From contig NZ_BSNS01000002.1 in NCBI RefSeq assembly GCF_030160115.1, forward strand, positions 1 through 64,000: 64,000 nucleotides of DNA, given 5' to 3'. A program made the translations under genes and the position numbers. Below the pieces are notes generated by a model. The model worked only from the letters and a program-made list of their open reading frames with translations, ran no database searches and was not told where the DNA came from. Of the stretch, positions 1 through 64,000 are shown piece by piece (the stretch's first letter is position 1; the number at the start of each line of letters is the position of its first letter). The stretch is from Devosia nitrariae. Its GTDB lineage: Bacteria > Pseudomonadota > Alphaproteobacteria > Rhizobiales > Devosiaceae.

Positions 1-19
1 TAATTTTGTCCCATTGCAG

Positions 20-41
20 GCAACACCTTAGCAGGTGTTGC
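20..41. repeat. Inverted repeat upstream of the DUF1761 gene
   Basis: A perfect 9-bp stem (GCAACACCT / AGGTGTTGC) with a 4-nt loop TAGC lies 26 bp before the first gene. No T-run follows on either strand, so it is not a convincing intrinsic terminator. It could be the end of an upstream transcript or an operator. What precedes it is outside the window. Confidence 0.4.
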
Positions 42-67
42 ACTTGCCGCGTGAACTCAGGCAGGCC

Positions 68-475
68 ATGAACGCGATACCAATCAACTATTGGGCGGTT
101 CTGGTCGCCGCCATCATCCGCATGGCGGTCGGCTTCGCCTGGTACTCGCCGCCGCTGCTGTTGAAGCCCTGGCAGGCGCTGACGGGCGTGACGCCCGAGA
201 CCATGCGCGCCGGGCTGGGCAAGGCCATGGTTGTCGACGTCATCGCCTCGCTGATCATGGCCTTCGCACTCGCCAACATCATCGGCGCCTCGGGCATTAC
301 CGATTGGCTCGACGGCGCCCTCGCCGGCTTCTGGGTCTGGCTCGGCTTCATCGCCACGGTTCTCGTTTCCCTCTGGGGTTACGAGAACCGCTCGCTGCAA
401 TTGACCGCCATCAACCTCGGCAACAACCTCATCGCGCTCATCCTCATGGGGGCGCTGCTGGCGGTGTGGCGCTGA
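68..475 (+). CDS. DUF1761 family small membrane protein
   Basis: A 135-residue protein with four predicted membrane segments, at about residues 8-25, 52-72, 83-105 and 113-134. The motif GFAWYSP near residue 23 and the late ENRSLQLTAINLG stretch fit the DUF1761 family, whose function is unknown. The start ATG at 68 is preferred over an upstream in-frame ATG at 35 because it begins directly at the conserved N-terminus and follows an AGGCAGG sequence. It converges with the ligase gene ending at 485, leaving only 9 bp between the two stops, so no separate terminator is visible. Confidence 0.75.
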   Translation: MNAIPINYWAVLVAAIIRMAVGFAWYSPPLLLKPWQALTGVTPETMRAGLGKAMVVDVIASLIMAFALANIIGASGITDWLDGALAGFWVWLGFIATVLVSLWGYENRSLQLTAINLGNNLIALILMGALLAVWR

Positions 476-484
476 CTCGGCCAC

Positions 485-1903
485 TCACTGGCCGGCCAGA
501 TGCTTCTTGAGCGTCAGATGGTCGATCTTGGATCGATGGCGACGATCGAGTGGAATTCGGGCGAGGGGCACCACCATATCGACACCAAACGCCGAAGCCG
601 CTTCCTGCCAGGCGGGCAAACAGGCTGCATCACCCTCCACCGCCAAGACCGACCGCCCCTCGAGTGCTACCAGAGCGGACCGCCTCACACCCGGCCAGAA
701 GCGTGATGGAGCTTCCACCTCGAAGGGATAGAGCCCGGCGCAGTGTCCGGAGATCCGGCCGCGCAGCCACAGCATGCCATCCGCATCGAGCCGACCGGCA
801 TCGCCGGTGCGGTGCCAGATGACGCCATCGATGTTGCGCTTGTTGTCGGCGTCGCCCTCGCCTCCGAGATAGCCTTTGTTGACGTGGTCGCCGCTGACCA
901 GGATCTCGTCATCGAACAGCTTCAGGCCTATGGAGGCAACGGGGCGACCCGCCAGCAGCCCCGCTCCGGTTTTCATGGCGGTCCACTGGGCAGCCGATAT
1001 TGCGCTGGCCGGCTGCCAGGCGATCGGCTCGGCCTCGGTCGACCCATAGACGGAAACGACGTCCGCCCCCGGGGGCATGGCACTCCCAAGCCGTTCGATC
1101 AGATCGGGAAACACCGGGCCGCCGCCGGTGAACAGCGTCTGCAACGGCAGGGCACCGGCTCCGGCCAGGACCTCCCCGATCGACGGCGGCACGAGTGCGC
1201 GGGTGACCTTCTGACCGACCATCAGCCGCAGCATATCGGCGTCTCGGGCTTGGTCCGGCCGGCGCAGGCGCCAGTTCGGCAGCACCGAGGTGGTGCCGCG
1301 CTTAAGGTTGGCGATGACGAAGACCGGGAAGGCGACGAGGTCCACCTCGTCCTGGCGCTGCGGCGCGATGAGTGGATCGAGCGCCGCGTCCTGGGCAGCG
1401 AGGAACCCGTGGGTGCGCACGATCGCCTTGGGCTTGCCGGTCGAGCCGCTGGTGAAGGAGATCAGTGCCGGATGGTCCGCTTCCACACTCGTCAGTAGGT
1501 CGCCGACCATGCCGTCGTCCAACCCCAGATGCAGTCCGATCCTCCAGAGCTCGGGAACCGCGAGGCGTACCAGGCCGTAGGCACCCGATGTCAGCAATGC
1601 GCGCGGCTGCGTCATGCGCACGGCGTGGCGCAGACCCGCAAACCCCAATGCCGGTTCGGGAAAGACGATAGAGGCGCCCAGCCGCCACAGCCCGGCAATC
1701 GCGGCGTAAAGATCGATGCCGACCGGCATCGCCACCAGCACGCGATCCCCTGGGCGCAGCCCGGCCCGATGCCAGCCCTGCGCCAGCGCTCCCGACCGCC
1801 GTGCGAGTTGGGAAAAGCTGATCGTTTCACCAGGACCTGCCACGATTGCAGTCCGCTCGCCGTGCCGCTCAGCGGTGTCGAGGAAGGAGGCGATGAGGTT
1901 CAT
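485..1903 (-). CDS. AMP-dependent acyl-CoA synthetase/ligase (last gene of the seven-gene lipid operon)
   Basis: A 472-residue member of the ANL adenylating superfamily, which activates a carboxylic acid as acyl-AMP and usually passes it to CoA. The P-loop TSGSTGKPKA is at 151-160, the A5-type motif VYGSTEAEP near 285-293, the ATP-ribose motif HRTGDAGRLD at 364-373, and the C-terminal lysine motif DRRHRSKID at 453-461. The protein is short for a fatty acyl-CoA ligase. The RH.SKID ending recalls the OleC-type fatty-acid ligases, although I cannot assign it there firmly. It begins 3 nt after the GNAT-like gene stop, so it is very probably cotranscribed. The substrate is unknown; in context it may supply the thioester reduced by the HMG-CoA-reductase-like enzyme. 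Confidence 0.85.
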   Translation of the reverse strand: MNLIASFLDTAERHGERTAIVAGPGETISFSQLARRSGALAQGWHRAGLRPGDRVLVAMPVGIDLYAAIAGLWRLGASIVFPEPALGFAGLRHAVRMTQPRALLTSGAYGLVRLAVPELWRIGLHLGLDDGMVGDLLTSVEADHPALISFTSGSTGKPKAIVRTHGFLAAQDAALDPLIAPQRQDEVDLVAFPVFVIANLKRGTTSVLPNWRLRRPDQARDADMLRLMVGQKVTRALVPPSIGEVLAGAGALPLQTLFTGGGPVFPDLIERLGSAMPPGADVVSVYGSTEAEPIAWQPASAISAAQWTAMKTGAGLLAGRPVASIGLKLFDDEILVSGDHVNKGYLGGEGDADNKRNIDGVIWHRTGDAGRLDADGMLWLRGRISGHCAGLYPFEVEAPSRFWPGVRRSALVALEGRSVLAVEGDAACLPAWQEAASAFGVDMVVPLARIPLDRRHRSKIDHLTLKKHLAGQ

Positions 1904-1906
1904 CGC

Positions 1907-2746
1907 CTAGAGCCTGCGTCCCATCAGGGCGTAGCGCCGGAAGATGCGCGCGTTGTGGCGGGCGCTGCGCTCGCTGGATATGTTGGTTTCGTGCATGAGG
2001 GCGTGGATCACCTCCTCATAGCCCATGTCCAAGGCGCGCCGATGATACTGATCGGCCAGCACATGCCCGACACCGCGCAGCCCGCTCGCATAGGTTTTGA
2101 GCACGGCGGCGGGCTTTTCGCCACCTAGCCGATCGGGAAAGCCGAAGAGGAAGCCGACGAGATCGCCCGACCCGTTATGCGCAAAAAGGATATGGCGCGG
2201 GTCGAGCATCGGCAGGATAGGACGATAGAGATCGAGAAACGCCTCGAGCCCGATCGGTTTGAAGAAATGGTTGCCCGCGAAGGCCTGTCCCGACACGGCA
2301 AAGAGGCGTGCGATCAGCTGTTCGGCGCCGGTGCCGTCCCAGGCCGTTACCGACACGCCTTCCATGCGCACCGGCTCGGCCCCGATTGTGTCGACGAGCC
2401 GGGCACGCGCGGAGAGGTAATTCGATATCGGCTCGAACCCCACGGCAACCAACGCGGCGTGATCATATCGGCCGCTGCGCGGCTCCATGGCGAAGGGGAG
2501 CGAGCCGTCGGACTGGGTGATAGTGCGATAGCTGTGCCAGGTGTCACCGTCCATCGGGCCGATGAGACCGCCGAAGCCCTCGTCCTTCACCTTGCGGATG
2601 GTCTGGCTCAGCAGGTCGACGGCGGCATCGGGATCCTCGAATTCCAGGCCTCCAACCGCGGCGCAGGCCAGCCCGCCCCAGGCGGGTGCGTCGCGATGGA
2701 GGCGCAGGGCAGCGCCGGGGCGTGCCACGGTTTCCGGTTCGGTCAT
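1907..2746 (-). CDS. GNAT-fold acyltransferase-like protein of the lipid operon
   Basis: A 279-residue cytosolic protein. The signature GPMDGDTWHSYR near residues 63-74 and the C-terminal NISSERSARHNARIFRRY stretch match a group of GNAT-superfamily proteins of unknown substrate; the latter is the usual last helix and strand of a GNAT domain. The ATG at 2746 overlaps the upstream kinase stop by 4 nt (ATGA), which fixes the start over longer in-frame possibilities. In the operon it might N-acylate an amino group, for example on an aminocarboxypropyl head group made by the BtaA-like enzyme; this is inference only. The N-terminal half is not recognisable beyond the fold. Confidence 0.7.
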   Translation of the reverse strand: MTEPETVARPGAALRLHRDAPAWGGLACAAVGGLEFEDPDAAVDLLSQTIRKVKDEGFGGLIGPMDGDTWHSYRTITQSDGSLPFAMEPRSGRYDHAALVAVGFEPISNYLSARARLVDTIGAEPVRMEGVSVTAWDGTGAEQLIARLFAVSGQAFAGNHFFKPIGLEAFLDLYRPILPMLDPRHILFAHNGSGDLVGFLFGFPDRLGGEKPAAVLKTYASGLRGVGHVLADQYHRRALDMGYEEVIHALMHETNISSERSARHNARIFRRYALMGRRL

Positions 2747-4044
2747 GGCAGCAGAACTCCCTTGAGGCACAGAAACAGCGGCCCGATCATCGCCAGGCCG
2801 AAGAGAGACAGGCTTCGCCGCTGGTCGAACCAGGAAGGACGCAAAAGCGGCAGGACCATAGCGACGATCAGCGCTACGCCGACTTCCGTCGCCGTCGGCA
2901 TGAACCACTGCGAATAAGGCAGATTGACCTCGGCAATCCAAAGCGCCGCGGCGCTTGCTGCTATCGCCGCCGGCACGATGGCGGGGCGCCAATACCCCTT
3001 GAGCGCCACGGCCAGGAACCCCAGCAGGGCGCCGGCAAAGGTGAGGTTGAAGGGGCTGATCACCGACCGGGACATCGCGTCACCGACGAACATCCAGAAC
3101 AGCGATACTATGGCCGCAACGAACAGCAGGTCGAAATCTGGCCGTTTGCTCTTTGAGGGGCGTGACGCCTGTGCGGCCAGGTGCGCGGCGATGGTCAACG
3201 CCGGCAGGATGACATTGTGCAGCGAAACGATCGAGATGATCAGAAAGAGCAAAATGGCATAGGCGCGCGCCGCCTGCAGCGGGATACGCAGCATCGGGGC
3301 AAGCCCCAGCACGGCGCCGAGAAAGAGGACAAACACCGCCGCACTCGCCGCCAGGTCCGCCGGACTGCTGTCCAGGTGTTGAGCGAGCAGCAGAAAAGCG
3401 CCAATGGGCACGAACAGATTATCGAGGCCCCGCCAGGAATCGACCTCGACCAGGGCGCAGAAGGCTGCCACCAGCATCGAGATCAGCACCAGGTTGAGCG
3501 GCGGTGCGTTCGACATCAGCACCAGAACGATGAGGCTGGTGAGCCAGGTGACGACGAAGAAGACGACGACGCCTTCGACGCTTTTGGCCCCGCCCTCCAC
3601 CGCAAAGCGCTGACGCGCATAGACGGTGCCGACCAGCGCTGCGGCGGTGTCGGAAAGGGTGATGACCAGAATGGGGAGGACATAGAGGACCGGCTGCTCC
3701 CCCGCCCGCAGGAAGGTGATGGCGATGGCGAGCGCCAGGTAGATCTCGCCATGGGAGTGGCGCTCGACCCCGTGCAGCGCCGATCCCACCGGACCCAGGA
3801 GACCGCGGCGGATGGCGAACATCAACGGGATGGCGATCGCCAGCAGCACCAGCACCGGCAGCGGGTTGGAGAACAGCAGCGGAAAGGTCAGCGCCAGGCA
3901 GCCGGTCGCCACGTGGACGAGCTTGCGGCTGACCTCGGGATCCCAGCTGAACCGCCGCCCGAGGATCCGCACCAGCAGCATCAAGGCGGGGATGGCAACG
4001 AGAATGGCCGCGATCAGCAAGCCGTCGGCGATCGTCAGGCTCAC
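2743..4044 (-). CDS. Polytopic SEC59/VTE5-like (dolichol/phytol kinase family) membrane protein
   Basis: A 433-residue integral membrane protein with about 12 hydrophobic segments. The N-terminal half has family hallmarks: SRKLVHVATG at 39-48, and DTAAALVG at 132-139 followed by AKSVEGVVVFF at 153-163. These correspond to the CTP-dependent isoprenoid-alcohol kinases (SEC59 dolichol kinase, VTE5 phytol kinase) and the related phosphatidate cytidylyltransferases. The second half (after about residue 225) is an additional membrane domain that I cannot name. The start is GTG at 4044, overlapping the BtaA-like stop by 4 nt. Expected chemistry is phosphorylation of a lipid alcohol at the membrane. 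Its presence with UbiA and an HMG-CoA-reductase-like enzyme points to isoprenoid-lipid metabolism. Confidence 0.75.
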   Translation of the reverse strand: MSLTIADGLLIAAILVAIPALMLLVRILGRRFSWDPEVSRKLVHVATGCLALTFPLLFSNPLPVLVLLAIAIPLMFAIRRGLLGPVGSALHGVERHSHGEIYLALAIAITFLRAGEQPVLYVLPILVITLSDTAAALVGTVYARQRFAVEGGAKSVEGVVVFFVVTWLTSLIVLVLMSNAPPLNLVLISMLVAAFCALVEVDSWRGLDNLFVPIGAFLLLAQHLDSSPADLAASAAVFVLFLGAVLGLAPMLRIPLQAARAYAILLFLIISIVSLHNVILPALTIAAHLAAQASRPSKSKRPDFDLLFVAAIVSLFWMFVGDAMSRSVISPFNLTFAGALLGFLAVALKGYWRPAIVPAAIAASAAALWIAEVNLPYSQWFMPTATEVGVALIVAMVLPLLRPSWFDQRRSLSLFGLAMIGPLFLCLKGVLLP

Positions 4045-5138
4045 CGCACCCGCTCCACGACGAAGTCGGAATAGAAGAAGGCCTTGTCGTGCGCCTTGCC
4101 CGCCGCCTCGACGGCCTCGAGCCGTTCGACCCGGCCGGCCCATTGGCGTGGCGCGCGCCGCGGCACCATCATGTTCCAGTAGACCAGCCGCGCGCCGGGT
4201 TTCGCCGCTTCAAGGATCGCGCCATAGACGGACGCGAACACGTCCTCGTCCATATATTCGAAGATGTCGGAGAGGTTGAAACCGTCAGCCTTCTCGCCGG
4301 TGGCAACGAACGCCTCCAGCGCGCCGCAGCGCAGCTCGAGCCGGTCGACGCGGTCGCGGATGGTGTCGAAATGTTCCGCCCGCCACGCCAGCGGCAACGC
4401 CGTCCCGTGGTCGCCCTTCAATATCCAGTGCAGATAGGGGTTGTCCGCGGGGTCGAGGTCCACCCCGGCATGGCGCAGCCGGCGGGCGACGTGGTCGGCG
4501 AGGGACCCTTCGACATGATCGAAGAAGGCCGGATCGCGTCCCAACCACCCCATGACGGCATTGGAAAAGAACAGCGTCAGCGCCAGCCGCCAGCGCCAGT
4601 TGTTCCAGCGCCGATCGAAGAACGCCTCGCGTTCGGATTTCGGCTTGGAGCGGAACACCTCGTCGATCGCGGCGCGGCTCTGCGCCAAAGGCAGGATATA
4701 GGTGCGAAAGAGCCGGAAATAGTTCTCGAACTTGCCGACGCCACCCAACCCTTGGGCGATGACGTCATCGCGCCGCGCCGACCAGAAAGCTTGGTCGGAT
4801 GTGTCGAGCCCGGCTGCAACCTCGCTCAGGAGCTCGCCACGGCGCGTAGAGCGACGCGACCCCATCAATTCCAGAAAACCGGGGTGGTCGAGCCGTTTGT
4901 AGGCGGCGATGCGGATGGACAGGCATGCGATCTGGGCCGGCGACAGATCGATCGCCACGACCCGCGCCGGATCGAGCAGCAGCATGGCCAGTGCATTGTC
5001 GCCGGCCGAGGCGATCGAGACCAGGGTGGCGCCCGGCGAGTTCGCCAGGGCCTCCACCAGCACATCGGCATCTTCCCACAGCTGGGCATAGCGGATGTCG
5101 TCGAACCGAGCACGGCCGGCTATATCGGCACCAGTCAT
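4041..5138 (-). CDS. BtaA-like (DUF3419) S-adenosylmethionine 3-amino-3-carboxypropyl transferase
   Basis: A 365-residue protein of the DUF3419/BtaA family. BtaA transfers the 3-amino-3-carboxypropyl group of SAM to diacylglycerol, the first step to betaine lipids. The Rossmann nucleotide-binding motif VSIASAGDNAL at 40-50 followed by VVAIDLSPAQ at 60-69 is the family hallmark, and GFNLSDIFEYM near residue 290 fits the C-terminal conserved block. It is shorter than typical BtaA (about 400 residues). No BtaB-type N-methyltransferase is adjacent, so a trimethylated betaine lipid is not implied. The ATG at 5138 overlaps the dikinase stop by 4 nt. The acceptor could be diacylglycerol or a product of the neighbouring isoprenoid enzymes. 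Confidence 0.78.
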   Translation of the reverse strand: MTGADIAGRARFDDIRYAQLWEDADVLVEALANSPGATLVSIASAGDNALAMLLLDPARVVAIDLSPAQIACLSIRIAAYKRLDHPGFLELMGSRRSTRRGELLSEVAAGLDTSDQAFWSARRDDVIAQGLGGVGKFENYFRLFRTYILPLAQSRAAIDEVFRSKPKSEREAFFDRRWNNWRWRLALTLFFSNAVMGWLGRDPAFFDHVEGSLADHVARRLRHAGVDLDPADNPYLHWILKGDHGTALPLAWRAEHFDTIRDRVDRLELRCGALEAFVATGEKADGFNLSDIFEYMDEDVFASVYGAILEAAKPGARLVYWNMMVPRRAPRQWAGRVERLEAVEAAGKAHDKAFFYSDFVVERVR

Positions 5139-7594
5139 GGCAGTTTCCGCACCTGACCGGTGGCGCCGTCCACCTCGATGGTCTCGCCGTCCTCGATCCA
5201 GTCCATTGCCCCCTTGAGGCCGACGACGCAGGGAATGCCCAGCTCCCGCGCGACGATGGCCGAATGCGACAGCAGGCTGCCGCGTTCGACGACGATGGCC
5301 GCGGCATTGCTGAAAATGGCGATCCAACCGGGATCGGTATGACGCGCCACCAGGATCTCCCCGCGCTGCAGACCCTCTGCCCGTGGATCGCGCACCACCC
5401 GCGCCACCGCGGTGATCCTGCCGGCACTGCACCCCGTACCACGCCGCTCGCGGGCCGTATCGTGCTCGCGCGGTCCCGCCGGCACCAGCGAGCGCAAACC
5501 GGCAACTGCGCCACCGCGCACCAGCAGGCGCTCGCCGGGATCGGGACGCGCCTCCGCTGCCGCTGCCTCCTGCTTACGCAACCGCACGATGGCCGCCAGG
5601 TCCTGGTCGACTGCAAAGCCTTCAATGGCGCCCAGCACTTCTGCGATGGTGAGGAAAAAGACGTCGTCCTCGGCCTCGATCAGGCCCTCAGCGTAGAACT
5701 GCCTGCCAGCGGCCCGCAGCAGATGCCGTGCCCGCCCGAAGATGCGGGTGCGTTCGAACCGCAGATTCTCTCGGTCACGCACCCGGCGCTTCGCCCAGCC
5801 CAACGCCAGGCCGGCAACGGCACGGCGCACGGGCCTGCCCGCAAAGAGCTGGGCCAGCGTAACGTGTTGCGCCGAAGGCCCCGACTTTTCCGCCGGCGCT
5901 TCGGCCGCCGCCGCGATAGCGCGATAAAGCGGCGACGGATCGCGGTCGAGGGTTACGCTTTCGAGCTTGAGCTCCTCGGTACAGCGCTCGGAGAATTTGG
6001 CAAGATAGTCGTCAACAGCCTCTCCCAGGACCGGCATGGTCTCGAGCCGGTCGCCGCGCCCGTCCGCAAGGGCCACGCGCAGCTCCGCATCGGCCGCGGC
6101 GAGCCGCCCCATGGACTGGATGCGGCGAGCCGGCTCGGCCGAGATCATGTCGCCCTGCCCAATCATGATCTCATTGTGGAGGTCGAGCCCGGCAGGACCT
6201 GCCCAGCGCTCGAGCAGTTTGCGCGAGGCGCCGAAGGCGATCATGCAGAGAAAGTCGTTGACGAGCGGCGCATCCCACCGGTCGAGGAGGTCCGCCTCGA
6301 TCCGTCGGTAACGTGCGACAAGAGCGGATGCGGGCAGGCTATCATAGCTCGCCGCCGGCTCCGACAAGGCATCATTGAGCCGCCGGTAAAAATCCTTGAT
6401 GGTCGCATTGAGGCGCAACGCCGCCCAGCCGAGGCGCAGCCCGACAGCGGCGACGCGCAGCCCCTCGCTAAGGCGCGCCAGGGCTCCGGCCGGTGGTGGC
6501 GCCATGGCGGCGACGAACTCGGCCGGCAGGGGCTCGTTGACCCCCATCATCGTTTCCATATAACCGCGATTGGCGGAAAAGCCCGGCAGCAGCGCCAAAG
6601 CACGGTACCAGTTGCCGAGATTGTAGTAGACCCTGCCGTCGATGCGCGAGAGCATGTTGTCGAACACGGCCGCGTTCTCGCGCACCACGTCCTCGCGGAC
6701 CCCGACAAGCCGCACGAAGGCGCGATAGACCCGCGCATAGGCGTATTGGGCGAAACTATAGGTCAGCGGCGAGACGAGTCCGGGATAGCTTTCGACGATA
6801 TTGGAATTGTCGAAGACCAATAGGGTGTCGTCGTTGACCGGCGGCACGCGCAGCCTCGTGGTGATGGGCCGGGCCTGCAGCAGAAGCAGGCGCTCGCCCT
6901 CGAACGCCCATTCAAAATCCTGCGGACCACCCAGCGCGGTCTCGAGTTTCTGGCTGAGGTCAGAAAGAGCCTGCAGGTCGTTCCGGGTCAGCACCGCATC
7001 TTCCGGCATGGCGGCGACGGCGCCCGTAGCCTTGTCCATGTCATAAGTCTGGCCGTCCTCCTCGCCACCGACGAGCCGGTCCCCGAGGCCCTCAATAGCC
7101 GAAACGACGATCCGGTCGGTCCGGCCGCTGACCGGATCGGCGGTGAATGCCACACCAGCGCAGCGGGCATCGACCATCTGCTGGACCAGCACCGCCGGCA
7201 GGCCGCCATCGCTAGCGAGCCCTTGCGCAGCCCGATATCCGGCGACATTGTCTGCAAGTCCGCTGGCGAGCACGCGGGCCGCCGCCTGCGGGACATCGCC
7301 GGCTATAACCTCCAGCACCGACAGGAATTGACCGGCATGGGAATGGCTCTTGCCATCCTCCTCGCGCGCCGAAGAACGGACGGCATAGGGTCCGGGGCCC
7401 AGTTGCGGCAGTTTGCCGATCAAGGCGGCAGCCTGCTCATCGGCAAGCTTGCGATCTGCGAAGGCGTCAGGCGTCACCACCAGGAAGGCGGGAACATCGA
7501 AACCCATCTCCACCAGATCCATCAACACCGCAGCCTTGCCGCCAACGACCTGCGCAGTCCGGGCGGGGCTCATGTCATGAAACCGCTCGGTCAT
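5135..7594 (-). CDS. PEP-synthase/rifampin-phosphotransferase-like ATP dikinase
   Basis: An 819-residue enzyme with the domain order of rifampin phosphotransferase. An N-terminal PPDK-type ATP-grasp domain carries AVRSSAREED at 71-80, AGVAFTADPVSG at 146-157 and FEWAFEGERLLLLQARPIT at 227-245. A variable middle domain covers about 250-690. A C-terminal swivelling histidine domain carries GSLLSHSAIVARELGIPCVV, with the phospho-acceptor at about His777. There is no C-terminal PEP/pyruvate barrel, so this is not a classical PEP synthase. Such enzymes split ATP to AMP and Pi and move the beta-phosphate to a hydroxyl. The middle domain, which sets acceptor choice, gives no clue. The ATG at 7594 overlaps the UbiA stop by 4 nt. 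Confidence 0.82.
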   Translation of the reverse strand: MTERFHDMSPARTAQVVGGKAAVLMDLVEMGFDVPAFLVVTPDAFADRKLADEQAAALIGKLPQLGPGPYAVRSSAREEDGKSHSHAGQFLSVLEVIAGDVPQAAARVLASGLADNVAGYRAAQGLASDGGLPAVLVQQMVDARCAGVAFTADPVSGRTDRIVVSAIEGLGDRLVGGEEDGQTYDMDKATGAVAAMPEDAVLTRNDLQALSDLSQKLETALGGPQDFEWAFEGERLLLLQARPITTRLRVPPVNDDTLLVFDNSNIVESYPGLVSPLTYSFAQYAYARVYRAFVRLVGVREDVVRENAAVFDNMLSRIDGRVYYNLGNWYRALALLPGFSANRGYMETMMGVNEPLPAEFVAAMAPPPAGALARLSEGLRVAAVGLRLGWAALRLNATIKDFYRRLNDALSEPAASYDSLPASALVARYRRIEADLLDRWDAPLVNDFLCMIAFGASRKLLERWAGPAGLDLHNEIMIGQGDMISAEPARRIQSMGRLAAADAELRVALADGRGDRLETMPVLGEAVDDYLAKFSERCTEELKLESVTLDRDPSPLYRAIAAAAEAPAEKSGPSAQHVTLAQLFAGRPVRRAVAGLALGWAKRRVRDRENLRFERTRIFGRARHLLRAAGRQFYAEGLIEAEDDVFFLTIAEVLGAIEGFAVDQDLAAIVRLRKQEAAAAEARPDPGERLLVRGGAVAGLRSLVPAGPREHDTARERRGTGCSAGRITAVARVVRDPRAEGLQRGEILVARHTDPGWIAIFSNAAAIVVERGSLLSHSAIVARELGIPCVVGLKGAMDWIEDGETIEVDGATGQVRKLP

Positions 7595-8541
7595 GGTGCA
7601 ATTACCTGTGGCAGGAAGGGCGCGAAGCCGGCGAGCACATAGCAGGCCAGAACCCAGACGCCGGCAAGGGTGTCGATGCGGCGCTGCACCGCTTGCGTGG
7701 GTTTGCGCATGAAAGTTCGCACGGTTGTGGCAATGGCGGCGAGGACAACGGCGCTCCCCCCGCCCACGATCAAGGGCGATCCGACCATGGCGCCGACCGC
7801 GAGGAGAAGCAGCCAGGCGACCACGCATGTCGCCAGCCAAAGCCGGGCTGCTCGGTCATGTCCAAGTAGCGCGGAATAGGTCTCGACCCCAGGCCGCTCA
7901 CTTTCTGGCGCCCACGTCTTGCGCCCAATCTCCAGCACGCAGCCGTTGATGAGGCTCAGCGCCAGGAACGCCCACATGCCGGCCGGCGGCAACAGGCTGT
8001 GGGGCACCCACTCAGCTCCGGTCAGGTAGAGATCGATCAGCGCCATGATCGCCATGTGCGACACGAGGTAAACGAAGGGCCGCGCCTTGAGCCACGCGGG
8101 CATGAAGAACTCGGCCGTCATCAATCCCAGCCACACCCAGACCAGCGCCAGCGGCACCAGCAGCGCCGGAGTGATGGTCAAGGTGAGCGCAATGGCCGGC
8201 ACCACCGCCAAAGCGGCAATCGAGAGGATCAGCCGCAGGCTGACCAGGCCCGAGGGAATCGGTCGCTCCGGCCGGTAGGCCCGATCATCCTCGAGGTCCT
8301 TGTATTCGTCGCAGGCACGCAACTGAAAAAAGAAGATCACGGCGACCAGCCAGGCCGCCGCGAAGATGCTGAGGTGCGGCAGCGGCCTCTCGGCAAGATG
8401 CGCCGAGACACTGATGCTCGAGGCCGAGAAGGCCGCGAGCAGCAGCGCCGTCCTGCCCAGCGGAAAACGCTCGGCCTGGTAGAGCCAGAGGCGCTGCCAG
8501 AGGCTCGCCGAGGCCTGCGGATGGGTCGCTGCCACCGGCAT
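7591..8541 (-). CDS. UbiA-family prenyltransferase
   Basis: A 316-residue membrane protein with about eight hydrophobic helices. UbiA enzymes transfer a prenyl group to an aromatic or other acceptor using Mg2+ held by two acidic motifs. Here the first motif is CDEYKDLEDD near 78-87 and the second is EIGRKTWAPESERPGVETYS near 204-223, where a Glu replaces the usual first Asp. That second motif resembles a UbiA subgroup distinct from ubiquinone-pathway UbiA and from the haem-pathway CtaB elsewhere in this window. ATG at 8541 shares its A with the reductase stop (TGATG); a GTG one codon upstream is possible. Donor and acceptor are unknown. Confidence 0.85.
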   Translation of the reverse strand: MPVAATHPQASASLWQRLWLYQAERFPLGRTALLLAAFSASSISVSAHLAERPLPHLSIFAAAWLVAVIFFFQLRACDEYKDLEDDRAYRPERPIPSGLVSLRLILSIAALAVVPAIALTLTITPALLVPLALVWVWLGLMTAEFFMPAWLKARPFVYLVSHMAIMALIDLYLTGAEWVPHSLLPPAGMWAFLALSLINGCVLEIGRKTWAPESERPGVETYSALLGHDRAARLWLATCVVAWLLLLAVGAMVGSPLIVGGGSAVVLAAIATTVRTFMRKPTQAVQRRIDTLAGVWVLACYVLAGFAPFLPQVIAP

Positions 8542-9800
8542 CACCGCAGCCGCGCCAGTTTGGCATGGGCACGGGTGAAATGGCCCGCGGCGATGGCGGC
8601 GATGATGGAGATCTCACCGCAAAGGCAGAGCGCCCCGACCACTTCGGCGAGCGCTGCAGCCTTGCCCGCGCCCTTGAGCCCCATCAGCCCCAGCGCCGCC
8701 GACTGGCTCGGCAAGCCGGTGCCGCCGCCGACCGATCCCACCACGATGTTGGGCATGGTGACCGAGAAGAATATCGACCCGTCGCGCCGCTCCGCCCGGG
8801 TGAAGCCGACCGCCGACTCTGCGACGCACGCCGCATCCTGGCCCGTGGCGATATAGAGTGCCGCCAGGCCATTGGCATAATGGGCCTGCGTCCCCAGCTG
8901 ACCGCTGAGGGTGGAACCGAGCGCTGCCACCCGCCCATAGGCCAGCATCGCCTCGGGCTCGACATGCAGGCATTTGCGGATCAGGCCGTCCGGCAGCTCG
9001 ATGCTTGCGGTCACCTTGCGGCCCCGGCCCATGTGCAGGCCAAGATAGGATGCCTTCTTGTCGCCCGAGAAATTGCCTTCAATGAACCAGTGGCGCGGCT
9101 TGACCGGTCCGTGTTCGATGATATGGGCGCACAACGCCTGCGTCGCGACGGTCACCATGTTCTGGCCTGCCGCATCGCCCGTGCTGTAGCGGCAGATGAG
9201 GAACACCGTGTCGCTATCCATGAATGGTTCGATGGTAACGAGCTTGCCATGCCGCGTCGTCGCCTCGGCCACGGTTCTCAGCGTTTCGGCATTGCCGGCG
9301 ACCCAGTCGATGAAACGACCCGCCTGCACCATATCGGCAAAGACGAAGGCGGGCGTGCGCAGCACCCCCTCCCCGATCATCGCCGAGGTAACGCCGCCGG
9401 CCTGAGCGGTCACTTCCATGCCGCGTCCGTAGGATGCCACCAGGGCCGCCTCGGTGGTGGCGAGCGGGACGTAATAATCCCCGACGGCGTTGAGGCCATT
9501 GATGCGCAGCGGCCCGACGACGCCCACCGGAAGTTTCACCGTACCGATGAAGTTCTCGATGTTGCGCCCATAGGTTTCGGCCAGCGCCAGACTTTCAGTG
9601 TCGGCGATGGCATCTTCATCCTCGGCGCGCGCCGAGCTCTGGGCCCGCAACTGCGTCCACAGGGCCCGGGCCGTTTCGGCGCTCGCCTTCTGGCGCGGCC
9701 GGATGCGCGCCGGCAATTGGCGTTCGGCCGACGCCGCCAGCTGTGCGGAAAAATCGGTGTGTTCGGAACGGCTGCGCAACCGCTCCAGCATGCGCAGCAC
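8541..9800 (-). CDS. Class I-type HMG-CoA reductase-like enzyme (first gene of the lipid operon)
   Basis: A 419-residue protein carrying the HMG-CoA reductase hallmarks: ENFIGTVKLPVGVVGPL at 82-98, catalytic Glu in TTEAALVAS (E117), nucleotide-motif DAAGQN at 209-214, catalytic Lys in GDKKA (K248), catalytic Asp in IATGQD (D322), GSVGGGTGLPSQSA at 355-368, and catalytic His in AAGHF (H407). The motif spellings follow the eukaryotic/archaeal class I enzymes rather than the class II (mevalonate-degrading) type. Known chemistry is a four-electron reduction of a thioester to an alcohol. No other mevalonate-pathway gene is in the window. The start is uncertain: GTG at 9800 or ATG at 9791, both poorly placed relative to the only good ribosome binding site. 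Confidence 0.88.
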   Translation of the reverse strand: MLRMLERLRSRSEHTDFSAQLAASAERQLPARIRPRQKASAETARALWTQLRAQSSARAEDEDAIADTESLALAETYGRNIENFIGTVKLPVGVVGPLRINGLNAVGDYYVPLATTEAALVASYGRGMEVTAQAGGVTSAMIGEGVLRTPAFVFADMVQAGRFIDWVAGNAETLRTVAEATTRHGKLVTIEPFMDSDTVFLICRYSTGDAAGQNMVTVATQALCAHIIEHGPVKPRHWFIEGNFSGDKKASYLGLHMGRGRKVTASIELPDGLIRKCLHVEPEAMLAYGRVAALGSTLSGQLGTQAHYANGLAALYIATGQDAACVAESAVGFTRAERRDGSIFFSVTMPNIVVGSVGGGTGLPSQSAALGLMGLKGAGKAAALAEVVGALCLCGEISIIAAIAAGHFTRAHAKLARLR

Positions 9801-9925
9801 AGTCCCCGGGATGAGATTGGCCAGCTATTCCTCCCCGCGTACGCGACGCATTCCCGTCTTGCTCAATCATGTGTCGGAAACTCAGCGATCGCGCACAGTA
9901 ACCACTGGAATGATTTAGAAAATAC

Positions 9926-10798
9926 TCACCCGCCTGCGTTTGCGGGATGCATGTCTTCGGCGTTGACGCCTGCCCAATGCGTGGCGAGGGCAGCACTGAA
10001 TTCTTCGGGCATGTCGAAATTGGAGCAATGGCCGCCGAACGGCAGGTCGACGCGCCGGAAATTCGCCCTGCCGGCAAACTTGCCGATGTCGGCCTTGAGG
10101 CCGAGGTTGACCGCATGGTCGCGCCCGCCCCACAGCACCAGCAGCGGCCGGTTGAAAGCCAGGGCATTGGCAACGAAATCATAGTTGCGCACATTGGCGG
10201 CAATGGCGGCGCCGGCCTCGACGTTGAATTGCGCGATGGCCGCCGCTATGGCCCGACGGCCCGCAGGGTTGCCGGTCGTAGTCAGCGCAGTGATCCATCC
10301 GGTTACGCCTGCGCCCGGCAGGAAGGTGAGACGCAGCACCTGCGACACCCGGGCCGGCAGGTTCATGGAAAAGCAGGTTCCAAACAGCGTCAGGGTTCGG
10401 ATGCGGTCACGATGGGCCGTCCCCAGCAGGTACAGCGCCAGGATGCCCCCCAACGAATTGCCCACCCAGTGGACCTCCCGCGCACCGGCATGATCCAGCA
10501 CTTCGATCATGTCGGCCGCCATGACCGCCGGAGCGAAATCGGCTTTCTGGATCGATCCCTGCGGCACGCCCGAAGCGCCGTGACCGCGCAGGTCCGGCAC
10601 CAGCACCCGGTACCCCTGGCGGGCAAAACGCAATGCCTCTGCTTCGAACTGCGCCCCGGAAGAGGCCAGCCCATGAACCAGAAACACATCGGCGCGCGCC
10701 GCGCTGGAAGGCAGATATTCCCGGTAGACCAGCGGCACGCTTCCGGCGCCGGTCACCTGATGAAGATGGATGGCGACAGCACCCTCGGCGTCGAGCAT
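9926..10798 (-). CDS. Alpha/beta hydrolase
   Basis: A 290-residue alpha/beta-hydrolase-fold protein without a signal peptide. The oxyanion motif HGLASSG is near residue 42, the nucleophile elbow GNSLGG is near 112, the acid is in GGRDH, and the catalytic His is in GGHCSNFD near the C-terminus, so the triad is complete. The start ATG at 10798 is chosen because GGGAG lies 5 nt upstream; a GTG two codons earlier overlaps that site. It ends 125 bp before the reductase-like gene on the same strand, so it may be transcribed with the lipid operon or only sit upstream. The substrate is unknown. Confidence 0.85.
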   Translation of the reverse strand: MLDAEGAVAIHLHQVTGAGSVPLVYREYLPSSAARADVFLVHGLASSGAQFEAEALRFARQGYRVLVPDLRGHGASGVPQGSIQKADFAPAVMAADMIEVLDHAGAREVHWVGNSLGGILALYLLGTAHRDRIRTLTLFGTCFSMNLPARVSQVLRLTFLPGAGVTGWITALTTTGNPAGRRAIAAAIAQFNVEAGAAIAANVRNYDFVANALAFNRPLLVLWGGRDHAVNLGLKADIGKFAGRANFRRVDLPFGGHCSNFDMPEEFSAALATHWAGVNAEDMHPANAGG

Positions 10799-10906
10799 GA
10801 CCACTCCCAGTTCGATCCCTACCCCTCTTACCGATAGTTACGAGAGGCCGGACGGACAAGGGGAGCCGATCAGAAACCCGTCCACTTGCATGGCAGAGCA
10901 TCATCA

Positions 10907-10924
10907 GTTAAGTTTATGCTTAAC
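10907..10924. promoter_or_regulatory. Palindrome between divergent hydrolase and DHFR-like genes
   Basis: The inverted repeat GTTAAG-TTTATG-CTTAAC sits in an AT-rich stretch of the 172-bp divergent intergenic region, 46 bp before the start of the DHFR-like gene. It resembles a dimeric repressor operator (ArsR/MarR-like in size), but no such regulator is next to it, so the assignment is tentative. Confidence 0.35.
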
Positions 10925-10970
10925 CGACCGGCGGGAGGACGGTCGGACCCTCAGACAGGGACAATCCAAA

Positions 10971-11537
10971 GTGAGAAAACTGATTTACTCGGCCTGGATC
11001 ACTCTCGATGGCTATGTCGATGGGCCGGAGGGCGAGATGGACTGGATCCGGGGCGACGACCACATGAGCCAATACGAGATCGGCCTCGTCAGCGATGCCA
11101 ATACGTTGATGCTCGGGCGGCAGACCTATCTCGATTTCGCCGGATACTGGCCGGCGACGGCAAGGAACCCCGATGCGCCGGCGTGGGAGCAAGCCTACGG
11201 CCAGAAGGTCGATGAGCTGCACAAGGTCGTGGTGTCGCGGACGCTCAAGGACACCATCTGGAAGGACGCGTCGATCCTTGCGGAGCTCTCTACCCATGCG
11301 GTTGCAGATCTCAAGGCAGGTACGGGCAAGAACATCGTGATGTACGGTAGCGTCGGGGTGCTCCAGCAATTGGCGAAGATGGGACTGGTCGACGAGTACC
11401 ACCTTCTTGTCCATCCGGTGCTCGTCGGAGGCGGGCGGCGGCTGTTCGAGCGCATCGATGAGCGGGTGGACCTCGAGCGCGTGGAGGTCACCCCCTTCCC
11501 AAGCGGCGCCACACTCATGGTCTACCGGCCAAATTGA
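10971..11537 (+). CDS. Dihydrofolate reductase family protein (RibD C-terminal domain)
   Basis: A 188-residue protein of the RibD-C/DHFR-like family. It opens with RKLIYSAWITLDGYVDGP, has the nucleotide-binding LMLGRQTYLDFAGYW segment near residue 45, NIVMYGSVGVLQQL near 120 and LLVHPVLVGGGRRLF near 145, all typical of the family. These are NAD(P)H-dependent reductases, usually of unassigned substrate. The start is the GTG at 10971, because the translation upstream lacks family similarity and an AGGGA lies about 10 nt before it. Its 3' end overlaps the convergent SnoaL-like gene by 23 bp. Confidence 0.82.
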   Translation: MRKLIYSAWITLDGYVDGPEGEMDWIRGDDHMSQYEIGLVSDANTLMLGRQTYLDFAGYWPATARNPDAPAWEQAYGQKVDELHKVVVSRTLKDTIWKDASILAELSTHAVADLKAGTGKNIVMYGSVGVLQQLAKMGLVDEYHLLVHPVLVGGGRRLFERIDERVDLERVEVTPFPSGATLMVYRPN

Positions 11538-11907
11538 TAGGGCGAAACTGCTCGCGCTCGGTCTTATACTCGCGCAGTTCAGTCACCAGACGATCGCGAA
11601 CGAGATAAAGACTTGCTCCGAGAAACCCGCCGGTCTTTCCCTCGTATACGCATTCAAAGTCCCATTCGCAGAATACCGCCGAGCGTTTTTCGTCGACATA
11701 GCAACGCCCCAGCTCCCACCGTGTCACGCGTCCGAATGCGGGCGATCCGTGCCATCCCCGGAACCAGGCAGAGCATTCTGCATGCCCTCGATAAGTCGGG
11801 CCATAGCTCTCAACGATCAGGACATCGGGTGAAAGGAGACTGAGGAAGCGCGTCTCGTCCTGGTCCAGCCAGGATTGCATATAGGAGGCGACAATTTCGG
11901 TATGCAT
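11515..11907 (-). CDS. SnoaL/NTF2-like fold protein
   Basis: A 130-residue protein opening with an amphipathic helix and carrying a WLDQDETRFLSLLSPDVLI segment, followed by aromatic-rich strands (TRWELGRCYVDEKRSAVFCEW). This is the layout of NTF2/SnoaL-like cone-shaped domains, a fold found in small isomerases and binding proteins. There is no signal peptide. ATG at 11907 is preferred because the family fold begins just after it. It overlaps the convergent DHFR-like gene by 23 bp. No function can be assigned. Confidence 0.65.
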   Translation of the reverse strand: MHTEIVASYMQSWLDQDETRFLSLLSPDVLIVESYGPTYRGHAECSAWFRGWHGSPAFGRVTRWELGRCYVDEKRSAVFCEWDFECVYEGKTGGFLGASLYLVRDRLVTELREYKTEREQFRPINLAGRP

Positions 11908-12013
11908 GGCGTGCCCACGGTTTTGCGGGGTTGAGCTAAGATCCGAGATACTGCCAAAGCCGTAAGGTGTGAAGCAACGCCCGGCGCATGGCACCGGGCG
12001 TTGCCGAAAGCGA

Positions 12014-12454
12014 TCATTCGCCGCCGAACTCGGCCTTGAAGGTCTCGAGGTCGATCTGCAGGCCGTTGATCACGGCGCTCCAGTGGCGGACATAGCCGGC
12101 CAGCGCCACGGCTTCGGCGACCTCCGCATCGGAGGCTCCGCGATCCTTGGCCATCTTGGTCTCGAGCCAGATGCAGTAGCGGCACGGGATCTGCGCGGCC
12201 ACAGCCAGGTTGATCAGCGAGCGCGTCTTGGGTTCGAGCGCGGCGTCCTCGCCGACGTCGAGCCCCTTGGTCATGGCCCAGGCGCCTGCGACCGCCGATG
12301 GGGGATAGGCCTTGAAGTGGCGCGGCACGATGCCGATCGCCGCCTCGATTTCCTGGTAGGTCTCTTCGGCCGTCGGCAACTCCTGCGCGACGGTGAAGGG
12401 CGCGGCGAACGCGGTCATAACGGTGATCGCCACGATTGCGATAGTCTTCTTCAT
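12014..12454 (-). CDS. Exported AhpD-like (carboxymuconolactone decarboxylase fold) protein
   Basis: A 146-residue protein with a clear Sec signal peptide (MKKTIAIVAITVMTAFA, cleavage probably after AAPFTVA around residue 23). The mature part is an AhpD/CMD domain with the redox CxxC motif PCRYC near residue 90 and the following helix (AVALAGYVRHW). AhpD proteins are alkylhydroperoxidase partners in the cytosol; the signal peptide puts this one in the periplasm, which is less usual. It stands 106 bp behind the SnoaL-like gene start and may be monocistronic. Confidence 0.8.
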   Translation of the reverse strand: MKKTIAIVAITVMTAFAAPFTVAQELPTAEETYQEIEAAIGIVPRHFKAYPPSAVAGAWAMTKGLDVGEDAALEPKTRSLINLAVAAQIPCRYCIWLETKMAKDRGASDAEVAEAVALAGYVRHWSAVINGLQIDLETFKAEFGGE

Positions 12455-12537
12455 GAGTCTTTCCTGTTTCAGTCTTGCGTTCGAAGGGGCAAAGCTTCTC
12501 CGTCCCCGCGCGCCCCTTCACGCGGCGGAGCCGGTAA

Positions 12538-12605
12538 ATCGCCCGGTGAATCAGTAGAGCTTCCGTTCTGACTCGGTCAGAACGGCAAAAGCTCCAGCGG
12601 GCGAT
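12538..12605. repeat. Nested palindromic intergenic repeat
   Basis: Three nested complementary arms: ATCGCCC/GGGCGAT on the outside, GAGCTT/AAGCTC next, and a perfect 10-bp core (CCGTTCTGAC / GTCAGAACGG) with a 3-nt loop. The design resembles the palindrome at 21028-21065 (GAGCTC arms around a CCCGTTCCGATT-type core). It looks like an alphaproteobacterial REP-type element rather than a gene-specific operator. Confidence 0.55.
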
Positions 12606-12674
12606 GTCTCGTTGTGGATGGAAAGCTTGTCGTCAGCCGCCCAGGCCTACGGGAGGTGCAGCGCCGTTGCTGCC

Positions 12675-12717
12675 GGCGGGGGCGCGGACCGCGACGCGGT
12701 CCTGTTGCGTCCCCGCC
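12675..12717. repeat. GC-rich two-arm hairpin downstream of the methyltransferase gene
   Basis: Outer arms GGCGGGG/CCCCGCC and inner arms GGACCG/CGGTCC flank a 5-nt loop. It begins 14 nt past the stop of the minus-strand methyltransferase gene. It could act as a transcript-end stabiliser, but no U-tract follows, so it is not called as an intrinsic terminator. Confidence 0.4.
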
Positions 12718-12730
12718 GTGATCTTCTGTC

Positions 12731-13828
12731 TCAAAGGCGCGCCTCGAGGATCAGGTTGAACGGCGTTTCGAACGCGCGGCGGAAGCGGGTGAAGCCTGCC
12801 TTGCGGAAAACCTCCGCCAGCCGCGCCTCGCCGGCCTGGGCGCCGAGCACCAGGTGACCGCCGTCGGCGATCGAATGGGCAACGCAGATGGTCGTCGATG
12901 CGGCATAGTAGAGCCGCGCCACGGCCGAGACGTTGTCTTCGACCCGGTCGTTGGCGAAGGGCTCGACCAGCATCACCGCGCCGTCGGGCGCCAGCGCCTG
13001 GGCGGCATGCTCGGCCGCCGCGACCGGATCTCCCATGTCGTGCAGCGCATCGAAGAAGCAGATGAGGTCGTACCCCGTGCCGGGATAGGTGTCGGCCCGC
13101 GCTTCCGAAAAACTCGCCCGATCCGCGACGCCCGCTTCACCCGCGACTTTGCGCGCCTCGACCAACGACGCCTGGTGATTGTCGAAGCCGCGGAACTGCG
13201 AGGCCGGAAAGGCGTCGGCCATCAAAACCGTCGAGTGGCCGTGGCCGCAGCCGATATCGGCAACGAGGCCCCCGGCGTTGAGCTTGTCGACGACGCCGTC
13301 GAGTGCCGGCAGCCATTGCGAGACGAGACTCGCCTTGTAAGCATTGCGGTAGAACGAGGCCACCCCACAGGAGAGCCGTCCGTCATGGTCGCCCCAAGCG
13401 ATGCCCTTGCCGGTGCGGAAGGCCTCGACGGCCTTGTCCTCGTCGGCCCACATCGAGGCGGGAACCGCCCATGCCGTGGGAAAGAATGCGGGGCTGTCCT
13501 CATCGGCCAGCACCATCGCCTGCTCGCGGGTCAGCTCATAGGTGTTGCTGTCCGGATGGAAAGCGACGTATCCGCCCGCCACCTGCGAGTTGAGCCATTC
13601 GCGCACATAGCGCTCGGCGCAGCGGGCGCGGTCGGCGACCTGAAGGGCGGTCAGCGGTCCGGCACCGGCCATGGCCTTGTATAGCCCGAGCCGGTTGCCC
13701 AGGCTGATCATGATGCCGCCATAGCCGGCCGAAAGATCGCCGAAGGCACGAGCGACCAGCGCATCGAGCTTGGCCGCATCGAAGGCGGCGTGGTCGTGGG
13801 TGTGTCCATCGTGGTGGATGTGGTTCAT
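12731..13828 (-). CDS. Class I SAM-dependent methyltransferase with winged-helix N-terminus
   Basis: A 365-residue protein. A histidine-rich head (MNHIHHDGHTHDH) precedes a winged-helix-like domain (about 25-100; LTALQVADRARCAERYVREWL) typical of this methyltransferase group. The Rossmann SAM site follows: VADIGCGHGHSTVLMADAFP near 188-207, FRGFDNH, and DLICFFDALHDM near 253-264. The His-rich tail could bind a metal, although that is not a family requirement. It is divergent from the GlxA-type AraC regulator at 14294, separated by 465 bp, so that regulator may control it. The methyl acceptor is unknown. Confidence 0.82.
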   Translation of the reverse strand: MNHIHHDGHTHDHAAFDAAKLDALVARAFGDLSAGYGGIMISLGNRLGLYKAMAGAGPLTALQVADRARCAERYVREWLNSQVAGGYVAFHPDSNTYELTREQAMVLADEDSPAFFPTAWAVPASMWADEDKAVEAFRTGKGIAWGDHDGRLSCGVASFYRNAYKASLVSQWLPALDGVVDKLNAGGLVADIGCGHGHSTVLMADAFPASQFRGFDNHQASLVEARKVAGEAGVADRASFSEARADTYPGTGYDLICFFDALHDMGDPVAAAEHAAQALAPDGAVMLVEPFANDRVEDNVSAVARLYYAASTTICVAHSIADGGHLVLGAQAGEARLAEVFRKAGFTRFRRAFETPFNLILEARL

Positions 13829-14293
13829 GGTTGCTCCTATCGAGACCGCTCAGAAGAGCTGAGCCTCGCCTTGCGTGTTGAGGGTTGTGGCAGTTGGTCG
13901 GGCCTGGATCGGGCGCCGCAGGCGCCCTGTTGCCGGCCGATCGGCTGCGGGGGCGTAAGGATGCGCCTTGAGCCGCGGTTCGAGTCTCGTCATAGTCATC
14001 CGTCCATTCCATTCGTAGTCGTGCCGTCGGCACATGGAGGCGTGGGAATAGACGGGGCGCAGTCCGCGCGAGAGAGGCACAATGGCCGGAACCGTGCGAG
14101 ATGAGCCAACTGGAGCTTTTCGGCAAAAAGCGGATGCCACTTTTGCGGTTAGAAGACGCGACCACTCAGCAACTGGAATGGGATCCGAGAAGGTAGGACC
14201 GGTTTCGCGAAGCATCCCGCGACAACAAAGGTGAGAAGCGTGCGATTTGATTCAATCAGAATCGCATCGCGTTCTAGGGAGGACGGATAGCCC
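13829..14293. other. 465-bp divergent intergenic region
   Basis: This region lies between the methyltransferase and the GlxA-type regulator. It holds a repeat-like stretch (14110-14140, with TTTTCGGCAAAAAGCGG similar to the 20971 repeat), an imperfect hairpin near 14239-14263 (GCGATTTGATT with AATCAGAATCGC) just before the regulator, and a possible short ORF at 13850-13999. No RNA gene is recognisable. Confidence 0.5.
13850..13999 (-). CDS. Possible 49-residue small ORF before the methyltransferase gene
   Basis: An ATG at 13999 preceded by GGACGG opens a 49-codon frame ending 21 nt before the methyltransferase start. The translation is basic and proline/alanine-rich, with no membrane segment and no recognisable motif. 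It could be a leader ORF, a small protein or chance; GC-rich intergenic DNA often contains frames of this size. Listed only because of its position and spacing. Confidence 0.2.
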   Translation of the reverse strand: MTMTRLEPRLKAHPYAPAADRPATGRLRRPIQARPTATTLNTQGEAQLF

Positions 14294-15328
14294 GTGCCAA
14301 AGCGCGTCAGCATCGTGGTCTTTCGCGAATGCGACCCTTCGATCGTCTACGGCGTCTTCGATACGCTTTGGGCGGCGGGGACGTTTTATAAGAACCCGCC
14401 AGGCGAGCCGCCGGCGGAGCCGCTGTTCGAACCGCGTATCGTTGCGGCCGAGCCCGGGCCGCTCGAGCTCATTACCGGCGTCAGCATCGTTCCGCAGGAT
14501 TCGATCGACGATATCGGGCATACAGACATCGTCTTCGTGCCCAATGTGATCGTCCTGACGTCGGAGGAACTGCACGCCCTCGATCGCCGTCTCATCGACT
14601 GGATCGCCAGGATGCACCGCCAGGGCGCCCTGATCTGCTCGGCCTGCGGCGGTTCTTTGGTGCTGGCCGCCGCTGGGCTCCTTTCCGGGCGTGAGACCAC
14701 GACGCATTGGAGCCACGTCCCGGTCTTTCGACGCGAGTTCCCCGATGTGCGCCTGCACGAGGACCGCATCCTGGTGCAGACCGGCGACGGCCACCGGATT
14801 ATCGCCTGCGGCGGTGCCTCCTCCTGGCAGGACCTCGCTCTCCTGCTCGTTGCCCGCTATGGCAGCGGCGAGGAAGCCATCCGCATGTCTCGGTTCTTCC
14901 TCTACCAGTGGCACCGCGACGGGCAGCTGCCCTATGCCTCCATGGCCGTCAACGTCGTCCATGGCGATGCCGTCATCCTCAAGTGCCAGAGCTGGCTTGG
15001 CGACAATTATGCGCACGCCGATGTCATCGCCGAGGTGGCGCGCGTGTCGGGCCTGCCCAAGCGCACCTTCGACCGCCGGTTCCGGGCAGCAACCGGCTAT
15101 TCGCCGCTCGCCTATGTGCAGGCGCTGCGCATCGAGGAGGCCAAGCAAATGCTCGAGACCGACGCCGCCCCGGTCGATGCGATCGGCCGCGAGGTCGGCT
15201 ACGAGGACGCCGCCTCGTTCCGGCGCCTGTTCCGACGCCTGACGGGCCTCGCCCCCGGCGACTACCGCCGCCGCTTCCGCATCCCCGAGTTCGTGCGCGT
15301 AGCCGCGGCCGCTCCGCCGGCGCTGTGA
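14294..15328 (+). CDS. GlxA-type AraC transcriptional regulator (DJ-1/PfpI sensor domain)
   Basis: A 344-residue regulator with two domains. Residues 1-190 are a DJ-1/PfpI class I glutamine-amidotransferase-like fold, with the nucleophile-elbow region ICSACGGSLVLAAAGLL near 115-131 and TTHWSH after it. Residues about 230-335 are an AraC double helix-turn-helix (DVIAEVARVSGLPKRTFDRR, then VDAIGREVGYEDAASFRRLF). The start is GTG at 14294, with AGGGAGGA 10-15 nt upstream. The effector is unknown; members of this group respond to small nitrogenous metabolites. The divergent methyltransferase is the obvious candidate target. Confidence 0.88.
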   Translation: MPKRVSIVVFRECDPSIVYGVFDTLWAAGTFYKNPPGEPPAEPLFEPRIVAAEPGPLELITGVSIVPQDSIDDIGHTDIVFVPNVIVLTSEELHALDRRLIDWIARMHRQGALICSACGGSLVLAAAGLLSGRETTTHWSHVPVFRREFPDVRLHEDRILVQTGDGHRIIACGGASSWQDLALLLVARYGSGEEAIRMSRFFLYQWHRDGQLPYASMAVNVVHGDAVILKCQSWLGDNYAHADVIAEVARVSGLPKRTFDRRFRAATGYSPLAYVQALRIEEAKQMLETDAAPVDAIGREVGYEDAASFRRLFRRLTGLAPGDYRRRFRIPEFVRVAAAAPPAL

Positions 15329-15363
15329 GCGCATCTGCAGGCGGGTGCCTGGGCCCATGCCGA

Positions 15364-15409
15364 GCAAGATTTCTTGCATGATTGAAGTATGTTGCAAATT
15401 AACTTGCAT
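15364..15409. promoter_or_regulatory. Candidate RpiR operator cluster upstream of its own gene
   Basis: A perfect 14-bp palindrome (GCAAGA-TT-TCTTGC, 15364-15377) is followed by TTGCA repeats at 15374, 15392 and 15404. They end 29 bp before the regulator start, where an autoregulatory operator is expected. TGCA-containing motifs recur upstream of the transport genes at 16323-16370, supporting a shared site. Confidence 0.45.
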
Positions 15410-15438
15410 TGAGGTAGTTCTGCCGCCGGAGGGCAGAC

Positions 15439-16278
15439 ATGACATCCGTAGTCGACCGATTTCGCGAAGTCGCCGAGCAACTGACGCCGGCAGAGCATCA
15501 GCTCATCAAGCAGATACTCGCCAGCCCGCGCGACGTGGCGCTGGGGACGGCCAGCGACCTGGCCCAAAGCATTGGCGTGCATGAAGCCACGGCGTCACGG
15601 CTCGCCAAGAAACTCGGCTATCCCAACTACGCCGGCTTTCGTGCCGCCATCCAGGAAGACTTCATCGTGCGCACGGACCCGGCGGCGCGCGTGCGCAATA
15701 CCCTGCGGCAGGGGACGGAAGCGGGGCCGCTCTCCGATCTCATCCAGCAGGAGGTCGAGGCGCTGGCTCGGCTCGACCAATATGTTGACGACCAGTCCCT
15801 GCTGACGGCCGCCCAGACGCTGGTGGCCGCGCGGCGCGTCTTCATCTTCGCGCGCGGCAATGCGCAGGCGCTCGCCGTGCTGATGGAGCGCCGCCTGCGC
15901 CGCATGGGACGGGCGGTCACGCAGCTCGGCGGCGACGGGCGAGATATTGCCGAACAGGGGCTGGGGCTGGGTAGCGGCGATGCCCTGCTCGGCTTCGCCT
16001 TCCGGCGCCAACCAACCCATTATGCGCCGCTGTTCGAGCATGCGCGCAAGGCCGGCGCGACAACGCTGGTGATCTCCGGCACCGTCGGACCTTCGTTGCG
16101 CCCGGCAGCCGACCATCTGCTGTTTGCGCCGCGCGCCGGCGGGCAGGATGCGTTTCAGACACTGACCGTTCCGATGGCCATATGCAACGCGCTCGTGCTG
16201 GCCATGGCCAAGATCGACCCACGCGTGTCGCTCGAAAATCTGGAGAAGCTCGGACAGCTGATCGAAGCCTTCGAGTAG
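15439..16278 (+). CDS. RpiR/MurR family transcriptional regulator
   Basis: A 279-residue regulator. Its N-terminal helix-turn-helix (residues about 1-77; LGTASDLAQSIGVHEATASR then LAKKLGYPNYAGFR) and C-terminal SIS phosphosugar-binding domain (about 120-250; RRVFIFARGNAQALAVLMERR, LVISGTVGPSLRPAADHLLF) are the RpiR arrangement. SIS domains usually sense sugar phosphates, so the importer transcribed behind it may deliver a phosphorylated or sugar-derived substrate. The start has no strong alternative; GGAGG lies at about 15428. Confidence 0.9.
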   Translation: MTSVVDRFREVAEQLTPAEHQLIKQILASPRDVALGTASDLAQSIGVHEATASRLAKKLGYPNYAGFRAAIQEDFIVRTDPAARVRNTLRQGTEAGPLSDLIQQEVEALARLDQYVDDQSLLTAAQTLVAARRVFIFARGNAQALAVLMERRLRRMGRAVTQLGGDGRDIAEQGLGLGSGDALLGFAFRRQPTHYAPLFEHARKAGATTLVISGTVGPSLRPAADHLLFAPRAGGQDAFQTLTVPMAICNALVLAMAKIDPRVSLENLEKLGQLIEAFE

Positions 16279-16322
16279 CCGGCTCTGCCTTTGCCGTGCC
16301 GCTTACAAGCACTCTCGAAGCC

Positions 16323-16370
16323 TGCAAGTTTTCATGCACGAATCACAAACCCATGAAAAGAAACGTGCAA
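16323..16370. promoter_or_regulatory. Candidate RpiR operator before the binding-protein gene
   Basis: The 8-bp inverted repeat TTTTCATG (16329-16336) / CATGAAAA (16352-16359) is separated by 15 bp and overlaps TGCA motifs (TGCAAG at 16323, GTGCAA at 16365). It lies 40-90 bp before the transporter start. The composition resembles the cluster at 15364-15409. Confidence 0.45.
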
Positions 16371-16411
16371 GGGGCGCATGGGGCGCTCCAGTCGAAGAGG
16401 AGGAAGAACCT

Positions 16412-17539
16412 ATGACCATCCGCAGATATTTCGTCGCCGCGCTTCTGGCCGGCATCGCCCTGCCGGCGTTCGCCCAGCAGGACGCGGCGCTCGACGCCAT
16501 GACGGCAGAAGAACTGTTGCCCCGCGCCAGGCAAGAAGGGACGGTGACCGTCTACGCCTTCACCAGCCGCATCGCGCGGGTGGAGACGGCCTTCGAGGAG
16601 GCGTATCCCGGCATCGACATGATCGCCTATGACATGTCCTCTACCGAGCAGATCACCCGCATCAAGGCCGAGGCCTCGGCCGGCATCGCCAATGTGGATG
16701 TGGTTTATATCTCGGACGCGCCGGTGGTTTATACCGAGCTGCTCGGCCCCGGCCTCGTCCTGCCCTATGTGCCGCCGCGCGTGGTGCCGCTGCTCGACGA
16801 CAGCGAGAAGTTTCCGCTCCTCGCACAGCGCCTTTCGACCAAAGTGCTGATGTATAACGAGGAAGCTCATCCCAACGGCTCGCCCGTCACCAATCTCTGG
16901 CAGTTGACCACGCCCGACTGGACCGGGCGCGTCATCATGGTCGATCCGCTGCAGCGCGGCGACTATCTCGACCTCATGACCGAGTTCGTACTGCAGGCCG
17001 ACGCCATGGCCGCCGCCCACGAAGCACAGTTCGGCGAGCCCGTAACGCTGGACGAGGGCATCGCCAATGCCGGCGAGCAGTTCATCGTCGACCTTTTCGC
17101 CAACGACCTGATCCTGGTCTCGTCCACCGACGACGTGAACGCGGCCATCGGCGTCGTCGGCCAGGACAACCCGCCCATCGGCTTCACTTCCTATTCGGAC
17201 CGTCGCGACAACGAGGACGAGGGCTGGGCGCTGCAGGTGGCCAATACCGTCGAGCCGTCCAACGGCATCATCTTCCCGGCGGTGCTTGCCGTTGCGGCCA
17301 ATGCTCCGCATCCGGCGGCGGCGCGGCTCGCCATCGACTTCCTGATGGGCGATGACAGCGACACCGGTGGCCCGGGCTTTGCCCCCTTCTACGTTGCGGG
17401 TGACTACGCCACCCGCAGCGACGTCGTCAGCCATCCCGATGCGGTGCCGCTCGACGAGTTCATCGCCTGGCCGATCGATCCGGCAGCGACTGCTCAGATC
17501 CGGCAGGAAGTCGGCGACCTCGTGCTGTCGCTGCAATAA
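16412..17539 (+). CDS. ABC transporter periplasmic substrate-binding protein (Fe3+/phosphonate-type)
   Basis: A 375-residue exported protein with a Sec signal (MTIRRYFVAALLAGIALPAFA, cleavage near residue 21). The body has the type 2 periplasmic-binding fold seen in FbpA/AfuA/PhnS-like proteins (VTVYAFTSRIARVETAFEEA near 47, DVVYISDAPVVY near 98). The start ATG at 16412 follows GAGGAGG with 7 nt spacing; the longer frame upstream is not secreted-like. Next come the permease and ATPase genes. With an RpiR regulator and a phosphatase in the set, an organophosphate or sugar-phosphate ligand is plausible, but iron cannot be excluded from sequence alone. Confidence 0.87.
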   Translation: MTIRRYFVAALLAGIALPAFAQQDAALDAMTAEELLPRARQEGTVTVYAFTSRIARVETAFEEAYPGIDMIAYDMSSTEQITRIKAEASAGIANVDVVYISDAPVVYTELLGPGLVLPYVPPRVVPLLDDSEKFPLLAQRLSTKVLMYNEEAHPNGSPVTNLWQLTTPDWTGRVIMVDPLQRGDYLDLMTEFVLQADAMAAAHEAQFGEPVTLDEGIANAGEQFIVDLFANDLILVSSTDDVNAAIGVVGQDNPPIGFTSYSDRRDNEDEGWALQVANTVEPSNGIIFPAVLAVAANAPHPAAARLAIDFLMGDDSDTGGPGFAPFYVAGDYATRSDVVSHPDAVPLDEFIAWPIDPAATAQIRQEVGDLVLSLQ

Positions 17540-17551
17540 ACGTACTCTCCA

Positions 17552-17573
17552 GGTCCCCGGTGCGCCGGGGACC
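17552..17573. repeat. Hairpin between binding-protein and permease genes
   Basis: A perfect 9-bp stem GGTCCCCGG / CCGGGGACC with TGCG loop sits 12 nt after the binding-protein stop. In ABC operons such hairpins commonly protect the 5' transcript from 3' exonucleases, raising binding-protein output relative to membrane subunits. That role is inferred here. Confidence 0.6.
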
Positions 17574-17589
17574 GCTTCCGGAGCCGATC

Positions 17590-19326
17590 ATGACCACCAC
17601 TACCCTCGCGCGCGGGCTGCGTCTCGACGGCGTCACCGTGCTCAAGCTCAGTGTGCTCGCCCTCGTCGGCGTACTGATCGCGGCGCCGCTCCTGCGCATC
17701 GTGCTCGACACGCTCGCGCCCGATGCCATCATTGCCTGGAGCGAGGTGACCACCGGCCGCCTCTCGCGTAACCTGCTCTGGCTACCCCTCATCAATACCC
17801 TGATCCTCGGCGTCGTCGTTGCTTGCGGCTGCGTGCTGATCGGCGGCTTCCTCGCCTGGCTGGTGGTGATGACCGACGTGCCCTGGCGCCGCACCATCGG
17901 GCTGATGGCGACCCTGCCCTTCATGATCCCGAGCTTTGCGACGGCCCTGGCCTGGGGATCGCTCTTTCGCAATTCGCGCGTCGGCGGGCAATCCGGCTTC
18001 CTCGAAGGCCTCGGATTGGCCATCCCCGACTGGCTCTCCTGGGGCATGGTGCCGACGCTGATCGTGCTGATCGCGCATTATTACTCATTGGCCTTCACCG
18101 TCATCGCGGCGGCCCTCGCGACCGTCAACTCGGATCTCGTGGAAGCCGCCGAGATCGCCGGGGCCAAGCGTAGCCGTATCCTCTTCGGTATTGTTTTGCC
18201 GGTGGCCCTGCCTGCCGTGGTCGCGGGCGCATCGCTGACATTTGCCGGTGCCGTTTCCAATTTCGCTGCGCCCGCGCTTCTGGGCCTGCCGGTGCGCATG
18301 CAGACGATGGCGACGCGCCTCTTCGGCCTCATTGAAGTCGGCCAGACGGCGCGCGGCTATGTCATCGCCATTCTCCTCATCGTCATCTCGGCCCTGTTCC
18401 TGTGGGCCGGCAACGCCGTCGTCTCCGGCCGCCGGTCCTACGCCACGATCACCGGCAAGGGTGGCCGCGCCAAGCGCTTCCAACTCGGCGCCGCTCGCGG
18501 ACCCCTGTTTGTCGTTGCGGCCCTCATCTGCCTGCTGACGACCGTGGTGCCGGTCGTCATCCTCATCGCCTCTTCCCTGGCCCCGTCGTCCTCGGCACTC
18601 CTTTCCAACTGGACGCTGCACTATTGGATCGGCGCGTCCGACCCCTCTATCGCCCAGGGCCAGCCCGGCATCTTTTCCAACCCGTTCATCCTCTCGGGGA
18701 CCAGCATGACGCTGGCGCTCGGAGCAACGGTTGCCATCACCACGACGGTTGCCGGGCTGCTCGTGGCGTTCGTCCTCGCCCGCTATGGGCGCGGGCCGCT
18801 GGCCGGCGCCATCAACCAGTTGAGCTTCCTGCCGCTGCTGGTGCCCGGCATAGCCTTCGGCGCCGCCTATATCGCCCTCTTCGGTGCGCCCATCGGCCCC
18901 TTCCCGGCGCTTTACGGCACCTTCCCGCTGCTGGTGCTGGCGGGCACGGCCTATCTCATGCCCTTCGCGGTGCAGACCGGCCGCGCCGTCATCCAGCAGG
19001 TGTCGGGGGACCTCGATGAAAGCGCCCGCATGACCGGCGCGAGTTTCCCGCGGCGCCTCGCCGCCATCACCGTGCCGCTGGCTAGCCGGGGCCTCGCGGC
19101 CGGCGCCCTCATCGTCTTCGTCAAGATCATGCGTGACCTCTCGCTGGTGGTGCTGCTCTTTACCCCGACGACGCCGCTGCTGTCGGTGCTGGCCTATCGC
19201 TATGCCTCGGAAGGCTTCGGGCAGTTCGCCAACGCCATCACCGTCGTCATCCTCGTCATCTCCATCGTTGCGACCCTGCTGGCCAATCGTCTGCAGACCA
19301 AGTCGCAACCCTGGCTCAAATCCTGA
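17590..19326 (+). CDS. ABC transporter permease with two fused membrane domains (FbpB-type)
   Basis: A 578-residue protein made of two BPD-type permease halves (about 1-275 and 300-575), with roughly 12 membrane helices. The EAA loops are near AAEIAGAKRSRILFGIVLP in the first half and SARMTGASFPRRLAAITVP in the second. A single fused permease is typical of the Fe3+-type and related importers. ATG at 17590 lies after the hairpin; no longer start is supported. It transports the ligand of the preceding binding protein, energised by the ATPase that starts 8 nt downstream. Confidence 0.9.
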   Translation: MTTTTLARGLRLDGVTVLKLSVLALVGVLIAAPLLRIVLDTLAPDAIIAWSEVTTGRLSRNLLWLPLINTLILGVVVACGCVLIGGFLAWLVVMTDVPWRRTIGLMATLPFMIPSFATALAWGSLFRNSRVGGQSGFLEGLGLAIPDWLSWGMVPTLIVLIAHYYSLAFTVIAAALATVNSDLVEAAEIAGAKRSRILFGIVLPVALPAVVAGASLTFAGAVSNFAAPALLGLPVRMQTMATRLFGLIEVGQTARGYVIAILLIVISALFLWAGNAVVSGRRSYATITGKGGRAKRFQLGAARGPLFVVAALICLLTTVVPVVILIASSLAPSSSALLSNWTLHYWIGASDPSIAQGQPGIFSNPFILSGTSMTLALGATVAITTTVAGLLVAFVLARYGRGPLAGAINQLSFLPLLVPGIAFGAAYIALFGAPIGPFPALYGTFPLLVLAGTAYLMPFAVQTGRAVIQQVSGDLDESARMTGASFPRRLAAITVPLASRGLAAGALIVFVKIMRDLSLVVLLFTPTTPLLSVLAYRYASEGFGQFANAITVVILVISIVATLLANRLQTKSQPWLKS

Positions 19327-19334
19327 GAACCGTC

Positions 19335-20369
19335 ATGATCCGCCTCGAAAACCTCGGCAAATCCTTCGGCAAATTCGATGCCGTCAGGGAGGTCAGCCTC
19401 GAAGTGCCCAAAGGCGCCTTCCTCGTGCTGGTCGGCCCTTCCGGCTGCGGCAAATCCACCATGCTGCGCATGCTCGCCGGGCTCGAAACGCCAACCTCCG
19501 GCAGGATCGTCTTTGGCAAAGACACGGTATCGGACGGCGAGAAGGGCTGGACCATCGATCCCGCCCGCCGCAATGTCGGGCTGGTGTTCCAGTCCTATGC
19601 GCTCTGGCCGCACATGACCGTGGCCGGCAATGTGGACTGGCCGCTGAAGGTTGCCGGTCTCGGCAAACCCGAGCGTCGGCAGCGCACCGACGAGGTGTTG
19701 CGCCTGCTCGCGATCGACGGCCTTGCGGGCCGCTATCCCAACGAGATTTCCGGTGGCCAGCAACAGCGCGTCGCCATCGCCCGCATGATCGCGCCGCGTC
19801 CCGGCATCCTCCTCTTCGACGAGCCGCTATCCAATCTCGATGCCAAGCTGCGCGTCGAGATGCGCACCGAACTATTGCGGGTGCACCGTGCCACCGGCGC
19901 GACGTCCGTCTATGTGACCCACGACCAGGTGGAGGCCATGACGATGGCCAGCCATGTGGCGGTGCTCAATGGCGGTCGCGTAGAGCAGTTCGACCCGCCA
20001 GCCGGGCTGGTCGCCGACCCGCATACGGCCTTCGTTGCCACCTTTGTCGGCACGCCTCCGGCCAATCTGGTGCCGGTGTCGGCTCTGCCCCCGATGCTGG
20101 CGCAAGACCTGCCGGCCGACGCCAGCGCCATGTATCGTCCCGAGGATCTCAGCGTCTCGACAGGAGCCGGCGCCACCAGTCTTGCGTTCGATTTCGCCGA
20201 GGCAAGCCCGGTGGCGGGACGGGTGATGATCACCGGCACGCGCGAGGACAGACGCCTCACCGCCGTCGTGGACGGGGCGCCGGCCTTTGCGGTGGGTGAT
20301 ACCGCCCATTTCGTGCTGCCGCCAAAGCCTGCGGCGATCTTTGCCGCCAACGGGGAGCGCCTGTCGTGA
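19335..20369 (+). CDS. ABC transporter ATP-binding protein
   Basis: A 344-residue ATPase. Walker A is GPSGCGKST near 34-42, the Q-loop is at FQSYALWPHM, the signature is EISGGQQQRVAIARM near 136-150, Walker B is ILLFDEPLSNLDAKL near 158-172, and the H-loop is YVTHDQVEAM. A C-terminal OB-like regulatory domain (about 240-344) follows, as in PotA/FbpC-type ATPases. It couples ATP hydrolysis to the fused permease. It overlaps the phosphatase gene by 4 nt, indicating cotranscription. Confidence 0.93.
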   Translation: MIRLENLGKSFGKFDAVREVSLEVPKGAFLVLVGPSGCGKSTMLRMLAGLETPTSGRIVFGKDTVSDGEKGWTIDPARRNVGLVFQSYALWPHMTVAGNVDWPLKVAGLGKPERRQRTDEVLRLLAIDGLAGRYPNEISGGQQQRVAIARMIAPRPGILLFDEPLSNLDAKLRVEMRTELLRVHRATGATSVYVTHDQVEAMTMASHVAVLNGGRVEQFDPPAGLVADPHTAFVATFVGTPPANLVPVSALPPMLAQDLPADASAMYRPEDLSVSTGAGATSLAFDFAEASPVAGRVMITGTREDRRLTAVVDGAPAFAVGDTAHFVLPPKPAAIFAANGERLS

Positions 20370-20968
20370 AACGTCTGCTTCTCGTTCGTCATGGGGAATC
20401 CGAATGGAATGCGCTGCGCCGCCTGCAAGGACAGGCCGATATCGACCTGTCGCCTGCCGGGGAAGCGCAGGCCGAGGCTCTGGCCGGAACCGTGCGTCGG
20501 CTGGCGCCAGACCGCGTCCTGACCTCGGACCTGCTGCGCGCGCGGCGCACGGCCGCCCTCCTCGGCTATCGAGATGCGGTAGCTGAGAGTGGGCTGCGCG
20601 AAGTCCATGTGGGTGACTGGACCGGCCGCGCCATCGTCGACATCGTTGCCGAGGAGCCGCTGGCCTATCGCGGATGGCGCGCCGGAGAACAGGCGCCGCC
20701 CGGCGGCGAACTCTGGGCCGATTTCGTTGCGCGCACGGCCGGCGTCGTCGCTCCGGCCATGGAAGCGGCCGACCGGCTGCTGGTGGTCTGTCACGGCGGC
20801 GTCATCCGCGCCCTGCTGCAGTCGTTGCTGGGGCTCGAGCCCCGGCGCATCATTCCGGTCGGACCGGGCAGCCTCTCGATCCTCGCCCGCAAATCCGGCG
20901 AAACGGCCTTCCGCCTCGAGCTCTTCAACTACGCCCCCGGCGGCCCTATCCTCGACGCCCCGGATTAG
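20366..20968 (+). CDS. Histidine phosphatase (phosphoglycerate mutase-like)
   Basis: A 200-residue histidine phosphatase: RHGESEWN near residues 8-15 carries the phospho-accepting His, and VCHGGVIRALL near 133-143 carries the second catalytic His. Length and motifs fit monofunctional phosphatases of the branch that includes CobC/GpmB-like enzymes. GTG start at 20366 overlaps the ATPase stop (GTGA). Its place at the end of an importer operon suggests that it dephosphorylates the imported compound or a derivative; substrate unproven. Confidence 0.87.
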   Translation: MKRLLLVRHGESEWNALRRLQGQADIDLSPAGEAQAEALAGTVRRLAPDRVLTSDLLRARRTAALLGYRDAVAESGLREVHVGDWTGRAIVDIVAEEPLAYRGWRAGEQAPPGGELWADFVARTAGVVAPAMEAADRLLVVCHGGVIRALLQSLLGLEPRRIIPVGPGSLSILARKSGETAFRLELFNYAPGGPILDAPD

Positions 20969-20970
20969 AG

Positions 20971-21065
20971 CGTTTTCGGCAAAAGTGGACGCCACCTTTG
21001 CTGAAGACGTGACAATTCAAGGCTTTGGAGCTCCCGTTCCGATTCAATCGGAGCGGGAAGAGCTC
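20971..21065. repeat. Intergenic palindromic repeat between convergent genes
   Basis: It opens with a GTTTTCGGCAAAAGTGG stretch seen in many Hyphomicrobiales intergenic repeats, and ends in a strong hairpin: GAGCTC arms (21028-21033 and 21060-21065) enclosing CCCGTTCCGATT / AATCGGAGCGGG with one mismatch. It lies between convergent genes, so it may also work as a bidirectional transcript end. A related stretch occurs at 14114-14140. Confidence 0.55.
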
Positions 21066-21080
21066 TGGCGTTTCGGGCGC

Positions 21081-21929
21081 TCAGCGCGCCCCGGCCAGAT
21101 ATCGCGCCAGGGCGGCGCTGCGGTCGGTCTGCAAAACCGTGATGCCGGCCGCGATCAGCGTGCCCCACACCGTGCCGGGTTCACTGAGGGCCCGGCTGTC
21201 GGAATAGTCAAGGGAGTGGACGATATCGAGCGTATTGGTCCACAGCCGCACGCCGCGCTCGACAAGGACCGAACGCGCAGCAATCACGTCCTCAAGGTTC
21301 GAAAAATCGATCTCGAGCATGACGGGCTTCAAGTCGTCGATGACGCGCGCTGCGTCCTCGGCAAATCGGCCGGGCCGGGCCGGCATGATCGGCATGAATG
21401 GGATCCTGCCGTACCAGGGCGCCTCGCGGAACACGTCATTGTTCCCGTCGACATCGATCGGGCCCTTGAGAACCACCTGGTCGGCCATGCCGAGCGACAG
21501 GACGGTTTCGGCGACGCGATCGAGGTCGCGCACGAATTTGGTGTCGACATTGACAAGGATCTGCCCGCGCGCCGCTTCCAGCGCCTCGGGCAGGGTCGGC
21601 ACGCCAAGCCCGGTCAACGCCGCCCCGTCTCCGCCGGGCCCGGCGCGCAGGTTGAGGGTGCGGATATCGGCAAAGCTCATTTCAGCGACCGGCCCGGCTC
21701 CGTTCGTTGTCCGGTCGAGCGTCTCGTCGTGGATGACGACAAGGTCGCCGTCGGCGCAGGGTTGCACATCGAACTCGACCATATGGGCACCGGCCGCCCG
21801 TGCCGCCTCGATCGCAGCGATAGAGTTCTCCGGCATTTCGGCCCATTCGCCACGATGGGCAACGATGAGCGGCCCGGCCTGGGCCCGGACCGAAACGCTG
21901 TTGACGGACAATCCTGGGGTTTGAAGCAT
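21081..21929 (-). CDS. Glycerophosphodiester phosphodiesterase family protein
   Basis: A 282-residue GDPD-fold enzyme. Active-site motifs are AHRGEWAEMPENS near 24-36 (His25, Arg26), FDVQPCADGDLVVIHDETLD near 53-72 (Asp54, His67), and a conserved Lys in VLKGPIDVD. It would hydrolyse glycerophosphodiesters to glycerol-3-phosphate and an alcohol. No signal peptide is seen, so it should act on imported substrate. It is the last gene of a minus-strand importer operon, 134 bp behind the binding-protein gene with a hairpin in between. ATG at 21929 is chosen over longer frames that lack similarity. Confidence 0.88.
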   Translation of the reverse strand: MLQTPGLSVNSVSVRAQAGPLIVAHRGEWAEMPENSIAAIEAARAAGAHMVEFDVQPCADGDLVVIHDETLDRTTNGAGPVAEMSFADIRTLNLRAGPGGDGAALTGLGVPTLPEALEAARGQILVNVDTKFVRDLDRVAETVLSLGMADQVVLKGPIDVDGNNDVFREAPWYGRIPFMPIMPARPGRFAEDAARVIDDLKPVMLEIDFSNLEDVIAARSVLVERGVRLWTNTLDIVHSLDYSDSRALSEPGTVWGTLIAAGITVLQTDRSAALARYLAGAR

Positions 21930-22008
21930 GTGTGGTTTCCACTGTGAGGACGCCCCTGCCGCGGGCGTAATTGCGCCGGACGATGAAGGCCATGAGTCGT
22001 ATCGAAGA

Positions 22009-22034
22009 GGGTGGGGAGCGCGAGCCCCCCACCC
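22009..22034. repeat. Hairpin after the second binding-protein gene
   Basis: Stem GGGTGGGG / CCCCACCC around a 10-nt loop, 30-55 nt past the binding-protein stop on the minus strand and before the phosphodiesterase gene. It matches in position the hairpin at 17552-17573 in the neighbouring importer operon. Confidence 0.5.
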
Positions 22035-22063
22035 AGGTTTCCCGGGGAGAGACGGGAAGAGCG

Positions 22064-23164
22064 TTAGTCCTGGACGACGTTCTCTATGAAACCGGGAACG
22101 ACGTCGCGATCCGAGAGCGGCGCGGACCACACCCTGCTGTTGGCGCGCTGATCGTTCGGCACCAGCGCATTGCTGTCGTCGGCGGCGGTGTTGGCCGGAG
22201 CCGAGCCGAAAACGCCGTTGAGAGCCGTCTGCGTTTCCGCCGAGGTCAACCACGCTGCAAAAAGGAGCGCCGCGGCCTTGCGGGGGGCGTTCTTTGGGAT
22301 CGCGATGACGTTGCCGCCACCGTTCATGCCCCATTCGGGAATATAGAACTCGATGTGGTCACCCACCTCGTTCTTGCGGATGAGGCCGAACAGCATGTCT
22401 TCCCATGCCGGTACGATGAGGAACTCGCCCGAGTTGAGGCGGGTCAGGCTATCGGCATTGGAGGCGGTGATGCCGAACTTGTCCTCGCGGGAATTGAACC
22501 AGTCATAGACCGAAACGAGGTCGGGCACCTCGTCGACGACGCTGTCGGGCGTAATGCCGAGGACGTTGCGCGCGACGTTGTGGATGAAGGAAGGACCCGA
22601 GCCGCCATTCTCGTAGTTGAAGCCGAGCTGGTAGGGGTTGGCCTCGATCCAGGCTTCGAGGTCGGCTAGCGTCTGCGGCAGCGTTTCCGGATCGACGCGG
22701 TTGGCGTCATAAGCCATGCCGGTCTGGTTGCCCCAGTATTTCACCCCATAGCCCTGCCAGTTGACGCCCTCGGCCTCGTCTGACAGCCGGTCGGCCTCCG
22801 GCAGCAGAGGAAGGATCGGCCCGAGGAAAACCGCTTCGACGTCGATGCGGTTGCCGGCCTGGCCGCCGAGCGCGATGATGTCGATGTCACCCGTCTCGCG
22901 GCCCGCTTCCGCCAGCACCTTGTTCAGCGCATCGTCGCCTGAGCTGACGTCGGGGATATTGACGATGATGCCGTATTGCTCCTCGAAGGGTTTGACCGCC
23001 TGGCGGAACTCGGGCTGGAAGTACCAGACGTACCAGGTCAGTTCGCCTTCGGCCTTGGCCTCGTCGACGATCTCGTCCCAGCTCATTTCTGTTAGATCGT
23101 AGGCGATGGCCGGCCCGGCCATCAGGGCACAGGCGAGCGTTGTCGTCATCAGTTTGCGCAGCAT
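22064..23164 (-). CDS. ABC transporter periplasmic substrate-binding protein (PotD-like)
   Basis: A 366-residue exported binding protein with a signal peptide (MLRKLMTTTLACALMAGPAIA, cleavage near residue 21). The mature protein has the extracellular solute-binding fold of spermidine/putrescine-type proteins (LTWYVWYFQPEFRQAV, NVARNVLGITPD, WEDMLFGLIRKNEVG). ATG at 23164 has GGAGGAGC 5-10 nt upstream, better than the frame start 24 nt earlier. The following phosphodiesterase suggests a glycerophosphodiester ligand rather than polyamine. Confidence 0.88.
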   Translation of the reverse strand: MLRKLMTTTLACALMAGPAIAYDLTEMSWDEIVDEAKAEGELTWYVWYFQPEFRQAVKPFEEQYGIIVNIPDVSSGDDALNKVLAEAGRETGDIDIIALGGQAGNRIDVEAVFLGPILPLLPEADRLSDEAEGVNWQGYGVKYWGNQTGMAYDANRVDPETLPQTLADLEAWIEANPYQLGFNYENGGSGPSFIHNVARNVLGITPDSVVDEVPDLVSVYDWFNSREDKFGITASNADSLTRLNSGEFLIVPAWEDMLFGLIRKNEVGDHIEFYIPEWGMNGGGNVIAIPKNAPRKAAALLFAAWLTSAETQTALNGVFGSAPANTAADDSNALVPNDQRANSRVWSAPLSDRDVVPGFIENVVQD

Positions 23165-23193
23165 GATTGCTCCTCCGTCGTTGCGCATCAGGG

Positions 23194-24018
23194 TCAGCCC
23201 TTGCCGGAAATTCCTGCCGGATTGGCCGATTGCAGGAGCCGTTCCAGGATCAGCATCAGGATGACGTTGGGAACGACCAGGATCAGGGCGACAACGGCCG
23301 CGTTGGGGCGGATGAAGTTATAGCCGAGATAGGAATAGAGAATTGTCGGGATCGTGGTGAAATCGGGTGACCCGACGACGAACGCGAGCGCGAACTCCTC
23401 GATCGAGAGGATGAAGACGATGAGGAAGGCCGCGAATATCCCGGGCTTGAGGACGGGCAGGTAAGCCACCCGGAACACCGAGATGGGTGATGCACCGAGG
23501 TCGCGCGCGGCGTTGACGACATCCTGGCGCACCAGCGAGAACGAAACCGACAGGATCCGCACAGCGTAGGGCAAGAGCATCACCACATGGCCGACGAGGA
23601 TCGCCGGATAGCGCGCGAAAAAGCCCATCGAGAACAACAGCGAAGCAAAGAAGATCGCCGTCACGAAGCCGGGCATGATCAGCGGAACGAGCACCAGCGT
23701 CTGCCAGACGGCCTTGCCCTTGAACTCGAGGCGGCCGAACGCGTAGGCCGTCGGCATGGCGAGAAGCACCGCCCCGACCCCTGCCATGGGCGCCAAGCTA
23801 TAGGAATTGAACATGGCGATCGGCAGCGAGGTGCTGTCCCACATCAGGGACCAGCGCTCGAACGAGAGCTTGGGCGGCAGGATGTCGGGATAGCTCCAGG
23901 CCTGGCTCGGGTCGACCAGCGACCAGAGCAGAGCCATGCCGAACGGCACCGCCAGCCACACGGTCATGACGGCGATCAGCAGGCCCGAGAGGATTGTGTT
24001 GAAAGGCGATTTCCTCAT
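23194..24018 (-). CDS. ABC transporter permease (PotC-like)
   Basis: A 274-residue inner-membrane permease with six predicted helices. The EAA loop is VNAARDLGASPISVFRVAYL near 165-184. It overlaps the upstream permease by 4 nt and precedes the binding-protein gene by 29 bp. Together with the other permease it forms the heterodimeric channel for the importer. Confidence 0.92.
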   Translation of the reverse strand: MRKSPFNTILSGLLIAVMTVWLAVPFGMALLWSLVDPSQAWSYPDILPPKLSFERWSLMWDSTSLPIAMFNSYSLAPMAGVGAVLLAMPTAYAFGRLEFKGKAVWQTLVLVPLIMPGFVTAIFFASLLFSMGFFARYPAILVGHVVMLLPYAVRILSVSFSLVRQDVVNAARDLGASPISVFRVAYLPVLKPGIFAAFLIVFILSIEEFALAFVVGSPDFTTIPTILYSYLGYNFIRPNAAVVALILVVPNVILMLILERLLQSANPAGISGKG

Positions 24019-24875
24019 GCCAGCCTCCCCAGGGTGCGGGTGATGAGCTGGACGAGGGCCGTCAGTCCGATGGCGCCGAACAGCGAGAGCGCCATCAGCA
24101 TCACCGCCACGACCGCGGCGCCGTTCCAGTCGCCTTCGCTTCCCTGCAGCGAAGCCATGTAGCTGGCCATCGAGTTGACCGAGGGCGGACCGGCCACCGT
24201 CTGGAAGCTGAAGTCGCCCGCCGCTCCGATGAAGATCAGCACCAGCGCAGCCTGCATGGCCTTGGTGGTGAGCGGCAGGATGATCTTGCGAAACCGGGCG
24301 AACTTGCCCGCCCCCAGATCCTGGGCGGCGTTGAGCACGGGATCGGGAATGGCCTGCACCGCCCCCGAAAGTAGGAGGAATGCGAAGGGCATCTGCTTCC
24401 AGACCTGCAGGCCGATTATGGCAAAGCCGTTTGAATCGTTCTGCATGCGGCGCGGCTCAGCCCAGACCCCGGCCCAGACGAGGAACTCGTTGACGAAGCC
24501 GTGGTAGGAAATGACATTGACGAGCAGGAACGCCGCCACCAGCCCCGGCACCAGCAACGGCGCCTTGAGCATGGCCGAGAGGATCAGGGATCCCCTGAAC
24601 GGTTTGCGCAGCCAGAGGGCAATCGGATAGGCGAGCGCGACGGCGATCACCGCCGACGAGGCCGCGATATAGGCCGACCATTGGAAGGCGCGCCAGAAGC
24701 GTTTTGTGGTCAGCACGTCCTGCCAGTGCGCGAGGGACAGCCCGTCGCTGGTGCCGGAAAAATCATAGAGCCCGAACGCCTGTGCGACCGCGCGATAGAG
24801 CACGGCGCCCATGAAGGCGAGCACCAGGCCGACCCCGGGCGCAAGTAGCAGGCCGATGCGGATGGCGTTACGCAT
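24015..24875 (-). CDS. ABC transporter permease (PotB-like)
   Basis: A 286-residue inner-membrane permease with six predicted helices and the EAA loop LNAAQDLGAGKFARFRKIIL near 200-219. The frame is open much further upstream but only inside the ATPase gene; the ATG at 24875 overlaps that gene's stop by 8 nt and starts directly at the first hydrophobic segment. Cotranscribed with the ATPase and the PotC-like partner. Confidence 0.9.
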   Translation of the reverse strand: MRNAIRIGLLLAPGVGLVLAFMGAVLYRAVAQAFGLYDFSGTSDGLSLAHWQDVLTTKRFWRAFQWSAYIAASSAVIAVALAYPIALWLRKPFRGSLILSAMLKAPLLVPGLVAAFLLVNVISYHGFVNEFLVWAGVWAEPRRMQNDSNGFAIIGLQVWKQMPFAFLLLSGAVQAIPDPVLNAAQDLGAGKFARFRKIILPLTTKAMQAALVLIFIGAAGDFSFQTVAGPPSVNSMASYMASLQGSEGDWNGAAVVAVMLMALSLFGAIGLTALVQLITRTLGRLA

Positions 24876-25890
24876 TGGCGCTTGCCTCGAGCGCGATGAC
24901 CCCCTCGGGCGGGACGCTGAATTGCAGCGTGTCGCCGATCGAGACGTTGAGCTCACCCGGGACCTGCAGCCTGACGGTTTCGGGCCCGGCGGAGACGAAC
25001 ACATCGACATGTGCGCCCTGGAACGCCACCGCCTTGACCGTGCCCGAAAGATCTCCGCCGAGGCGCGCAGCCTCGGGGCGCCAGCAGATCTCAACGTCCT
25101 CGCCGTCCTCGTGGCAGCAGTGCAGCACGCCTAACGGCGTCGACATGGCGCCACCGCAGAGCTTTCCCCGATGCAAATTGGCGGCACCGATGAAGTCGGC
25201 GACAAAGCGCGTGCGCGGACGGAAATAGATGTCGCGTGGCGCGCCCTTCTGCTCGATGACGCCCTTGTTCATCAGGCACACCATGTCCGAGAGGGCCAGA
25301 GCCTCGGCCTGGTCATGCGTCACATAGATGGCGGTGAAGCCGACGTCGCGCTGCAAGGCGCGGATTTCGTTACGCACCTGGTCACGCAGCTTCGCGTCGA
25401 GGTTGGAGAGCGGCTCATCGAAGAGAACGAGGCCCGGCGCGACAGCTAGCGCTCGCGCCAGGGCGACCCGCTGCTGCTGACCACCCGACAGCGCGTTGGG
25501 GAGCTTCCCGGCGTGATCGACCAGACCCAATTGCCGCACGAGACCATCGACCCGGCGGACGGTTTCATCCCGGGCGACCCGCTTCTGGCGCGGTCCGAAG
25601 GCGATGTTGTCGGCAACGCTGAGGTGCGGGAACAGCGCGTAGGACTGAAAGCACATGGCCGAATCGCGCGCTTCCGGTGGAAGCGCGGTGATGTCCTTGC
25701 CATCGACGGCAAGGCGCCCGCGGCTCGGCTGCAGAAATCCTGCGATGACATTGAGAAGTGTTGTCTTGCCGCAACCCGAGGGACCCAAGAGGGTCACGAA
25801 GGAACCCGACTCCGCGGTCAGGTCGACGCCCCGCAAGGCCTCGAAAGTCCCGAACCGCACGGCAATGTCTTCTGCCACTAACCTGGCCAT
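24868..25890 (-). CDS. ABC transporter ATP-binding protein (PotA/UgpC-like)
   Basis: A 340-residue ATPase with Walker A GPSGCGKTT near 36-44, signature ALSGGQQQRVALARA near 132-146, Walker B LVLFDEPLSNLDAKL near 154-168, and YVTHDQAEALAL after it. The C-terminal third is a TOBE-type regulatory domain. It is the first gene of the minus-strand operon and is divergent from the ROK regulator, sharing a 130-bp promoter region with a strong palindrome. Confidence 0.92.
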   Translation of the reverse strand: MARLVAEDIAVRFGTFEALRGVDLTAESGSFVTLLGPSGCGKTTLLNVIAGFLQPSRGRLAVDGKDITALPPEARDSAMCFQSYALFPHLSVADNIAFGPRQKRVARDETVRRVDGLVRQLGLVDHAGKLPNALSGGQQQRVALARALAVAPGLVLFDEPLSNLDAKLRDQVRNEIRALQRDVGFTAIYVTHDQAEALALSDMVCLMNKGVIEQKGAPRDIYFRPRTRFVADFIGAANLHRGKLCGGAMSTPLGVLHCCHEDGEDVEICWRPEAARLGGDLSGTVKAVAFQGAHVDVFVSAGPETVRLQVPGELNVSIGDTLQFSVPPEGVIALEASANA

Positions 25891-25941
25891 GTCCCCTCCC
25901 CGATCCGCTGGACGCTACGGTATTCCGCATCCGCACTTGAT

Positions 25942-25962
25942 TATTACATTTAACGTGTAATA
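25942..25962. promoter_or_regulatory. Perfect palindrome in the importer/ROK divergent promoter
   Basis: Perfect 7-bp arms TATTACA (25942-25948) and TGTAATA (25956-25962) flank a 7-bp spacer in a markedly AT-rich patch. It is midway between the divergent importer operon (start 25890) and the ROK regulator (start 26021), making it the best candidate operator for that regulator. Confidence 0.6.
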
Positions 25963-26020
25963 TTTATGACAGCAATGAAAAAATGCGTCGAGCGGTATAA
26001 GCAGGCGTCAGGGAGGCCCA

Positions 26021-27160
26021 GTGCGCGGTAACGAAATGCCGGATAAACCTCGGACGCGGCGGGATTTTTCGAATAATGAGCGGCTGCTCCTCGACATCGT
26101 GCGAAGGCAGCAGCCCATTGCCCGCGCCGCGGTCACCGGCCTGACGGACCTCACGCAGCAGTCCGTGCATCGCCTACTGGAAGGCCTGATCGGGGACGGG
26201 CTCGTCCAGTCGGAACGGGCAAAGCCTATCGGGCGCGGCAAGCCAAGCCCGCATCTGTCGCTCGCCGCCGGTGCCGTCCATGCCGTCGGCGTTTCGATCA
26301 ACACTGACTCCATGATCATCAACCTGGTCGACTTCAACTGCCGGACGGTCGTTGAAAAGCGGCTGCGCGGGCCCCTCTCGGACCGCAAGGCCGGGATTGT
26401 GAAGCTGCGGGCAACGCTCGACGAGATGATCGCCGAAAGCGGCGTCGACCGGCGCTCGCTCTGCGGGCTTGGCCTCTCGATGGCCGGCTTCTTCGTCGAT
26501 GGCGAGCGGGCGATGAACGCGCCCGAGCCCCTCCAGGACTGGTCGCTGGTGCCGCTCGAGCCCGAGTTCAGGGCCGCCTTCGAGCTGCCGGTCTATGTCG
26601 AGAACAATGCCACGGCCGGCGCCATCGGCGAGAGCCTCAGCGGCGTCGGCCGCTGGTATGAAACCTTTGCCTATCTCTCCTTCAACTACGGCTTCGGCGG
26701 CGGCGTCATCATCGATGGCAGGCCGTATCTCGGGCGGCACGGCAATGCCGGTGAGTTTTCCGGCATCTATACCCAAGACGAATCCACGAAGCGCCCGGCT
26801 CTGCGGTCCCTCATCGAGATCCTCGACGCGCGCGGCGTCGCCGTCGAAGGCGTCGCGGATCTGCGCGAAAGATTCGATCCCAGTTGGCCTGGTGTCGCCG
26901 AGTGGATCGAGATGGTCAGCCCGCAGCTCGATCGCATGGTCAACACCGTGTCAGCAGTCCTCGATCCAGAGGCGATCGTCTTCGGCGGCGAATTACCCGC
27001 AGCGCTAGGCGAACTGCTGATCGCCAGCGCGCGCTTCGAAGGCGAGCACCGCTACGGCGTCGGCATGCCGCGCCCCAAGCTCATCATGGGACAATCGCCA
27101 GGCGATCCCGCAGCCACCGGCGCGGCTCTGCTACCGCTCAAATATCTCTATTTCCGCTGA
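26021..27160 (+). CDS. ROK family transcriptional regulator
   Basis: A 379-residue repressor-type ROK protein. The N-terminal winged helix is at about 15-75 (AAVTGLTDLTQQSVHRLLEG), then a ROK sugar-kinase-like domain with VYVENNATAGAIGE near 188-201, GFGGGVIIDG near 223-232 and LGRHGNAGEFSG near 236-247. The usual zinc-binding cysteine cluster (CxCGxxGC) after the GHN/GHA motif is absent, replaced by IYTQDESTKRPAL, so it may not bind zinc in the classical way. GTG at 26021 with GGGAGG 5 nt upstream is favoured over ATG at 26036. It probably controls the divergent importer. Confidence 0.88.
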   Translation: MRGNEMPDKPRTRRDFSNNERLLLDIVRRQQPIARAAVTGLTDLTQQSVHRLLEGLIGDGLVQSERAKPIGRGKPSPHLSLAAGAVHAVGVSINTDSMIINLVDFNCRTVVEKRLRGPLSDRKAGIVKLRATLDEMIAESGVDRRSLCGLGLSMAGFFVDGERAMNAPEPLQDWSLVPLEPEFRAAFELPVYVENNATAGAIGESLSGVGRWYETFAYLSFNYGFGGGVIIDGRPYLGRHGNAGEFSGIYTQDESTKRPALRSLIEILDARGVAVEGVADLRERFDPSWPGVAEWIEMVSPQLDRMVNTVSAVLDPEAIVFGGELPAALGELLIASARFEGEHRYGVGMPRPKLIMGQSPGDPAATGAALLPLKYLYFR

Positions 27161-27184
27161 TCCGCAGCAAAACAGGAGCGCCCC

Positions 27185-27982
27185 TTGTCCTTTTCCCAAC
27201 CTTTCCTGCTGCAGCGTCGCCTCGCTGCCGAAGCAGTCCTCCGAGAGGCCGGCAAGCGCGCGCAGCAGCGTTTCGTCAGCCGCGCCTTCGAGATCGAGGA
27301 AAAGGGCATCCAGGATTTCGTCAGCGAAGTCGACCGGCAAACGGAAGCCTTCATCCGCGAGAGCCTGACCACCCTCTTTCCCGACGACACGGTGCTCGGG
27401 GAGGAAAACGGCGGCACGGTCGGGAACCGCGCCTGGATTGTCGATCCCATCGACGGAACCACCAACTTCGTTCGCGGCATCCCGTTCTGGTGCCTGTCCG
27501 CCGGCCTGGTGATCGATGGCGTACCGGCGGTGGGCGTCATCTACGACCCATGCCGGGACGAGATGTTCTGCGCCCACAAGGGAGGCGGCACCATGCTCAA
27601 CGGCATGGCCGTGCGGACCAGTTCCACCAGCGATCCGACGCGGGCCATTCTCTCGGTCGGCTTCAACTTCAAGGCGCCCGTCGAGCGCCACCTCAGTGTG
27701 CTTGCCGGGCTCTTCGCCGCAGGCGCCGTCTATCGCATGCCCGGCGCCGGCGCCCTCGCCCTCGCCCATGTCGCGGCCGGAAGGTTCGACGGGTTCTGGG
27801 AAGCCTTCATCCATCCCTGGGACGTCGCGGCGGGCCTCGTCCTCGTCACGGAGGCCGGAGGCATCGTCAGCGACTACCCCCTCAATGACGGCCTGCACAC
27901 CGGCAGCCCGATCCTGGCCTCGACACCCGGCATGGCAGAGTTCTTCACCGCGCTGACGTGCGGTGCGGTAGAGGGTGGTTGA
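27185..27982 (+). CDS. Inositol monophosphatase family protein
   Basis: A 265-residue Mg2+-dependent phosphatase with all family motifs: GEENGG near 72-77, DPIDGTTNF at 87-95 and HPWDVAAG at 210-217. Such enzymes act on inositol phosphates, histidinol phosphate or related sugar phosphates. TTG start at 27185 with AGGAG about 9 nt upstream. It lies 24 bp behind the ROK regulator, so it is likely in one transcript with it. With the divergent glycerophosphodiester importer and diesterase, it could dephosphorylate inositol phosphate or glycerol phosphate; this link is inference. Confidence 0.88.
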   Translation: MSFSQPFLLQRRLAAEAVLREAGKRAQQRFVSRAFEIEEKGIQDFVSEVDRQTEAFIRESLTTLFPDDTVLGEENGGTVGNRAWIVDPIDGTTNFVRGIPFWCLSAGLVIDGVPAVGVIYDPCRDEMFCAHKGGGTMLNGMAVRTSSTSDPTRAILSVGFNFKAPVERHLSVLAGLFAAGAVYRMPGAGALALAHVAAGRFDGFWEAFIHPWDVAAGLVLVTEAGGIVSDYPLNDGLHTGSPILASTPGMAEFFTALTCGAVEGG

Positions 27983-27997
27983 CGTCGGGACGCGGCC

Positions 27998-28705
27998 TCA
28001 GGGCTTTGTCCATTCCATGATGTGGAAGTACGGTAACCTGCGATAGCGCTCGGCCTGCGCCGGATCGCCGCCGGTGGGGGCGGGTTCGTCGAAGTGAACG
28101 AGTTGCAGTCCTGTCGCGAGCAGCAATTGGAGATATGTCCGCAAAGGCCGGTGCCAGTTTCGGATCGAAATCCCGCGCCAGCTGAACCACTCGGACCGTT
28201 CGGTGAGATAGTTGTCGATGACGAAATATCGTGTTCCATCCTCGCGCGTCTCCCATCCCCCTGCAGTATTGAAGCTGTTGAGGTTGGCGATCAGCAGTGA
28301 GCCGCCCGGCTTCAACACGCGCGCCATTTCCGTGATGGCAACCTCGATTCCATCAATGTCGATCAGGGTCAGATAGCTGACCACAAGATCGAACGTTCGA
28401 GCTTCGAACGGCAGCTCTTCCGCCAGCGCATTGAGATAGCGGCCGGTTGGATCGCGAGCGAGTGCGGTTTCCCGCAGGGTGCGCGTCGGTTCGATGCCCG
28501 TCGCATCGATTCCCTCGGCCTTCAGAAGCCGGCAGAAACGGCCTTCGCCGCATCCGACATCAAGCGCGCTCTCGAACCCCCGCCCGCTTGTGCGTTCCAG
28601 CATCGGCCGATCAAGCACGTATCGACGGCCGTAGTCGCCAAGGTCGCCCATGTCGGCAATCCAGGCCGAGGCGGACGCCTCCCACCCATTGTCCTCCGCA
28701 CCCAT
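27998..28705 (-). CDS. SAM-dependent methyltransferase
   Basis: A 235-residue class I methyltransferase: LDVGCGEGRFCRLLKAEGID near 48-67 is motif I, TGIEP near 69-73 follows it, and DLVVSYLTLIDIDG near 104-117 and LKPGGSLLIANL near 133-144 are later motifs. It is small, soluble and single-domain. ATG at 28705 follows GAGGAGG by about 11 nt. The acceptor is unknown, and it converges with the inositol phosphatase gene with 15 bp between stops. Confidence 0.82.
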   Translation of the reverse strand: MGAEDNGWEASASAWIADMGDLGDYGRRYVLDRPMLERTSGRGFESALDVGCGEGRFCRLLKAEGIDATGIEPTRTLRETALARDPTGRYLNALAEELPFEARTFDLVVSYLTLIDIDGIEVAITEMARVLKPGGSLLIANLNSFNTAGGWETREDGTRYFVIDNYLTERSEWFSWRGISIRNWHRPLRTYLQLLLATGLQLVHFDEPAPTGGDPAQAERYRRLPYFHIMEWTKP

Positions 28706-28807
28706 GGCTTTCGATGCCTCCTCGGTTTGGTTGCCCTTGGATAGGGCGCCCTGCAATCGCGCGCTAGCCACCGAGGTATGTGAACGGACAGAAACCGCCA
28801 ATCCCGG

Positions 28808-28865
28808 GTCATCCCGCTTTCGAAAGCGGGGATCTCCATCGGCAGAGCGGCAAGGGAAACGGGGG
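28808..28865. repeat. Copy 2 of a paired-hairpin repeat
   Basis: A CCCGCTTTCGAAAGCGGG hairpin is followed by a 22-bp core (GGCAGAGCGGCAAGGGAAAC plus GG, 28841-28862) identical to the core of the element at 33609-33686. The right-hand hairpin is decayed here. It lies in the 227-bp gap between the methyltransferase start and the LysR gene. Confidence 0.6.
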
Positions 28866-28932
28866 ATCAACCTTCGTCAGTAGTAACCCCCTGGTTGGAG
28901 GAATCTTCGTCTCTGTCCTCAGCTCTCTCAGG

Positions 28933-29883
28933 TCATCTGGCGCCGGCCCCTTCGAGCTCGGTGACCGCATCGGCCGTGACCGCGGCAAAGCTTCTTTGCA
29001 TGAGGTTCTGCGTTTCGGTCCCCGACAGCACTTCGGGGAATGACAGGTAGAATTTGGTCTTGGCCTCGATGCCGTTGACCGGGCGCCAGACGAGGCCAGG
29101 GGTCTTCTGGCAAACGATCGAGGCCATCAGGGCGTTGTTGAAGGAGAGGGCATTGAGCATCTCCGTCATGCGGATAGAAAAGCTGGCGAACGGCGATTGC
29201 AGGGCGTTCCGGCAGTTGAGCCGGTTGCGGCTGAACAGGTCCCGGTAATACTGGAAATAGGGGTCCCGGCGCGACGGCCAGATGACGTCGTGGCCGTTGA
29301 TCTGGCTGAGCTCGAGGCGCTCAAAGCTCGCCAGTGGATGGTCAGCATGCATCACGCACACCTGCGGCACTTCGCACTGGAGAATGTTGACGATGTTCGC
29401 ATGCTCGAGCGGCCTGGTGTGGAAGGCAAAGTCTACGTGTCCCTCCGCGACGGCATTGGTCATTTCATCGACCGGATGCGAGACGACCGAATAATTGCCC
29501 TTGGGGTGCTGCCGATGCACTTCGGCCAGCAGCAACGGCAGGATCTCGTTCATGAACGAGACCGTTGCCGAGATGCGGATGTGGGATAAAAGCTTGTCGG
29601 TGCGCGGCTTTAAATGCATCTCGATGCGGTCGATCAGCGCCAGTAGGTCGCGCGCATCGTCGTTCAGCGCCTCGGCCCGCTGCGTCGGAAAGATCGCACC
29701 ATTCCGGCGCACGAAGAGCGATACCCCGACTGACTTTTCGAGATTACTGATCAGCTGGCTGACCGCAGGCTGCGACATGTTGAGCTGACGGGCGGCAGCT
29801 GAGATCGAGCCGGTGAGGATGACCGCCGAGAACGCCTCGATATATTTGAGCCGCCTGATATTGCGCGGCGGGGTTTGGCTCAT
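28933..29883 (-). CDS. LysR family transcriptional regulator
   Basis: A 316-residue regulator with an N-terminal winged helix-turn-helix (about 10-70; GSISAAARQLNMSQPAVSQL) and a C-terminal effector-binding domain. It sits 65 bp after the peptide-importer ATPase on the same strand and may be the last gene of that operon or have its own promoter. It likely controls the importer and the divergent amidohydrolase/GATase pair at 36.4-36.6 kb. The effector is unknown. Confidence 0.88.
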   Translation of the reverse strand: MSQTPPRNIRRLKYIEAFSAVILTGSISAAARQLNMSQPAVSQLISNLEKSVGVSLFVRRNGAIFPTQRAEALNDDARDLLALIDRIEMHLKPRTDKLLSHIRISATVSFMNEILPLLLAEVHRQHPKGNYSVVSHPVDEMTNAVAEGHVDFAFHTRPLEHANIVNILQCEVPQVCVMHADHPLASFERLELSQINGHDVIWPSRRDPYFQYYRDLFSRNRLNCRNALQSPFASFSIRMTEMLNALSFNNALMASIVCQKTPGLVWRPVNGIEAKTKFYLSFPEVLSGTETQNLMQRSFAAVTADAVTELEGAGAR

Positions 29884-29948
29884 CTTTTCTCCCTTACAGA
29901 TGTCGCCAACCTATCCACCATCGCCGGCAACTCAAGCACAACGATCCG

Positions 29949-31643
29949 TTACCGCGCTCCCTCGAGCGCGATACGCGGCATCGCCGCCAGCAGTTCGCGC
30001 GTATAGGTCTCGCGCGGGTAGGTGAGCACCTGATCGGCCCTGCCCTCCTCGACCAGGCGTCCGGCGCGCATGACGATCACGCGGTCGCACATCTGGCGTA
30101 CCACGGCCAGGTCGTGGCTGACGAAGACCAGTGTCAGTCCCAGCGTCTCCTGCAGCTCCTTCATCAGGTTGAGGATCTCGGCCTGCACGGTCACGTCGAG
30201 CGCTGAGGTCGGCTCGTCGCAAAAGATCAGTTCCGGCCGGAAGGCCAACGCCCGCGCGATACCGATGCGCTGGCGCTCGCCGCCGGAAAAGGCATGCGGC
30301 ATCCTGCCTGCTGCCTGGCGCGGCAACCCCACGACCTCGAGCAGGTCCTCGGCCAGGACCTTGGCGTGCGCGCGGCTAATAAGCCCCTGGGCGACGATGC
30401 CATAGGTGATGTTGGTCCCCGCGCTCATCCTGGGATTGAGCGATGAATACGGGTCCTGGAAGATGCACTGCAACGACCGCGACAGCGCGATGCGGTCACG
30501 GCGGCTGCGCATGTCGGCGATCGGGCGTCCCTGGAACGCGATCCCGGCGCCCGCGTCTGGCTCGATGAGACCCAGGATGGCCCGGCCGATCGTCGACTTG
30601 CCCGAACCCGACTCCCCGACGATCCCCAGCGTTTCGCCGGCAAAGACCTCGAAACCGACATCATCGAGGGCCCGAAAACCCCCCGATGCCGCGCGCCGGC
30701 CGCGCGTGTCGAATGTCTTGGAGAGGCCATTGACCGTAAGGAGTGCTTCCCCGCCCCGCGCCGCCGCGATACCGGATTTGAGGAACGCGATCCCGCGTCG
30801 CCTGCCGGGTGTGTTGGCAAAGGAATCGAGGACATCGAACCGGTCGCGCTTCAGATCGACGCTGGGAATGGCCGCCATCAAATCCTTGGTATAGCGCTCG
30901 CGCGGAGCGCCAATCACCTGAGCCGTGCTGCCGTGCTCGACGAGCCGGCCGCGGCAGAGGACGCTGACTTCATCGCACATCTGGAACACCACCCCCATGT
31001 CATGGGTGATGAGGACGATGGCGATCTGCTGTTCGCAGGCGAGCCGCTTGAGCGTTGCGAGCACCGCCTTCTGCACGGTCACGTCGAGGGCGGTGGTCGG
31101 CTCGTCGGCGATGATCAGGTCGGGCTGCGCGGCAATGGCGATGGCAAAGACGATGCGCTGGCAAAGGCCGCCCGATAGCTGGTGCGGGTATTTGGAAAGG
31201 CGCTCCTCGGCATGGCTGACCTCGGCGCTCTTCAACAGCTCGAGGGCATAGGTCCGCGCCGCCTCGCCACGCCGGGCCGTGTTGGCTTCGATGGCCTCGA
31301 TCATTTGCTCGCCGATCGAGAGCACGGGATTCAATGCCGTCATCGGGTTCTGGTAGATATAGCCGATGCGCTTGCCCCTGATGGCGGCGAATTCACCTTC
31401 GGAAAAACGCGTGATAACGGTGCCATCGAGCGTGATGGTTCCGCTGGTGATGCGGGCATTCTCGCCTAAGAGGCCGAGGATCGCCTTGCCGATCGTCGAT
31501 TTTCCCGCCCCGCTCTGCCCGACGATGCCCGCGATGCGCCCGCGCTCGAGGCGCAGCGAAAAATCCGAAATCGCCTCAGCGCTTCGCCCGTCGCCGAGCA
31601 TATAGGCGATGCTGAGATTTTCGATCGCAAGCAGCGGGGCCAT
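29949..31643 (-). CDS. Dipeptide/oligopeptide ABC transporter fused double ATPase (DppD-DppF type)
   Basis: A 564-residue protein with two complete ABC domains. The first (about 1-260) has GQSGAGKSTIGKA, LSGGLCQRIVFAIA and IIADEPTTALDVT. The second (about 290-560) has GESGSGKSTIGRA, FSGGERQRIGIARA and IFCDEPTSALDVT. In most peptide importers these are separate DppD and DppF subunits; here they are fused. The start ATG at 31643 overlaps the permease stop by 1 nt. It energises uptake through the two permeases upstream. Confidence 0.93.
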   Translation of the reverse strand: MAPLLAIENLSIAYMLGDGRSAEAISDFSLRLERGRIAGIVGQSGAGKSTIGKAILGLLGENARITSGTITLDGTVITRFSEGEFAAIRGKRIGYIYQNPMTALNPVLSIGEQMIEAIEANTARRGEAARTYALELLKSAEVSHAEERLSKYPHQLSGGLCQRIVFAIAIAAQPDLIIADEPTTALDVTVQKAVLATLKRLACEQQIAIVLITHDMGVVFQMCDEVSVLCRGRLVEHGSTAQVIGAPRERYTKDLMAAIPSVDLKRDRFDVLDSFANTPGRRRGIAFLKSGIAAARGGEALLTVNGLSKTFDTRGRRAASGGFRALDDVGFEVFAGETLGIVGESGSGKSTIGRAILGLIEPDAGAGIAFQGRPIADMRSRRDRIALSRSLQCIFQDPYSSLNPRMSAGTNITYGIVAQGLISRAHAKVLAEDLLEVVGLPRQAAGRMPHAFSGGERQRIGIARALAFRPELIFCDEPTSALDVTVQAEILNLMKELQETLGLTLVFVSHDLAVVRQMCDRVIVMRAGRLVEEGRADQVLTYPRETYTRELLAAMPRIALEGAR

Positions 31644-32545
31644 CAGGCTTTCACCTGCAGATAGGGGTTGGCGTGGTCGCGCAGCCGGTCGGCGACGACG
31701 TTGATCGACAGGACCATCATGACCAGGACGAGGCCGGGCGCGACGCTGATCCACCAGCGTCCCGAGAGCAGATAGTCGTTGCCGTTGGCGATCAGGAGGC
31801 CCAGCGACGGCTCGGTGATCGGCACGCCGACGCCGAGGAACGACAACGTCGCCTCGGCAACGATCGCGCCGGAAATGGCCATCGGCGTGATGACGAGGAC
31901 GGGCGAGATCGCGTTGGGCAGGAGGAAATGGAACATGATACGCAACTGCCCGATACCGGCGAGGCGCGCGGCCGCGATATAATCCTTCTTCATTTCGGAC
32001 AAGCCCACCGCGCGCACCAGCCGGGCGTTCTGCGCCCAGATGCCGATGGCGAGCGCGAGGATAACCTTGTCGGCGCCCGAGCCGAACACCACCAGCAGCA
32101 ACAGGGCGAGGAGCACGCCCGGAAAGCTGAGGGTGAGATCGACCGCGCGCATGATCACAGCATCGATCCAGCCGCCGCGCATCACCGCAACGAGCCCGAG
32201 GACAACGCCCACCGCAACGCCGGCGCTAACGGCAACGAGGGCAACAAAGAGCGACGTGCGCATGCCATACATCACCGCCGAAAGAATATCGCGGCCGACC
32301 GCATCGGTGCCGAGCACGCTGATGGTGCCATCCATCAGCGTCGACACCGGCGGCAACAGGCCGTCCATGATGTCGAGCCGGCTCTGGTCGAACGGGTTCT
32401 GGGGCGCCAGCACTGGCGCGAGCAGCGCGATGAGGCTGAAGAACACGATGCCGAAAAGCCCGGCGATCGCTGCGGGATAGCCACCGAACACCGCGCGGAA
32501 CCCTTCCAGACGCCCGATGGGCGGTTCTGAGATCATCTCGCTCAT
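31643..32545 (-). CDS. Peptide-type ABC transporter permease (DppC-like)
   Basis: A 300-residue permease with an N-terminal cytosolic arm and six helices. Family markers are the early LLAPVLAPQNPFDQSRLDIM stretch, then LGTDAVGRDILSAVMYGMRT near 79-98, and the EAA loop YIAAARLAGIGQLRIMFHFL near 185-204. The start overlaps the DppB-like stop by 4 nt (ATGA). Confidence 0.92.
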   Translation of the reverse strand: MSEMISEPPIGRLEGFRAVFGGYPAAIAGLFGIVFFSLIALLAPVLAPQNPFDQSRLDIMDGLLPPVSTLMDGTISVLGTDAVGRDILSAVMYGMRTSLFVALVAVSAGVAVGVVLGLVAVMRGGWIDAVIMRAVDLTLSFPGVLLALLLLVVFGSGADKVILALAIGIWAQNARLVRAVGLSEMKKDYIAAARLAGIGQLRIMFHFLLPNAISPVLVITPMAISGAIVAEATLSFLGVGVPITEPSLGLLIANGNDYLLSGRWWISVAPGLVLVMMVLSINVVADRLRDHANPYLQVKA

Positions 32546-33507
32546 GCGTAGCGTATCCTCGGGTCGAGCACTGCATAGAGGATGTCGGCGACAAGGTTGA
32601 TGAGGACGAACATCAGCGTGATGAGGATCATATAGGCAACGACCACCGGCCGGTCGGAGCGATAGATGGAATCGAGCAGGAGCTTGCCGATCCCCGGCCA
32701 GGAGAACACGGTCTCGGTGACGGTCGAAAACGCGATCAGCGTGCCGAGCTCGAGGCCGGTGATGGTGACGATCGGAATGAGGATGTTGCGCAAGAGGTGC
32801 CGGCCGATGAGGCGCGGGCGTGCAATGCCCTTGGCGCGCGCGAACATCATGTAGTCCTGGTACATCACTTCCTGGGTTCCCGACCGGGCGAGCCGGGTCT
32901 GCATGCAGATCAGCGCGACTGAGAGATTGGCCGCCGGCAGGATCACGTAGCGGAACCCCTCGGCGTTGAGGATAGACCAGCCGATGCCGAACAGTTCGGT
33001 CGTCGGCCCCCGGCCCGAGGCCGGCAGCACACGCAGCCACACCGCAAAGATCAGGATGAAGAGCAGCGCCTGCCAGAAATTGGGGATCGAATAGCCGACG
33101 GTGGTGCCCAGGCTAATGATCTTGGTCGGAACCTTCCTGCGGTTGAGCCCCGAATAGATGCCGAGCGGGATGCCGACAAGGAGGCCGACGACCACGGCGA
33201 GCAGCACCACTTCCAGCGTTGCCGGCAGGCGCTCGAGGATCAGCGGAAGCACCGGACGGCCATAGACGAACGAGGTGCCGAAATCGCCGCGCGCGATATT
33301 GCCGAGAAAGGTCAGGTACTGGATGGGCAGCGGCTGATCGAGCCCGAACGAGCGGGCAAGAGCTTCCCGATCCGCGTCGGTCGCATCCTCGCCGGCCATC
33401 ACCGCGACCGGGTCGCTGATCACATACATGCCGGCAAAGACGATCACCGACATGATGATGAGGAGGATGAGGCTCTGACCGAGGCGGCGCAGGATAAAGT
33501 TGGTCAT
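32542..33507 (-). CDS. Peptide-type ABC transporter permease (DppB-like)
   Basis: A 321-residue permease with the classical N-terminus (ILRRLGQSLILLIIMSVIVF) and the EAA loop MFARAKGIARPRLIGRHLL near 217-235. It follows the binding-protein gene across a 325-bp gap that contains a palindrome and a repeat element. It pairs with the DppC-like subunit in the membrane. Confidence 0.92.
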   Translation of the reverse strand: MTNFILRRLGQSLILLIIMSVIVFAGMYVISDPVAVMAGEDATDADREALARSFGLDQPLPIQYLTFLGNIARGDFGTSFVYGRPVLPLILERLPATLEVVLLAVVVGLLVGIPLGIYSGLNRRKVPTKIISLGTTVGYSIPNFWQALLFILIFAVWLRVLPASGRGPTTELFGIGWSILNAEGFRYVILPAANLSVALICMQTRLARSGTQEVMYQDYMMFARAKGIARPRLIGRHLLRNILIPIVTITGLELGTLIAFSTVTETVFSWPGIGKLLLDSIYRSDRPVVVAYMILITLMFVLINLVADILYAVLDPRIRYA

Positions 33508-33530
33508 GGTTTTAGCTGTCCGCGCGCATC

Positions 33531-33554
33531 ACCCATGGCCGATCGGCCATGGGT
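33531..33554. repeat. Perfect 24-bp palindrome between binding-protein and permease genes
   Basis: Arms ACCCATGGCC and GGCCATGGGT surround GATC, so the whole 24 bp is self-complementary. It lies 24 bp before the permease start. It may stabilise or limit the transcript as the hairpins in the other two importer operons appear to do. Confidence 0.55.
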
Positions 33555-33608
33555 CAGCTTGGTTAGCCATTCCAGGGTATTGGCTCTTGAGTACACTACA
33601 GCCCCGGA

Positions 33609-33686
33609 GTCGTCCCCGCGAAAGCGGGGACCTCTGTTGGCAGAGCGGCAAGGGAAACGGAGGTTCCCGCTTTCGCGGGAATGACC
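33609..33686. repeat. Paired-hairpin repeat element, copy 1 (78 bp)
   Basis: Two hairpins with near-identical sequence in inverted orientation: left TCCCCGC-GAAA-GCGGGGA, right TTCCCGC-TTTC-GCGGGAA, separated by a 22-bp core (GGCAGAGCGGCAAGGGAAAC plus GG). Such a design (inverted REP pairs) is typical of REP-type elements moved by RAYT transposases in other bacteria; no transposase is in the window. A decayed copy is at 28808-28865. Confidence 0.65.
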
Positions 33687-33832
33687 CCGTGGATGTTGGA
33701 GCTCTAGCGTTTTCAAGGGGCCCATGCTGAGATACCGCCCGAGCCGCGAGGTGTATGAACGATGCACCTGCTCCCCTCCTCCCCCTTGAGGCCCACCGCC
33801 GGAGCCGACCACGGGCCTGTTCGGTGACCTTC

Positions 33833-35428
33833 TTACTTCGAGGTCACCATCGTTGCCATGGTCCGCCCTTCCGCGCCGCCGGTGAGCTCGAGGTCGGCGC
33901 GATGCGCCCAGAGTTCGTGGTTATAAAAGAGCGGAATGCCGGGCAGGTCAGCGACCGCCTGTTCCATCGCCTCTGCCAAATACTCTTCGGCGCGTTCCGG
34001 ATCGACCTCAACCGCCCAGGCACGGATTGCCTCCTCGAAGGCGGGGTTGTTGTAGTTCGAATAGTTGGCCGAGCCGAGGCCGAGGTCAGGGTCCTTCTGG
34101 GCGAAGGCGCCTGAGACCAGCTGGGCGGCCCCCTGCGGATGTCCCCAGCCATAGATGAAGACACCGAGCTCCCCTTCGGTGCGGCGGGTCTGGAACACCG
34201 ACCACGGCTCGCTACGCAGCGTCACGTCGAGACCGAGGCGCGTCCAGTACTGGGTGATCGCCTGCCCCACCAGCTGGCCGTTGGTATAGCGGTCGGCCGG
34301 GACGGAGAGTTCGAGTGCGAAGCCGTCGGCATAACCGGCCTCGGCCAGCAGCGCCCGCGCCGCCTCGGCATCGGTTTCGAGTTCGGGCATCTCGGGGGCC
34401 CCGGCCATGTAGCGCGGCGCGAACTGGTTTGCGACGGTGGCGTTGCCGGCAAAGAGCCTCTGCGTAATCGCCTCGCGATCGATGGCCATCGACAGCGCCT
34501 GGCGGACCCTCACATCGGCGAGCGGGCTCGACCCATCCGGCGCCGAGACGCCGCCGGCGCCGTCCGCGCTCGTGTCGAGAACGACGAAGATCGTCTGCAG
34601 GCCGGGCACGCCGCTATAGGTGAAGGCCTCCTCGCGGCCGATGACCTCGAGGTCTTCCGCGCTCGGCTGCTCGACGATGTCGTAGTCGCCCGCCAGGAGC
34701 CCGGCGATGCGCGCCCCGTTGTTGGGGACGGAGCGAATCTCGACCCGGTCCCATTCGGGCGGCTCGCCCCAATAGGTCTCGTTGCGGACAAGATCGGCGT
34801 CTCCGGTCGCCTGGAAGCTCTCATAGACATAGGGACCGGTGCCGATCGCGGCATCGCCGTTATCGAAATCGGCCTGCGTCGGATAGGAGGCGACGATCCC
34901 GCAATCGCCCTCGCGATCGAAGGCAATCTCCCCTTCGATCCCCGCCGCGTCGGCCGAAAGGACCTTCATGAATTTGAGCTTCTGCGTGATGATGGGATAG
35001 GGCGCGGTGGTCTCGAAGCGGACGGTATGATCGTCGACCGCAACGACGTCCGTCACCGGACCGAGCGAAGAGGTCACCACATTGGCGCGCCCGTCGACCC
35101 GGTACATCATGCGGCACATGCTGTAGACGACGTCGCGCGCGGTAAAGGGGGCGCCATTGGAGAAGGTCACACCCTCGCGCAGTTCGAAGACGATCGAGGT
35201 CGGGCTTTCCCAGGTCCAGCCGGTCGAAAGCAGTGGAGAGTCGTCGAGCCCGACCAGCATTTCGAAGACGTGCTCGGCCAGAGCCCCGGTGTGGGTATCG
35301 CTATAAGGATAAGGATCGGCGCTGACCGGCGCCGTCGAGTAGGCCATCCGCAAAGCCTGCGCCTCCGCGCCGCCGGCGACCAGCGGGCTGACGGACAGCA
35401 AAAGTGCGGCAAGAAGTGATCTACGCAT
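33833..35428 (-). CDS. Peptide-type ABC transporter substrate-binding protein (SBP_bac_5)
   Basis: A 531-residue exported protein with a signal peptide (MRRSLLAALLLSVSPLVAGG, cleavage near residue 24). Family 5 solute-binding motifs include IVFELREGVTFSNGAPFTAR near 77-96 and DVRVRQALSMAIDREAITQR near 305-324. It binds peptides or similar compounds in the periplasm. It overlaps the N-formylglutamate amidohydrolase by 8 nt, indicating cotranscription, which hints at an acylated amino acid or gamma-glutamyl ligand. Confidence 0.9.
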   Translation of the reverse strand: MRRSLLAALLLSVSPLVAGGAEAQALRMAYSTAPVSADPYPYSDTHTGALAEHVFEMLVGLDDSPLLSTGWTWESPTSIVFELREGVTFSNGAPFTARDVVYSMCRMMYRVDGRANVVTSSLGPVTDVVAVDDHTVRFETTAPYPIITQKLKFMKVLSADAAGIEGEIAFDREGDCGIVASYPTQADFDNGDAAIGTGPYVYESFQATGDADLVRNETYWGEPPEWDRVEIRSVPNNGARIAGLLAGDYDIVEQPSAEDLEVIGREEAFTYSGVPGLQTIFVVLDTSADGAGGVSAPDGSSPLADVRVRQALSMAIDREAITQRLFAGNATVANQFAPRYMAGAPEMPELETDAEAARALLAEAGYADGFALELSVPADRYTNGQLVGQAITQYWTRLGLDVTLRSEPWSVFQTRRTEGELGVFIYGWGHPQGAAQLVSGAFAQKDPDLGLGSANYSNYNNPAFEEAIRAWAVEVDPERAEEYLAEAMEQAVADLPGIPLFYNHELWAHRADLELTGGAEGRTMATMVTSK

Positions 35429-36359
35429 CGGTGTTCCCCATTTCTTTTCGATGTTCCCCCTCGCTGGCGGGCGCGCGGCCAGCCATGCGATCCGTTATGA
35501 ACTGCTTGAATTCGGCGAGGACGTCCGAGCAGTCGCGCCGGACTGCCTCGAAACGGTCGGTCTTGAGGCGCGTTTCCTCGTCCATATAAAGGTCGCGCCG
35601 CAGTTCGATCTGGACGAGATGCTGGTCGATCTCCGGCCATCCATAGCGCAGCGTGATCTCGCCGCCGGCGAACCGCCGGTTGAGGCCGACTTCATAGCCG
35701 CGCCTCGCGAAAGCCTCGACCAGCTTTTCGGCGATTTCGGGGGCGCAGGATTCCCCATACCGTGTGCCGATGTCGATCTGCGGCCGCGCCCGTCCGCCCC
35801 GGGCGGTGGTATCGAATTGCATCATCGAATGGCAATCGATGACATAGGCGCACCCGAACCTGCGGCGCGCCGTTTCGATCATGGAAGTCAGCGCCTGATG
35901 ATAGAGAACGTAGCAGGTGGCAAGCCGCCGCTTGGCTTCCGCGCGCCCGAGCTTTCGGTCGTAGATGTCGACCTCCTTGGCCTTGGACCAGAACAGCGTC
36001 GTTCCGTCTGCCAGCGCCGTCGGCTGCAGGCGGCCATACCAGAGTGCCGGGTCTTCGAGCATGGTCTCGTCGATATCATGCTGGTGGCGATTGACGTCGA
36101 TATAGGCCCGCGGGAAGTTGGCCTTGATGGTGCTGAGCTTCAATTCGTCGGCATGGGAAAAGAGCTCATCGACATATTTGTCCGATGGATAGTCGATGAC
36201 GTTGAACGGCAGGCTCTGCGCATAGCCGAAATCAATAGGATAACGGTCGCCGCTATGAGGAAAAGACAGCAGGAGCGGAACCGCGGCATCGGAAACCCAC
36301 TTCACCGTCACCGCGGTATCGGTCGCGGCGTCCTCGATCAGCGCGGCGTCCAGCTTCAC
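35421..36359 (-). CDS. N-formylglutamate amidohydrolase family protein
   Basis: A 312-residue protein of the HutG2-type family: LLLSFPHSGDRYP near 29-41 with a metal-binding His, ANFPRAYIDVNRH near 80-92, and VIDCHSMMQF near 171-180. These zinc-type hydrolases release formate from N-formylglutamate or deacylate related N-acyl amino acids. It is the first gene of the importer operon, which is unusual because such enzymes are usually in histidine-degradation loci; no hut genes are present here. The substrate may differ from N-formylglutamate. Confidence 0.85.
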   Translation of the reverse strand: MKLDAALIEDAATDTAVTVKWVSDAAVPLLLSFPHSGDRYPIDFGYAQSLPFNVIDYPSDKYVDELFSHADELKLSTIKANFPRAYIDVNRHQHDIDETMLEDPALWYGRLQPTALADGTTLFWSKAKEVDIYDRKLGRAEAKRRLATCYVLYHQALTSMIETARRRFGCAYVIDCHSMMQFDTTARGGRARPQIDIGTRYGESCAPEIAEKLVEAFARRGYEVGLNRRFAGGEITLRYGWPEIDQHLVQIELRRDLYMDEETRLKTDRFEAVRRDCSDVLAEFKQFITDRMAGRAPASEGEHRKEMGNTDA

Positions 36360-36508
36360 TTTGTTCGGCTCCGTGTCGTCCCGCCTCTGAGGGCGTTGCG
36401 AGCAAAACTAGCGGGTCCGTGTCGGTGCAAAAACGTTATTGAACGAGCCGTTGAGTCCATAAGGCAGGATTATAGCCATACGGCTCCATCTTGGAGATTT
36501 GCGACGGT

Positions 36509-36533
36509 GACCCATTGCCAATGCTGATGGGTC
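36509..36533. promoter_or_regulatory. Inverted repeat in the divergent amidohydrolase/GATase promoter
   Basis: Arms GACCCAT (36509-36515) and ATGGGTC (36527-36533) with an 11-bp spacer, within the 254-bp divergent region. Size and spacing suit a LysR-type binding site, and a LysR gene ends the adjacent operon. The link is inferred. Confidence 0.4.
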
Positions 36534-36613
36534 GTTTCGATCGCTCAATATCGTGGACCGCGTCCCCGCCGCGTCCTAGACAAGGCAGGCCCTCGAATGA
36601 AACCGCTGTGACG

Positions 36614-37324
36614 ATGCAACATGCCCTGATCGCCATTTCCGTTGGTCCGGCCACCGACCCCCTGCCTTACGTTCGTGCCATCGAACGCGTCGGATGCACG
36701 GGCGAGGTATTCGTGCCGGGTCCGCAACGACCGGTGCTCTCCCCGAACATTGCAGGCATCATGTTCTGCGGCGGTGCGGCAGTGCACCCCTCCCGCTTCG
36801 GTCAGGACCTCGACCCGAATATCAAGAAGGCCGTCGACGAACCGCGCGACGAGATGGAATGGGACCTGATGGGTCAGGCTCTGGCGCGCGACCTGCCCAT
36901 CCTGGGCATCTGCCGGGGTTTCCAGATGATCAACGTCTATTTCGGGGGCACGCTCACCCAGAATCTCGCCGCGGGCCAGTGGAAGGATGTCCATCGCCCC
37001 GACGCGCCCCGCAATACCATGGCGCACACGGTTCATGCGCGCAGCGGCCAGTTGCAGGCCGTTTTCGGCAAGGATCCGTTCGAGGTCAACAGCATCCATC
37101 GCCAGGGCATAAACGTCCTCGGTCACGGCCTTAAGGCCACGGTCTTTACGCAAGACGGCCTCATCGAAGGATACGAGAGCGGCGCCCGCAATATCCTCGC
37201 CGTCCAATGGCATCCGGAAGAGCTCATCGACCACCCAGCCCAACGGAGCCTCTTCGAACTGCTGGCTGCCCGCGCCATGGCAAGCGGCCCGATGGAGATC
37301 CCGCACCAGCCGCAGGGTGTGTAA
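36614..37324 (+). CDS. Class I glutamine amidotransferase-like hydrolase (peptidase C26, gamma-glutamyl hydrolase type)
   Basis: A 236-residue PuuD-like enzyme. The nucleophile elbow ILGICRGFQMINVYFGGTLT near 97-116 places the catalytic Cys at 100, and AVQWHPEE near the C-terminus gives the His-Glu pair. These enzymes cleave gamma-glutamyl bonds, for example gamma-glutamyl-GABA. ATG at 36614 starts the conserved domain; the frame is open upstream without similarity. Divergent from the N-formylglutamate amidohydrolase, it could act on the same imported compound. Confidence 0.87.
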   Translation: MQHALIAISVGPATDPLPYVRAIERVGCTGEVFVPGPQRPVLSPNIAGIMFCGGAAVHPSRFGQDLDPNIKKAVDEPRDEMEWDLMGQALARDLPILGICRGFQMINVYFGGTLTQNLAAGQWKDVHRPDAPRNTMAHTVHARSGQLQAVFGKDPFEVNSIHRQGINVLGHGLKATVFTQDGLIEGYESGARNILAVQWHPEELIDHPAQRSLFELLAARAMASGPMEIPHQPQGV

Positions 37325-37429
37325 CGGGGCAGGAAAATATCACCAACCGGGAAGCCGACTTACTCTCTCCGAGACACCCCTTGTTGAGGCTCCACAGCCA
37401 GAGCGCCTGTGACAGCCGACATCCAGCGT

Positions 37430-37981
37430 TCAGGCCCGCATGCGCGGCCAGAAGAATCCAGTGCGCCGCCGATATTCCTCGTACTGGCCCGCGAGTGGCG
37501 AGTTGGAGAACTTGCGCTCTTCGCCGCGGGCGGCGTGCGTATAGATGGCGAGGATGACGGCGAGGAACGGCAGCGTCCAGGGCGTCCAGACAGCGATGGC
37601 CCAGCCGACCCAGAAGACGAGGTAGGAGGTATAGAAGGGGTGGCGCAGGTATTTGTAGGGCCCGCTCGTGACCAGGCTGTCGGGATTTTCCGCGTCGAAC
37701 GCCAGGCGGAGGCGCGCTTCGCGCGAGGCAAAGATCGCCGCCCAGAAGAGAGCGAGCCCGGCGAGCTGCACCAGGAATCCCGCCAGCACCGCCGGCAGTG
37801 GCTGTACCAGCGCCCATTGCAGATAAAGAAACGCAAACGTGGTGATCACCACCACGACTGAGATCAAGATCGTTCCGCCAGGCAACCTCCGGGAGGAAAA
37901 ATGCGCCCTCAACGACCAAGAGTACTGGCTGACCACAGCCACGCCGACAATCGAAATCACCAAATCGAAAAAGAACTGCAC
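37430..37981 (-). CDS. Isoprenylcysteine carboxyl methyltransferase (ICMT/PEMT)-family membrane protein
   Basis: A 183-residue protein with about five hydrophobic segments and the family signature SGPYKYLRHPFYTSYLVFWV near 106-125, followed by ERKFSNSPLAGQYEEYRRR. The family uses SAM to methylate isoprenylated carboxyls or phospholipids; bacterial members are mostly uncharacterised. It stands alone between convergent/divergent neighbours. No link to the lipid operon at 0.5-9.8 kb is shown beyond shared theme. Confidence 0.8.
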   Translation of the reverse strand: MQFFFDLVISIVGVAVVSQYSWSLRAHFSSRRLPGGTILISVVVVITTFAFLYLQWALVQPLPAVLAGFLVQLAGLALFWAAIFASREARLRLAFDAENPDSLVTSGPYKYLRHPFYTSYLVFWVGWAIAVWTPWTLPFLAVILAIYTHAARGEERKFSNSPLAGQYEEYRRRTGFFWPRMRA

Positions 37982-38202
37982 CGTCGTATGCTCCCCCAGG
38001 CTGGTTCAAACCAGCTTTTTGACCGTAAGACCGCGCTACAACCTTGGCAAGCTGGTGCGGACGACAGTCCACGCTAGAACTCGCCAGCGCACGATTGCAT
38101 CGTAGCGAGCAAACTTTGATTCACCATCCCTGTAGACGTGATGTGGAGATTCTGTGGGCCAAGATGTTCTTCGTTTGACAACAGAGCATATTGGTCCTGG
38201 CA

Positions 38203-39063
38203 ATGTCTCCAACGTATCGCGTGATCGCGACCCGGCACGGCGCTGTCAGTGTGGCAGACACCGGCGGTAGCGGTTTCCCCCTGCTCATGCTGCATGGCTC
38301 GTCCAACTGCAAGGAAGTGTTCCTGCCGCAACTGGAAAGCCCGCTGGCCGAACGCTACCGGCTGATCGCCCTCGACCTGCTGGGTCACGGTCAGTCGGCC
38401 AATGCCGAGTATCCCGGACCGGCCTATACGCTTACCGGCTTTGCCGAAAGCGCCGCGGACGTGGTCGCCGCGCTCGGCGTCAAGCGCATGGCTGTCTTCG
38501 GCTGGTCGCTGGGCGGCCACATCGCCATCGAGATGCTGGCTCGCCAGCCGATCATCGCGGGGCTCATGCTGACCGGCACACCGCCGATCGCACCCGGCCC
38601 CCTCGGCATGCTACGCGGCTTCCAGGCGCATTGGGACATGCTGCTCGCGTCCAAGGAGCACTTCACCGAGCGCGACGTGGCGCGGTTCCATCACCTGTGC
38701 TTCGGCGACCACGGCAGTACCGAGATGCTGGGGGCGATCGCACGCGCGGACGGACGGGTGCGCGCGATAGCGGTCAACGGCATGATGCGCGGCGACGGCG
38801 CCGACCAGAAGCGCACGGTGGAAACGGCCGAAGTGCCTATCGCCATGGTCAATGGCGAGCACGAGCCGATCGTGCGGCTCGGCTATATTGACGGGCTCGA
38901 CTACCAGACCCTCTGGGACGGACGCTGCCACGTGATCGCGGGCGCCGCCCACGCGCCCTTCCTCGAGCGGCCGGAAGTGTTCAACGCCCTGCTCAACCGC
39001 TTCATCGCCAACGCCGAAAGCTACCGGCAGCCCGTGCCCATAGTCCTTCCGCGCTCGGCATAG
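38203..39063 (+). CDS. Alpha/beta hydrolase
   Basis: A 286-residue alpha/beta-hydrolase-fold protein. The oxyanion motif is LHGSSNCKE near 27-35, the nucleophile elbow GWSLGGH near 101-107, and the catalytic His is in GAAHAPFLERP near 247-257. The acid position reads NGEHEP rather than the common G..D, so Glu may serve. ATG at 38203 is preferred; an in-frame TTG four codons earlier has no better ribosome site. It converges with gcvPB, 4 bp between stops. Confidence 0.85.
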   Translation: MSPTYRVIATRHGAVSVADTGGSGFPLLMLHGSSNCKEVFLPQLESPLAERYRLIALDLLGHGQSANAEYPGPAYTLTGFAESAADVVAALGVKRMAVFGWSLGGHIAIEMLARQPIIAGLMLTGTPPIAPGPLGMLRGFQAHWDMLLASKEHFTERDVARFHHLCFGDHGSTEMLGAIARADGRVRAIAVNGMMRGDGADQKRTVETAEVPIAMVNGEHEPIVRLGYIDGLDYQTLWDGRCHVIAGAAHAPFLERPEVFNALLNRFIANAESYRQPVPIVLPRSA

Positions 39064-39067
39064 CGCC

Positions 39068-40615
39068 TCACTCGGCTGCTTGCGGCAAATCCTGCCCGCG
39101 ATCCCACCTCAGAACCGGCTGGCGTGCTGCGCGGGTCTCGTCGAGCCGGCGGCGCGGAGCCTTCATCGGTGCAGCGGTGAAGCGCGTGGCATCCCCCGCC
39201 TTGGCGTCCTCTGCCAGCTCAAGCATGACATCGCAGAACTGATCGAGAGTCTGCTTGCTCTCGCTCTCGGTCGGCTCGACGAGCATTGCTCCGTGGACGA
39301 CCAAGGGGAAATACATGGTCATCGGGTGGAAGCCTTCATCGATCAGCGCCTTAGCGAAATCGAGTGTGGTGATCCCTGTGCCCTTGAGAAACGCGTCGTC
39401 GAACAGCACCTCGTGCATGGTTGGGTAATCGGGGAAGGGTAGCGAGAACGCGCCACCGAGCCGCGCCTTGATGTAGTTGGCGTTGAGCACGGCATCCTTG
39501 GCGGCCTGGGCAAGGCCGTCGGCGCCGTGGCTGAGCATGAAGGTCAAGGCTCGCACATACATGCCCATCTGGCCATGGAAGGCGGTGATGCGGCCCAACG
39601 CCTCCCCCTCGGCGTGCTCGACGAGCTCCAGACCCTCACCGGTCTTCCTGACGAAGGGCACGGGCGCAAACGGCGCCAGCGCCTGCGACAACACCACAGG
39701 CCCGGCGCCGGGCCCGCCGCCGCCATGGGGCGTCGAGAAGGTCTTGTGCAGGTTGATATGCATGGCATCGATGCCGAGGTCGCCCGGGCGCACCACCCCC
39801 ATGATGGCGTTGAAATTGGCGCCGTCGCAGTAGAAATAGGCGCCGGCCTCGTGGACCGCTTCAGCTATTTCCACGACCTGCGGTTCGAACAGGCCGCAGG
39901 TGTTGGGGTTGGTCAGCATGATGGCGGCGACATCGGGCGCAAGCGCAGCCTTGACCGCCGAAACGTCGACCGTGCCGTCCTCGCGTGCCGGGATCGGCTT
40001 GACCGTATAGCCGAGGAAGGCGGCGGTCGCCGGGTTGGTGCCGTGGGCGCTCTCGGGCACCAGGACCACCTTGCGGTGCCCTTGGCCCCTGGCGTCCTGG
40101 GCAGCCTTGATCGCCATCATTCCCAGGAGTTCGCCGTGGGCGCCGGCCTTGGGGGTCAGGGCGACCGCGGCGGTGTTGGTCAGGGTCATCAGCCAGTGGG
40201 CGAGCTGCTGCATGAGCTCAAGCGCCCCTTGCACAGTCGATACCGGCTGCAGCGGATGGATGTCGGCAAAGCCCGGCAGCCGCGCCACCTTCTCATTGAG
40301 GCGCGGGTTATGCTTCATGGTGCACGAGCCCAGCGGATAGAAGCCGCCATCGATCGAGTGGTTGAGACGCGACAGGCGCACATAGTGGCGCATGGCTTCG
40401 GGCTCGGTGAGGCCAGCAAGATCGAGATCCGATCTACGCTCGAAGCCACCGAGGCGTGCGGTCGAAATCTGGACTTCGGGCAGGTCGACGCCCGAGTGAT
40501 GAGTATCGCCGATCTCGAAGAGCAGCGGCTCGTTTGGCAGGAGCGCGGCGCCATGGGCGGTGATATCGGCGCCAGTGCCGATATGGGTCGGCCGACCCGT
40601 ACTGTTCATGCTCAT
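39068..40615 (-). CDS. gcvPB: Glycine dehydrogenase (decarboxylating) subunit 2
   Basis: A 515-residue PLP-dependent subunit of the glycine cleavage P-protein. The PLP lysine is K291 in INLHKTFSTPHGGGG; SCTMKHNPR near 97-105 and ESAHGTNPATAAF near 188-200 are also family motifs. With gcvPA it decarboxylates glycine and hands the aminomethyl group to lipoyl-GcvH. The start overlaps the gcvPA stop by 4 nt. It is the last gene of the riboswitch-controlled operon. Confidence 0.96.
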   Translation of the reverse strand: MSMNSTGRPTHIGTGADITAHGAALLPNEPLLFEIGDTHHSGVDLPEVQISTARLGGFERRSDLDLAGLTEPEAMRHYVRLSRLNHSIDGGFYPLGSCTMKHNPRLNEKVARLPGFADIHPLQPVSTVQGALELMQQLAHWLMTLTNTAAVALTPKAGAHGELLGMMAIKAAQDARGQGHRKVVLVPESAHGTNPATAAFLGYTVKPIPAREDGTVDVSAVKAALAPDVAAIMLTNPNTCGLFEPQVVEIAEAVHEAGAYFYCDGANFNAIMGVVRPGDLGIDAMHINLHKTFSTPHGGGGPGAGPVVLSQALAPFAPVPFVRKTGEGLELVEHAEGEALGRITAFHGQMGMYVRALTFMLSHGADGLAQAAKDAVLNANYIKARLGGAFSLPFPDYPTMHEVLFDDAFLKGTGITTLDFAKALIDEGFHPMTMYFPLVVHGAMLVEPTESESKQTLDQFCDVMLELAEDAKAGDATRFTAAPMKAPRRRLDETRAARQPVLRWDRGQDLPQAAE

Positions 40616-41955
40616 GCCAAAACCTCCTTGAGGCCGGAGACCAGCGCGGCAATGTCGTCGTCGGTGGTGAGCTCGGTGGCAGCGAGGACGACGAGGTCCT
40701 CGACGGCCGGATCGTCGGGGACGAGGCGAGAGACCGGTACGCCGGCGAGGATGCCATTGGCGGCGAGTGCCTCGACGACCTCGGCGCCGGGCTTGTTCAG
40801 CCGGATCGTCATCTCGTTGAAGAATGTCCTGTTGAGGAGCACAACGCCAGCAACCGTCTCGAGCGCATCTGCGAGTGCGCAGGCGCGGGCGTGGTTGAGG
40901 CGGGCGAGACGGGTAAAGCCGGCTTCGCCCAAAAGCGCCATGTGGATCGAGAAGGCCAGCGCGCAGAGGCCCGAATTGGTGCAGATGTTGGAGGTCGCCT
41001 TTTCGCGACGGATATGCTGCTCGCGGGTGGAGAGCGTCAACACGAAGCCGCGCTCGCCATTGGCATCGACCGTCTCGCCGCAAAGGCGCCCCGGCATCTG
41101 TCTCACGAACTCCTTGCGGGTGGCCATGAGGCCGACATAGGGACCGCCGAAATTAAGGGCATTGCCGATCGACTGGCCCTCGGCAACGACGATATCGGCG
41201 CCAAGCGCGCCGGGTGCTTCCAGAAGTCCGAGCGAGATCACTTCGGTCACGACGACGATCAGCAATGCACCCTTGGCATGCGCGGCTTGCGCGGCGGCCT
41301 CGATATTGCGCAGGTGGCCGTAAAAGTCGGGGGTCTGCACGACGATGGCGGCGGTGTCCACATCGATACGGTCGAGGATGTCACCCTGGCCATCAGGGGA
41401 GGCCGAGAGGCAGACGAGACCCGGATCGTCCCTGAGATACGCTTTGACCACATCTCGGTACTGCGGGTGGAGGCCGCCCGAGAGGATGATCTTGCTGCGT
41501 TTGGTCAGGCGCCGGGCCATCAGCACCGCCTCGGCCGTGCCGGTCGAGCCGTCATAGAGGGAGGCATTGGCCACCTCCATGCCGGTGATCTTGGCAACCT
41601 GCGTCTGGAACTCGAAGAGCATCTGCAACGTGCCCTGCGAGATCTCCGGCTGGTAGGGCGTGTAGGCCGTCAGCCATTCCGAGCGCTGGATGAGGTGATC
41701 GACGGTAGCCGGCACGTGGTGCCGGTAGGCGCCCGCGCCGACGAAGAACGGGCCATCGCCAGCGGCTTGGTTCCTGGCGGCAAGCGTGCGCATATGCGCC
41801 TCGACCAGAAACTCCGGACTATGTGACGGCAGGTCTACGGGCGCTTTCAGCAGCGCGCCATTGGGCACGGCGCTGAACAGGGCCTCGATGCCGGCCGCAC
41901 CGACGACACCGAGCATCTCGGCGCGTTCGGCTTCGGAATGAGGAAGGTATCGCAT
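40612..41955 (-). CDS. gcvPA: Glycine dehydrogenase (decarboxylating) subunit 1
   Basis: A 447-residue subunit, the N-terminal half-equivalent of single-chain GcvP. It begins MRYLPHSEAERAEMLG and has family blocks AYTPYQPEISQGTLQ near 92-106 and ANASLYDGSTGTAEA near 122-136. A split P-protein is common in many bacteria. It follows gcvH by 7 nt on the minus strand. Confidence 0.95.
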   Translation of the reverse strand: MRYLPHSEAERAEMLGVVGAAGIEALFSAVPNGALLKAPVDLPSHSPEFLVEAHMRTLAARNQAAGDGPFFVGAGAYRHHVPATVDHLIQRSEWLTAYTPYQPEISQGTLQMLFEFQTQVAKITGMEVANASLYDGSTGTAEAVLMARRLTKRSKIILSGGLHPQYRDVVKAYLRDDPGLVCLSASPDGQGDILDRIDVDTAAIVVQTPDFYGHLRNIEAAAQAAHAKGALLIVVVTEVISLGLLEAPGALGADIVVAEGQSIGNALNFGGPYVGLMATRKEFVRQMPGRLCGETVDANGERGFVLTLSTREQHIRREKATSNICTNSGLCALAFSIHMALLGEAGFTRLARLNHARACALADALETVAGVVLLNRTFFNEMTIRLNKPGAEVVEALAANGILAGVPVSRLVPDDPAVEDLVVLAATELTTDDDIAALVSGLKEVLA

Positions 41956-41962
41956 GAATCTT

Positions 41963-42328
41963 CTACTTGATGTGGTCCTGATAGGCCGCCTCGTCCATCA
42001 GCGTGTCGAGCTCGCCGGCGTCGGCGATTGACATCCTGAACATCCAACCCGCCCCGGCCGGATCCTGATTGACGAGACCGGGTTCGCCCGACAGTACGGC
42101 GTTGACTTCCGTCACGGTGCCAGAGACAGGCGCGTAGATTTCCGAGGCGGCCTTGACCGACTCGACCACGGCGGCCTCGTCGCCCTTTTTCAGGACCTTG
42201 CCGACGACGGGCAATTCGATGAAGACGATGTCGCCGAGCTGGTCCTGGGCATAGGCGGTGATACCGACGGTACCCGATGCACCCTCGACGGCAATGTACT
42301 CGTGATCTTGCGTGAACTTGATGGTCAT
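41963..42328 (-). CDS. gcvH: Glycine cleavage system H protein
   Basis: A 121-residue lipoyl carrier. The lipoylation lysine is K59 in [17 protein letters not shown]. It shuttles the aminomethyl intermediate between P, T and L proteins. ATG at 42328 is the standard family start ([12 protein letters not shown]); the 26-residue upstream extension has no similarity. 19 bp after gcvT. Confidence 0.96.
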
Positions 42329-42347
42329 GACGTCCCTCAACGATTCT

Positions 42348-43523
42348 TTAGATAGTTTCTCGTGCCTTGCGCACATAGCGGTGCGGCACGAATGGGGTCT
42401 CGACAACTTGCGCCGCCTGCAGGCGGCCGCGCACCGAGACCTGGAGCATGGTGCCGGGAGCGGCGTGACCGGGCGGCACGAAGCCGAGCGCGATGGCGCG
42501 GGTCAGCGTCGGGGCGAAACCGCCGCTGGTGACGACGCCAACGGCCCCGCCCTCTGCATCGAGAATTTCGGCGCCTTCCCGGGCCGGGGCGCCTTCGACC
42601 AGCAAGCCGATACGCACGCGCTTGAGGTCGCCGTCCCGTTCGCGAAGAATACGCGCGGCGCCGGGGAAATCGGCTGCCTCCCGGCGCCGTTTGGAGACCG
42701 CAAAGCCGAGGCGGGCTTCGATGGGCGAGACGGTTTCGTCGAGGTCGTGACCATAGAGCGGGAGACCGGCCTCGAGCCTGAGGCTATCGCGGGCGCCAAG
42801 CCCGATCGCCCTGACCCGTTCGTCGGCCAGGAGCTTCTCCCAGACAGCAACGGCGTGCTCGGCGTCGGTCAGGATCTCGAAGCCGTCCTCGCCGGTATAG
42901 CCGGAGCGGGCAATGACGAGCCTTGTGCCGTTCCAGTCGAACGAACCATAGGTCATGAAGGAAAGATCGGTGGCATCGGGCACAAACCCGGCCATGACCT
43001 CGACCGCCTCAGGCCCCTGCAGGGCAAGGAGCCCACCGTCGTCAGCCCGGTTGAGGACCGCCTTGCCGGCGGCGGCTTTCTCGATGAGGGCGAAATCGTC
43101 CTCCTTGGTGCCGGCGTTGACGACGATGTAGAGGACGCCTGACCAGGCCGGATCGGCTGGGCGCGCGACCATCAGGTCGTCAATGGTGCCACCCGAAGCG
43201 TTGAGCATCAGCGTGTAGCGCACCTGACCGGGCTTCAAACCCTTGATGTCTCCGCACACGAACGTCTCGACGACGGCAGCGACGGCCGCGTGATCGGCTT
43301 CCGGGTCGCCGCTGCGTTCGGCAAGCATCAGGAAGCTTGGGCCCATATGCGAGACGTCGAACAGGCCGGCGTGCTCGCGGGTCCATTTGTGCTCGGCCAT
43401 GATGCCGGTCGGATATTGCACCGGCAGTTCGTAGCCGCCGAACGGCACCATGCGGCCGCCCAGGGCGATGTGCTGCGCGTGCAGCGGCGTGAATTGGAGG
43501 TCTTCGGCGTAAGGTTCGCCCAT
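42348..43523 (-). CDS. gcvT: Glycine cleavage system T protein (aminomethyltransferase)
   Basis: A 391-residue tetrahydrofolate-dependent enzyme releasing ammonia and forming 5,10-methylene-THF. Motifs include [20 protein letters not shown] near 25-44, [11 protein letters not shown] near 54-64, [12 protein letters not shown] near 206-217 and [20 protein letters not shown] near 245-264. First gene of the operon, directly behind the tandem glycine riboswitch. ATG at 43523 begins the family N-terminus. Confidence 0.96.
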
Positions 43524-43574
43524 AACTCTTTCCGGGTACAAGGGTCGACACTCGGCCAGCCTTCCGGCCGGCGC

Positions 43575-43760
43575 GTGCCCCCTCTGTCCCCTCACCTGAG
43601 AGATTTCCCGGAACCTATGTCCGGTTGCTCCTTCGGTGGGACGCGACCCGAGGATCCGTCCGCTTTCCAGAGTTCAAAACGACTACGGTCCTTTTGCCTG
43701 AGAGTTTCCGGGGCGGTTGCTCCTTCGGCGCTGGAAGACCAGTCTCTCCCGTAGTCGCAG
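43575..43760 (-). promoter_or_regulatory. Tandem glycine riboswitch controlling the gcv operon
   Basis: Read on the minus strand, two aptamers follow in tandem. The first has GGGAGAGACTGG, GCGCCGAAGGAGCAACC and CTCTCAGGCAAAAGGACC (about 43757-43687). The second has CACCGAAGGAGCAACCGG and CTCTCAGGTGAGGGGACAG (about 43640-43584). These are the conserved glycine-aptamer signatures. The expression platform lies in the remaining 50-60 nt before gcvT. Such switches usually turn the cleavage operon on when glycine is abundant. Confidence 0.95.
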
Positions 43761-43762
43761 GC

Positions 43763-43791
43763 ACCATGGGGGAGAATCCGGCTGGCGTCAA
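43763..43791 (-). promoter_or_regulatory. Putative sigma-70 promoter for the gcv riboswitch transcript
   Basis: On the minus strand TTGACG (43791-43786) is followed after 17 bp by CATGGT (43768-43763). The -35 match is good and the -10 weak, as is common in alphaproteobacteria. It places the start a few bases before the first aptamer. Confidence 0.45.
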
Positions 43792-43827
43792 TCAGGCGCA
43801 ACGGTCTGCGCACGGTTGATTGAGCAG

Positions 43828-44418
43828 TTAGCCCCGCGTGTCGAATCCGACCCAGATGGTGATGGTCTCTCCCCCGACATAGGGGATGGCGACGTTCTCG
43901 ACCACCTTGACGAACTGGGCGGACTGGCTGGGCGGGGTAATGGCAACGGGAATGTCGTACTTCTCGCTGAACACTGCCTGGCCGTCGCGCTCGACAGCGA
44001 AGCGTACCGGCGCGGTCACCGACGACTGACTGCCGACCGGCCCGAGGAGGACGCGCCCGACCGCGCCCATATTGACGCGAATCTGGCCGTTGGAGACTGT
44101 GCAGTTGCGGCTGACTTCGTCGATGACCCCCTGGTACTGCAAGGACTGGGCGTTCACCCGGCCGCCGGCATAGCGGAACATGGCCTCACCGCCGTTGCGG
44201 ACTTTGATCGGTGGACATTCGGTGGCGATGGCGGGAAGCGCATTGGCCTGGGCCTGCGCGATCTGCGTCTGGCTGGGCGTGGCATTGACGAGATTGACGT
44301 CGGCAGTCGAGGAGCCGCCGCCGAACATCGACCCCATCGAGCAGCCGGCGAGCGCCAATCCGACAAGGCCCGCTGCGAGGCCGCGCGTCCCGACCGACAC
44401 CAATGCGCTATAGTGCAT
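43828..44418 (-). CDS. Lipoprotein of unknown function
   Basis: A 196-residue exported protein with a lipobox LALAGC placing the acylated Cys at about residue 26. The mature part has no named domain that I recognise; it contains a beta-rich segment (NAQSLQYQGVIDEVSRNC) and ends IWVGFDTRG. Two further cysteines (about 68 and 104) could pair in the periplasm. It is probably attached to a membrane of the envelope. It lies just upstream of the gcv promoter on the same strand. Confidence 0.75.
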   Translation of the reverse strand: MHYSALVSVGTRGLAAGLVGLALAGCSMGSMFGGGSSTADVNLVNATPSQTQIAQAQANALPAIATECPPIKVRNGGEAMFRYAGGRVNAQSLQYQGVIDEVSRNCTVSNGQIRVNMGAVGRVLLGPVGSQSSVTAPVRFAVERDGQAVFSEKYDIPVAITPPSQSAQFVKVVENVAIPYVGGETITIWVGFDTRG

Positions 44419-44442
44419 AAAGTTCTTCTCCTGAAGAAAAGC

Positions 44443-44931
44443 CTAAACCCGGGCGGCCTCGAGCGCCATGAGAATCGCCGGCGCGCCGCTGGCGTTGACC
44501 CCTGGCGCATCCTCTATGAACGCCACCTGAACGACGCCGCTCTCGATGATCATGGCCGAGCGCCGGAAACGCGTGCCCATGCCAGGCATGTCCTTGGCAA
44601 GGCCAAGCGCATTGGCGAGGGCCGCATCGCCGTCGGCCAGGAAGTCGATCTCGCCGAGCGCACCGGAGGCTTCCGCCCAGGCCTTCATGACGTGATGATC
44701 GTTGACGGAGGCGCAGACGATGCGGTCGACGCCGGCTGCACGCAGCTTTCCGGTATTGGCGACAAACCCCGGCAGATGGTTGACGTTGCAGGTGGGGGTG
44801 AACGCGCCAGGCACGGCGAACACCACCACGCGACCGGCGCCCAGAGCCTCGTCACTCGTCGCATCGTTGATGCCCTCGCCCGTCACGAGCTTGACGGCGA
44901 CCGACGGGATAGCTTGGCCGGCTTCAATCAT
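44443..44931 (-). CDS. Peroxiredoxin (Prx5/type II)
   Basis: A 162-residue thiol peroxidase. The peroxidatic Cys is C48 in VPGAFTPTCNVNHLPGF, the Prx5-type signature, and RFRRSAMIIESGVVQ near 123-137 contains the conserved Arg. A second Cys (about 74) may resolve. It is cytosolic, reducing H2O2 and alkyl or lipid peroxides with glutathione/glutaredoxin or thioredoxin. 24 bp before the lipoprotein gene. Confidence 0.92.
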   Translation of the reverse strand: MIEAGQAIPSVAVKLVTGEGINDATSDEALGAGRVVVFAVPGAFTPTCNVNHLPGFVANTGKLRAAGVDRIVCASVNDHHVMKAWAEASGALGEIDFLADGDAALANALGLAKDMPGMGTRFRRSAMIIESGVVQVAFIEDAPGVNASGAPAILMALEAARV

Positions 44932-45022
44932 TACCTGTCGTCCTGTGGCTGCGAGCCCATGTCCACCGGATATGCGGCTTTGTCATGGCATGCAAGGCGC
45001 GATCACGGTTTTGCCTGCAGCA

Positions 45023-45838
45023 TCAGTCCGCGGCGACAGTGCTGTCGATACTGAAGGCGCCAAGGTCGGTGCGGAACACGAGCTCGAGCGGACGCCCCGC
45101 GAGCGTGCGCGCATCGACCTTGTCGAGGACCGGCAAGACCGCGCGCGTCCCGGAAGGGTCGGGTTCAGCAGGACCGAGGAGAGGCGTGCCATCGGCGAAG
45201 GCGCCGATGAGGCTCGTGGGGTTCAGCTCCTTACCCTTCAGCTCGACGGAAAGCGCCTTGGCCTCTCCATCGTAGCGGACTTCGCCGAGCGGAGAGTCGG
45301 CATCGGTCCACGCGGCGGGCGTCAGGGCAAAAGCCTGGCGCAGGCGCAAAGCGTTGCCGGTATCACGCTCGCCGGCGAGGGACAGGGAGAAAGCGGCGGT
45401 GACGGGCACGCAGATGTCCGAGCAGATGCCGAGAAGCGCCTTCAGCTCGAGTTGGGCGGTCGAACCCTCGACCGTCAGCTCGACCGGCAGCACCAGGGGG
45501 CCGTAATAGACATAGTCGACATAGCCGTCGCGGGTCTCGACAGTCGGATACGGCCAGAGCACCCGGTGGGCGCGGACGCCCTCCGATCCCGAAACGTCAA
45601 GTTCGGTGGGGATGCCCGTCTCGCCGGGTATCCGCCAATAGGTCTTGGTGGTCTCGGGCATGTCGATCTCGAGGCCAATCAGCGTGCGTCCGTCGGCAGC
45701 GACCTCGCCGGTGCTGACGAGACGAATCGAGACCTCGGGGGCGACCTCCTGCCAAGCGGTCTCGCCTGCCCACGAGGCGGCCACAGACGACAGGACGATG
45801 AGGGCTGAAAGCAGAAGTGGGCGCATGATGGCGCGCAT
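45023..45838 (-). CDS. Exported DsbD N-terminal-domain-like protein
   Basis: A 271-residue protein with a signal peptide (about 1-25, ending SSVAASWAG). The mature part matches the DsbD alpha-domain type (YWRIPGETGIPTEL, VLWPYPTVETRDGYVDYVYY, and KALLGICSDICVPVTAAF with a CxxxC pair). In full DsbD this domain passes electrons from the membrane to periplasmic thiols; here the membrane and thioredoxin parts are missing. It may serve as a periplasmic reductant partner of another membrane reductase. A second in-frame ATG at 45826 is possible. Confidence 0.8.
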   Translation of the reverse strand: MRAIMRPLLLSALIVLSSVAASWAGETAWQEVAPEVSIRLVSTGEVAADGRTLIGLEIDMPETTKTYWRIPGETGIPTELDVSGSEGVRAHRVLWPYPTVETRDGYVDYVYYGPLVLPVELTVEGSTAQLELKALLGICSDICVPVTAAFSLSLAGERDTGNALRLRQAFALTPAAWTDADSPLGEVRYDGEAKALSVELKGKELNPTSLIGAFADGTPLLGPAEPDPSGTRAVLPVLDKVDARTLAGRPLELVFRTDLGAFSIDSTVAAD

Positions 45839-45951
45839 TTAGCCCAGCCAAAGATGAAGAAACAACTTCCCAAGGCATCAGGCCTTCGTGAGCGCGATCA
45901 AATCCCCTTGCCGGGATTGGCAGGGGACGGCGGGGGGCCTAGACTGACGAT

Positions 45952-46527
45952 ATGGATAGTCTCGAAGGCCAGTTTCTGGTTGCCATGCCCGACATGGGCG
46001 ACGAGCGTTTCGCCGAAAGCGTCATCTATCTCGTTGGGCACAGCGCCGACGGAGCGATGGGGCTCGTCATCAACCACTCATTCGCCGAGATGAAGTTCGG
46101 TGACATTCTGCAAGAGCTCGACCTCGGCGACCCGGACATGATCATCCGCCTGCCCGACACGATCCGTGACCGGCGGGTGCTCCGCGGCGGACCTGTGGAG
46201 CGCGGGCGTGGCTTCGTCCTGCATTCACCCGATTATTCGAGTCTCAACACGTTTCCGACCGCCAACGGCATATGCCTGACCGCCACACTCGATATCCTCA
46301 GGGCCATCGCCTTCGGTCCGGCACCGAAATCCTCGCTCTTCGCGCTCGGCTGCTGCAGTTGGGGTCCAGGCCAGCTCGACAGCGAGATGCTGCAGAACGG
46401 TTGGCTGACGACATCCTTCTCGCCGGATCTGCTGTTCGACGTGCCCTATGACAAGAGGTACGACACGGCGCTCGAAACGCTCCACATCACCCGGGCGAGC
46501 TTCAGCCAGGATGCCGGGCACGCCTAG
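45952..46527 (+). CDS. YqgE/AlgH family protein
   Basis: A 191-residue member of the DUF179 (YqgE/AlgH) family: LEGQFLVAMPDMGDERFAES near 4-23, AMGLVINHSF near 35-44, GGPVERGRGFVLH near 79-91, and ALGCCSWGPGQLDSEM near 129-144. The function is not established; AlgH of Pseudomonas affects alginate genes. It is divergent from the DsbD-like gene, with 113 bp between. A repeat element begins right at its stop. Confidence 0.92.
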   Translation: MDSLEGQFLVAMPDMGDERFAESVIYLVGHSADGAMGLVINHSFAEMKFGDILQELDLGDPDMIIRLPDTIRDRRVLRGGPVERGRGFVLHSPDYSSLNTFPTANGICLTATLDILRAIAFGPAPKSSLFALGCCSWGPGQLDSEMLQNGWLTTSFSPDLLFDVPYDKRYDTALETLHITRASFSQDAGHA

Positions 46528-46736
46528 GGTGCGTTGATATTCAGGTGATGCCGGTCTGCAAATGGCCGTTTTCTGTGCTTCCGGCCTTCGCCGGCCGAAG
46601 CTTTCACGAGCGTCAGCGCTCCAGGAAGGGCTACGGCCGGCATAGGCCGGTGCTCACGTACCAACAGGTACGCTTCGCTCCGGTTCTCGAAAACAGCCAT
46701 TTTCGCCTCGGCCTGACCTGAATCTCAACACACCCT
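46526..46736. mobile_element. MITE-like element with long terminal inverted repeats (about 211 bp)
   Basis: The ends are inverted copies: left AGGGTGCGTTGATATTCAGG (46526-46545) and, on the opposite strand, AGGGTGTGTTGAGATTCAGG (46736-46717), with the match continuing inward to about 28 bp. Internal arms (GCAAATGGCCGTTTTC vs GAAAACAGCCATTTTCGC) pair as well. There is no ORF. Non-autonomous palindromic repeats of this look occur in Hyphomicrobiales. The left end overlaps the YqgE stop codon. Confidence 0.65.
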
Positions 46737-46764
46737 GGAGCGCGATACGAAAGAACTGGAGCGC

Positions 46765-47871
46765 TCAAAAACTGGGATCGTAGTTGAAGTAGATCGGGTT
46801 GGAGAGCCCGATCATGTTGCCGCTTTGCGCCATGGAATAGGGCACTTCGGGATAAGGGGTCTGCGGCCCTTCCACCTCGACGCGGTAGTAGTTGCGGGCA
46901 TCGCTCTCTGGCGTATCGGTGAACCGAACCGTCCCCGTGTCGGGGTCGGTGGCGAAGCTGCCGAACAGGTCCCGGTTCTTGACGACCGTGATCTTGTAGG
47001 ACACGCCGCCGATGCCGCCACCGACCAGCCTCACCTCGAACGTGACGGGTCCGCCGGTTGGCCTGGCGTTGTCGCCCATCATCATGTCCATGCGGCCATC
47101 CTGATCGAGATCGGCATAGAACTCGACACGAGGATTGTAGGGATTGGCGCTGACCGAGGCCCGTCCCTTCACCAGCCCCTCGAGAAGAGCCTCCCTGGTG
47201 CGGGCCGTCGCGAAGATCCAAGTTGTCGGCGTGCCGACATAGTTGGCGGTGGCTTCGACACTGAGGGGTGTCGTCAGCTCTGGTGTGTCGGGTACACCAT
47301 GGTGCGAGTCGCTTCCGCCCCGGGCGCCCAGCATGCGGCCGGATTTCAGCATGTCGTCCCAGATCCTTACGCCCGGAACATTCTTCGGCCAGACGCACGT
47401 ATTCCACACCTCGATGGAATCGGCCAGATCGAAGGAATAGCCGTAGTGGTTCTTGGTGCTGGGATGGTTGGCGGAAAAGTGGACGCCAAGCTCTCGTTTG
47501 AGCGACAGTAGATCCCAGTCACGAGCATCGCGCGCGTCGAAGACCCGCTGATGGTCGTAAGGGACCGAGGACAGGATATTGATGTGGCCGCGCGCGGCGG
47601 TGAGCTCGGCGCCATAGAACAGCAGCACCGTTCTCGACCTGAATTCCGGATCGCTCCAGGTGTTGTTGGCGACATCGCCAAAAACGTGCACGTCGTGGTC
47701 GGTGATGGCGAGGTAGTCGAACCCGAGTTTTTCGGCAAAGCCGATGATCTTGGCTTGCGGGTTGTTGGTGGAATCCGTGCTGTGGCGCGAATGCATGTGC
47801 CAGTCGCCCTTCAGCCAAACACCCTGGGTCAGGCTCGCCACAGGCGGAATTGAGGCCGGAACGACGGGCAT
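46765..47871 (-). CDS. CehA/McbA family PHP-type metallohydrolase
   Basis: A 368-residue protein. A PHP-like phosphoesterase domain carries the metal ligands in GDWHMHSRHSTDS near 22-34, LAITDHDVHVFGD near 54-66, and GARGGSDSHHGVPD near 182-195. The C-terminal third is beta-rich and typical of the CehA/McbA subgroup, which includes carbaryl hydrolase, though most members have unknown substrates. No signal peptide. 32 bp behind the GGDEF-EAL gene, so possibly cotranscribed. Confidence 0.83.
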   Translation of the reverse strand: MPVVPASIPPVASLTQGVWLKGDWHMHSRHSTDSTNNPQAKIIGFAEKLGFDYLAITDHDVHVFGDVANNTWSDPEFRSRTVLLFYGAELTAARGHINILSSVPYDHQRVFDARDARDWDLLSLKRELGVHFSANHPSTKNHYGYSFDLADSIEVWNTCVWPKNVPGVRIWDDMLKSGRMLGARGGSDSHHGVPDTPELTTPLSVEATANYVGTPTTWIFATARTREALLEGLVKGRASVSANPYNPRVEFYADLDQDGRMDMMMGDNARPTGGPVTFEVRLVGGGIGGVSYKITVVKNRDLFGSFATDPDTGTVRFTDTPESDARNYYRVEVEGPQTPYPEVPYSMAQSGNMIGLSNPIYFNYDPSF

Positions 47872-47903
47872 GGCTGATCCACTTTCCTAAAGAGAGAAAT
47901 ATC

Positions 47904-50786
47904 CTAGCGCGACAGTTGCGCCTGGAGCTGCTTGCCGAACTCGGCGGCGCTCATGGCGGCGCCGAAGGCGAAGCCCTGGGCGAGGCGGCAATCGAGAGTA
48001 CGCAGGCGCTCGAGCTCGTCGAGGGTCTCGACGCCCTCGGCCACGACCGACAGTTCGAGCTCGTTGGCGAGTGCGACGATGGCGCGAATGATCGGACCCT
48101 GGGTGTGGGCGACGCCCTTGCTCTCGTTCAGCTGCACGAAATCGGCCGGGATCTTGATGGTATCGACCGGAAAGCGATGCAGATAGCTGAGAGACGAGTG
48201 TCCGGTGCCGAAGTCGTCGAGCGCCAGGCCCAGACCGAGATTTTTGAGGGCCGCGAGCATATAGGCGGAATGCTCCGGGTTGGTCATCACCTGCGACTCG
48301 GTCAGCTCCAGTTTCAGGTGCCGCGCCAAAGCCTTGTTCTGGCCGACAGTGCTGCGAATGTCGCCGAGCAGCGTCTCGCTGGCAAGCTGGGTGGGTGAGA
48401 GATTGACCGAAACGAAGAAATCCTCCGGCAGGGTGGGCATCACCGTCATCCAGTCGCGGGTGTGGAAGGCGGCCTGCTCGAAGGCGATGCGACCCAGGCG
48501 GTCGATGAGATTGGCCCGTTCGGCGAGGGCGATGAACTCTTCGGGTGCCACCAGCCCCCGGGTTGGATGGTTCCAGCGCATGAGCGCCTCGGCGCCGGCG
48601 ATCTTGCCGGAGAGGATGTCCATGATCGGCTGGAACTCAACCTGCAGCTCGCCCTCGTTCATGCCGCGCTGGAGGTCCTCTTCGTTGGCGCGGTTATAGG
48701 CGCTGATCGAGCGGGCCGAGGCGCGGTAGGCCTCAATCCGGTCGCCGCCCAGGCGCTTGGCGTAGTACATGGCAAGCTCGGCATCGCGCAGCACGTCGGC
48801 GGCGGTTGCCGGATTGGAATCGTAGATGGTGACGCCGATCGAGGCCGTCAGCGTCAGGTCCCGGTCGCCGAAGTTGAACGGCGCCTTGAGGGCTTTGCGG
48901 ATCTGCTCGGCCATCTCGGCGATCTTGCCGGCGGCCTGCTCGGAAGCGAGGATGACGGCGAACTGGTCGCCGGAGATGCGCGCCACCGTGTCGAGCGGGC
49001 GCATCAGCCGGGCGATGCGGCGCGCGACCGCAAGCAGCACGCTGTCGGCGGCCGTCTTGCCGATGCGCTCCTCGAGCTCGACGAAGCGATCGAGATCGAC
49101 GAGGAAAACCGCAGGCTTGATGCCGTTGGGGGTTCGAGCGCGCACCAGGGCCCGCTCCAGCCGATCAAGGAGGAGTTGCTTGTTGGGCAGGCCAGTCAGG
49201 CTATCATGGACGGCATCGTGCAGGAGCCTCTCACGGGTGGCGCGGTCTTCGGTGACGTCCTGCAGCGTGCCGACGATGCGGTTCACCTGGCCGTCGCCGC
49301 CGAGCACCGGTTTGACCCGCATGCGGAAGGTGCGGTAGCTGCCGTCATGCGCGGCGACCCTCATGTCGGCGGAAACCTTGCCGCGGCGCAGTTCGACGAG
49401 CGTGTCGAAGGCCGTGCGGAAGCGGTCGCGATCCTCGGGGTGAACGCGGTCGAGCCAACGCTTGACGGCGCCGCGCAGGGCCCCACGCTTCTCGCCGAGA
49501 CGCACGGCCAGCTCGTCCGAAACCATTACGCGGTCGCGTTCGATGTTCCAGTCGAAGACGAAATCGCCCGAGCCGGTCAGCGCCAGCGCGCGCCGCTCGA
49601 CCTCCGACAGCGTGCCGATGGTCACCTGACCTTCGGAGAAGGCGTGCTGGACGGCGGTGAACCCCAAAAGCATGACGATGAGGACGAGTCCCCCACCGAC
49701 GGCGGGCTGGGCGACATCGTTGGTGACCTGGCCGGAAATGACGAGGAAGCCATAGAACAACCAGGCAATGACGATGATCCAGGTCGGCACCAGCAGCACC
49801 GCCCGGTCGTAGCCGCGTAGCGCCAGCAGCAGGATGAGGAAGAGCCCGGAGAAGCCGAGGAGGACGAGGACGAGCCGGGCAATGGTGGCAGCGATAGCCG
49901 GTTGGAAGAAGGCGAAGGCGAAGAGCGCCAGGAACAGCGTGCCGAGGCCCAGCGCCAGGTGGATGAAGCGCAGGTGCCAGCGGTGCAGGTTGAGATAAAT
50001 GAAGAGAAAGCCCGCCAGCGTGGTGGCGATGCCGGCCTCGGCGGCCGCGCGCAGCGGCGGCATGGCGCCGGCCGGCAGAGCGAGGAGGCGTCCCATGACG
50101 CCGAAATCGATGAGAAGGTATGCCAGAACTGCCCAGGCAAAGGCAGCGGTCGCCGGAAAGACCCCCCTGCCCTTGACGACGAACATTGTGGTCAGGAACA
50201 CGGCGGCGAGCGAGGCGACGCCAAGAACGACGCCGCGAAAGAGCGTGAACGAGTTGACGTAATCGCGATAGGCGCCAGGTTCCCAGAGATAGAGCTCGGG
50301 AAGCTCGGATGAATTGAGCTCGGCCACAAAGGTGACGGTGGCGCCCGGATCGAGGGTGATCTCGAAAACGTCCGCTTCGGGGTCGGCGAGGCGTACCGGG
50401 CGGATGCCGGCGCTGGGGGTCAATGCCCGGACGCGGTCATTGCCGAGATCGGGTTGGAAGACGCCGGAGCCGGGGAGGCGAAAGAACGGCGCGACCAGCA
50501 GGCGCTCGATCTGTTGGTCGCTTTCGTTACGCAGGGCAAAAAGCGCCCAGAACGGGTCGGCCTCGGGCGCGGTCCCCAGAACCTCGATGCGGCGGATGAT
50601 GCCATCCTCGCCCGGTGCGGTCGAAAGCTGCACGCGCCCGTTCTCTCCGGGCTCGATGTCGATCGCCTCGGTGAGATTGATCGCGTTGATGTCCGGCGGG
50701 ACGGTGATGACCTCGAAAGCAGCGGCCGGGAAAGAGCAGAGAATGACGGCCGCAAGAACAGTCGCGAGGGCAAGAAGGTGACGCAT
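47904..50786 (-). CDS. Membrane sensor with PAS, degenerate GGDEF and EAL domains
   Basis: A 960-residue protein: signal peptide (1-23), periplasmic domain (about 24-180), about seven helices (185-380; 7TMR-DISM-like), a PAS domain (400-515), GGDEF (525-690) and EAL (700-955). The GGDEF active site reads SGDQF at 605-609, so cyclase activity is doubtful. The EAL domain keeps EAL (733-735), VNLSP, ELTES, DDFG and AEGVET, but the usual KID reads KIP. It is probably a c-di-GMP phosphodiesterase, perhaps allosterically GTP-sensing, answering a periplasmic or membrane signal. Confidence 0.9.
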   Translation of the reverse strand: MRHLLALATVLAAVILCSFPAAAFEVITVPPDINAINLTEAIDIEPGENGRVQLSTAPGEDGIIRRIEVLGTAPEADPFWALFALRNESDQQIERLLVAPFFRLPGSGVFQPDLGNDRVRALTPSAGIRPVRLADPEADVFEITLDPGATVTFVAELNSSELPELYLWEPGAYRDYVNSFTLFRGVVLGVASLAAVFLTTMFVVKGRGVFPATAAFAWAVLAYLLIDFGVMGRLLALPAGAMPPLRAAAEAGIATTLAGFLFIYLNLHRWHLRFIHLALGLGTLFLALFAFAFFQPAIAATIARLVLVLLGFSGLFLILLLALRGYDRAVLLVPTWIIVIAWLFYGFLVISGQVTNDVAQPAVGGGLVLIVMLLGFTAVQHAFSEGQVTIGTLSEVERRALALTGSGDFVFDWNIERDRVMVSDELAVRLGEKRGALRGAVKRWLDRVHPEDRDRFRTAFDTLVELRRGKVSADMRVAAHDGSYRTFRMRVKPVLGGDGQVNRIVGTLQDVTEDRATRERLLHDAVHDSLTGLPNKQLLLDRLERALVRARTPNGIKPAVFLVDLDRFVELEERIGKTAADSVLLAVARRIARLMRPLDTVARISGDQFAVILASEQAAGKIAEMAEQIRKALKAPFNFGDRDLTLTASIGVTIYDSNPATAADVLRDAELAMYYAKRLGGDRIEAYRASARSISAYNRANEEDLQRGMNEGELQVEFQPIMDILSGKIAGAEALMRWNHPTRGLVAPEEFIALAERANLIDRLGRIAFEQAAFHTRDWMTVMPTLPEDFFVSVNLSPTQLASETLLGDIRSTVGQNKALARHLKLELTESQVMTNPEHSAYMLAALKNLGLGLALDDFGTGHSSLSYLHRFPVDTIKIPADFVQLNESKGVAHTQGPIIRAIVALANELELSVVAEGVETLDELERLRTLDCRLAQGFAFGAAMSAAEFGKQLQAQLSR

Positions 50787-51003
50787 TCGGGGCGATTATA
50801 TCCTGCGATAGGCTTCATTGTGACGCTGAGCGGCACCACCTGCGCGCAAGATGTCGCAGCGCCGTGCCGCCGTCCTTGTTCTTATGCCATCACCGCGACG
50901 GACAGCCGAGAGCCGGACAATCGCGCATGCGGACCAGCAGGACGGCGCCTTTGGTAGCGGGGTTTGCAGGCTCCGACAAGCATCGATACCTGTTGCAGAT
51001 CGA

Positions 51004-51618
51004 TCACACATAACGGATGCGACCAAGGCGCAGCTGGTCGTAGCGCTCGCGGGTCAACCCGAAGAGCACGTGATCGGCCCAGCGGCCGTCGATCTGAAGG
51101 TAGTGCTTGGCAAAACCCTCCTCGACGAAGCCGTTCTTTTCGAGCACCCGCCGCGAAGCGGTGTTGTCGGGAAGGAACGCAGCGTGGATGCGGTGCAGGT
51201 CGAGGGTATCGAAGGCGAAGGGAATGACGGTGGCGACGGCCTCGGTCATCAGGCCCCTTCCGGCATGGGGCTGGCCCATCCAATAGCCGAGATTGACGAA
51301 CTGGGCGGCCCGGCGGCGGATGTTGGAGAGGGTCAGGCCGCCGACCAACTCCTCGCGGCCGGCATCCATGCGGAAGATAAGAAAGGAGTAGTCGGTGCCG
51401 TCCAGAGCTTCCTGGCGGGCGCGACGCACCCGGGCGGCATAAACACGCTGGCCGAGGTCAACTTCCGACCAACGCGGCTCGAAGGGCTTGAGGAAATCGC
51501 GGCTCTGGCGGCGCAAGGCATACCAAGGCTCATAGTCGCGCATCTGCGGCAGGCGGAGGAGAACATGTGGTCCACGCAGGACAGGCGTTTCGCCGGCTAC
51601 CGACCAAGGCCAGAACAT
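51004..51618 (-). CDS. GNAT N-acetyltransferase, RimJ/RimL-like
   Basis: A 204-residue acetyltransferase: LGYWMGQPHAGRGLMTEAVA near 109-128 contains the acetyl-CoA-binding RGxxTEA segment, and FLPDNTASRRVLEKNGFVEE near 147-166 is the RimJ signature. RimJ/RimL enzymes acetylate the N-termini of ribosomal proteins S5/L12 or other substrates. 277 bp behind the M16 peptidase gene, so probably transcribed independently. Confidence 0.88.
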   Translation of the reverse strand: MFWPWSVAGETPVLRGPHVLLRLPQMRDYEPWYALRRQSRDFLKPFEPRWSEVDLGQRVYAARVRRARQEALDGTDYSFLIFRMDAGREELVGGLTLSNIRRRAAQFVNLGYWMGQPHAGRGLMTEAVATVIPFAFDTLDLHRIHAAFLPDNTASRRVLEKNGFVEEGFAKHYLQIDGRWADHVLFGLTRERYDQLRLGRIRYV

Positions 51619-51794
51619 CGCCGCCGAGCCTCCAATCCCGCCGCCAGCTCAGGGAGCTTTTGGAAAGCGGCCGACACCGGGACGCAATTGGCGTCCTGCT
51701 GCGCTCCGGCGCTCATCTACCACCATGCACGCACCACCGCGGTGCTTGCAAAATCCAATTCCGGCCCTGGCATGCGCCATTTCCAAACCCTTCT

Positions 51795-51893
51795 AGGGCG
51801 CGATACGATTCGACGTAGTCAAATCGCGCGCCCTAAGTCTGTGTTGCCGCGGGATTCTCCGCGAAAAACGGGTTCTCACTTTTTCGCATCCCG
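51795..51893. repeat. Two adjacent palindromes in the GNAT/M16 gap
   Basis: AGGGCGCGAT (51795) pairs with ATCGCGCGCCCT (51823). Next, GCGGGAT (51848) and GCGAAAAA (51860) pair with TTTTTCGC (51879) and ATCCCGC (51887) to give a nested hairpin. The second part is a common alphaproteobacterial intergenic repeat. It ends just after the minus-strand M16 gene stop (51896), so it may act as its transcript end. Confidence 0.5.
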
Positions 51894-51895
51894 CT

Positions 51896-53158
51896 CTAGC
51901 GTTTGAGGGTCTTACCGATGCTCGAGGCATCCGGCAGTCCGCTTATGGGCCCGATGCCAGCGAGCGAAATGTCGCCGGTCGAGAAGATCTGCTCGGCAAT
52001 GTCCTTGACGCGCTGCGCGGTGATGCGCCCGATACGCTCGACAGTTTCCTGAAGCGGGATCGGGCGGCCCCAGAGGATCTGCTGACGGGCAATCTGGCCG
52101 GCGCGGGCCGAGGGACTTTCGAGCGACATCAGGAGACCGGCGCGAATCTGGTTGCGCACGCGCACCACTTCCTCGTCGGTTATCGTCTGGGTCGCGCGTC
52201 GCAGCTCCTCAACGACGACAGGAACGAGGTCACCAACTTCGTCCTCGCCGGTGGCCGCGGCAACACCGAACACCCCGCTGTCGGCGAAGGCCCAGTGGAA
52301 GGCATAGACCGAATAGCAAAGTCCGCGCTTTTCGCGAACTTCCTGGAAGAGACGGGAACTCATGCCGCCCCCGAGGATGGAGGCGAGAATCTGGGCGGCA
52401 TAGAAGCCGTCCGAGTTGTAGGCGCGCCCCTCGAAGCCGAGGACAATATGGGCCTGTTCGTGATCGGAGACCAGGCGCTCCTCGCCGCCCTTGTATTCGG
52501 CGCGTTGCGGAGCGGGGGCCCCGTTGGGCTTCAGGTCGCTGAAACGCTCCCCGGCAACACGCACGAGTTCGTCGTGGTCGACATTGCCGGCCGCCGCCAT
52601 GGTCATGTGGTCCCCCACATAGTTGCGGCGCATATACTTGCGGATGACATCCGGGGTGAATTCGCTCACCGAATCGACAGTGCCGAGGATGGTGCGGCCG
52701 ATCGGCTGGTCGGGAAAGGCGGCGGCCTGGAAGAGATCGAAGACGTGATCGTCCGGGTTGTCGCGCGCCGCCCCGATCTCCTGTTCGATGACGTGTTTTT
52801 CGCGCTCGAGCTCGTTCTCGTCGAACACGGAGTTCTGCAGGATGTCGGCCAGGATGTCGGCGGCGAGCACCACGTCGTCCTTGAGGACGCGGGCAAAGTA
52901 TCCCGTATGCTCGATCGAGGTGGCGGCGTTGAGATCGCCACCCACATTCTCGATGCTCTCGGCGATATTGAGGGCCGAGCGGCTGGCCGTGCCCTTGAAG
53001 GCCATGTGCTCGAGAAGGTGGGAAACCCCGTGCTCGGACTTGCGCTCACTGCGCGCACCGGCGCGGACCCAGACCCCGAGCGAGGCGCTTTCGAGATGGG
53101 GCATATCGTCGGTCAGCACCACCATGCCGTTGTCGAGGGTCGTCTGTCGTACCGTCAC
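51896..53158 (-). CDS. M16 family zinc peptidase (mitochondrial processing peptidase-like)
   Basis: A 420-residue protease with the inverted zinc motif HLLEH at 47-51 and the distal Glu in EKHVIEQEIGAARDNPDD about 75 residues on. GTASRSALNIAESIENVGG near 56-74 is also typical. Alphaproteobacterial members are the closest bacterial relatives of the mitochondrial processing peptidase beta subunit; in bacteria their substrates are poorly known. It follows thrC by 60 bp. Confidence 0.94.
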   Translation of the reverse strand: MTVRQTTLDNGMVVLTDDMPHLESASLGVWVRAGARSERKSEHGVSHLLEHMAFKGTASRSALNIAESIENVGGDLNAATSIEHTGYFARVLKDDVVLAADILADILQNSVFDENELEREKHVIEQEIGAARDNPDDHVFDLFQAAAFPDQPIGRTILGTVDSVSEFTPDVIRKYMRRNYVGDHMTMAAAGNVDHDELVRVAGERFSDLKPNGAPAPQRAEYKGGEERLVSDHEQAHIVLGFEGRAYNSDGFYAAQILASILGGGMSSRLFQEVREKRGLCYSVYAFHWAFADSGVFGVAAATGEDEVGDLVPVVVEELRRATQTITDEEVVRVRNQIRAGLLMSLESPSARAGQIARQQILWGRPIPLQETVERIGRITAQRVKDIAEQIFSTGDISLAGIGPISGLPDASSIGKTLKR

Positions 53159-53218
53159 TCAATCCTCCCGGACCGCCAACGGCTCGTGGGCCGTCTGGTC
53201 CCCGAGTTCTTTTTGCGG

Positions 53219-54610
53219 TCAGGCGCGCGTGCGCGCCAGAATGAATTCTTCAACCAGCTTCTGGTCGTTGTCCAGAACGCTAAGTCGTTCCGGGCGTTGC
53301 GCCAAGTCGGAGAGCCAGGCCGGCAGGGTCGGCTCGATACCGGTGGCGGCCGCGACGGCGGCCGGAAACTTGGCCGGATGCGCCGTGGCCAACGTGATCA
53401 TCGGCACTTGCGCTGCGCGGGCGGCACCGGCGACGTGAACGCCGACGGCGGTGTGGGGGTCGAGAAGATAGCCGGCATCTGCGTGGGTCCGTGCGATGGT
53501 GCGGCCGGTCGCCTCTTCGTCGGCGGTGCCGGCTGCAAAACCGGCGCGGATGGCGGCGAGCGCCGATGGCGGCAAGGTGAAACCACCGGACTGCTTGAGG
53601 CTCTCCATCATCTGCCGCAGCATTTGAGGATCGCGGCCTGCGCTCTCGAACAACAAGCGCTCGAAGTTGGAGGATACCTCGATGTCCATCGACGGCGAGG
53701 TGGTGGGAGTGACGCCTGCCATCTCATAGCGCCCGGTTTCGAGTGTACGGCGCAGGATATCGTTGGCGTTGGTGGCGATGATGAGGCGCTCGACGGGCAG
53801 GCCCATGCGCTTGGCACAGTAGCCGGCGAAGATGTCGCCGAAATTGCCGGTCGGCACGGTAAAGCTCATCTTGCGATGGGGCGAGCCGAGGGAAACAGCG
53901 GCGGTGAAGTAGTAGACGATCTGGGCGACGATGCGGCCCCAGTTGATGGAATTGACGCCCGAAAGGCGCACGCGGTCGCGGAAATCGTGGTTGTTGAAAA
54001 GGACTTTGACGATCGACTGGCAGTCGTCGAACGTGCCGCGGATGGCGATGTTGTGGACGTTCTCGTCCATGACCGTCGTCATCTGCAGGCGCTGGATAGG
54101 CGACGTACGCCCCTCGGGATGGAGGATAAAGATGTCGGTGGTCTCGCGCCCGCGGAACGCTTCGATCGCAGCCGAGCCGGTATCACCGGAGGTCGCGCCG
54201 ATAATCGTGGCCCGCACGCCCCGCTCGGCGAGGATGTGGTCCATCACCCGGCTGAGGAACTGCATGGCGACGTCCTTGAAGGCGAGCGTCGGGCCGTGGA
54301 AGAGCTCGAGCAGGAAGTGGCCAGGCTCGAGTTCGAGAATCGGGGTCACCGAGGGGTGGCGGAAGGTGGCGTAGGCGTCCTCAACGATACGGCGCAGCGC
54401 CGCGTCGGGGATATCGCCACCGACGAACCGGGAAATGATGTCGAAGGCGACGTGGGCATAAGGCTTGCCGGCGAGGGCGGCGATCTCAGCATGGGAAAGC
54501 TGCGGCCACTGTTGCGGGAGATAGAGCCCGCCATCGGTGGCAAGACCGGTCAGGACCGCGTCGGAAAAGCCGAGCGCGGGCGCCTGGCCACGCGTGGAAA
54601 CAAACTGCAT
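53219..54610 (-). CDS. thrC: Threonine synthase
   Basis: A 463-residue PLP enzyme converting O-phosphohomoserine to threonine. N-terminal YVSTRG-like block (MQFVSTRGQAPALGFSDAVL), the PLP lysine at about K112 in GPTLAFKDVAMQF, ATSGDTGSAAIEAFRG, and FTVPTGNFGDIFAGY further on are all present. The thrC-M16 order is conserved in many alphaproteobacteria. It is 70 bp behind surf1. Confidence 0.96.
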   Translation of the reverse strand: MQFVSTRGQAPALGFSDAVLTGLATDGGLYLPQQWPQLSHAEIAALAGKPYAHVAFDIISRFVGGDIPDAALRRIVEDAYATFRHPSVTPILELEPGHFLLELFHGPTLAFKDVAMQFLSRVMDHILAERGVRATIIGATSGDTGSAAIEAFRGRETTDIFILHPEGRTSPIQRLQMTTVMDENVHNIAIRGTFDDCQSIVKVLFNNHDFRDRVRLSGVNSINWGRIVAQIVYYFTAAVSLGSPHRKMSFTVPTGNFGDIFAGYCAKRMGLPVERLIIATNANDILRRTLETGRYEMAGVTPTTSPSMDIEVSSNFERLLFESAGRDPQMLRQMMESLKQSGGFTLPPSALAAIRAGFAAGTADEEATGRTIARTHADAGYLLDPHTAVGVHVAGAARAAQVPMITLATAHPAKFPAAVAAATGIEPTLPAWLSDLAQRPERLSVLDNDQKLVEEFILARTRA

Positions 54611-54680
54611 CGAGGAAGGAACCTCAGGAAACTCGTGTGCAACCTAGTCAAAGAGGCCCGCTACCGCAACCTCTGCGGCA

Positions 54681-55424
54681 TCATCGGCGCAACTGCCGGC
54701 CGATCCAGAAAGCCAGCAGGACGGGAGTGAGGGCGGCGAAGCCGAGCCAGGTGATGGCGTAGCCGAGGTGATTGTTGGGGAATTCGACTACTGTCTCGCC
54801 GCCCTGGGGCAGACCGCCTTCGGTGCCTGCCGCCCGATCCAGCGTAAACGGAGCAAAGGGTGCGAGCGCCGGATCGACGAGCGCGGCGAGCCGGGTGGGA
54901 TCGCGCACCCATTCGATGCGTTCGGGAACATTGGCGGACGGCGTGAACAGGCCGGCCGCTTCCGGCGCGCGGGCGAGGCCGGTAATAGTCGTCGTACCGG
55001 CGGGGGGCGTGACGAAACCGTCTTCACGCCCCTGCGGGACGAAGCCGCGATTGACGAAGACGGTGCCGCCGGCGTCGAGGACGAAGGGGGAAACGATCCA
55101 GTAGCCGGGGCCCGAGGACTCGCCCCTCGCAGTCGATGCCGAAAGACTGGTGAAGACACGGATGGCGGGCGCGTCGGCAAATTTGCCGGTGAGTGCCAGG
55201 GGAACGAAATTCATCTCAGCCGGGTCGAGGGAGGGCCAGTCGGCAGCGGGCGGCGGCGGTGCGGGTGGCAATCCCGTGCGCTCCTCGACGGCTGCGATCA
55301 GAGCTTCCTTCTCGGTAAGGCGCTGGAGTTGCCAGACGCCAAGGGCAACGAAGCCTGCGGTCAGCGCCAGCATCAAGATGATGAAGGCCCAGAAACGGGC
55401 AGGATGGGGAGAGGCGCCGCTCAC
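54681..55424 (-). CDS. SURF1 family cytochrome oxidase assembly protein
   Basis: A 247-residue inner-membrane protein with an N-terminal helix (about 10-30) and a C-terminal helix (about 222-243) flanking a periplasmic domain, the SURF1 architecture. Motifs: LGVWQLQRL near 27-35, VFVNRGFVPQ near 125-134, and NNHLGYAITWLGFAALTPVL near 219-238. It helps haem a insertion into CtaD. GTG start at 55424 with AAGG upstream. A terminator separates it from ctaE. Confidence 0.92.
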   Translation of the reverse strand: MSGASPHPARFWAFIILMLALTAGFVALGVWQLQRLTEKEALIAAVEERTGLPPAPPPPAADWPSLDPAEMNFVPLALTGKFADAPAIRVFTSLSASTARGESSGPGYWIVSPFVLDAGGTVFVNRGFVPQGREDGFVTPPAGTTTITGLARAPEAAGLFTPSANVPERIEWVRDPTRLAALVDPALAPFAPFTLDRAAGTEGGLPQGGETVVEFPNNHLGYAITWLGFAALTPVLLAFWIGRQLRR

Positions 55425-55440
55425 GCTTACCTTTTCTCCG

Positions 55441-55473
55441 GTAAAAGAAAGGGCGCGGACCTTTACCGCGCCC
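55441..55473 (-). terminator. Intrinsic terminator between ctaE and surf1
   Basis: On the minus strand GGGCGCGG, a 7-nt loop and CCGCGCCC form an 8-bp GC stem followed by TTTCTTTT. It lies 23 nt after the ctaE stop and just before the surf1 ribosome binding site, so surf1 should depend on read-through. Confidence 0.75.
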
Positions 55474-55495
55474 TCCAGCTCTGCCGCCTGTGCGG

Positions 55496-56332
55496 CTAGT
55501 GATGGATTTCCACGCCCCAGGCCCCCCAGACGTAGACCGAAGCGAAAAGGAAGAGCCAGACGACGTCGACGAAGTGCCAGTACCAGGCGGCGAACTCGAA
55601 ACCGAGGTGTCGCTGGGGGGTGAAATCGCCGCGCTGCGCCCGCACCAGGCAGACGAGCAGGAAGACGGTGCCGATGAAGACATGGAAGCCGTGGAAGCCG
55701 GTGGCCATGAAGAAGGTGGCGCCGTACAAATTGCCCGAGAAGGAGAACGGGGCATTCATGTATTCGAGCGCCTGCACGAAGGAGAACAGCACGCCGAGCA
55801 AAACAGTCAGCACCAGGCCCCAGCGCAGGCCGTTTCGGTCGTTCTCGAGGAGCGCATGGTGCGCCCAGGTGACCGCGGTGCCGGAGGTCAGCAGGATGAT
55901 GGTGTTGAAGAGCGGCAGATGCCAGGGATCGAAGAGCTCGAGGCCGGTCGGCGGCCAGGTGCCACCGGTGAAGGCGACACGCGCCTCCTGCAGCGCATCG
56001 TCACCCCGGAAGAAGCCGTCAAAATAGGCCCAGAACCAGGCGACGAAGAACATGATCTCGGAGACGATGAAGAGGATCATGCCGTAGCGGTGGTGCATCT
56101 GCACGACCGGCGTGTGGTCGACACCGTTGTTGGCCTCCTTCACCACGTCCGCCCACCAGGCGTACATGGTGTAGAGGACGCCGGCGAGGCCGATGAAGAA
56201 GACCCATGGGGTCCAGTCCTGCATCCAGGCAATGCCGCCGATGGCCATGATGAAGGCCGAGACCGAGCCGACGATCGGCCACGGGCTCGGCTCTACCATG
56301 TGATAGTCGTGATTCTTGGCGTGGACGGCCAT
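55496..56332 (-). CDS. ctaE: Cytochrome c oxidase subunit III
   Basis: A 278-residue seven-helix protein. It opens with HAKNHDYHMVEPSPWPIVGS, and has family blocks FFVAWFWAYFDG and GFHGFHVFIGTVFL, ending in WYWHFVDVVWLFLFASVYVW. It stabilises the catalytic core of the aa3 oxidase. 3 bp behind ctaG. Confidence 0.96.
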   Translation of the reverse strand: MAVHAKNHDYHMVEPSPWPIVGSVSAFIMAIGGIAWMQDWTPWVFFIGLAGVLYTMYAWWADVVKEANNGVDHTPVVQMHHRYGMILFIVSEIMFFVAWFWAYFDGFFRGDDALQEARVAFTGGTWPPTGLELFDPWHLPLFNTIILLTSGTAVTWAHHALLENDRNGLRWGLVLTVLLGVLFSFVQALEYMNAPFSFSGNLYGATFFMATGFHGFHVFIGTVFLLVCLVRAQRGDFTPQRHLGFEFAAWYWHFVDVVWLFLFASVYVWGAWGVEIHH

Positions 56333-56335
56333 AGG

Positions 56336-56878
56336 TCAGCTTCCCTCTTTGTCTGAAGCGTAGAAGGTGTAGGAGAGTGTGATCTCGCGCACGGTATCGA
56401 GATCGTGGTTCTCATCGATTTCCGGATCGACGAAGAAAACGATGGGCATGTCGACGGTCTCACCAGGGGCGAGGGTCTGCTCGGTAAAGCAGAAGCATTC
56501 CATCTTGTTGAAGTAGTAGCCGGCCGCCTCGGGCGTGACGTTGAACACGGCCATGCCGGTGATGGGTTTGTCAGTCAAATTGGTCGCCCGGTAGGTCACG
56601 GTCTCGAGCCCCCCGACTTGACCGGTGACGGGGCGCGAGGGCGTGACTCTCCAGGCGAGTGCACCATCGACGTTGGAATCGAAGCGCACGGTCATCTGCC
56701 GGTCGATGAGGCCTTTGGGCGCCTCGCTCGCTACCTGCGTGGTGCCGCCATAGCCGGTGACCTGGCAAAAGAGCTGGTAAAGCGGCACCGAGGCGAAGGC
56801 GAGCCCGGTCATGCCCACCACGAGCCCCATGAGGGTGAAGGCGACCTTCTCGTTGCGGCGATCGACGGTCGCTGCCAT
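56336..56878 (-). CDS. ctaG: Cytochrome c oxidase assembly protein CtaG/Cox11
   Basis: A 180-residue copper chaperone for the CuB site: one N-terminal membrane helix (about 14-36) and a periplasmic domain. The copper-binding CFCFTEQTL near 124-132 and the VASVPLYQLFCQVTGYGGTT-like block near 29-48 are diagnostic. The ATG shares its A with the preceding coxF stop. Confidence 0.95.
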   Translation of the reverse strand: MAATVDRRNEKVAFTLMGLVVGMTGLAFASVPLYQLFCQVTGYGGTTQVASEAPKGLIDRQMTVRFDSNVDGALAWRVTPSRPVTGQVGGLETVTYRATNLTDKPITGMAVFNVTPEAAGYYFNKMECFCFTEQTLAPGETVDMPIVFFVDPEIDENHDLDTVREITLSYTFYASDKEGS

Positions 56879-57054
56879 CAGAGCGCCCTCTCGAAAAGCG
56901 CCGGCCCCATCTTGGCGATGGTGAGGATATAAAAGATCAGAGCGAAGCCCGCGAGGGCCAGCGCGAGCGCGATCGAGCGTCGGCGCTGCGCCTTCTTCCG
57001 GCGCAGTTCAGCCTCGTCAGCCGGTTCCGGCGCCTGCGGACGGGGAGGAGCCAT
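56878..57054 (-). CDS. CoxF-like small membrane protein
   Basis: A 58-residue protein below the usual annotation length. A charged cytosolic head (ADEAELRRKKAQRRRS) is followed by one membrane helix (IALALALAGFALIFYILTIA) and a short KMGPALFERAL tail. This layout, with FYxxTIxKMG, is typical of the small protein encoded between ctaB and ctaG in rhizobial cytochrome oxidase loci (often called CoxF). Start and stop each share a nucleotide with their neighbours (TGATG on both sides), strongly supporting translation. Confidence 0.85.
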   Translation of the reverse strand: MAPPRPQAPEPADEAELRRKKAQRRRSIALALALAGFALIFYILTIAKMGPALFERAL

Positions 57055-57986
57055 CAGAACGTGCCTCCCATGCGCATCCAGACGGTATCGGTCAAAAGCG
57101 CGAAGAACACGATGAAGAGGTAGCTCAGCGAATACTGAAAGAGTTGCCGGGCCGTGCGGCGCATGGGAGCGCCATCGGCGGCGATCAGGAGCCGCCAGGC
57201 AAGCAGGATGAAGGACGCACCGGTAACGAGCGCGACGGTGGTATAGAGCACGCTGGCAAAACCGAGCACCGATGGCGCCAGCGCCGAGGCGGCGAGCACG
57301 ATGGAATAGACGAGGATCTGCCGTTTGGTCGAGGTTTCGCCGGCAACGTTGGGCATCATCGGAATGCCCGCGGCGCCATAGTCGCCCTGCTTATAGAGCG
57401 CCAGGGCCCAGAAATGCGGCGGCGTCCAGAGAAAGATGATGAGAAAGAGCACGACGCTTTCAAGCGTCACCGTACCGGTGACGGCGGCCCAGCCGATCAT
57501 GGGCGGAAAGGCACCGGCCGCACCGCCGATGACGATGTTCTGCGGGGTCAGGCGCTTCAGCCACATCGTGTAGATGACGACGTAGAAGAAGATGGTGAAG
57601 GCAAGCCAGGCCGCCGCGACCCAGTTGGCCGCGAGCCCGAGCAGCGTGACGGAGAAGACGGCAAGGACGAGGCCGAAGACCAGTGCCTCCTCACGGCTGA
57701 CGCGGCCGGCGGGGATCGGCCGGTTCATCGTGCGGCTCATCACCGCGTCGATGTCGGCATCGTACCACATGTTGAGGGCGCCAGACGCCCCTGCCCCGAC
57801 GGCGATGCAGACGATGGCGATGGCGGCAACGACCGGGTTGATCGCCCCGGGCGCAATGAGCATGCCAACAAAGGCGGTAAAGACGACGAGCGACATGACG
57901 CGCGGCTTCAGCAGGGCGAGGTAGTCCTCGACCCGTGCCTCGCCGGCAAGGGCGGGAATATCGCGGCTGTCGTGCAGCAGAGCCAC
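57054..57986 (-). CDS. ctaB: Protohaem IX farnesyltransferase (haem O synthase)
   Basis: A 310-residue UbiA-family membrane enzyme that makes haem O from protohaem and farnesyl diphosphate. The first acidic motif is [15 protein letters not shown] near 72-86, and the second lies in the [11 protein letters not shown] region. [16 protein letters not shown] near 26-41 is family specific. GTG at 57986 is preferred; another in-frame GTG at 58052 would add 22 residues without similarity. Confidence 0.94.
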
Positions 57987-58081
57987 TGGCCTACCCGTCG
58001 TTGGGACGCTCCAGGCGCCCGTTCTCTTAACTTTGGGGGCACCGCGCTTCACACACGCGATGCCCGTTTCGTTTTACCCGA

Positions 58082-59797
<1,716 letters not shown>

Positions 59798-59851
59798 CTA
59801 AACTCGCGTCGCCGCCGGTCCGAAAGGACGGCCGGCGAGGCTCTCCGGGTA

Positions 59852-60766
59852 TTATTCGACCGCCGCCAGGGTGGCGTTGGCGGCGGTGTAGTCGCCGCCC
59901 TCGAACGCTGTAAGCCAGGCGTCGAACTCCTCCTGTTCGACCACGCGTACAGCGATGGGCATGAAGGCATGGTCCTTGCCGCAGAGTTCCGAGCACTGGC
60001 CGTAGTAGATGCCGGTCTCGCGGGCGTTGAACCACGTCTCGTTGAGGCGCCCGGGCACCGCGTCGACCTTGATGCCGAAGGACGGCAGGGCGAAGGCATG
60101 GATGACGCCGGTGGGCGCGGCCGTGACGAGGAGCCGTACGGTGGTATTGACCGGCACGACCAGTTCATTGTCGACGGCAAGGAGCCGCGGCTGGCCCGGC
60201 TTTTGCGTCTGTCGGTCCTCATCGGAGAGGATATACTGGTCGAAGCGCAGCCCCTGATCGACGTATTCGTAGTTCCAGAACCACTGCTCGCCGGTCGCCT
60301 TGACCGTGAGCGCAGGCGCGGGCACCTCGACGTCGCCGAACGAGAAGATGTTGGCCCCCAGGTACCGGCGTTCGCCGTCGGGCGTCGTCATCTGGTCGGC
60401 GAGGACGCCGAAGGAGGGGATGGCGATGATGACCAGGATGACAATCGGCACCACGGTCCAGATCACCTCGATCAGTGTGTTGTGGGTAAAGCGCGCGGGC
60501 ACCGGATTGGCGCGCGCGTTGAACCGCACGATGACGACGACGAGTAGCGCCAGGACCAGGAGCACGATAGCGCTGATCGTCCACATCAGGACACCGTCGT
60601 GGAAGACGGTGATCGAATCCATGATCGGCGTCACCGACGGCTGCAGGCCGATCTGACCGTATTGAGGATGGCCGGGGGCGCTTTGTTGAGCTGCTGCCAT
60701 GGTCGGCGCCAATCCGACGGCCGCGGCCAGGAAAGCTCCCATGCGCCTGAAATTGCTTGCGGTCAC
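59852..60766 (-). CDS. ctaC: Cytochrome c oxidase subunit II
   Basis: A 304-residue protein with a signal peptide (about 1-26), two membrane helices (about 55-75 and 98-118) and a periplasmic CuA domain. The CuA site is GQCSELCGKDHAFMP near 257-271, with an earlier His in GVIHAFALPSFGIKVDAVPG. Electrons from cytochrome c enter here. It is the first gene of the oxidase locus, divergent from the IalB-like gene. Confidence 0.96.
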   Translation of the reverse strand: MTASNFRRMGAFLAAAVGLAPTMAAAQQSAPGHPQYGQIGLQPSVTPIMDSITVFHDGVLMWTISAIVLLVLALLVVVIVRFNARANPVPARFTHNTLIEVIWTVVPIVILVIIAIPSFGVLADQMTTPDGERRYLGANIFSFGDVEVPAPALTVKATGEQWFWNYEYVDQGLRFDQYILSDEDRQTQKPGQPRLLAVDNELVVPVNTTVRLLVTAAPTGVIHAFALPSFGIKVDAVPGRLNETWFNARETGIYYGQCSELCGKDHAFMPIAVRVVEQEEFDAWLTAFEGGDYTAANATLAAVE

Positions 60767-61087
60767 CTACTAACCCCCTTGCCACTGCGTTTGGTGCGCT
60801 GAACGCGGATGGGGTCTATTTGCGGCATAGCAAACGCCGCTCCGACTCAACCCCGGAGCGTCTTACTCGACTGGGCTCTGCTTAACCACATCGCAGCGGC
60901 CAAGTCCATTGCGAGAGTGCCGTGCCGACATGCGTCAAATTGCGCGTCACGCGTGGCGGGTGCCTCACCCTCGCCCAACTTCGCGTCCCATATCCCCGCC
61001 GGGGTCCGACCGCGACGTTGACATCGGGCGCCGGCCTGTCGGAAACAGGGGTAATGCGCCTTGCGCGCACGATTCGAGCGGAAGCGG
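60767..61087. other. 321-bp divergent intergenic region between ctaC and the IalB-like gene
   Basis: It should contain both promoters. I see no RNA gene and no long palindrome; short GC-rich inverted stretches occur (for example around 60990-61010) without a clear assignment. Confidence 0.5.
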
Positions 61088-61642
61088 ATGCAGAAAGTGA
61101 AGCTGAACTTGCCGCGTGGTGCGAAGCTTGCAGGTCTGGCCGCCCTTACGGCAATGCTGACGGCCACCGCCGGCATGGGCCAGGGCGTGGTCAGGGCCGA
61201 ATACGGTGACTGGCAGATGAGCTGCGATACCCCGCCGGGGGCGAGCTTTGAGCAATGCGCCATTATCCAGAACGTGACCGCTGAGGATCAACCCAATGTC
61301 GGACTATCGGTCATTGTGTTGAAGACCGCCGACGGCGAGGCGCGGCTGCTGCGGGTGCTCGCCCCGCTCGGCGTGCTGCTGCCCAATGGACTTGGGCTCA
61401 ACGTCGACGGCGAGGACATGGGGCGCGTTGCGTTCGTGCGGTGCCTGCCCAATGGCTGCATCGCCGAGGTTCTGCTCAACGACGATCTGGTCACAACCCT
61501 TTCGGAAGGCACCGACGCCATTTTCGTCGTGTTCCGCACACCCGAAGAGGGCATCGGCATACCGGTTTCGCTCGCCGGCTTTGCGGAAGGGTTCGAGAAC
61601 CTGCCTCAACCTGGAAACGGGACAGGTAGCGAAACAAACTGA
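61088..61642 (+). CDS. Invasion-associated locus B (IalB) family exported protein
   Basis: A 184-residue exported protein with a signal peptide (about 1-32). The IalB domain shows EYGDWQMSCDTPPGASFEQC near 38-57 with paired cysteines, and a second Cys pair in FVRCLPNGCIAEVLL near 117-131. Alphaproteobacterial members are periplasmic or secreted; the original was linked to Bartonella invasion, but the family is common in free-living bacteria. ATG at 61088 with GGAAGCGG upstream. Confidence 0.87.
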   Translation: MQKVKLNLPRGAKLAGLAALTAMLTATAGMGQGVVRAEYGDWQMSCDTPPGASFEQCAIIQNVTAEDQPNVGLSVIVLKTADGEARLLRVLAPLGVLLPNGLGLNVDGEDMGRVAFVRCLPNGCIAEVLLNDDLVTTLSEGTDAIFVVFRTPEEGIGIPVSLAGFAEGFENLPQPGNGTGSETN

Positions 61643-61728
61643 ATCAACCGCGTGTGCTCATCTTCATCACGAGGCACGATTCCTGCGCTAGAAGATGATC
61701 GTTCGCTCAGGCGTTGGAGGGCCAGGGG

Positions 61729-61971
61729 TTGGAAGAACGTCGTCGCACATTCCGCCAACGCACGCTCAAGGGTGCGCGCATCGTGCTCAACGATGGCTTC
61801 TCGACCTTCGACTGTACGGTGCGCAACTTCTCGCCGGCCGGCGCTAAGCTCAAGGTCGCCAGCATCATCGGCATTCCCGACAGTTTCGAGCTGGTGTTCG
61901 ACGATGGACGCAGGTTCTCCTGCAAGGTTGCCTGGCGACAGGAAGAGGATCTCGGCGTCGAGTTCGTGTGA
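61729..61971 (+). CDS. PilZ domain protein
   Basis: An 80-residue single-domain PilZ protein, a likely c-di-GMP binder. EERRRTFRQRTLKGARIVL carries a basic N-terminal RxxxR-type motif, and VRNFSPAGAKLKV near 31-43 fits the following N-S-x-x-G motif with Pro at one position. TTG start at 61729 is chosen because GGAGG lies 8 nt upstream; a TTG at 61714 would overlap that site. It may be an effector for local c-di-GMP enzymes such as the GGDEF-EAL protein at 47.9 kb. Confidence 0.85.
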   Translation: MEERRRTFRQRTLKGARIVLNDGFSTFDCTVRNFSPAGAKLKVASIIGIPDSFELVFDDGRRFSCKVAWRQEEDLGVEFV

Positions 61972-61984
61972 GCGCCTCTCCGAT

Positions 61985-62395
61985 TCAGGCAGCGTCGGTA
62001 TCGACGCGCTCGCCATCTTCCTTGACGAACACTCCGAAACGCGGATTGGGCAGGATCTCGAGCACCACTTCCGAGGGACGGCAGAGGCGCACGCCTTTGT
62101 CGGTCACCACCAGGGGCCGGTTGATGAGAATGGGATGGCCGAGCATGAAGTCGACGAGTTCATCGTCGCTCCATTTGTCCTCGCCAAGCCCGAGCGTGTC
62201 ATAGGGCGTATCCTTCTGGCGCAACAGCTTGCGTGGCGTAAGGCCGGCGGCAGCGATGAGCTCGATAAGCTTTTCGCGTGTCGGCGGGGTCTTCAGATAT
62301 TCGATGATCTCGGGCTCTTCACCACTCGCCCGGATCATGGCGAGGGTGTTGCGCGAGGTGCCGCAATCGGGATTGTGGTAGATGGTGACGGTCAT
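61985..62395 (-). CDS. arsC: Arsenate reductase, glutaredoxin-dependent type
   Basis: A 136-residue ArsC of the plasmid R773-like family: YHNPDCGTSRNTL near 6-18 with the catalytic Cys at 11, and ILINRPLVVTDKGVRLCRP near 93-111. It reduces arsenate to arsenite using glutathione and glutaredoxin. ATG at 62395 is preferred over one 30 nt earlier. 10 bp behind the ACR3 gene; last gene of the operon. Confidence 0.93.
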   Translation of the reverse strand: MTVTIYHNPDCGTSRNTLAMIRASGEEPEIIEYLKTPPTREKLIELIAAAGLTPRKLLRQKDTPYDTLGLGEDKWSDDELVDFMLGHPILINRPLVVTDKGVRLCRPSEVVLEILPNPRFGVFVKEDGERVDTDAA

Positions 62396-62405
62396 TCTCG
62401 AGCCT

Positions 62406-63479
62406 TCAGGCAGGGAAACGATCACGGGTGCGGTTGGCGAATGCGACGAGCGACAGCATCACGGGCACCTCGACAAGGACGCCCACGACGGTCGCGAGCG
62501 CGGCTCCAGAATTGAGCCCAAAAATGCTAATGGCAACGGCGACAGCCAGCTCGAAAAAGTTCGAGGTGCCGATAAGCGCACAGGGCGCGGCGATGGCGAA
62601 CGGCACCTTCCAGGCCCAGGCGGCGCCATAGGCGAGCGCAAAGATACCATAGGACTGGATCAGCAACGGAACGGCGATCATGCCGATCACCAGAGGTTGG
62701 TCGAGAATGACCTGTCCCTGGAAGCCGAACAGCAAACCTACCGTTGCCAGAAGCCCTACGATCGAGAATGGTTTGACCGCACCGGTGAAGTGGGAAACCA
62801 CCCGATCCTGATCTTGGGCGCGCACACCGTGGGTCAGCCAAACGCGGGTCAACATGCCCGCTGCTAGGGGAATTACGACGTAAAGCCCCACCGAGAGCAA
62901 AAGCGTCCCCCAAGGCACGACAATATCCGTAACACCAAGCAGTAGTGCGACGATGGGCGCGAATGCGAAGATCATGATGACGTCATTCAACGAAACCTGC
63001 ACCAGAGTATAGGTGGCATCGCCTCGGGTGAGTTGCGACCAGACGAATACCATCGCCGTGCAAGGGGCGGCACCCAGCAGGATCAGACCGGCTATGTATT
63101 GCTGGGCATCGGCAGGAGTGATGAAAGGTGCAAAAACGACGTTGAAGAAGAGCACCCCGAGCGCTGCCATGGTGAAAGGCTTGACCAGCCAGTTGACCAC
63201 GACGGTCAATACCAGCCCCTTCGGCCTTTCGGCGATGTGTGAGAGGCTGGAGAAATCGACGGCCACCATCATGGGATAAACCATTGCCCAGATCAGGACG
63301 GCGACAGGGAAGTTTACCGACGCGTATTCCAAGGCAGCCAGCGTCTGGAACAGCTCCGGCAGCATGTTGCCGAGCACCAGTCCCACGGCCATGGCAAGGG
63401 CCACCCAAAGCGAAAGCCACTTTTCGAAAGGACCGATTCCCGCGGGTGCCGCGGGGAGCGCAGTATCTATATGAGTCAT
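62406..63479 (-). CDS. ACR3-type arsenite efflux permease
   Basis: A 357-residue membrane protein with ten predicted helices. The ACR3 signature [19 protein letters not shown] near 132-150 contains the conserved Cys, and [20 protein letters not shown] follows near 300-319. It exports arsenite using the proton gradient. Flanked by two different arsenate reductase genes on the same strand, with 8 and 10 bp gaps. Confidence 0.94.
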
Positions 63480-63487
63480 TGCAACTT

Positions 63488-64000
63488 TCAGACAGGTAGG
63501 GCGCGGCTCTTACCGATCTCGTCGAGGCGCGTCTGGAGACTCAGTCGGTCGAGGCCGGAGATCGGCAAGCTGGCGAAAATAGCGATACGCGTCGACAGCA
63601 TGCGGAAGGCCTCGGAGAAGGCCAGGCCGATTTCAGCATGGGTGCCGGTCGCCTTGGCGGGATCTGGAACACCCCAATGGGCGCTCATCGGCTGGCCGGG
63701 CCAGATGGGGCAGACCTCGTTGGCTGCATCGTCGCAGACGGTGAAGACGAAGTCCATGACTGGTGCATCGGCGTCGGCGAACTCGTCCCAGCTTTTGGAG
63801 CGGGCGAAGGACGTATCGAAATTCTGCCTTGCGAGCAGTTCGAGGGCATGAGGATTGACCCTGCCGGCCGGCTGCGAGCCCGCGCTATAGGCTCTGAACC
63901 GTCCCATGCCGAGACGGTTGAGGAGGGCTTCGGCCATAATGGAGCGGGCCGAGTTGCCCGTACACAGGAACAGGACATTATAGACTCTGTCGGTGGTTGG
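63488..64000 (-). CDS. Arsenate reductase, LMW phosphatase type (partial, 5' end beyond window)
   Basis: 170 residues are visible, with the frame open to the window edge. The LMW-PTP P-loop CTGNSARS near residues 13-20 of the visible part, [20 protein letters not shown], and KSWDEF with [15 protein letters not shown] are typical of thioredoxin-coupled ArsC. An internal ATG (codon MAEALL) would remove the P-loop and is not the start. It is the first visible gene of the arsenic operon; an ArsR-type regulator may lie beyond the edge. Confidence 0.9.

Follow-up and report, generated by a model that had tools for sequence, protein, structure and literature searches.

A conserved seven-gene operon that looks like an uncharacterised amino-acid-lipid assembly line and includes an HMG-CoA-reductase relative

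Layout of the locus

Seven co-directional genes lie on the minus strand of the window (the whole 64,000-nucleotide stretch of Devosia DNA analysed here), running from 9800 to 485. They and a hairpin on their upstream side are as follows:

Gene 1, 8541..9800, minus strand: HMG-CoA-reductase (HMGR) family, class I type (Pfam PF00368, E 6.7e-106)
Gene 2, 7591..8544, minus strand: UbiA-family membrane protein (Pfam PF01040, E 1.4e-12)
Gene 3, 5135..7594, minus strand: PEP-synthase-like phosphotransferase (PPDK_N, E 1.4e-37; PEP-utilizers, E 2.8e-26)
Gene 4, 4041..5138, minus strand: DUF3419 (BtaA-like) protein, putative SAM-dependent aminocarboxypropyl transferase (PF11899, E 1.4e-60)
Gene 5, 2743..4044, minus strand: polytopic membrane protein with phytol/dolichol-kinase-like motifs
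Gene 6, 1907..2746, minus strand: tandem-GNAT N-acyltransferase-like protein (predicted fold)
Gene 7, 485..1903, minus strand: adenylate-forming acyl ligase (AMP-binding, PF00501, E 4.4e-40)
Terminator-like hairpin, 9929..9946, minus strand: 3' end of the upstream alpha/beta hydrolase gene

Read directly from the sequence, all six junctions touch or overlap: TGATG/GTGATG between genes 1 and 2 (8541-8544), ATGA between genes 2 and 3 (7591-7594) and between genes 3 and 4 (5135-5138), GTGA between genes 4 and 5 (4041-4044), ATGA between genes 5 and 6 (2743-2746) and TAG-gcg-ATG, a 3-nt spacing, between genes 6 and 7 (1903-1909). These junctions confirm an earlier note on this DNA, which had judged the seven genes almost surely co-translated. 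Gene 1 encodes 419 residues from the GTG at 9800 and 416 from the ATG at 9791, and its start may be the latter, because most homologues start there. The hairpin after the hydrolase gene would be consistent with an operon that begins downstream of it, although weakly so, because a scan for the terminator consensus found 9 hairpins, near the 6.9 expected by chance.

Conservation and distribution

The DUF3419 gene was used to select its 80 best relatives from one genome collection. Of their loci, 71 carry all seven genes in identical order and strand; eight of the remaining nine are interrupted by contig ends, and in the ninth (L014) the DUF3419 gene is present and was mis-assigned by our script. 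Co-occurrence of the seven families, for which the earlier note had proposed a search, is thus strong and far above chance, the opposite of genes scattered among genomes. Overlaps of 4 nt recur at the HMGR/UbiA (63/73 loci), UbiA/phosphotransferase (49/76), DUF3419/gene 5 (67/80) and gene 5/GNAT (58/78) junctions, counts that depend on script-chosen start codons. By the same count, the phosphotransferase/DUF3419 junction is more variable, with 14-nt (24/80) and 4-nt (22/80) overlaps the commonest, and the GNAT/ligase junction is most often an 8-nt overlap (44/78), in contrast to the 3-nt gap in the Devosia window. Across 69 operons, the pairwise identities seen for one gene correlate with those for the others (r 0.83-0.95) and, judged by these correlations, the genes co-evolve.

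Carriers comprise dozens of marine and soil bacteria, including many Rhodobacterales and Hyphomicrobiales and some Halomonas, and a plasmid-borne copy is found in Roseinatronobacter sp. S2. Roseovarius nubinhibens ISM is another carrier. Presence is patchy: a survey of one family, its centre (an already-known carrier) included, found gene 5 in 14 of the 198 species covered. Twelve of these 14 also have the operon-type HMGR, and in the other two the contig begins within the operon. The Halomonas copies cluster with Chelativorans copies, in a grouping given without support values.

Proteins of the operon

Gene 3 combines an ATP-grasp domain with a phospho-histidine swivel domain, and its His777 is kept in 73 of 74 copies, the other having a gap at that position. 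It shares this architecture with the PEP-synthase-like proteins RedH, PigC and rifampicin phosphotransferase and differs from them in its partner genes and in falling under the curated cut-off of each of the 25 models listed, among them NCBIfam PRK06241.2-2 (641 bits, cut-off 883). A plasmid cluster of Streptomyces also places a P450 next to a PEP-synthase-like protein. Gene 7 scores 138 bits against PF00501 and retains its C-terminal Lys459 in 77/77 copies. Its nearest curated model, PRK09274, which we take to be a model of OleC-like ligases, gives 233 bits (cut-off 478), and the curated models of OleC beta-lactone synthetases are not reached (113 bits versus 900 and 104 versus 850). For the phosphotransferase and the ligase, as for the reductase described below, conservation of the catalytic residues across copies upholds the families first assigned to them.

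A Pfam search at E up to 1 gave no match for genes 5 and 6 of the window. The AlphaFold model of gene 6 (pLDDT 92.2) aligns with the tandem GNAT 7q3a (Z 17.4, 246 aligned, rmsd 3.7) and with mycothiol synthase 2c27 (Z 16.7, 234 aligned, rmsd 3.4). By its predicted fold, gene 6 is therefore a tandem GNAT, in line with the GNAT label of the earlier note, and the modelled fold resembles those of small-molecule N-acyltransferases and N-myristoyltransferase.

Gene 4 matches PF11899 at 206 bits (cut-off 28), and the G, D and N of its SAGDNAL motif are kept in 80/80 copies. An hhalign comparison links it (probability 99.3%, 337 columns) to a plasmid DUF3419 protein whose gene adjoins a SAM methyltransferase gene. 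Aminocarboxypropyl transfer is assigned to gene 4 by family only, because it is only ~26% identical to the methyltransferase-linked DUF3419 type.

Discussion

We know of no product, substrate or enzyme activity for any member of this operon. To us it looks like an uncharacterised amino-acid-lipid assembly line in which a cholesterol-type enzyme, HMG-CoA reductase, has been reused beyond isoprenoid supply. More specifically, we give about an even chance to a mobile operon that directs the synthesis of a specialised, membrane-associated lipid bearing an N-acylated 3-amino-3-carboxypropyl (homoserine-type) group, with substrates, product and step order that we infer. The HMGR-type enzyme would act on some CoA thioester, not HMG-CoA, and reduce it to an alcohol. 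Phosphorylation of alcohols would fall to the phospho-histidine enzyme of gene 3 and to the membrane protein of gene 5, and the UbiA-fold enzyme would form a membrane-embedded bond joining a hydrophobic chain to the rest. The DUF3419 enzyme would move aminocarboxypropyl from SAM onto a lipid hydroxyl, and the tandem GNAT would transfer a ligase-activated acyl group to the amine. In some hosts, the product might then be oxidised by a P450, or oxidised and sulfated by a P450 plus a sulfotransferase. A membrane lipid agrees with the presence of a UbiA-family protein and of the helical product of gene 5, and the profile match between gene 4 and a methyltransferase-adjacent DUF3419 protein, the BtaA/BtaB arrangement, would also count for a lipid.

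Flanking genes, grouped purely by similarity clustering, include a P450a and sulfotransferase pair at 16/80 loci and a P450b at 7/80, the pair and P450b never sharing a locus. These neighbours would also be compatible with a natural product that is small and secreted. In 21/80 loci the flanks include ABC-transporter ATPases; beyond these, the P450s and the sulfotransferase, no flanking family recurs in more than 5/80 loci. A single variant locus, on a contig that stops 1.2 kb beyond it, combines phosphotransferase, DUF3419, UbiA and GNAT genes with a relative of phosphatidylserine decarboxylase that scores 162 bits in Pfam, over the cut-off, and 296 bits in NCBIfam, under the cut-off of 371. 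This relative may point to a lipid-borne amino acid, and this one cluster makes the amino-acid-lipid idea of the earlier note likelier.

An alternative, which we consider rather unlikely, is a non-membrane specialised metabolite, such as a signal, a siderophore-like compound or an antibiotic, assembled by these same enzymes, in which the lipid tail is merely an anchor and the P450s and sulfotransferase perform ordinary tailoring. Patchy presence, the grouping of Halomonas with Chelativorans copies, the plasmid-borne copy, the alternative tailoring modules, the P450 beside a PEP-synthase-like protein in Streptomyces and the flanking ABC ATPases all speak for such a product. However, the ATPases are scattered in position and orientation, mostly 3-4 genes off, the P450s and sulfotransferase are the only other families seen in more than 5/80 loci, the core holds two polytopic membrane proteins and the variant has the phosphatidylserine-decarboxylase relative.

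A second alternative, salvage of isoprenoid alcohols, seems improbable to us. Here the ligase and HMGR-like reductase would turn an isoprenoid acid into its alcohol, which gene 5 and the phosphotransferase would convert to a diphosphate, as the plant phytol kinases VTE5/VTE6 make the diphosphate, and UbiA would transfer it. Two candidate phospho-transfer enzymes do share the operon with a UbiA protein, and gene 5 has motifs that we take to be phytol/dolichol-kinase-like: R40, H44, D132, K154 and N209 are invariant in 78/78 copies, within an N-terminal, motif-bearing half (residues ~30-220). The AlphaFold model of gene 5 (pLDDT 91.9) is polytopic with extra C-terminal helices. It matches CDP-DAG synthetase 4q2e weakly (Z 8.0, rmsd 5.0, 168 aligned, range 23-226), and membrane pyrophosphatases rank as high (Z 8.9). 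The window protein matched no Pfam or NCBIfam family; CTP_transf_1, the superfamily of phytol and dolichol kinases, was matched by one of 46 homologues (E 1.5e-4, bits not shown) and, below cut-off, by two short relatives (E 0.011 and 0.014), one of which hhalign ties to gene 5 (96.7%). The earlier label of lipid-alcohol kinase, and with it the kinase role of gene 5 in our main reading, is weakened by the missing family match and the weak fold match. Gene 2 (47.9 bits against PF01040, cut-off 34.2) has an intact first Asp motif (D79/D83/D87) in 74/74 copies, but its second is replaced throughout by EIGRK..APE.E, with E205, K209 and E216 invariant; DGGGP synthase 6m31, compared by eye, has KDFEDMEGD at this site. 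This loss disfavours ordinary prenyl diphosphate chemistry, and with it the prenyl transfer previously proposed for the UbiA protein, and it is a point against our main reading too. Salvage also accounts for neither DUF3419 nor GNAT, and the variant contig keeps phosphotransferase and UbiA together without gene 5, HMGR or ligase.

It is very unlikely that the HMGR converts HMG-CoA, derived for instance from leucine degradation, to mevalonate that feeds isoprenoid synthesis or serves as a building block. Gene 1 is a firm family member (355 bits against PF00368; 281 bits to PDB 6hr7 and 162 to human 1dq8) and shares with class I reductases similarity over ~340 residues and the catalytic tetrad: E117, K248, D322 and H412 (numbered from the GTG), presumably human E559/K691/D767/H866, are kept in 72/72 copies. 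It differs in the pocket for the HMG carboxylate, whose contacts we take to be human S684 and K735: the serine is Glu (E241) in 72/72 copies and the lysine is Arg (R261) in 69/72, whereas both are retained in the human enzyme and in two HMGRs from mevalonate clusters. HMGRs outside mevalonate clusters vary at the serine site (Asp in Vibrio, Ala in Alteromonas, Ser in the lone L151). The host has a single HMGR, has DXS and gave no match to HMG-CoA synthase, and therefore the operon is very probably not a mevalonate pathway. The synthase was likewise unmatched in 24/25 operon-bearing genomes, the exception being a Shimia (L029), in a search whose control matched 4/14 known genomes.

BtaA/BtaB betaine-lipid synthesis pairs a DUF3419 enzyme with a methyltransferase. 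A DGTS pathway of this type, already disfavoured, is hardly credible here: the operon shares the DUF3419 domain, and a profile-matching DUF3419 protein does lie beside a methyltransferase gene, but the seven genes lack an N-methyltransferase and include six other enzymes, and methyltransferase-adjacent DUF3419 genes are found separately in rhizobia.

An amino-acid lipid invites comparison with the ornithine, glutamine and sulfur aminolipids of roseobacters, which are reported to be made by OlsB/GluB plus OlsA/SalA and likewise involve an N-acyltransferase step in Rhodobacteraceae (PMC11631085, PMC8319176). PF13444, described as common to aminolipid N-acyltransferases (PMC11631085), is absent among the seven families matched by 47 operon GNATs (E up to 1), unlike OlsB-type enzymes, and the main text of that review mentions neither UbiA nor BtaA. 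The same review describes the enzyme that N-acylates the sulfur aminolipid as still unidentified. The operon is a poor candidate for this step, because salA is reported from all ten roseobacter clades (PMC11631085/PMC8319176) and the operon occurs in 14/198 species.

If the amino-acid-lipid reading is right, a lipid or lipid-like metabolite has gone unnoticed in many Rhodobacterales and Hyphomicrobiales and some Halomonas, an HMG-CoA reductase has shifted to a new substrate, marked by one invariant residue change, and a UbiA-fold enzyme functions without its second Asp motif. The compact gene set is well suited to deletion, expression and mass spectrometry.

A more speculative version, a long shot in our estimate, is a ceramide-like lipid whose synthesis dispenses with serine palmitoyltransferase. 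Bacterial ceramide synthesis, described as using Spt, CerS, CerR and AcpR/AasR, similarly employs a dedicated acyl-activating enzyme and an N-acyltransferase whose substrate is a long-chain amine (PMC11087976, PMC11324152), whereas the seven genes include no serine palmitoyltransferase. DUF3419 would instead place the four-carbon amino-acid unit of SAM on a hydrophobic ether chain, and ligase and HMGR would reduce its carboxylate to a primary alcohol, yielding a 2-amino-alcohol head that resembles a sphingoid base, with the invariant pocket Glu of the HMGR binding the ammonium of the substrate where other HMGRs hold the HMG carboxylate. N-acylation by the GNAT, phosphorylation by gene 5 or the phosphotransferase and decoration by P450 and sulfotransferase could complete the molecule, and in the variant cluster the phosphatidylserine-decarboxylase relative would remove that carboxylate instead.

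Organization and conservation of the operon

On the minus strand, from 9800 to 485, seven genes of the window encode in turn an HMGR-type reductase, a UbiA protein, a PEP-synthase-like phosphotransferase, a DUF3419 (BtaA-like) protein, a polytopic membrane protein with kinase-like motifs (gene 5), a GNAT-type protein and finally an AMP ligase, within a host genome (Devosia nitrariae) of 5.54 Mb. The tight packing claimed in the earlier note is borne out, as all six junctions, read from the sequence, are either overlaps or, once, a 3-nt gap. Profile or fold identifies the family of every gene except gene 5. One further gene lies directly upstream:

9926-10804, same strand as the operon, alpha/beta hydrolase

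We exclude this hydrolase from the operon on the basis of a 125-nt gap, a terminator-like hairpin at the end of its own gene and the absence of matches >60 bits near the other operon copies in the fetched loci.

With the DUF3419 protein as query and one genome per species, a scan returned 133 relatives, the closest in a Devosia MAG (83% identity), and we fetched the loci of the best 80. The full seven-gene set, with order and strand kept, is found in 71 of these 80 loci, a count that includes two with split reading frames that could be assembly errors (three genes in locus L057 and the ligase in L056). Eight of the remaining nine are cut by a contig border within the operon, and in the ninth one gene, though present, was mis-assigned by our script. 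Split frames also occur in genome G1037, where the reductase is spread over two. Carriers among the 80 loci include Devosia, Rhizobium, Bosea, Chelativorans, Hyphomicrobium, Dongia, Paracoccus, many roseobacters and two Halomonas; Roseinatronobacter sp. S2 has its copy on a plasmid, with the reductase gene crossing the record start.

Across 69 operons, the pairwise identities of the seven genes are correlated (r 0.83-0.95), and a joint tree of the operons, given here without support values, places the Halomonas copies next to Chelativorans, which together speak for transfer of the operon as a block. Presence is patchy. In a sample of 198 species from one family, gene 5 occurs in 14 (counting the carrier taken as centre), 12 of which have the operon-type reductase, and in the other two the contigs begin within the operon; two more genomes in the sample have distant HMGRs only, which lie in a mevalonate cluster in one case and stand alone in the other. 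These counts indicate that genes 1 and 5 are present all or none. Within the host's order, gene 5 was found in five of 297 genomes, including the host, and the other four carry all seven genes. Both samples overlap the 80 loci and are thus not independent of them, and the genome search scored part of the candidates.

An HMGR with an altered substrate pocket

All 72 copies of the operon reductase retain the four catalytic residues. Where human HMGR has the serine that contacts the HMG carboxylate, every one of the 72 has a glutamate, and a nearby lysine is replaced by arginine in 69 of 72. HMGRs that lie within mevalonate clusters (L113 and L152, the latter cluster recognised by eye) keep both the serine and the lysine. 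In HMGRs found elsewhere this serine position is variable: a Vibrio paralogue (51% identity) has aspartate, Alteromonas has alanine, and the lone HMGR of L151 has serine. From sequence, the operon HMGR most likely reduces a thioester other than HMG-CoA. Mevalonate supply can be rejected as the operon's main function because the host, which has a single HMGR, encodes DXS and no HMG-CoA synthase, and 24 of 25 operon-bearing genomes likewise lack an HMG-CoA synthase.

Other HMGR-family genes occur in other settings. A Vibrio fluvialis plasmid (L108 13914-15176) has an HMGR without adjoining mevalonate genes, and similar matches occur in Photobacterium and other Vibrio records; these share 51-53% identity with the operon HMGR, the single copy inspected has aspartate in place of the HMG serine, and their substrate may also be other than HMG-CoA. 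On Alteromonas macleodii plasmid pBGP9 (L109 6280-13041), an HMGR-family gene outside any mevalonate context is grouped with genes for an AMP-binding enzyme, an SDR and an iron-containing redox enzyme, as well as one annotated as thermostable hemolysin. Sinorhizobium medicae plasmid pMl2 (L111 4920-13123) has an HMGR-family gene (36% identity) flanked by genes for acyl-CoA carboxylase subunits, with one for an indolepyruvate ferredoxin oxidoreductase nearby; matches occur in nine Sinorhizobium plasmids, the context being taken from one.

The other six proteins

Residue counts for the seven proteins rest on 72 to 80 copies, partial proteins being left out by length. The phosphotransferase combines ATP-grasp and phospho-histidine domains and conserves the histidine in 73 of 74 copies, and the ligase keeps its C-terminal lysine in 77 of 77. 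The UbiA protein retains the first Asp motif and has EIGRK..APE.E in place of the second, which makes ordinary prenyl-diphosphate binding doubtful. Gene 6 encodes a tandem GNAT whose predicted fold matches 7q3a (Z 17.4) and mycothiol synthase (Z 16.7); by sequence it has one match among solved structures, at E 0.83.

Neither the DUF3419 protein nor gene 5 matches a solved structure by sequence at E up to 1. Gene 5 encodes a helical protein of 433 residues (pLDDT 91.9) in which R40, H44, D132, K154 and N209 are invariant in 78 of 78 copies. A fold search returned membrane pyrophosphatases (Z 8.9) and CDP-DAG synthetase (Z 8.0), neither of which discriminates, and Foldseek gave no match at E up to 0.001. 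Short gene-5-like proteins, found in seven small-genome Alphaproteobacteria with none of the other operon genes nearby, weakly suggest that gene 5 belongs to a kinase superfamily.

In a different setting, Rhizobium plasmid pMK-2 (L087 5856-12194) carries a DUF3419 gene together with genes for a ketoacyl-ACP synthase III, an oxidoreductase, an MBL-fold hydrolase and a CoF synthetase.

A reduced variant and the proposed product

An alphaproteobacterial genome, G479, carries a reduced cluster (L138 6810-13658) of phosphotransferase, DUF3419, UbiA and a tandem GNAT, all related to their operon counterparts, with a phosphatidylserine-decarboxylase relative after them. Its 14.9-kb contig, which ends 1.2 kb past the cluster, lacks HMGR, gene 5 and ligase. 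Single locus though it is, its gene content suggests a four-gene core, and the decarboxylase relative, from this one locus, points to a lipid-borne amino acid. The order of this genome comprises only two genomes, and a search of 108 genomes for further variants with the UbiA model NF010118 matched only the host.

Our main reading, at roughly even odds, is that the operon makes a specialised lipid carrying an N-acylated aminocarboxypropyl group, a route in which we infer every chemical step. A bolder version, which we regard as improbable, is a ceramide-like product, for which the operon would use its ligase and HMGR to reduce the same amino-acid carboxylate that the variant decarboxylates. The operon GNAT may be akin to bacterial ceramide synthase (for bacterial ceramide synthesis, see PMC11087976 and PMC11324152). 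The DUF3419 protein does match, by profile, a DUF3419 protein whose gene lies next to one for a methyltransferase, but a betaine-lipid system is rejected, as none of the seven genes encodes an N-methyltransferase and DUF3419-methyltransferase pairs occur separately in rhizobia.

The N-acylated lipid that we favour can be set beside known aminolipids. According to passages of PMC11631085, the reviewed bacterial aminolipid N-acyltransferases have PF13444 in common, whereas PF13444 is among the matches of none of 47 operon GNATs. The same passages describe the sulfur aminolipid N-acyltransferase as yet to be identified; salA, used for the roseobacter sulfur aminolipid, is present in all ten roseobacter clades (PMC8319176), and an operon found in only 14 of 198 species seems too rare to account easily for the missing enzyme. 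Titles, abstracts and passages of open-access literature yielded no prior description of the operon, which leaves its absence unproven; as far as searched, the seven-family combination is undescribed.

Flanking genes and putative tailoring modules

We clustered by similarity up to four genes on each side of the operon, with an upstream gene called in 71 of the 80 loci and a downstream gene in 72, and found no fixed genomic neighbourhood across the 80 loci. P450s of two classes, a and b, and sulfotransferases adjoin some copies, with examples as follows:

L032 2937-4208, P450a
L056 4006-5121, sulfotransferase
L039 14664-15794, sulfotransferase, downstream
L045 14688-16061, P450b

The sulfotransferase and P450a, always paired, accompany 16 of the 80 operons; the pair is upstream and divergent in 15 of these and 3 nt downstream in the other. 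P450b adjoins the operon in seven of 80, including a 90-residue piece in L065, and never co-occurs with the sulfotransferase-P450a pair; the window has neither module. Seven module proteins were confirmed by Pfam and the others assigned by similarity, and a P450 in L029, 30% identical to class a, was excluded from both. The two modules look like alternative tailoring steps. A broad ABC-ATPase family appears in the flanks of 21 of 80 loci at scattered positions, and the largest of the remaining flank clusters is present in five of 80.
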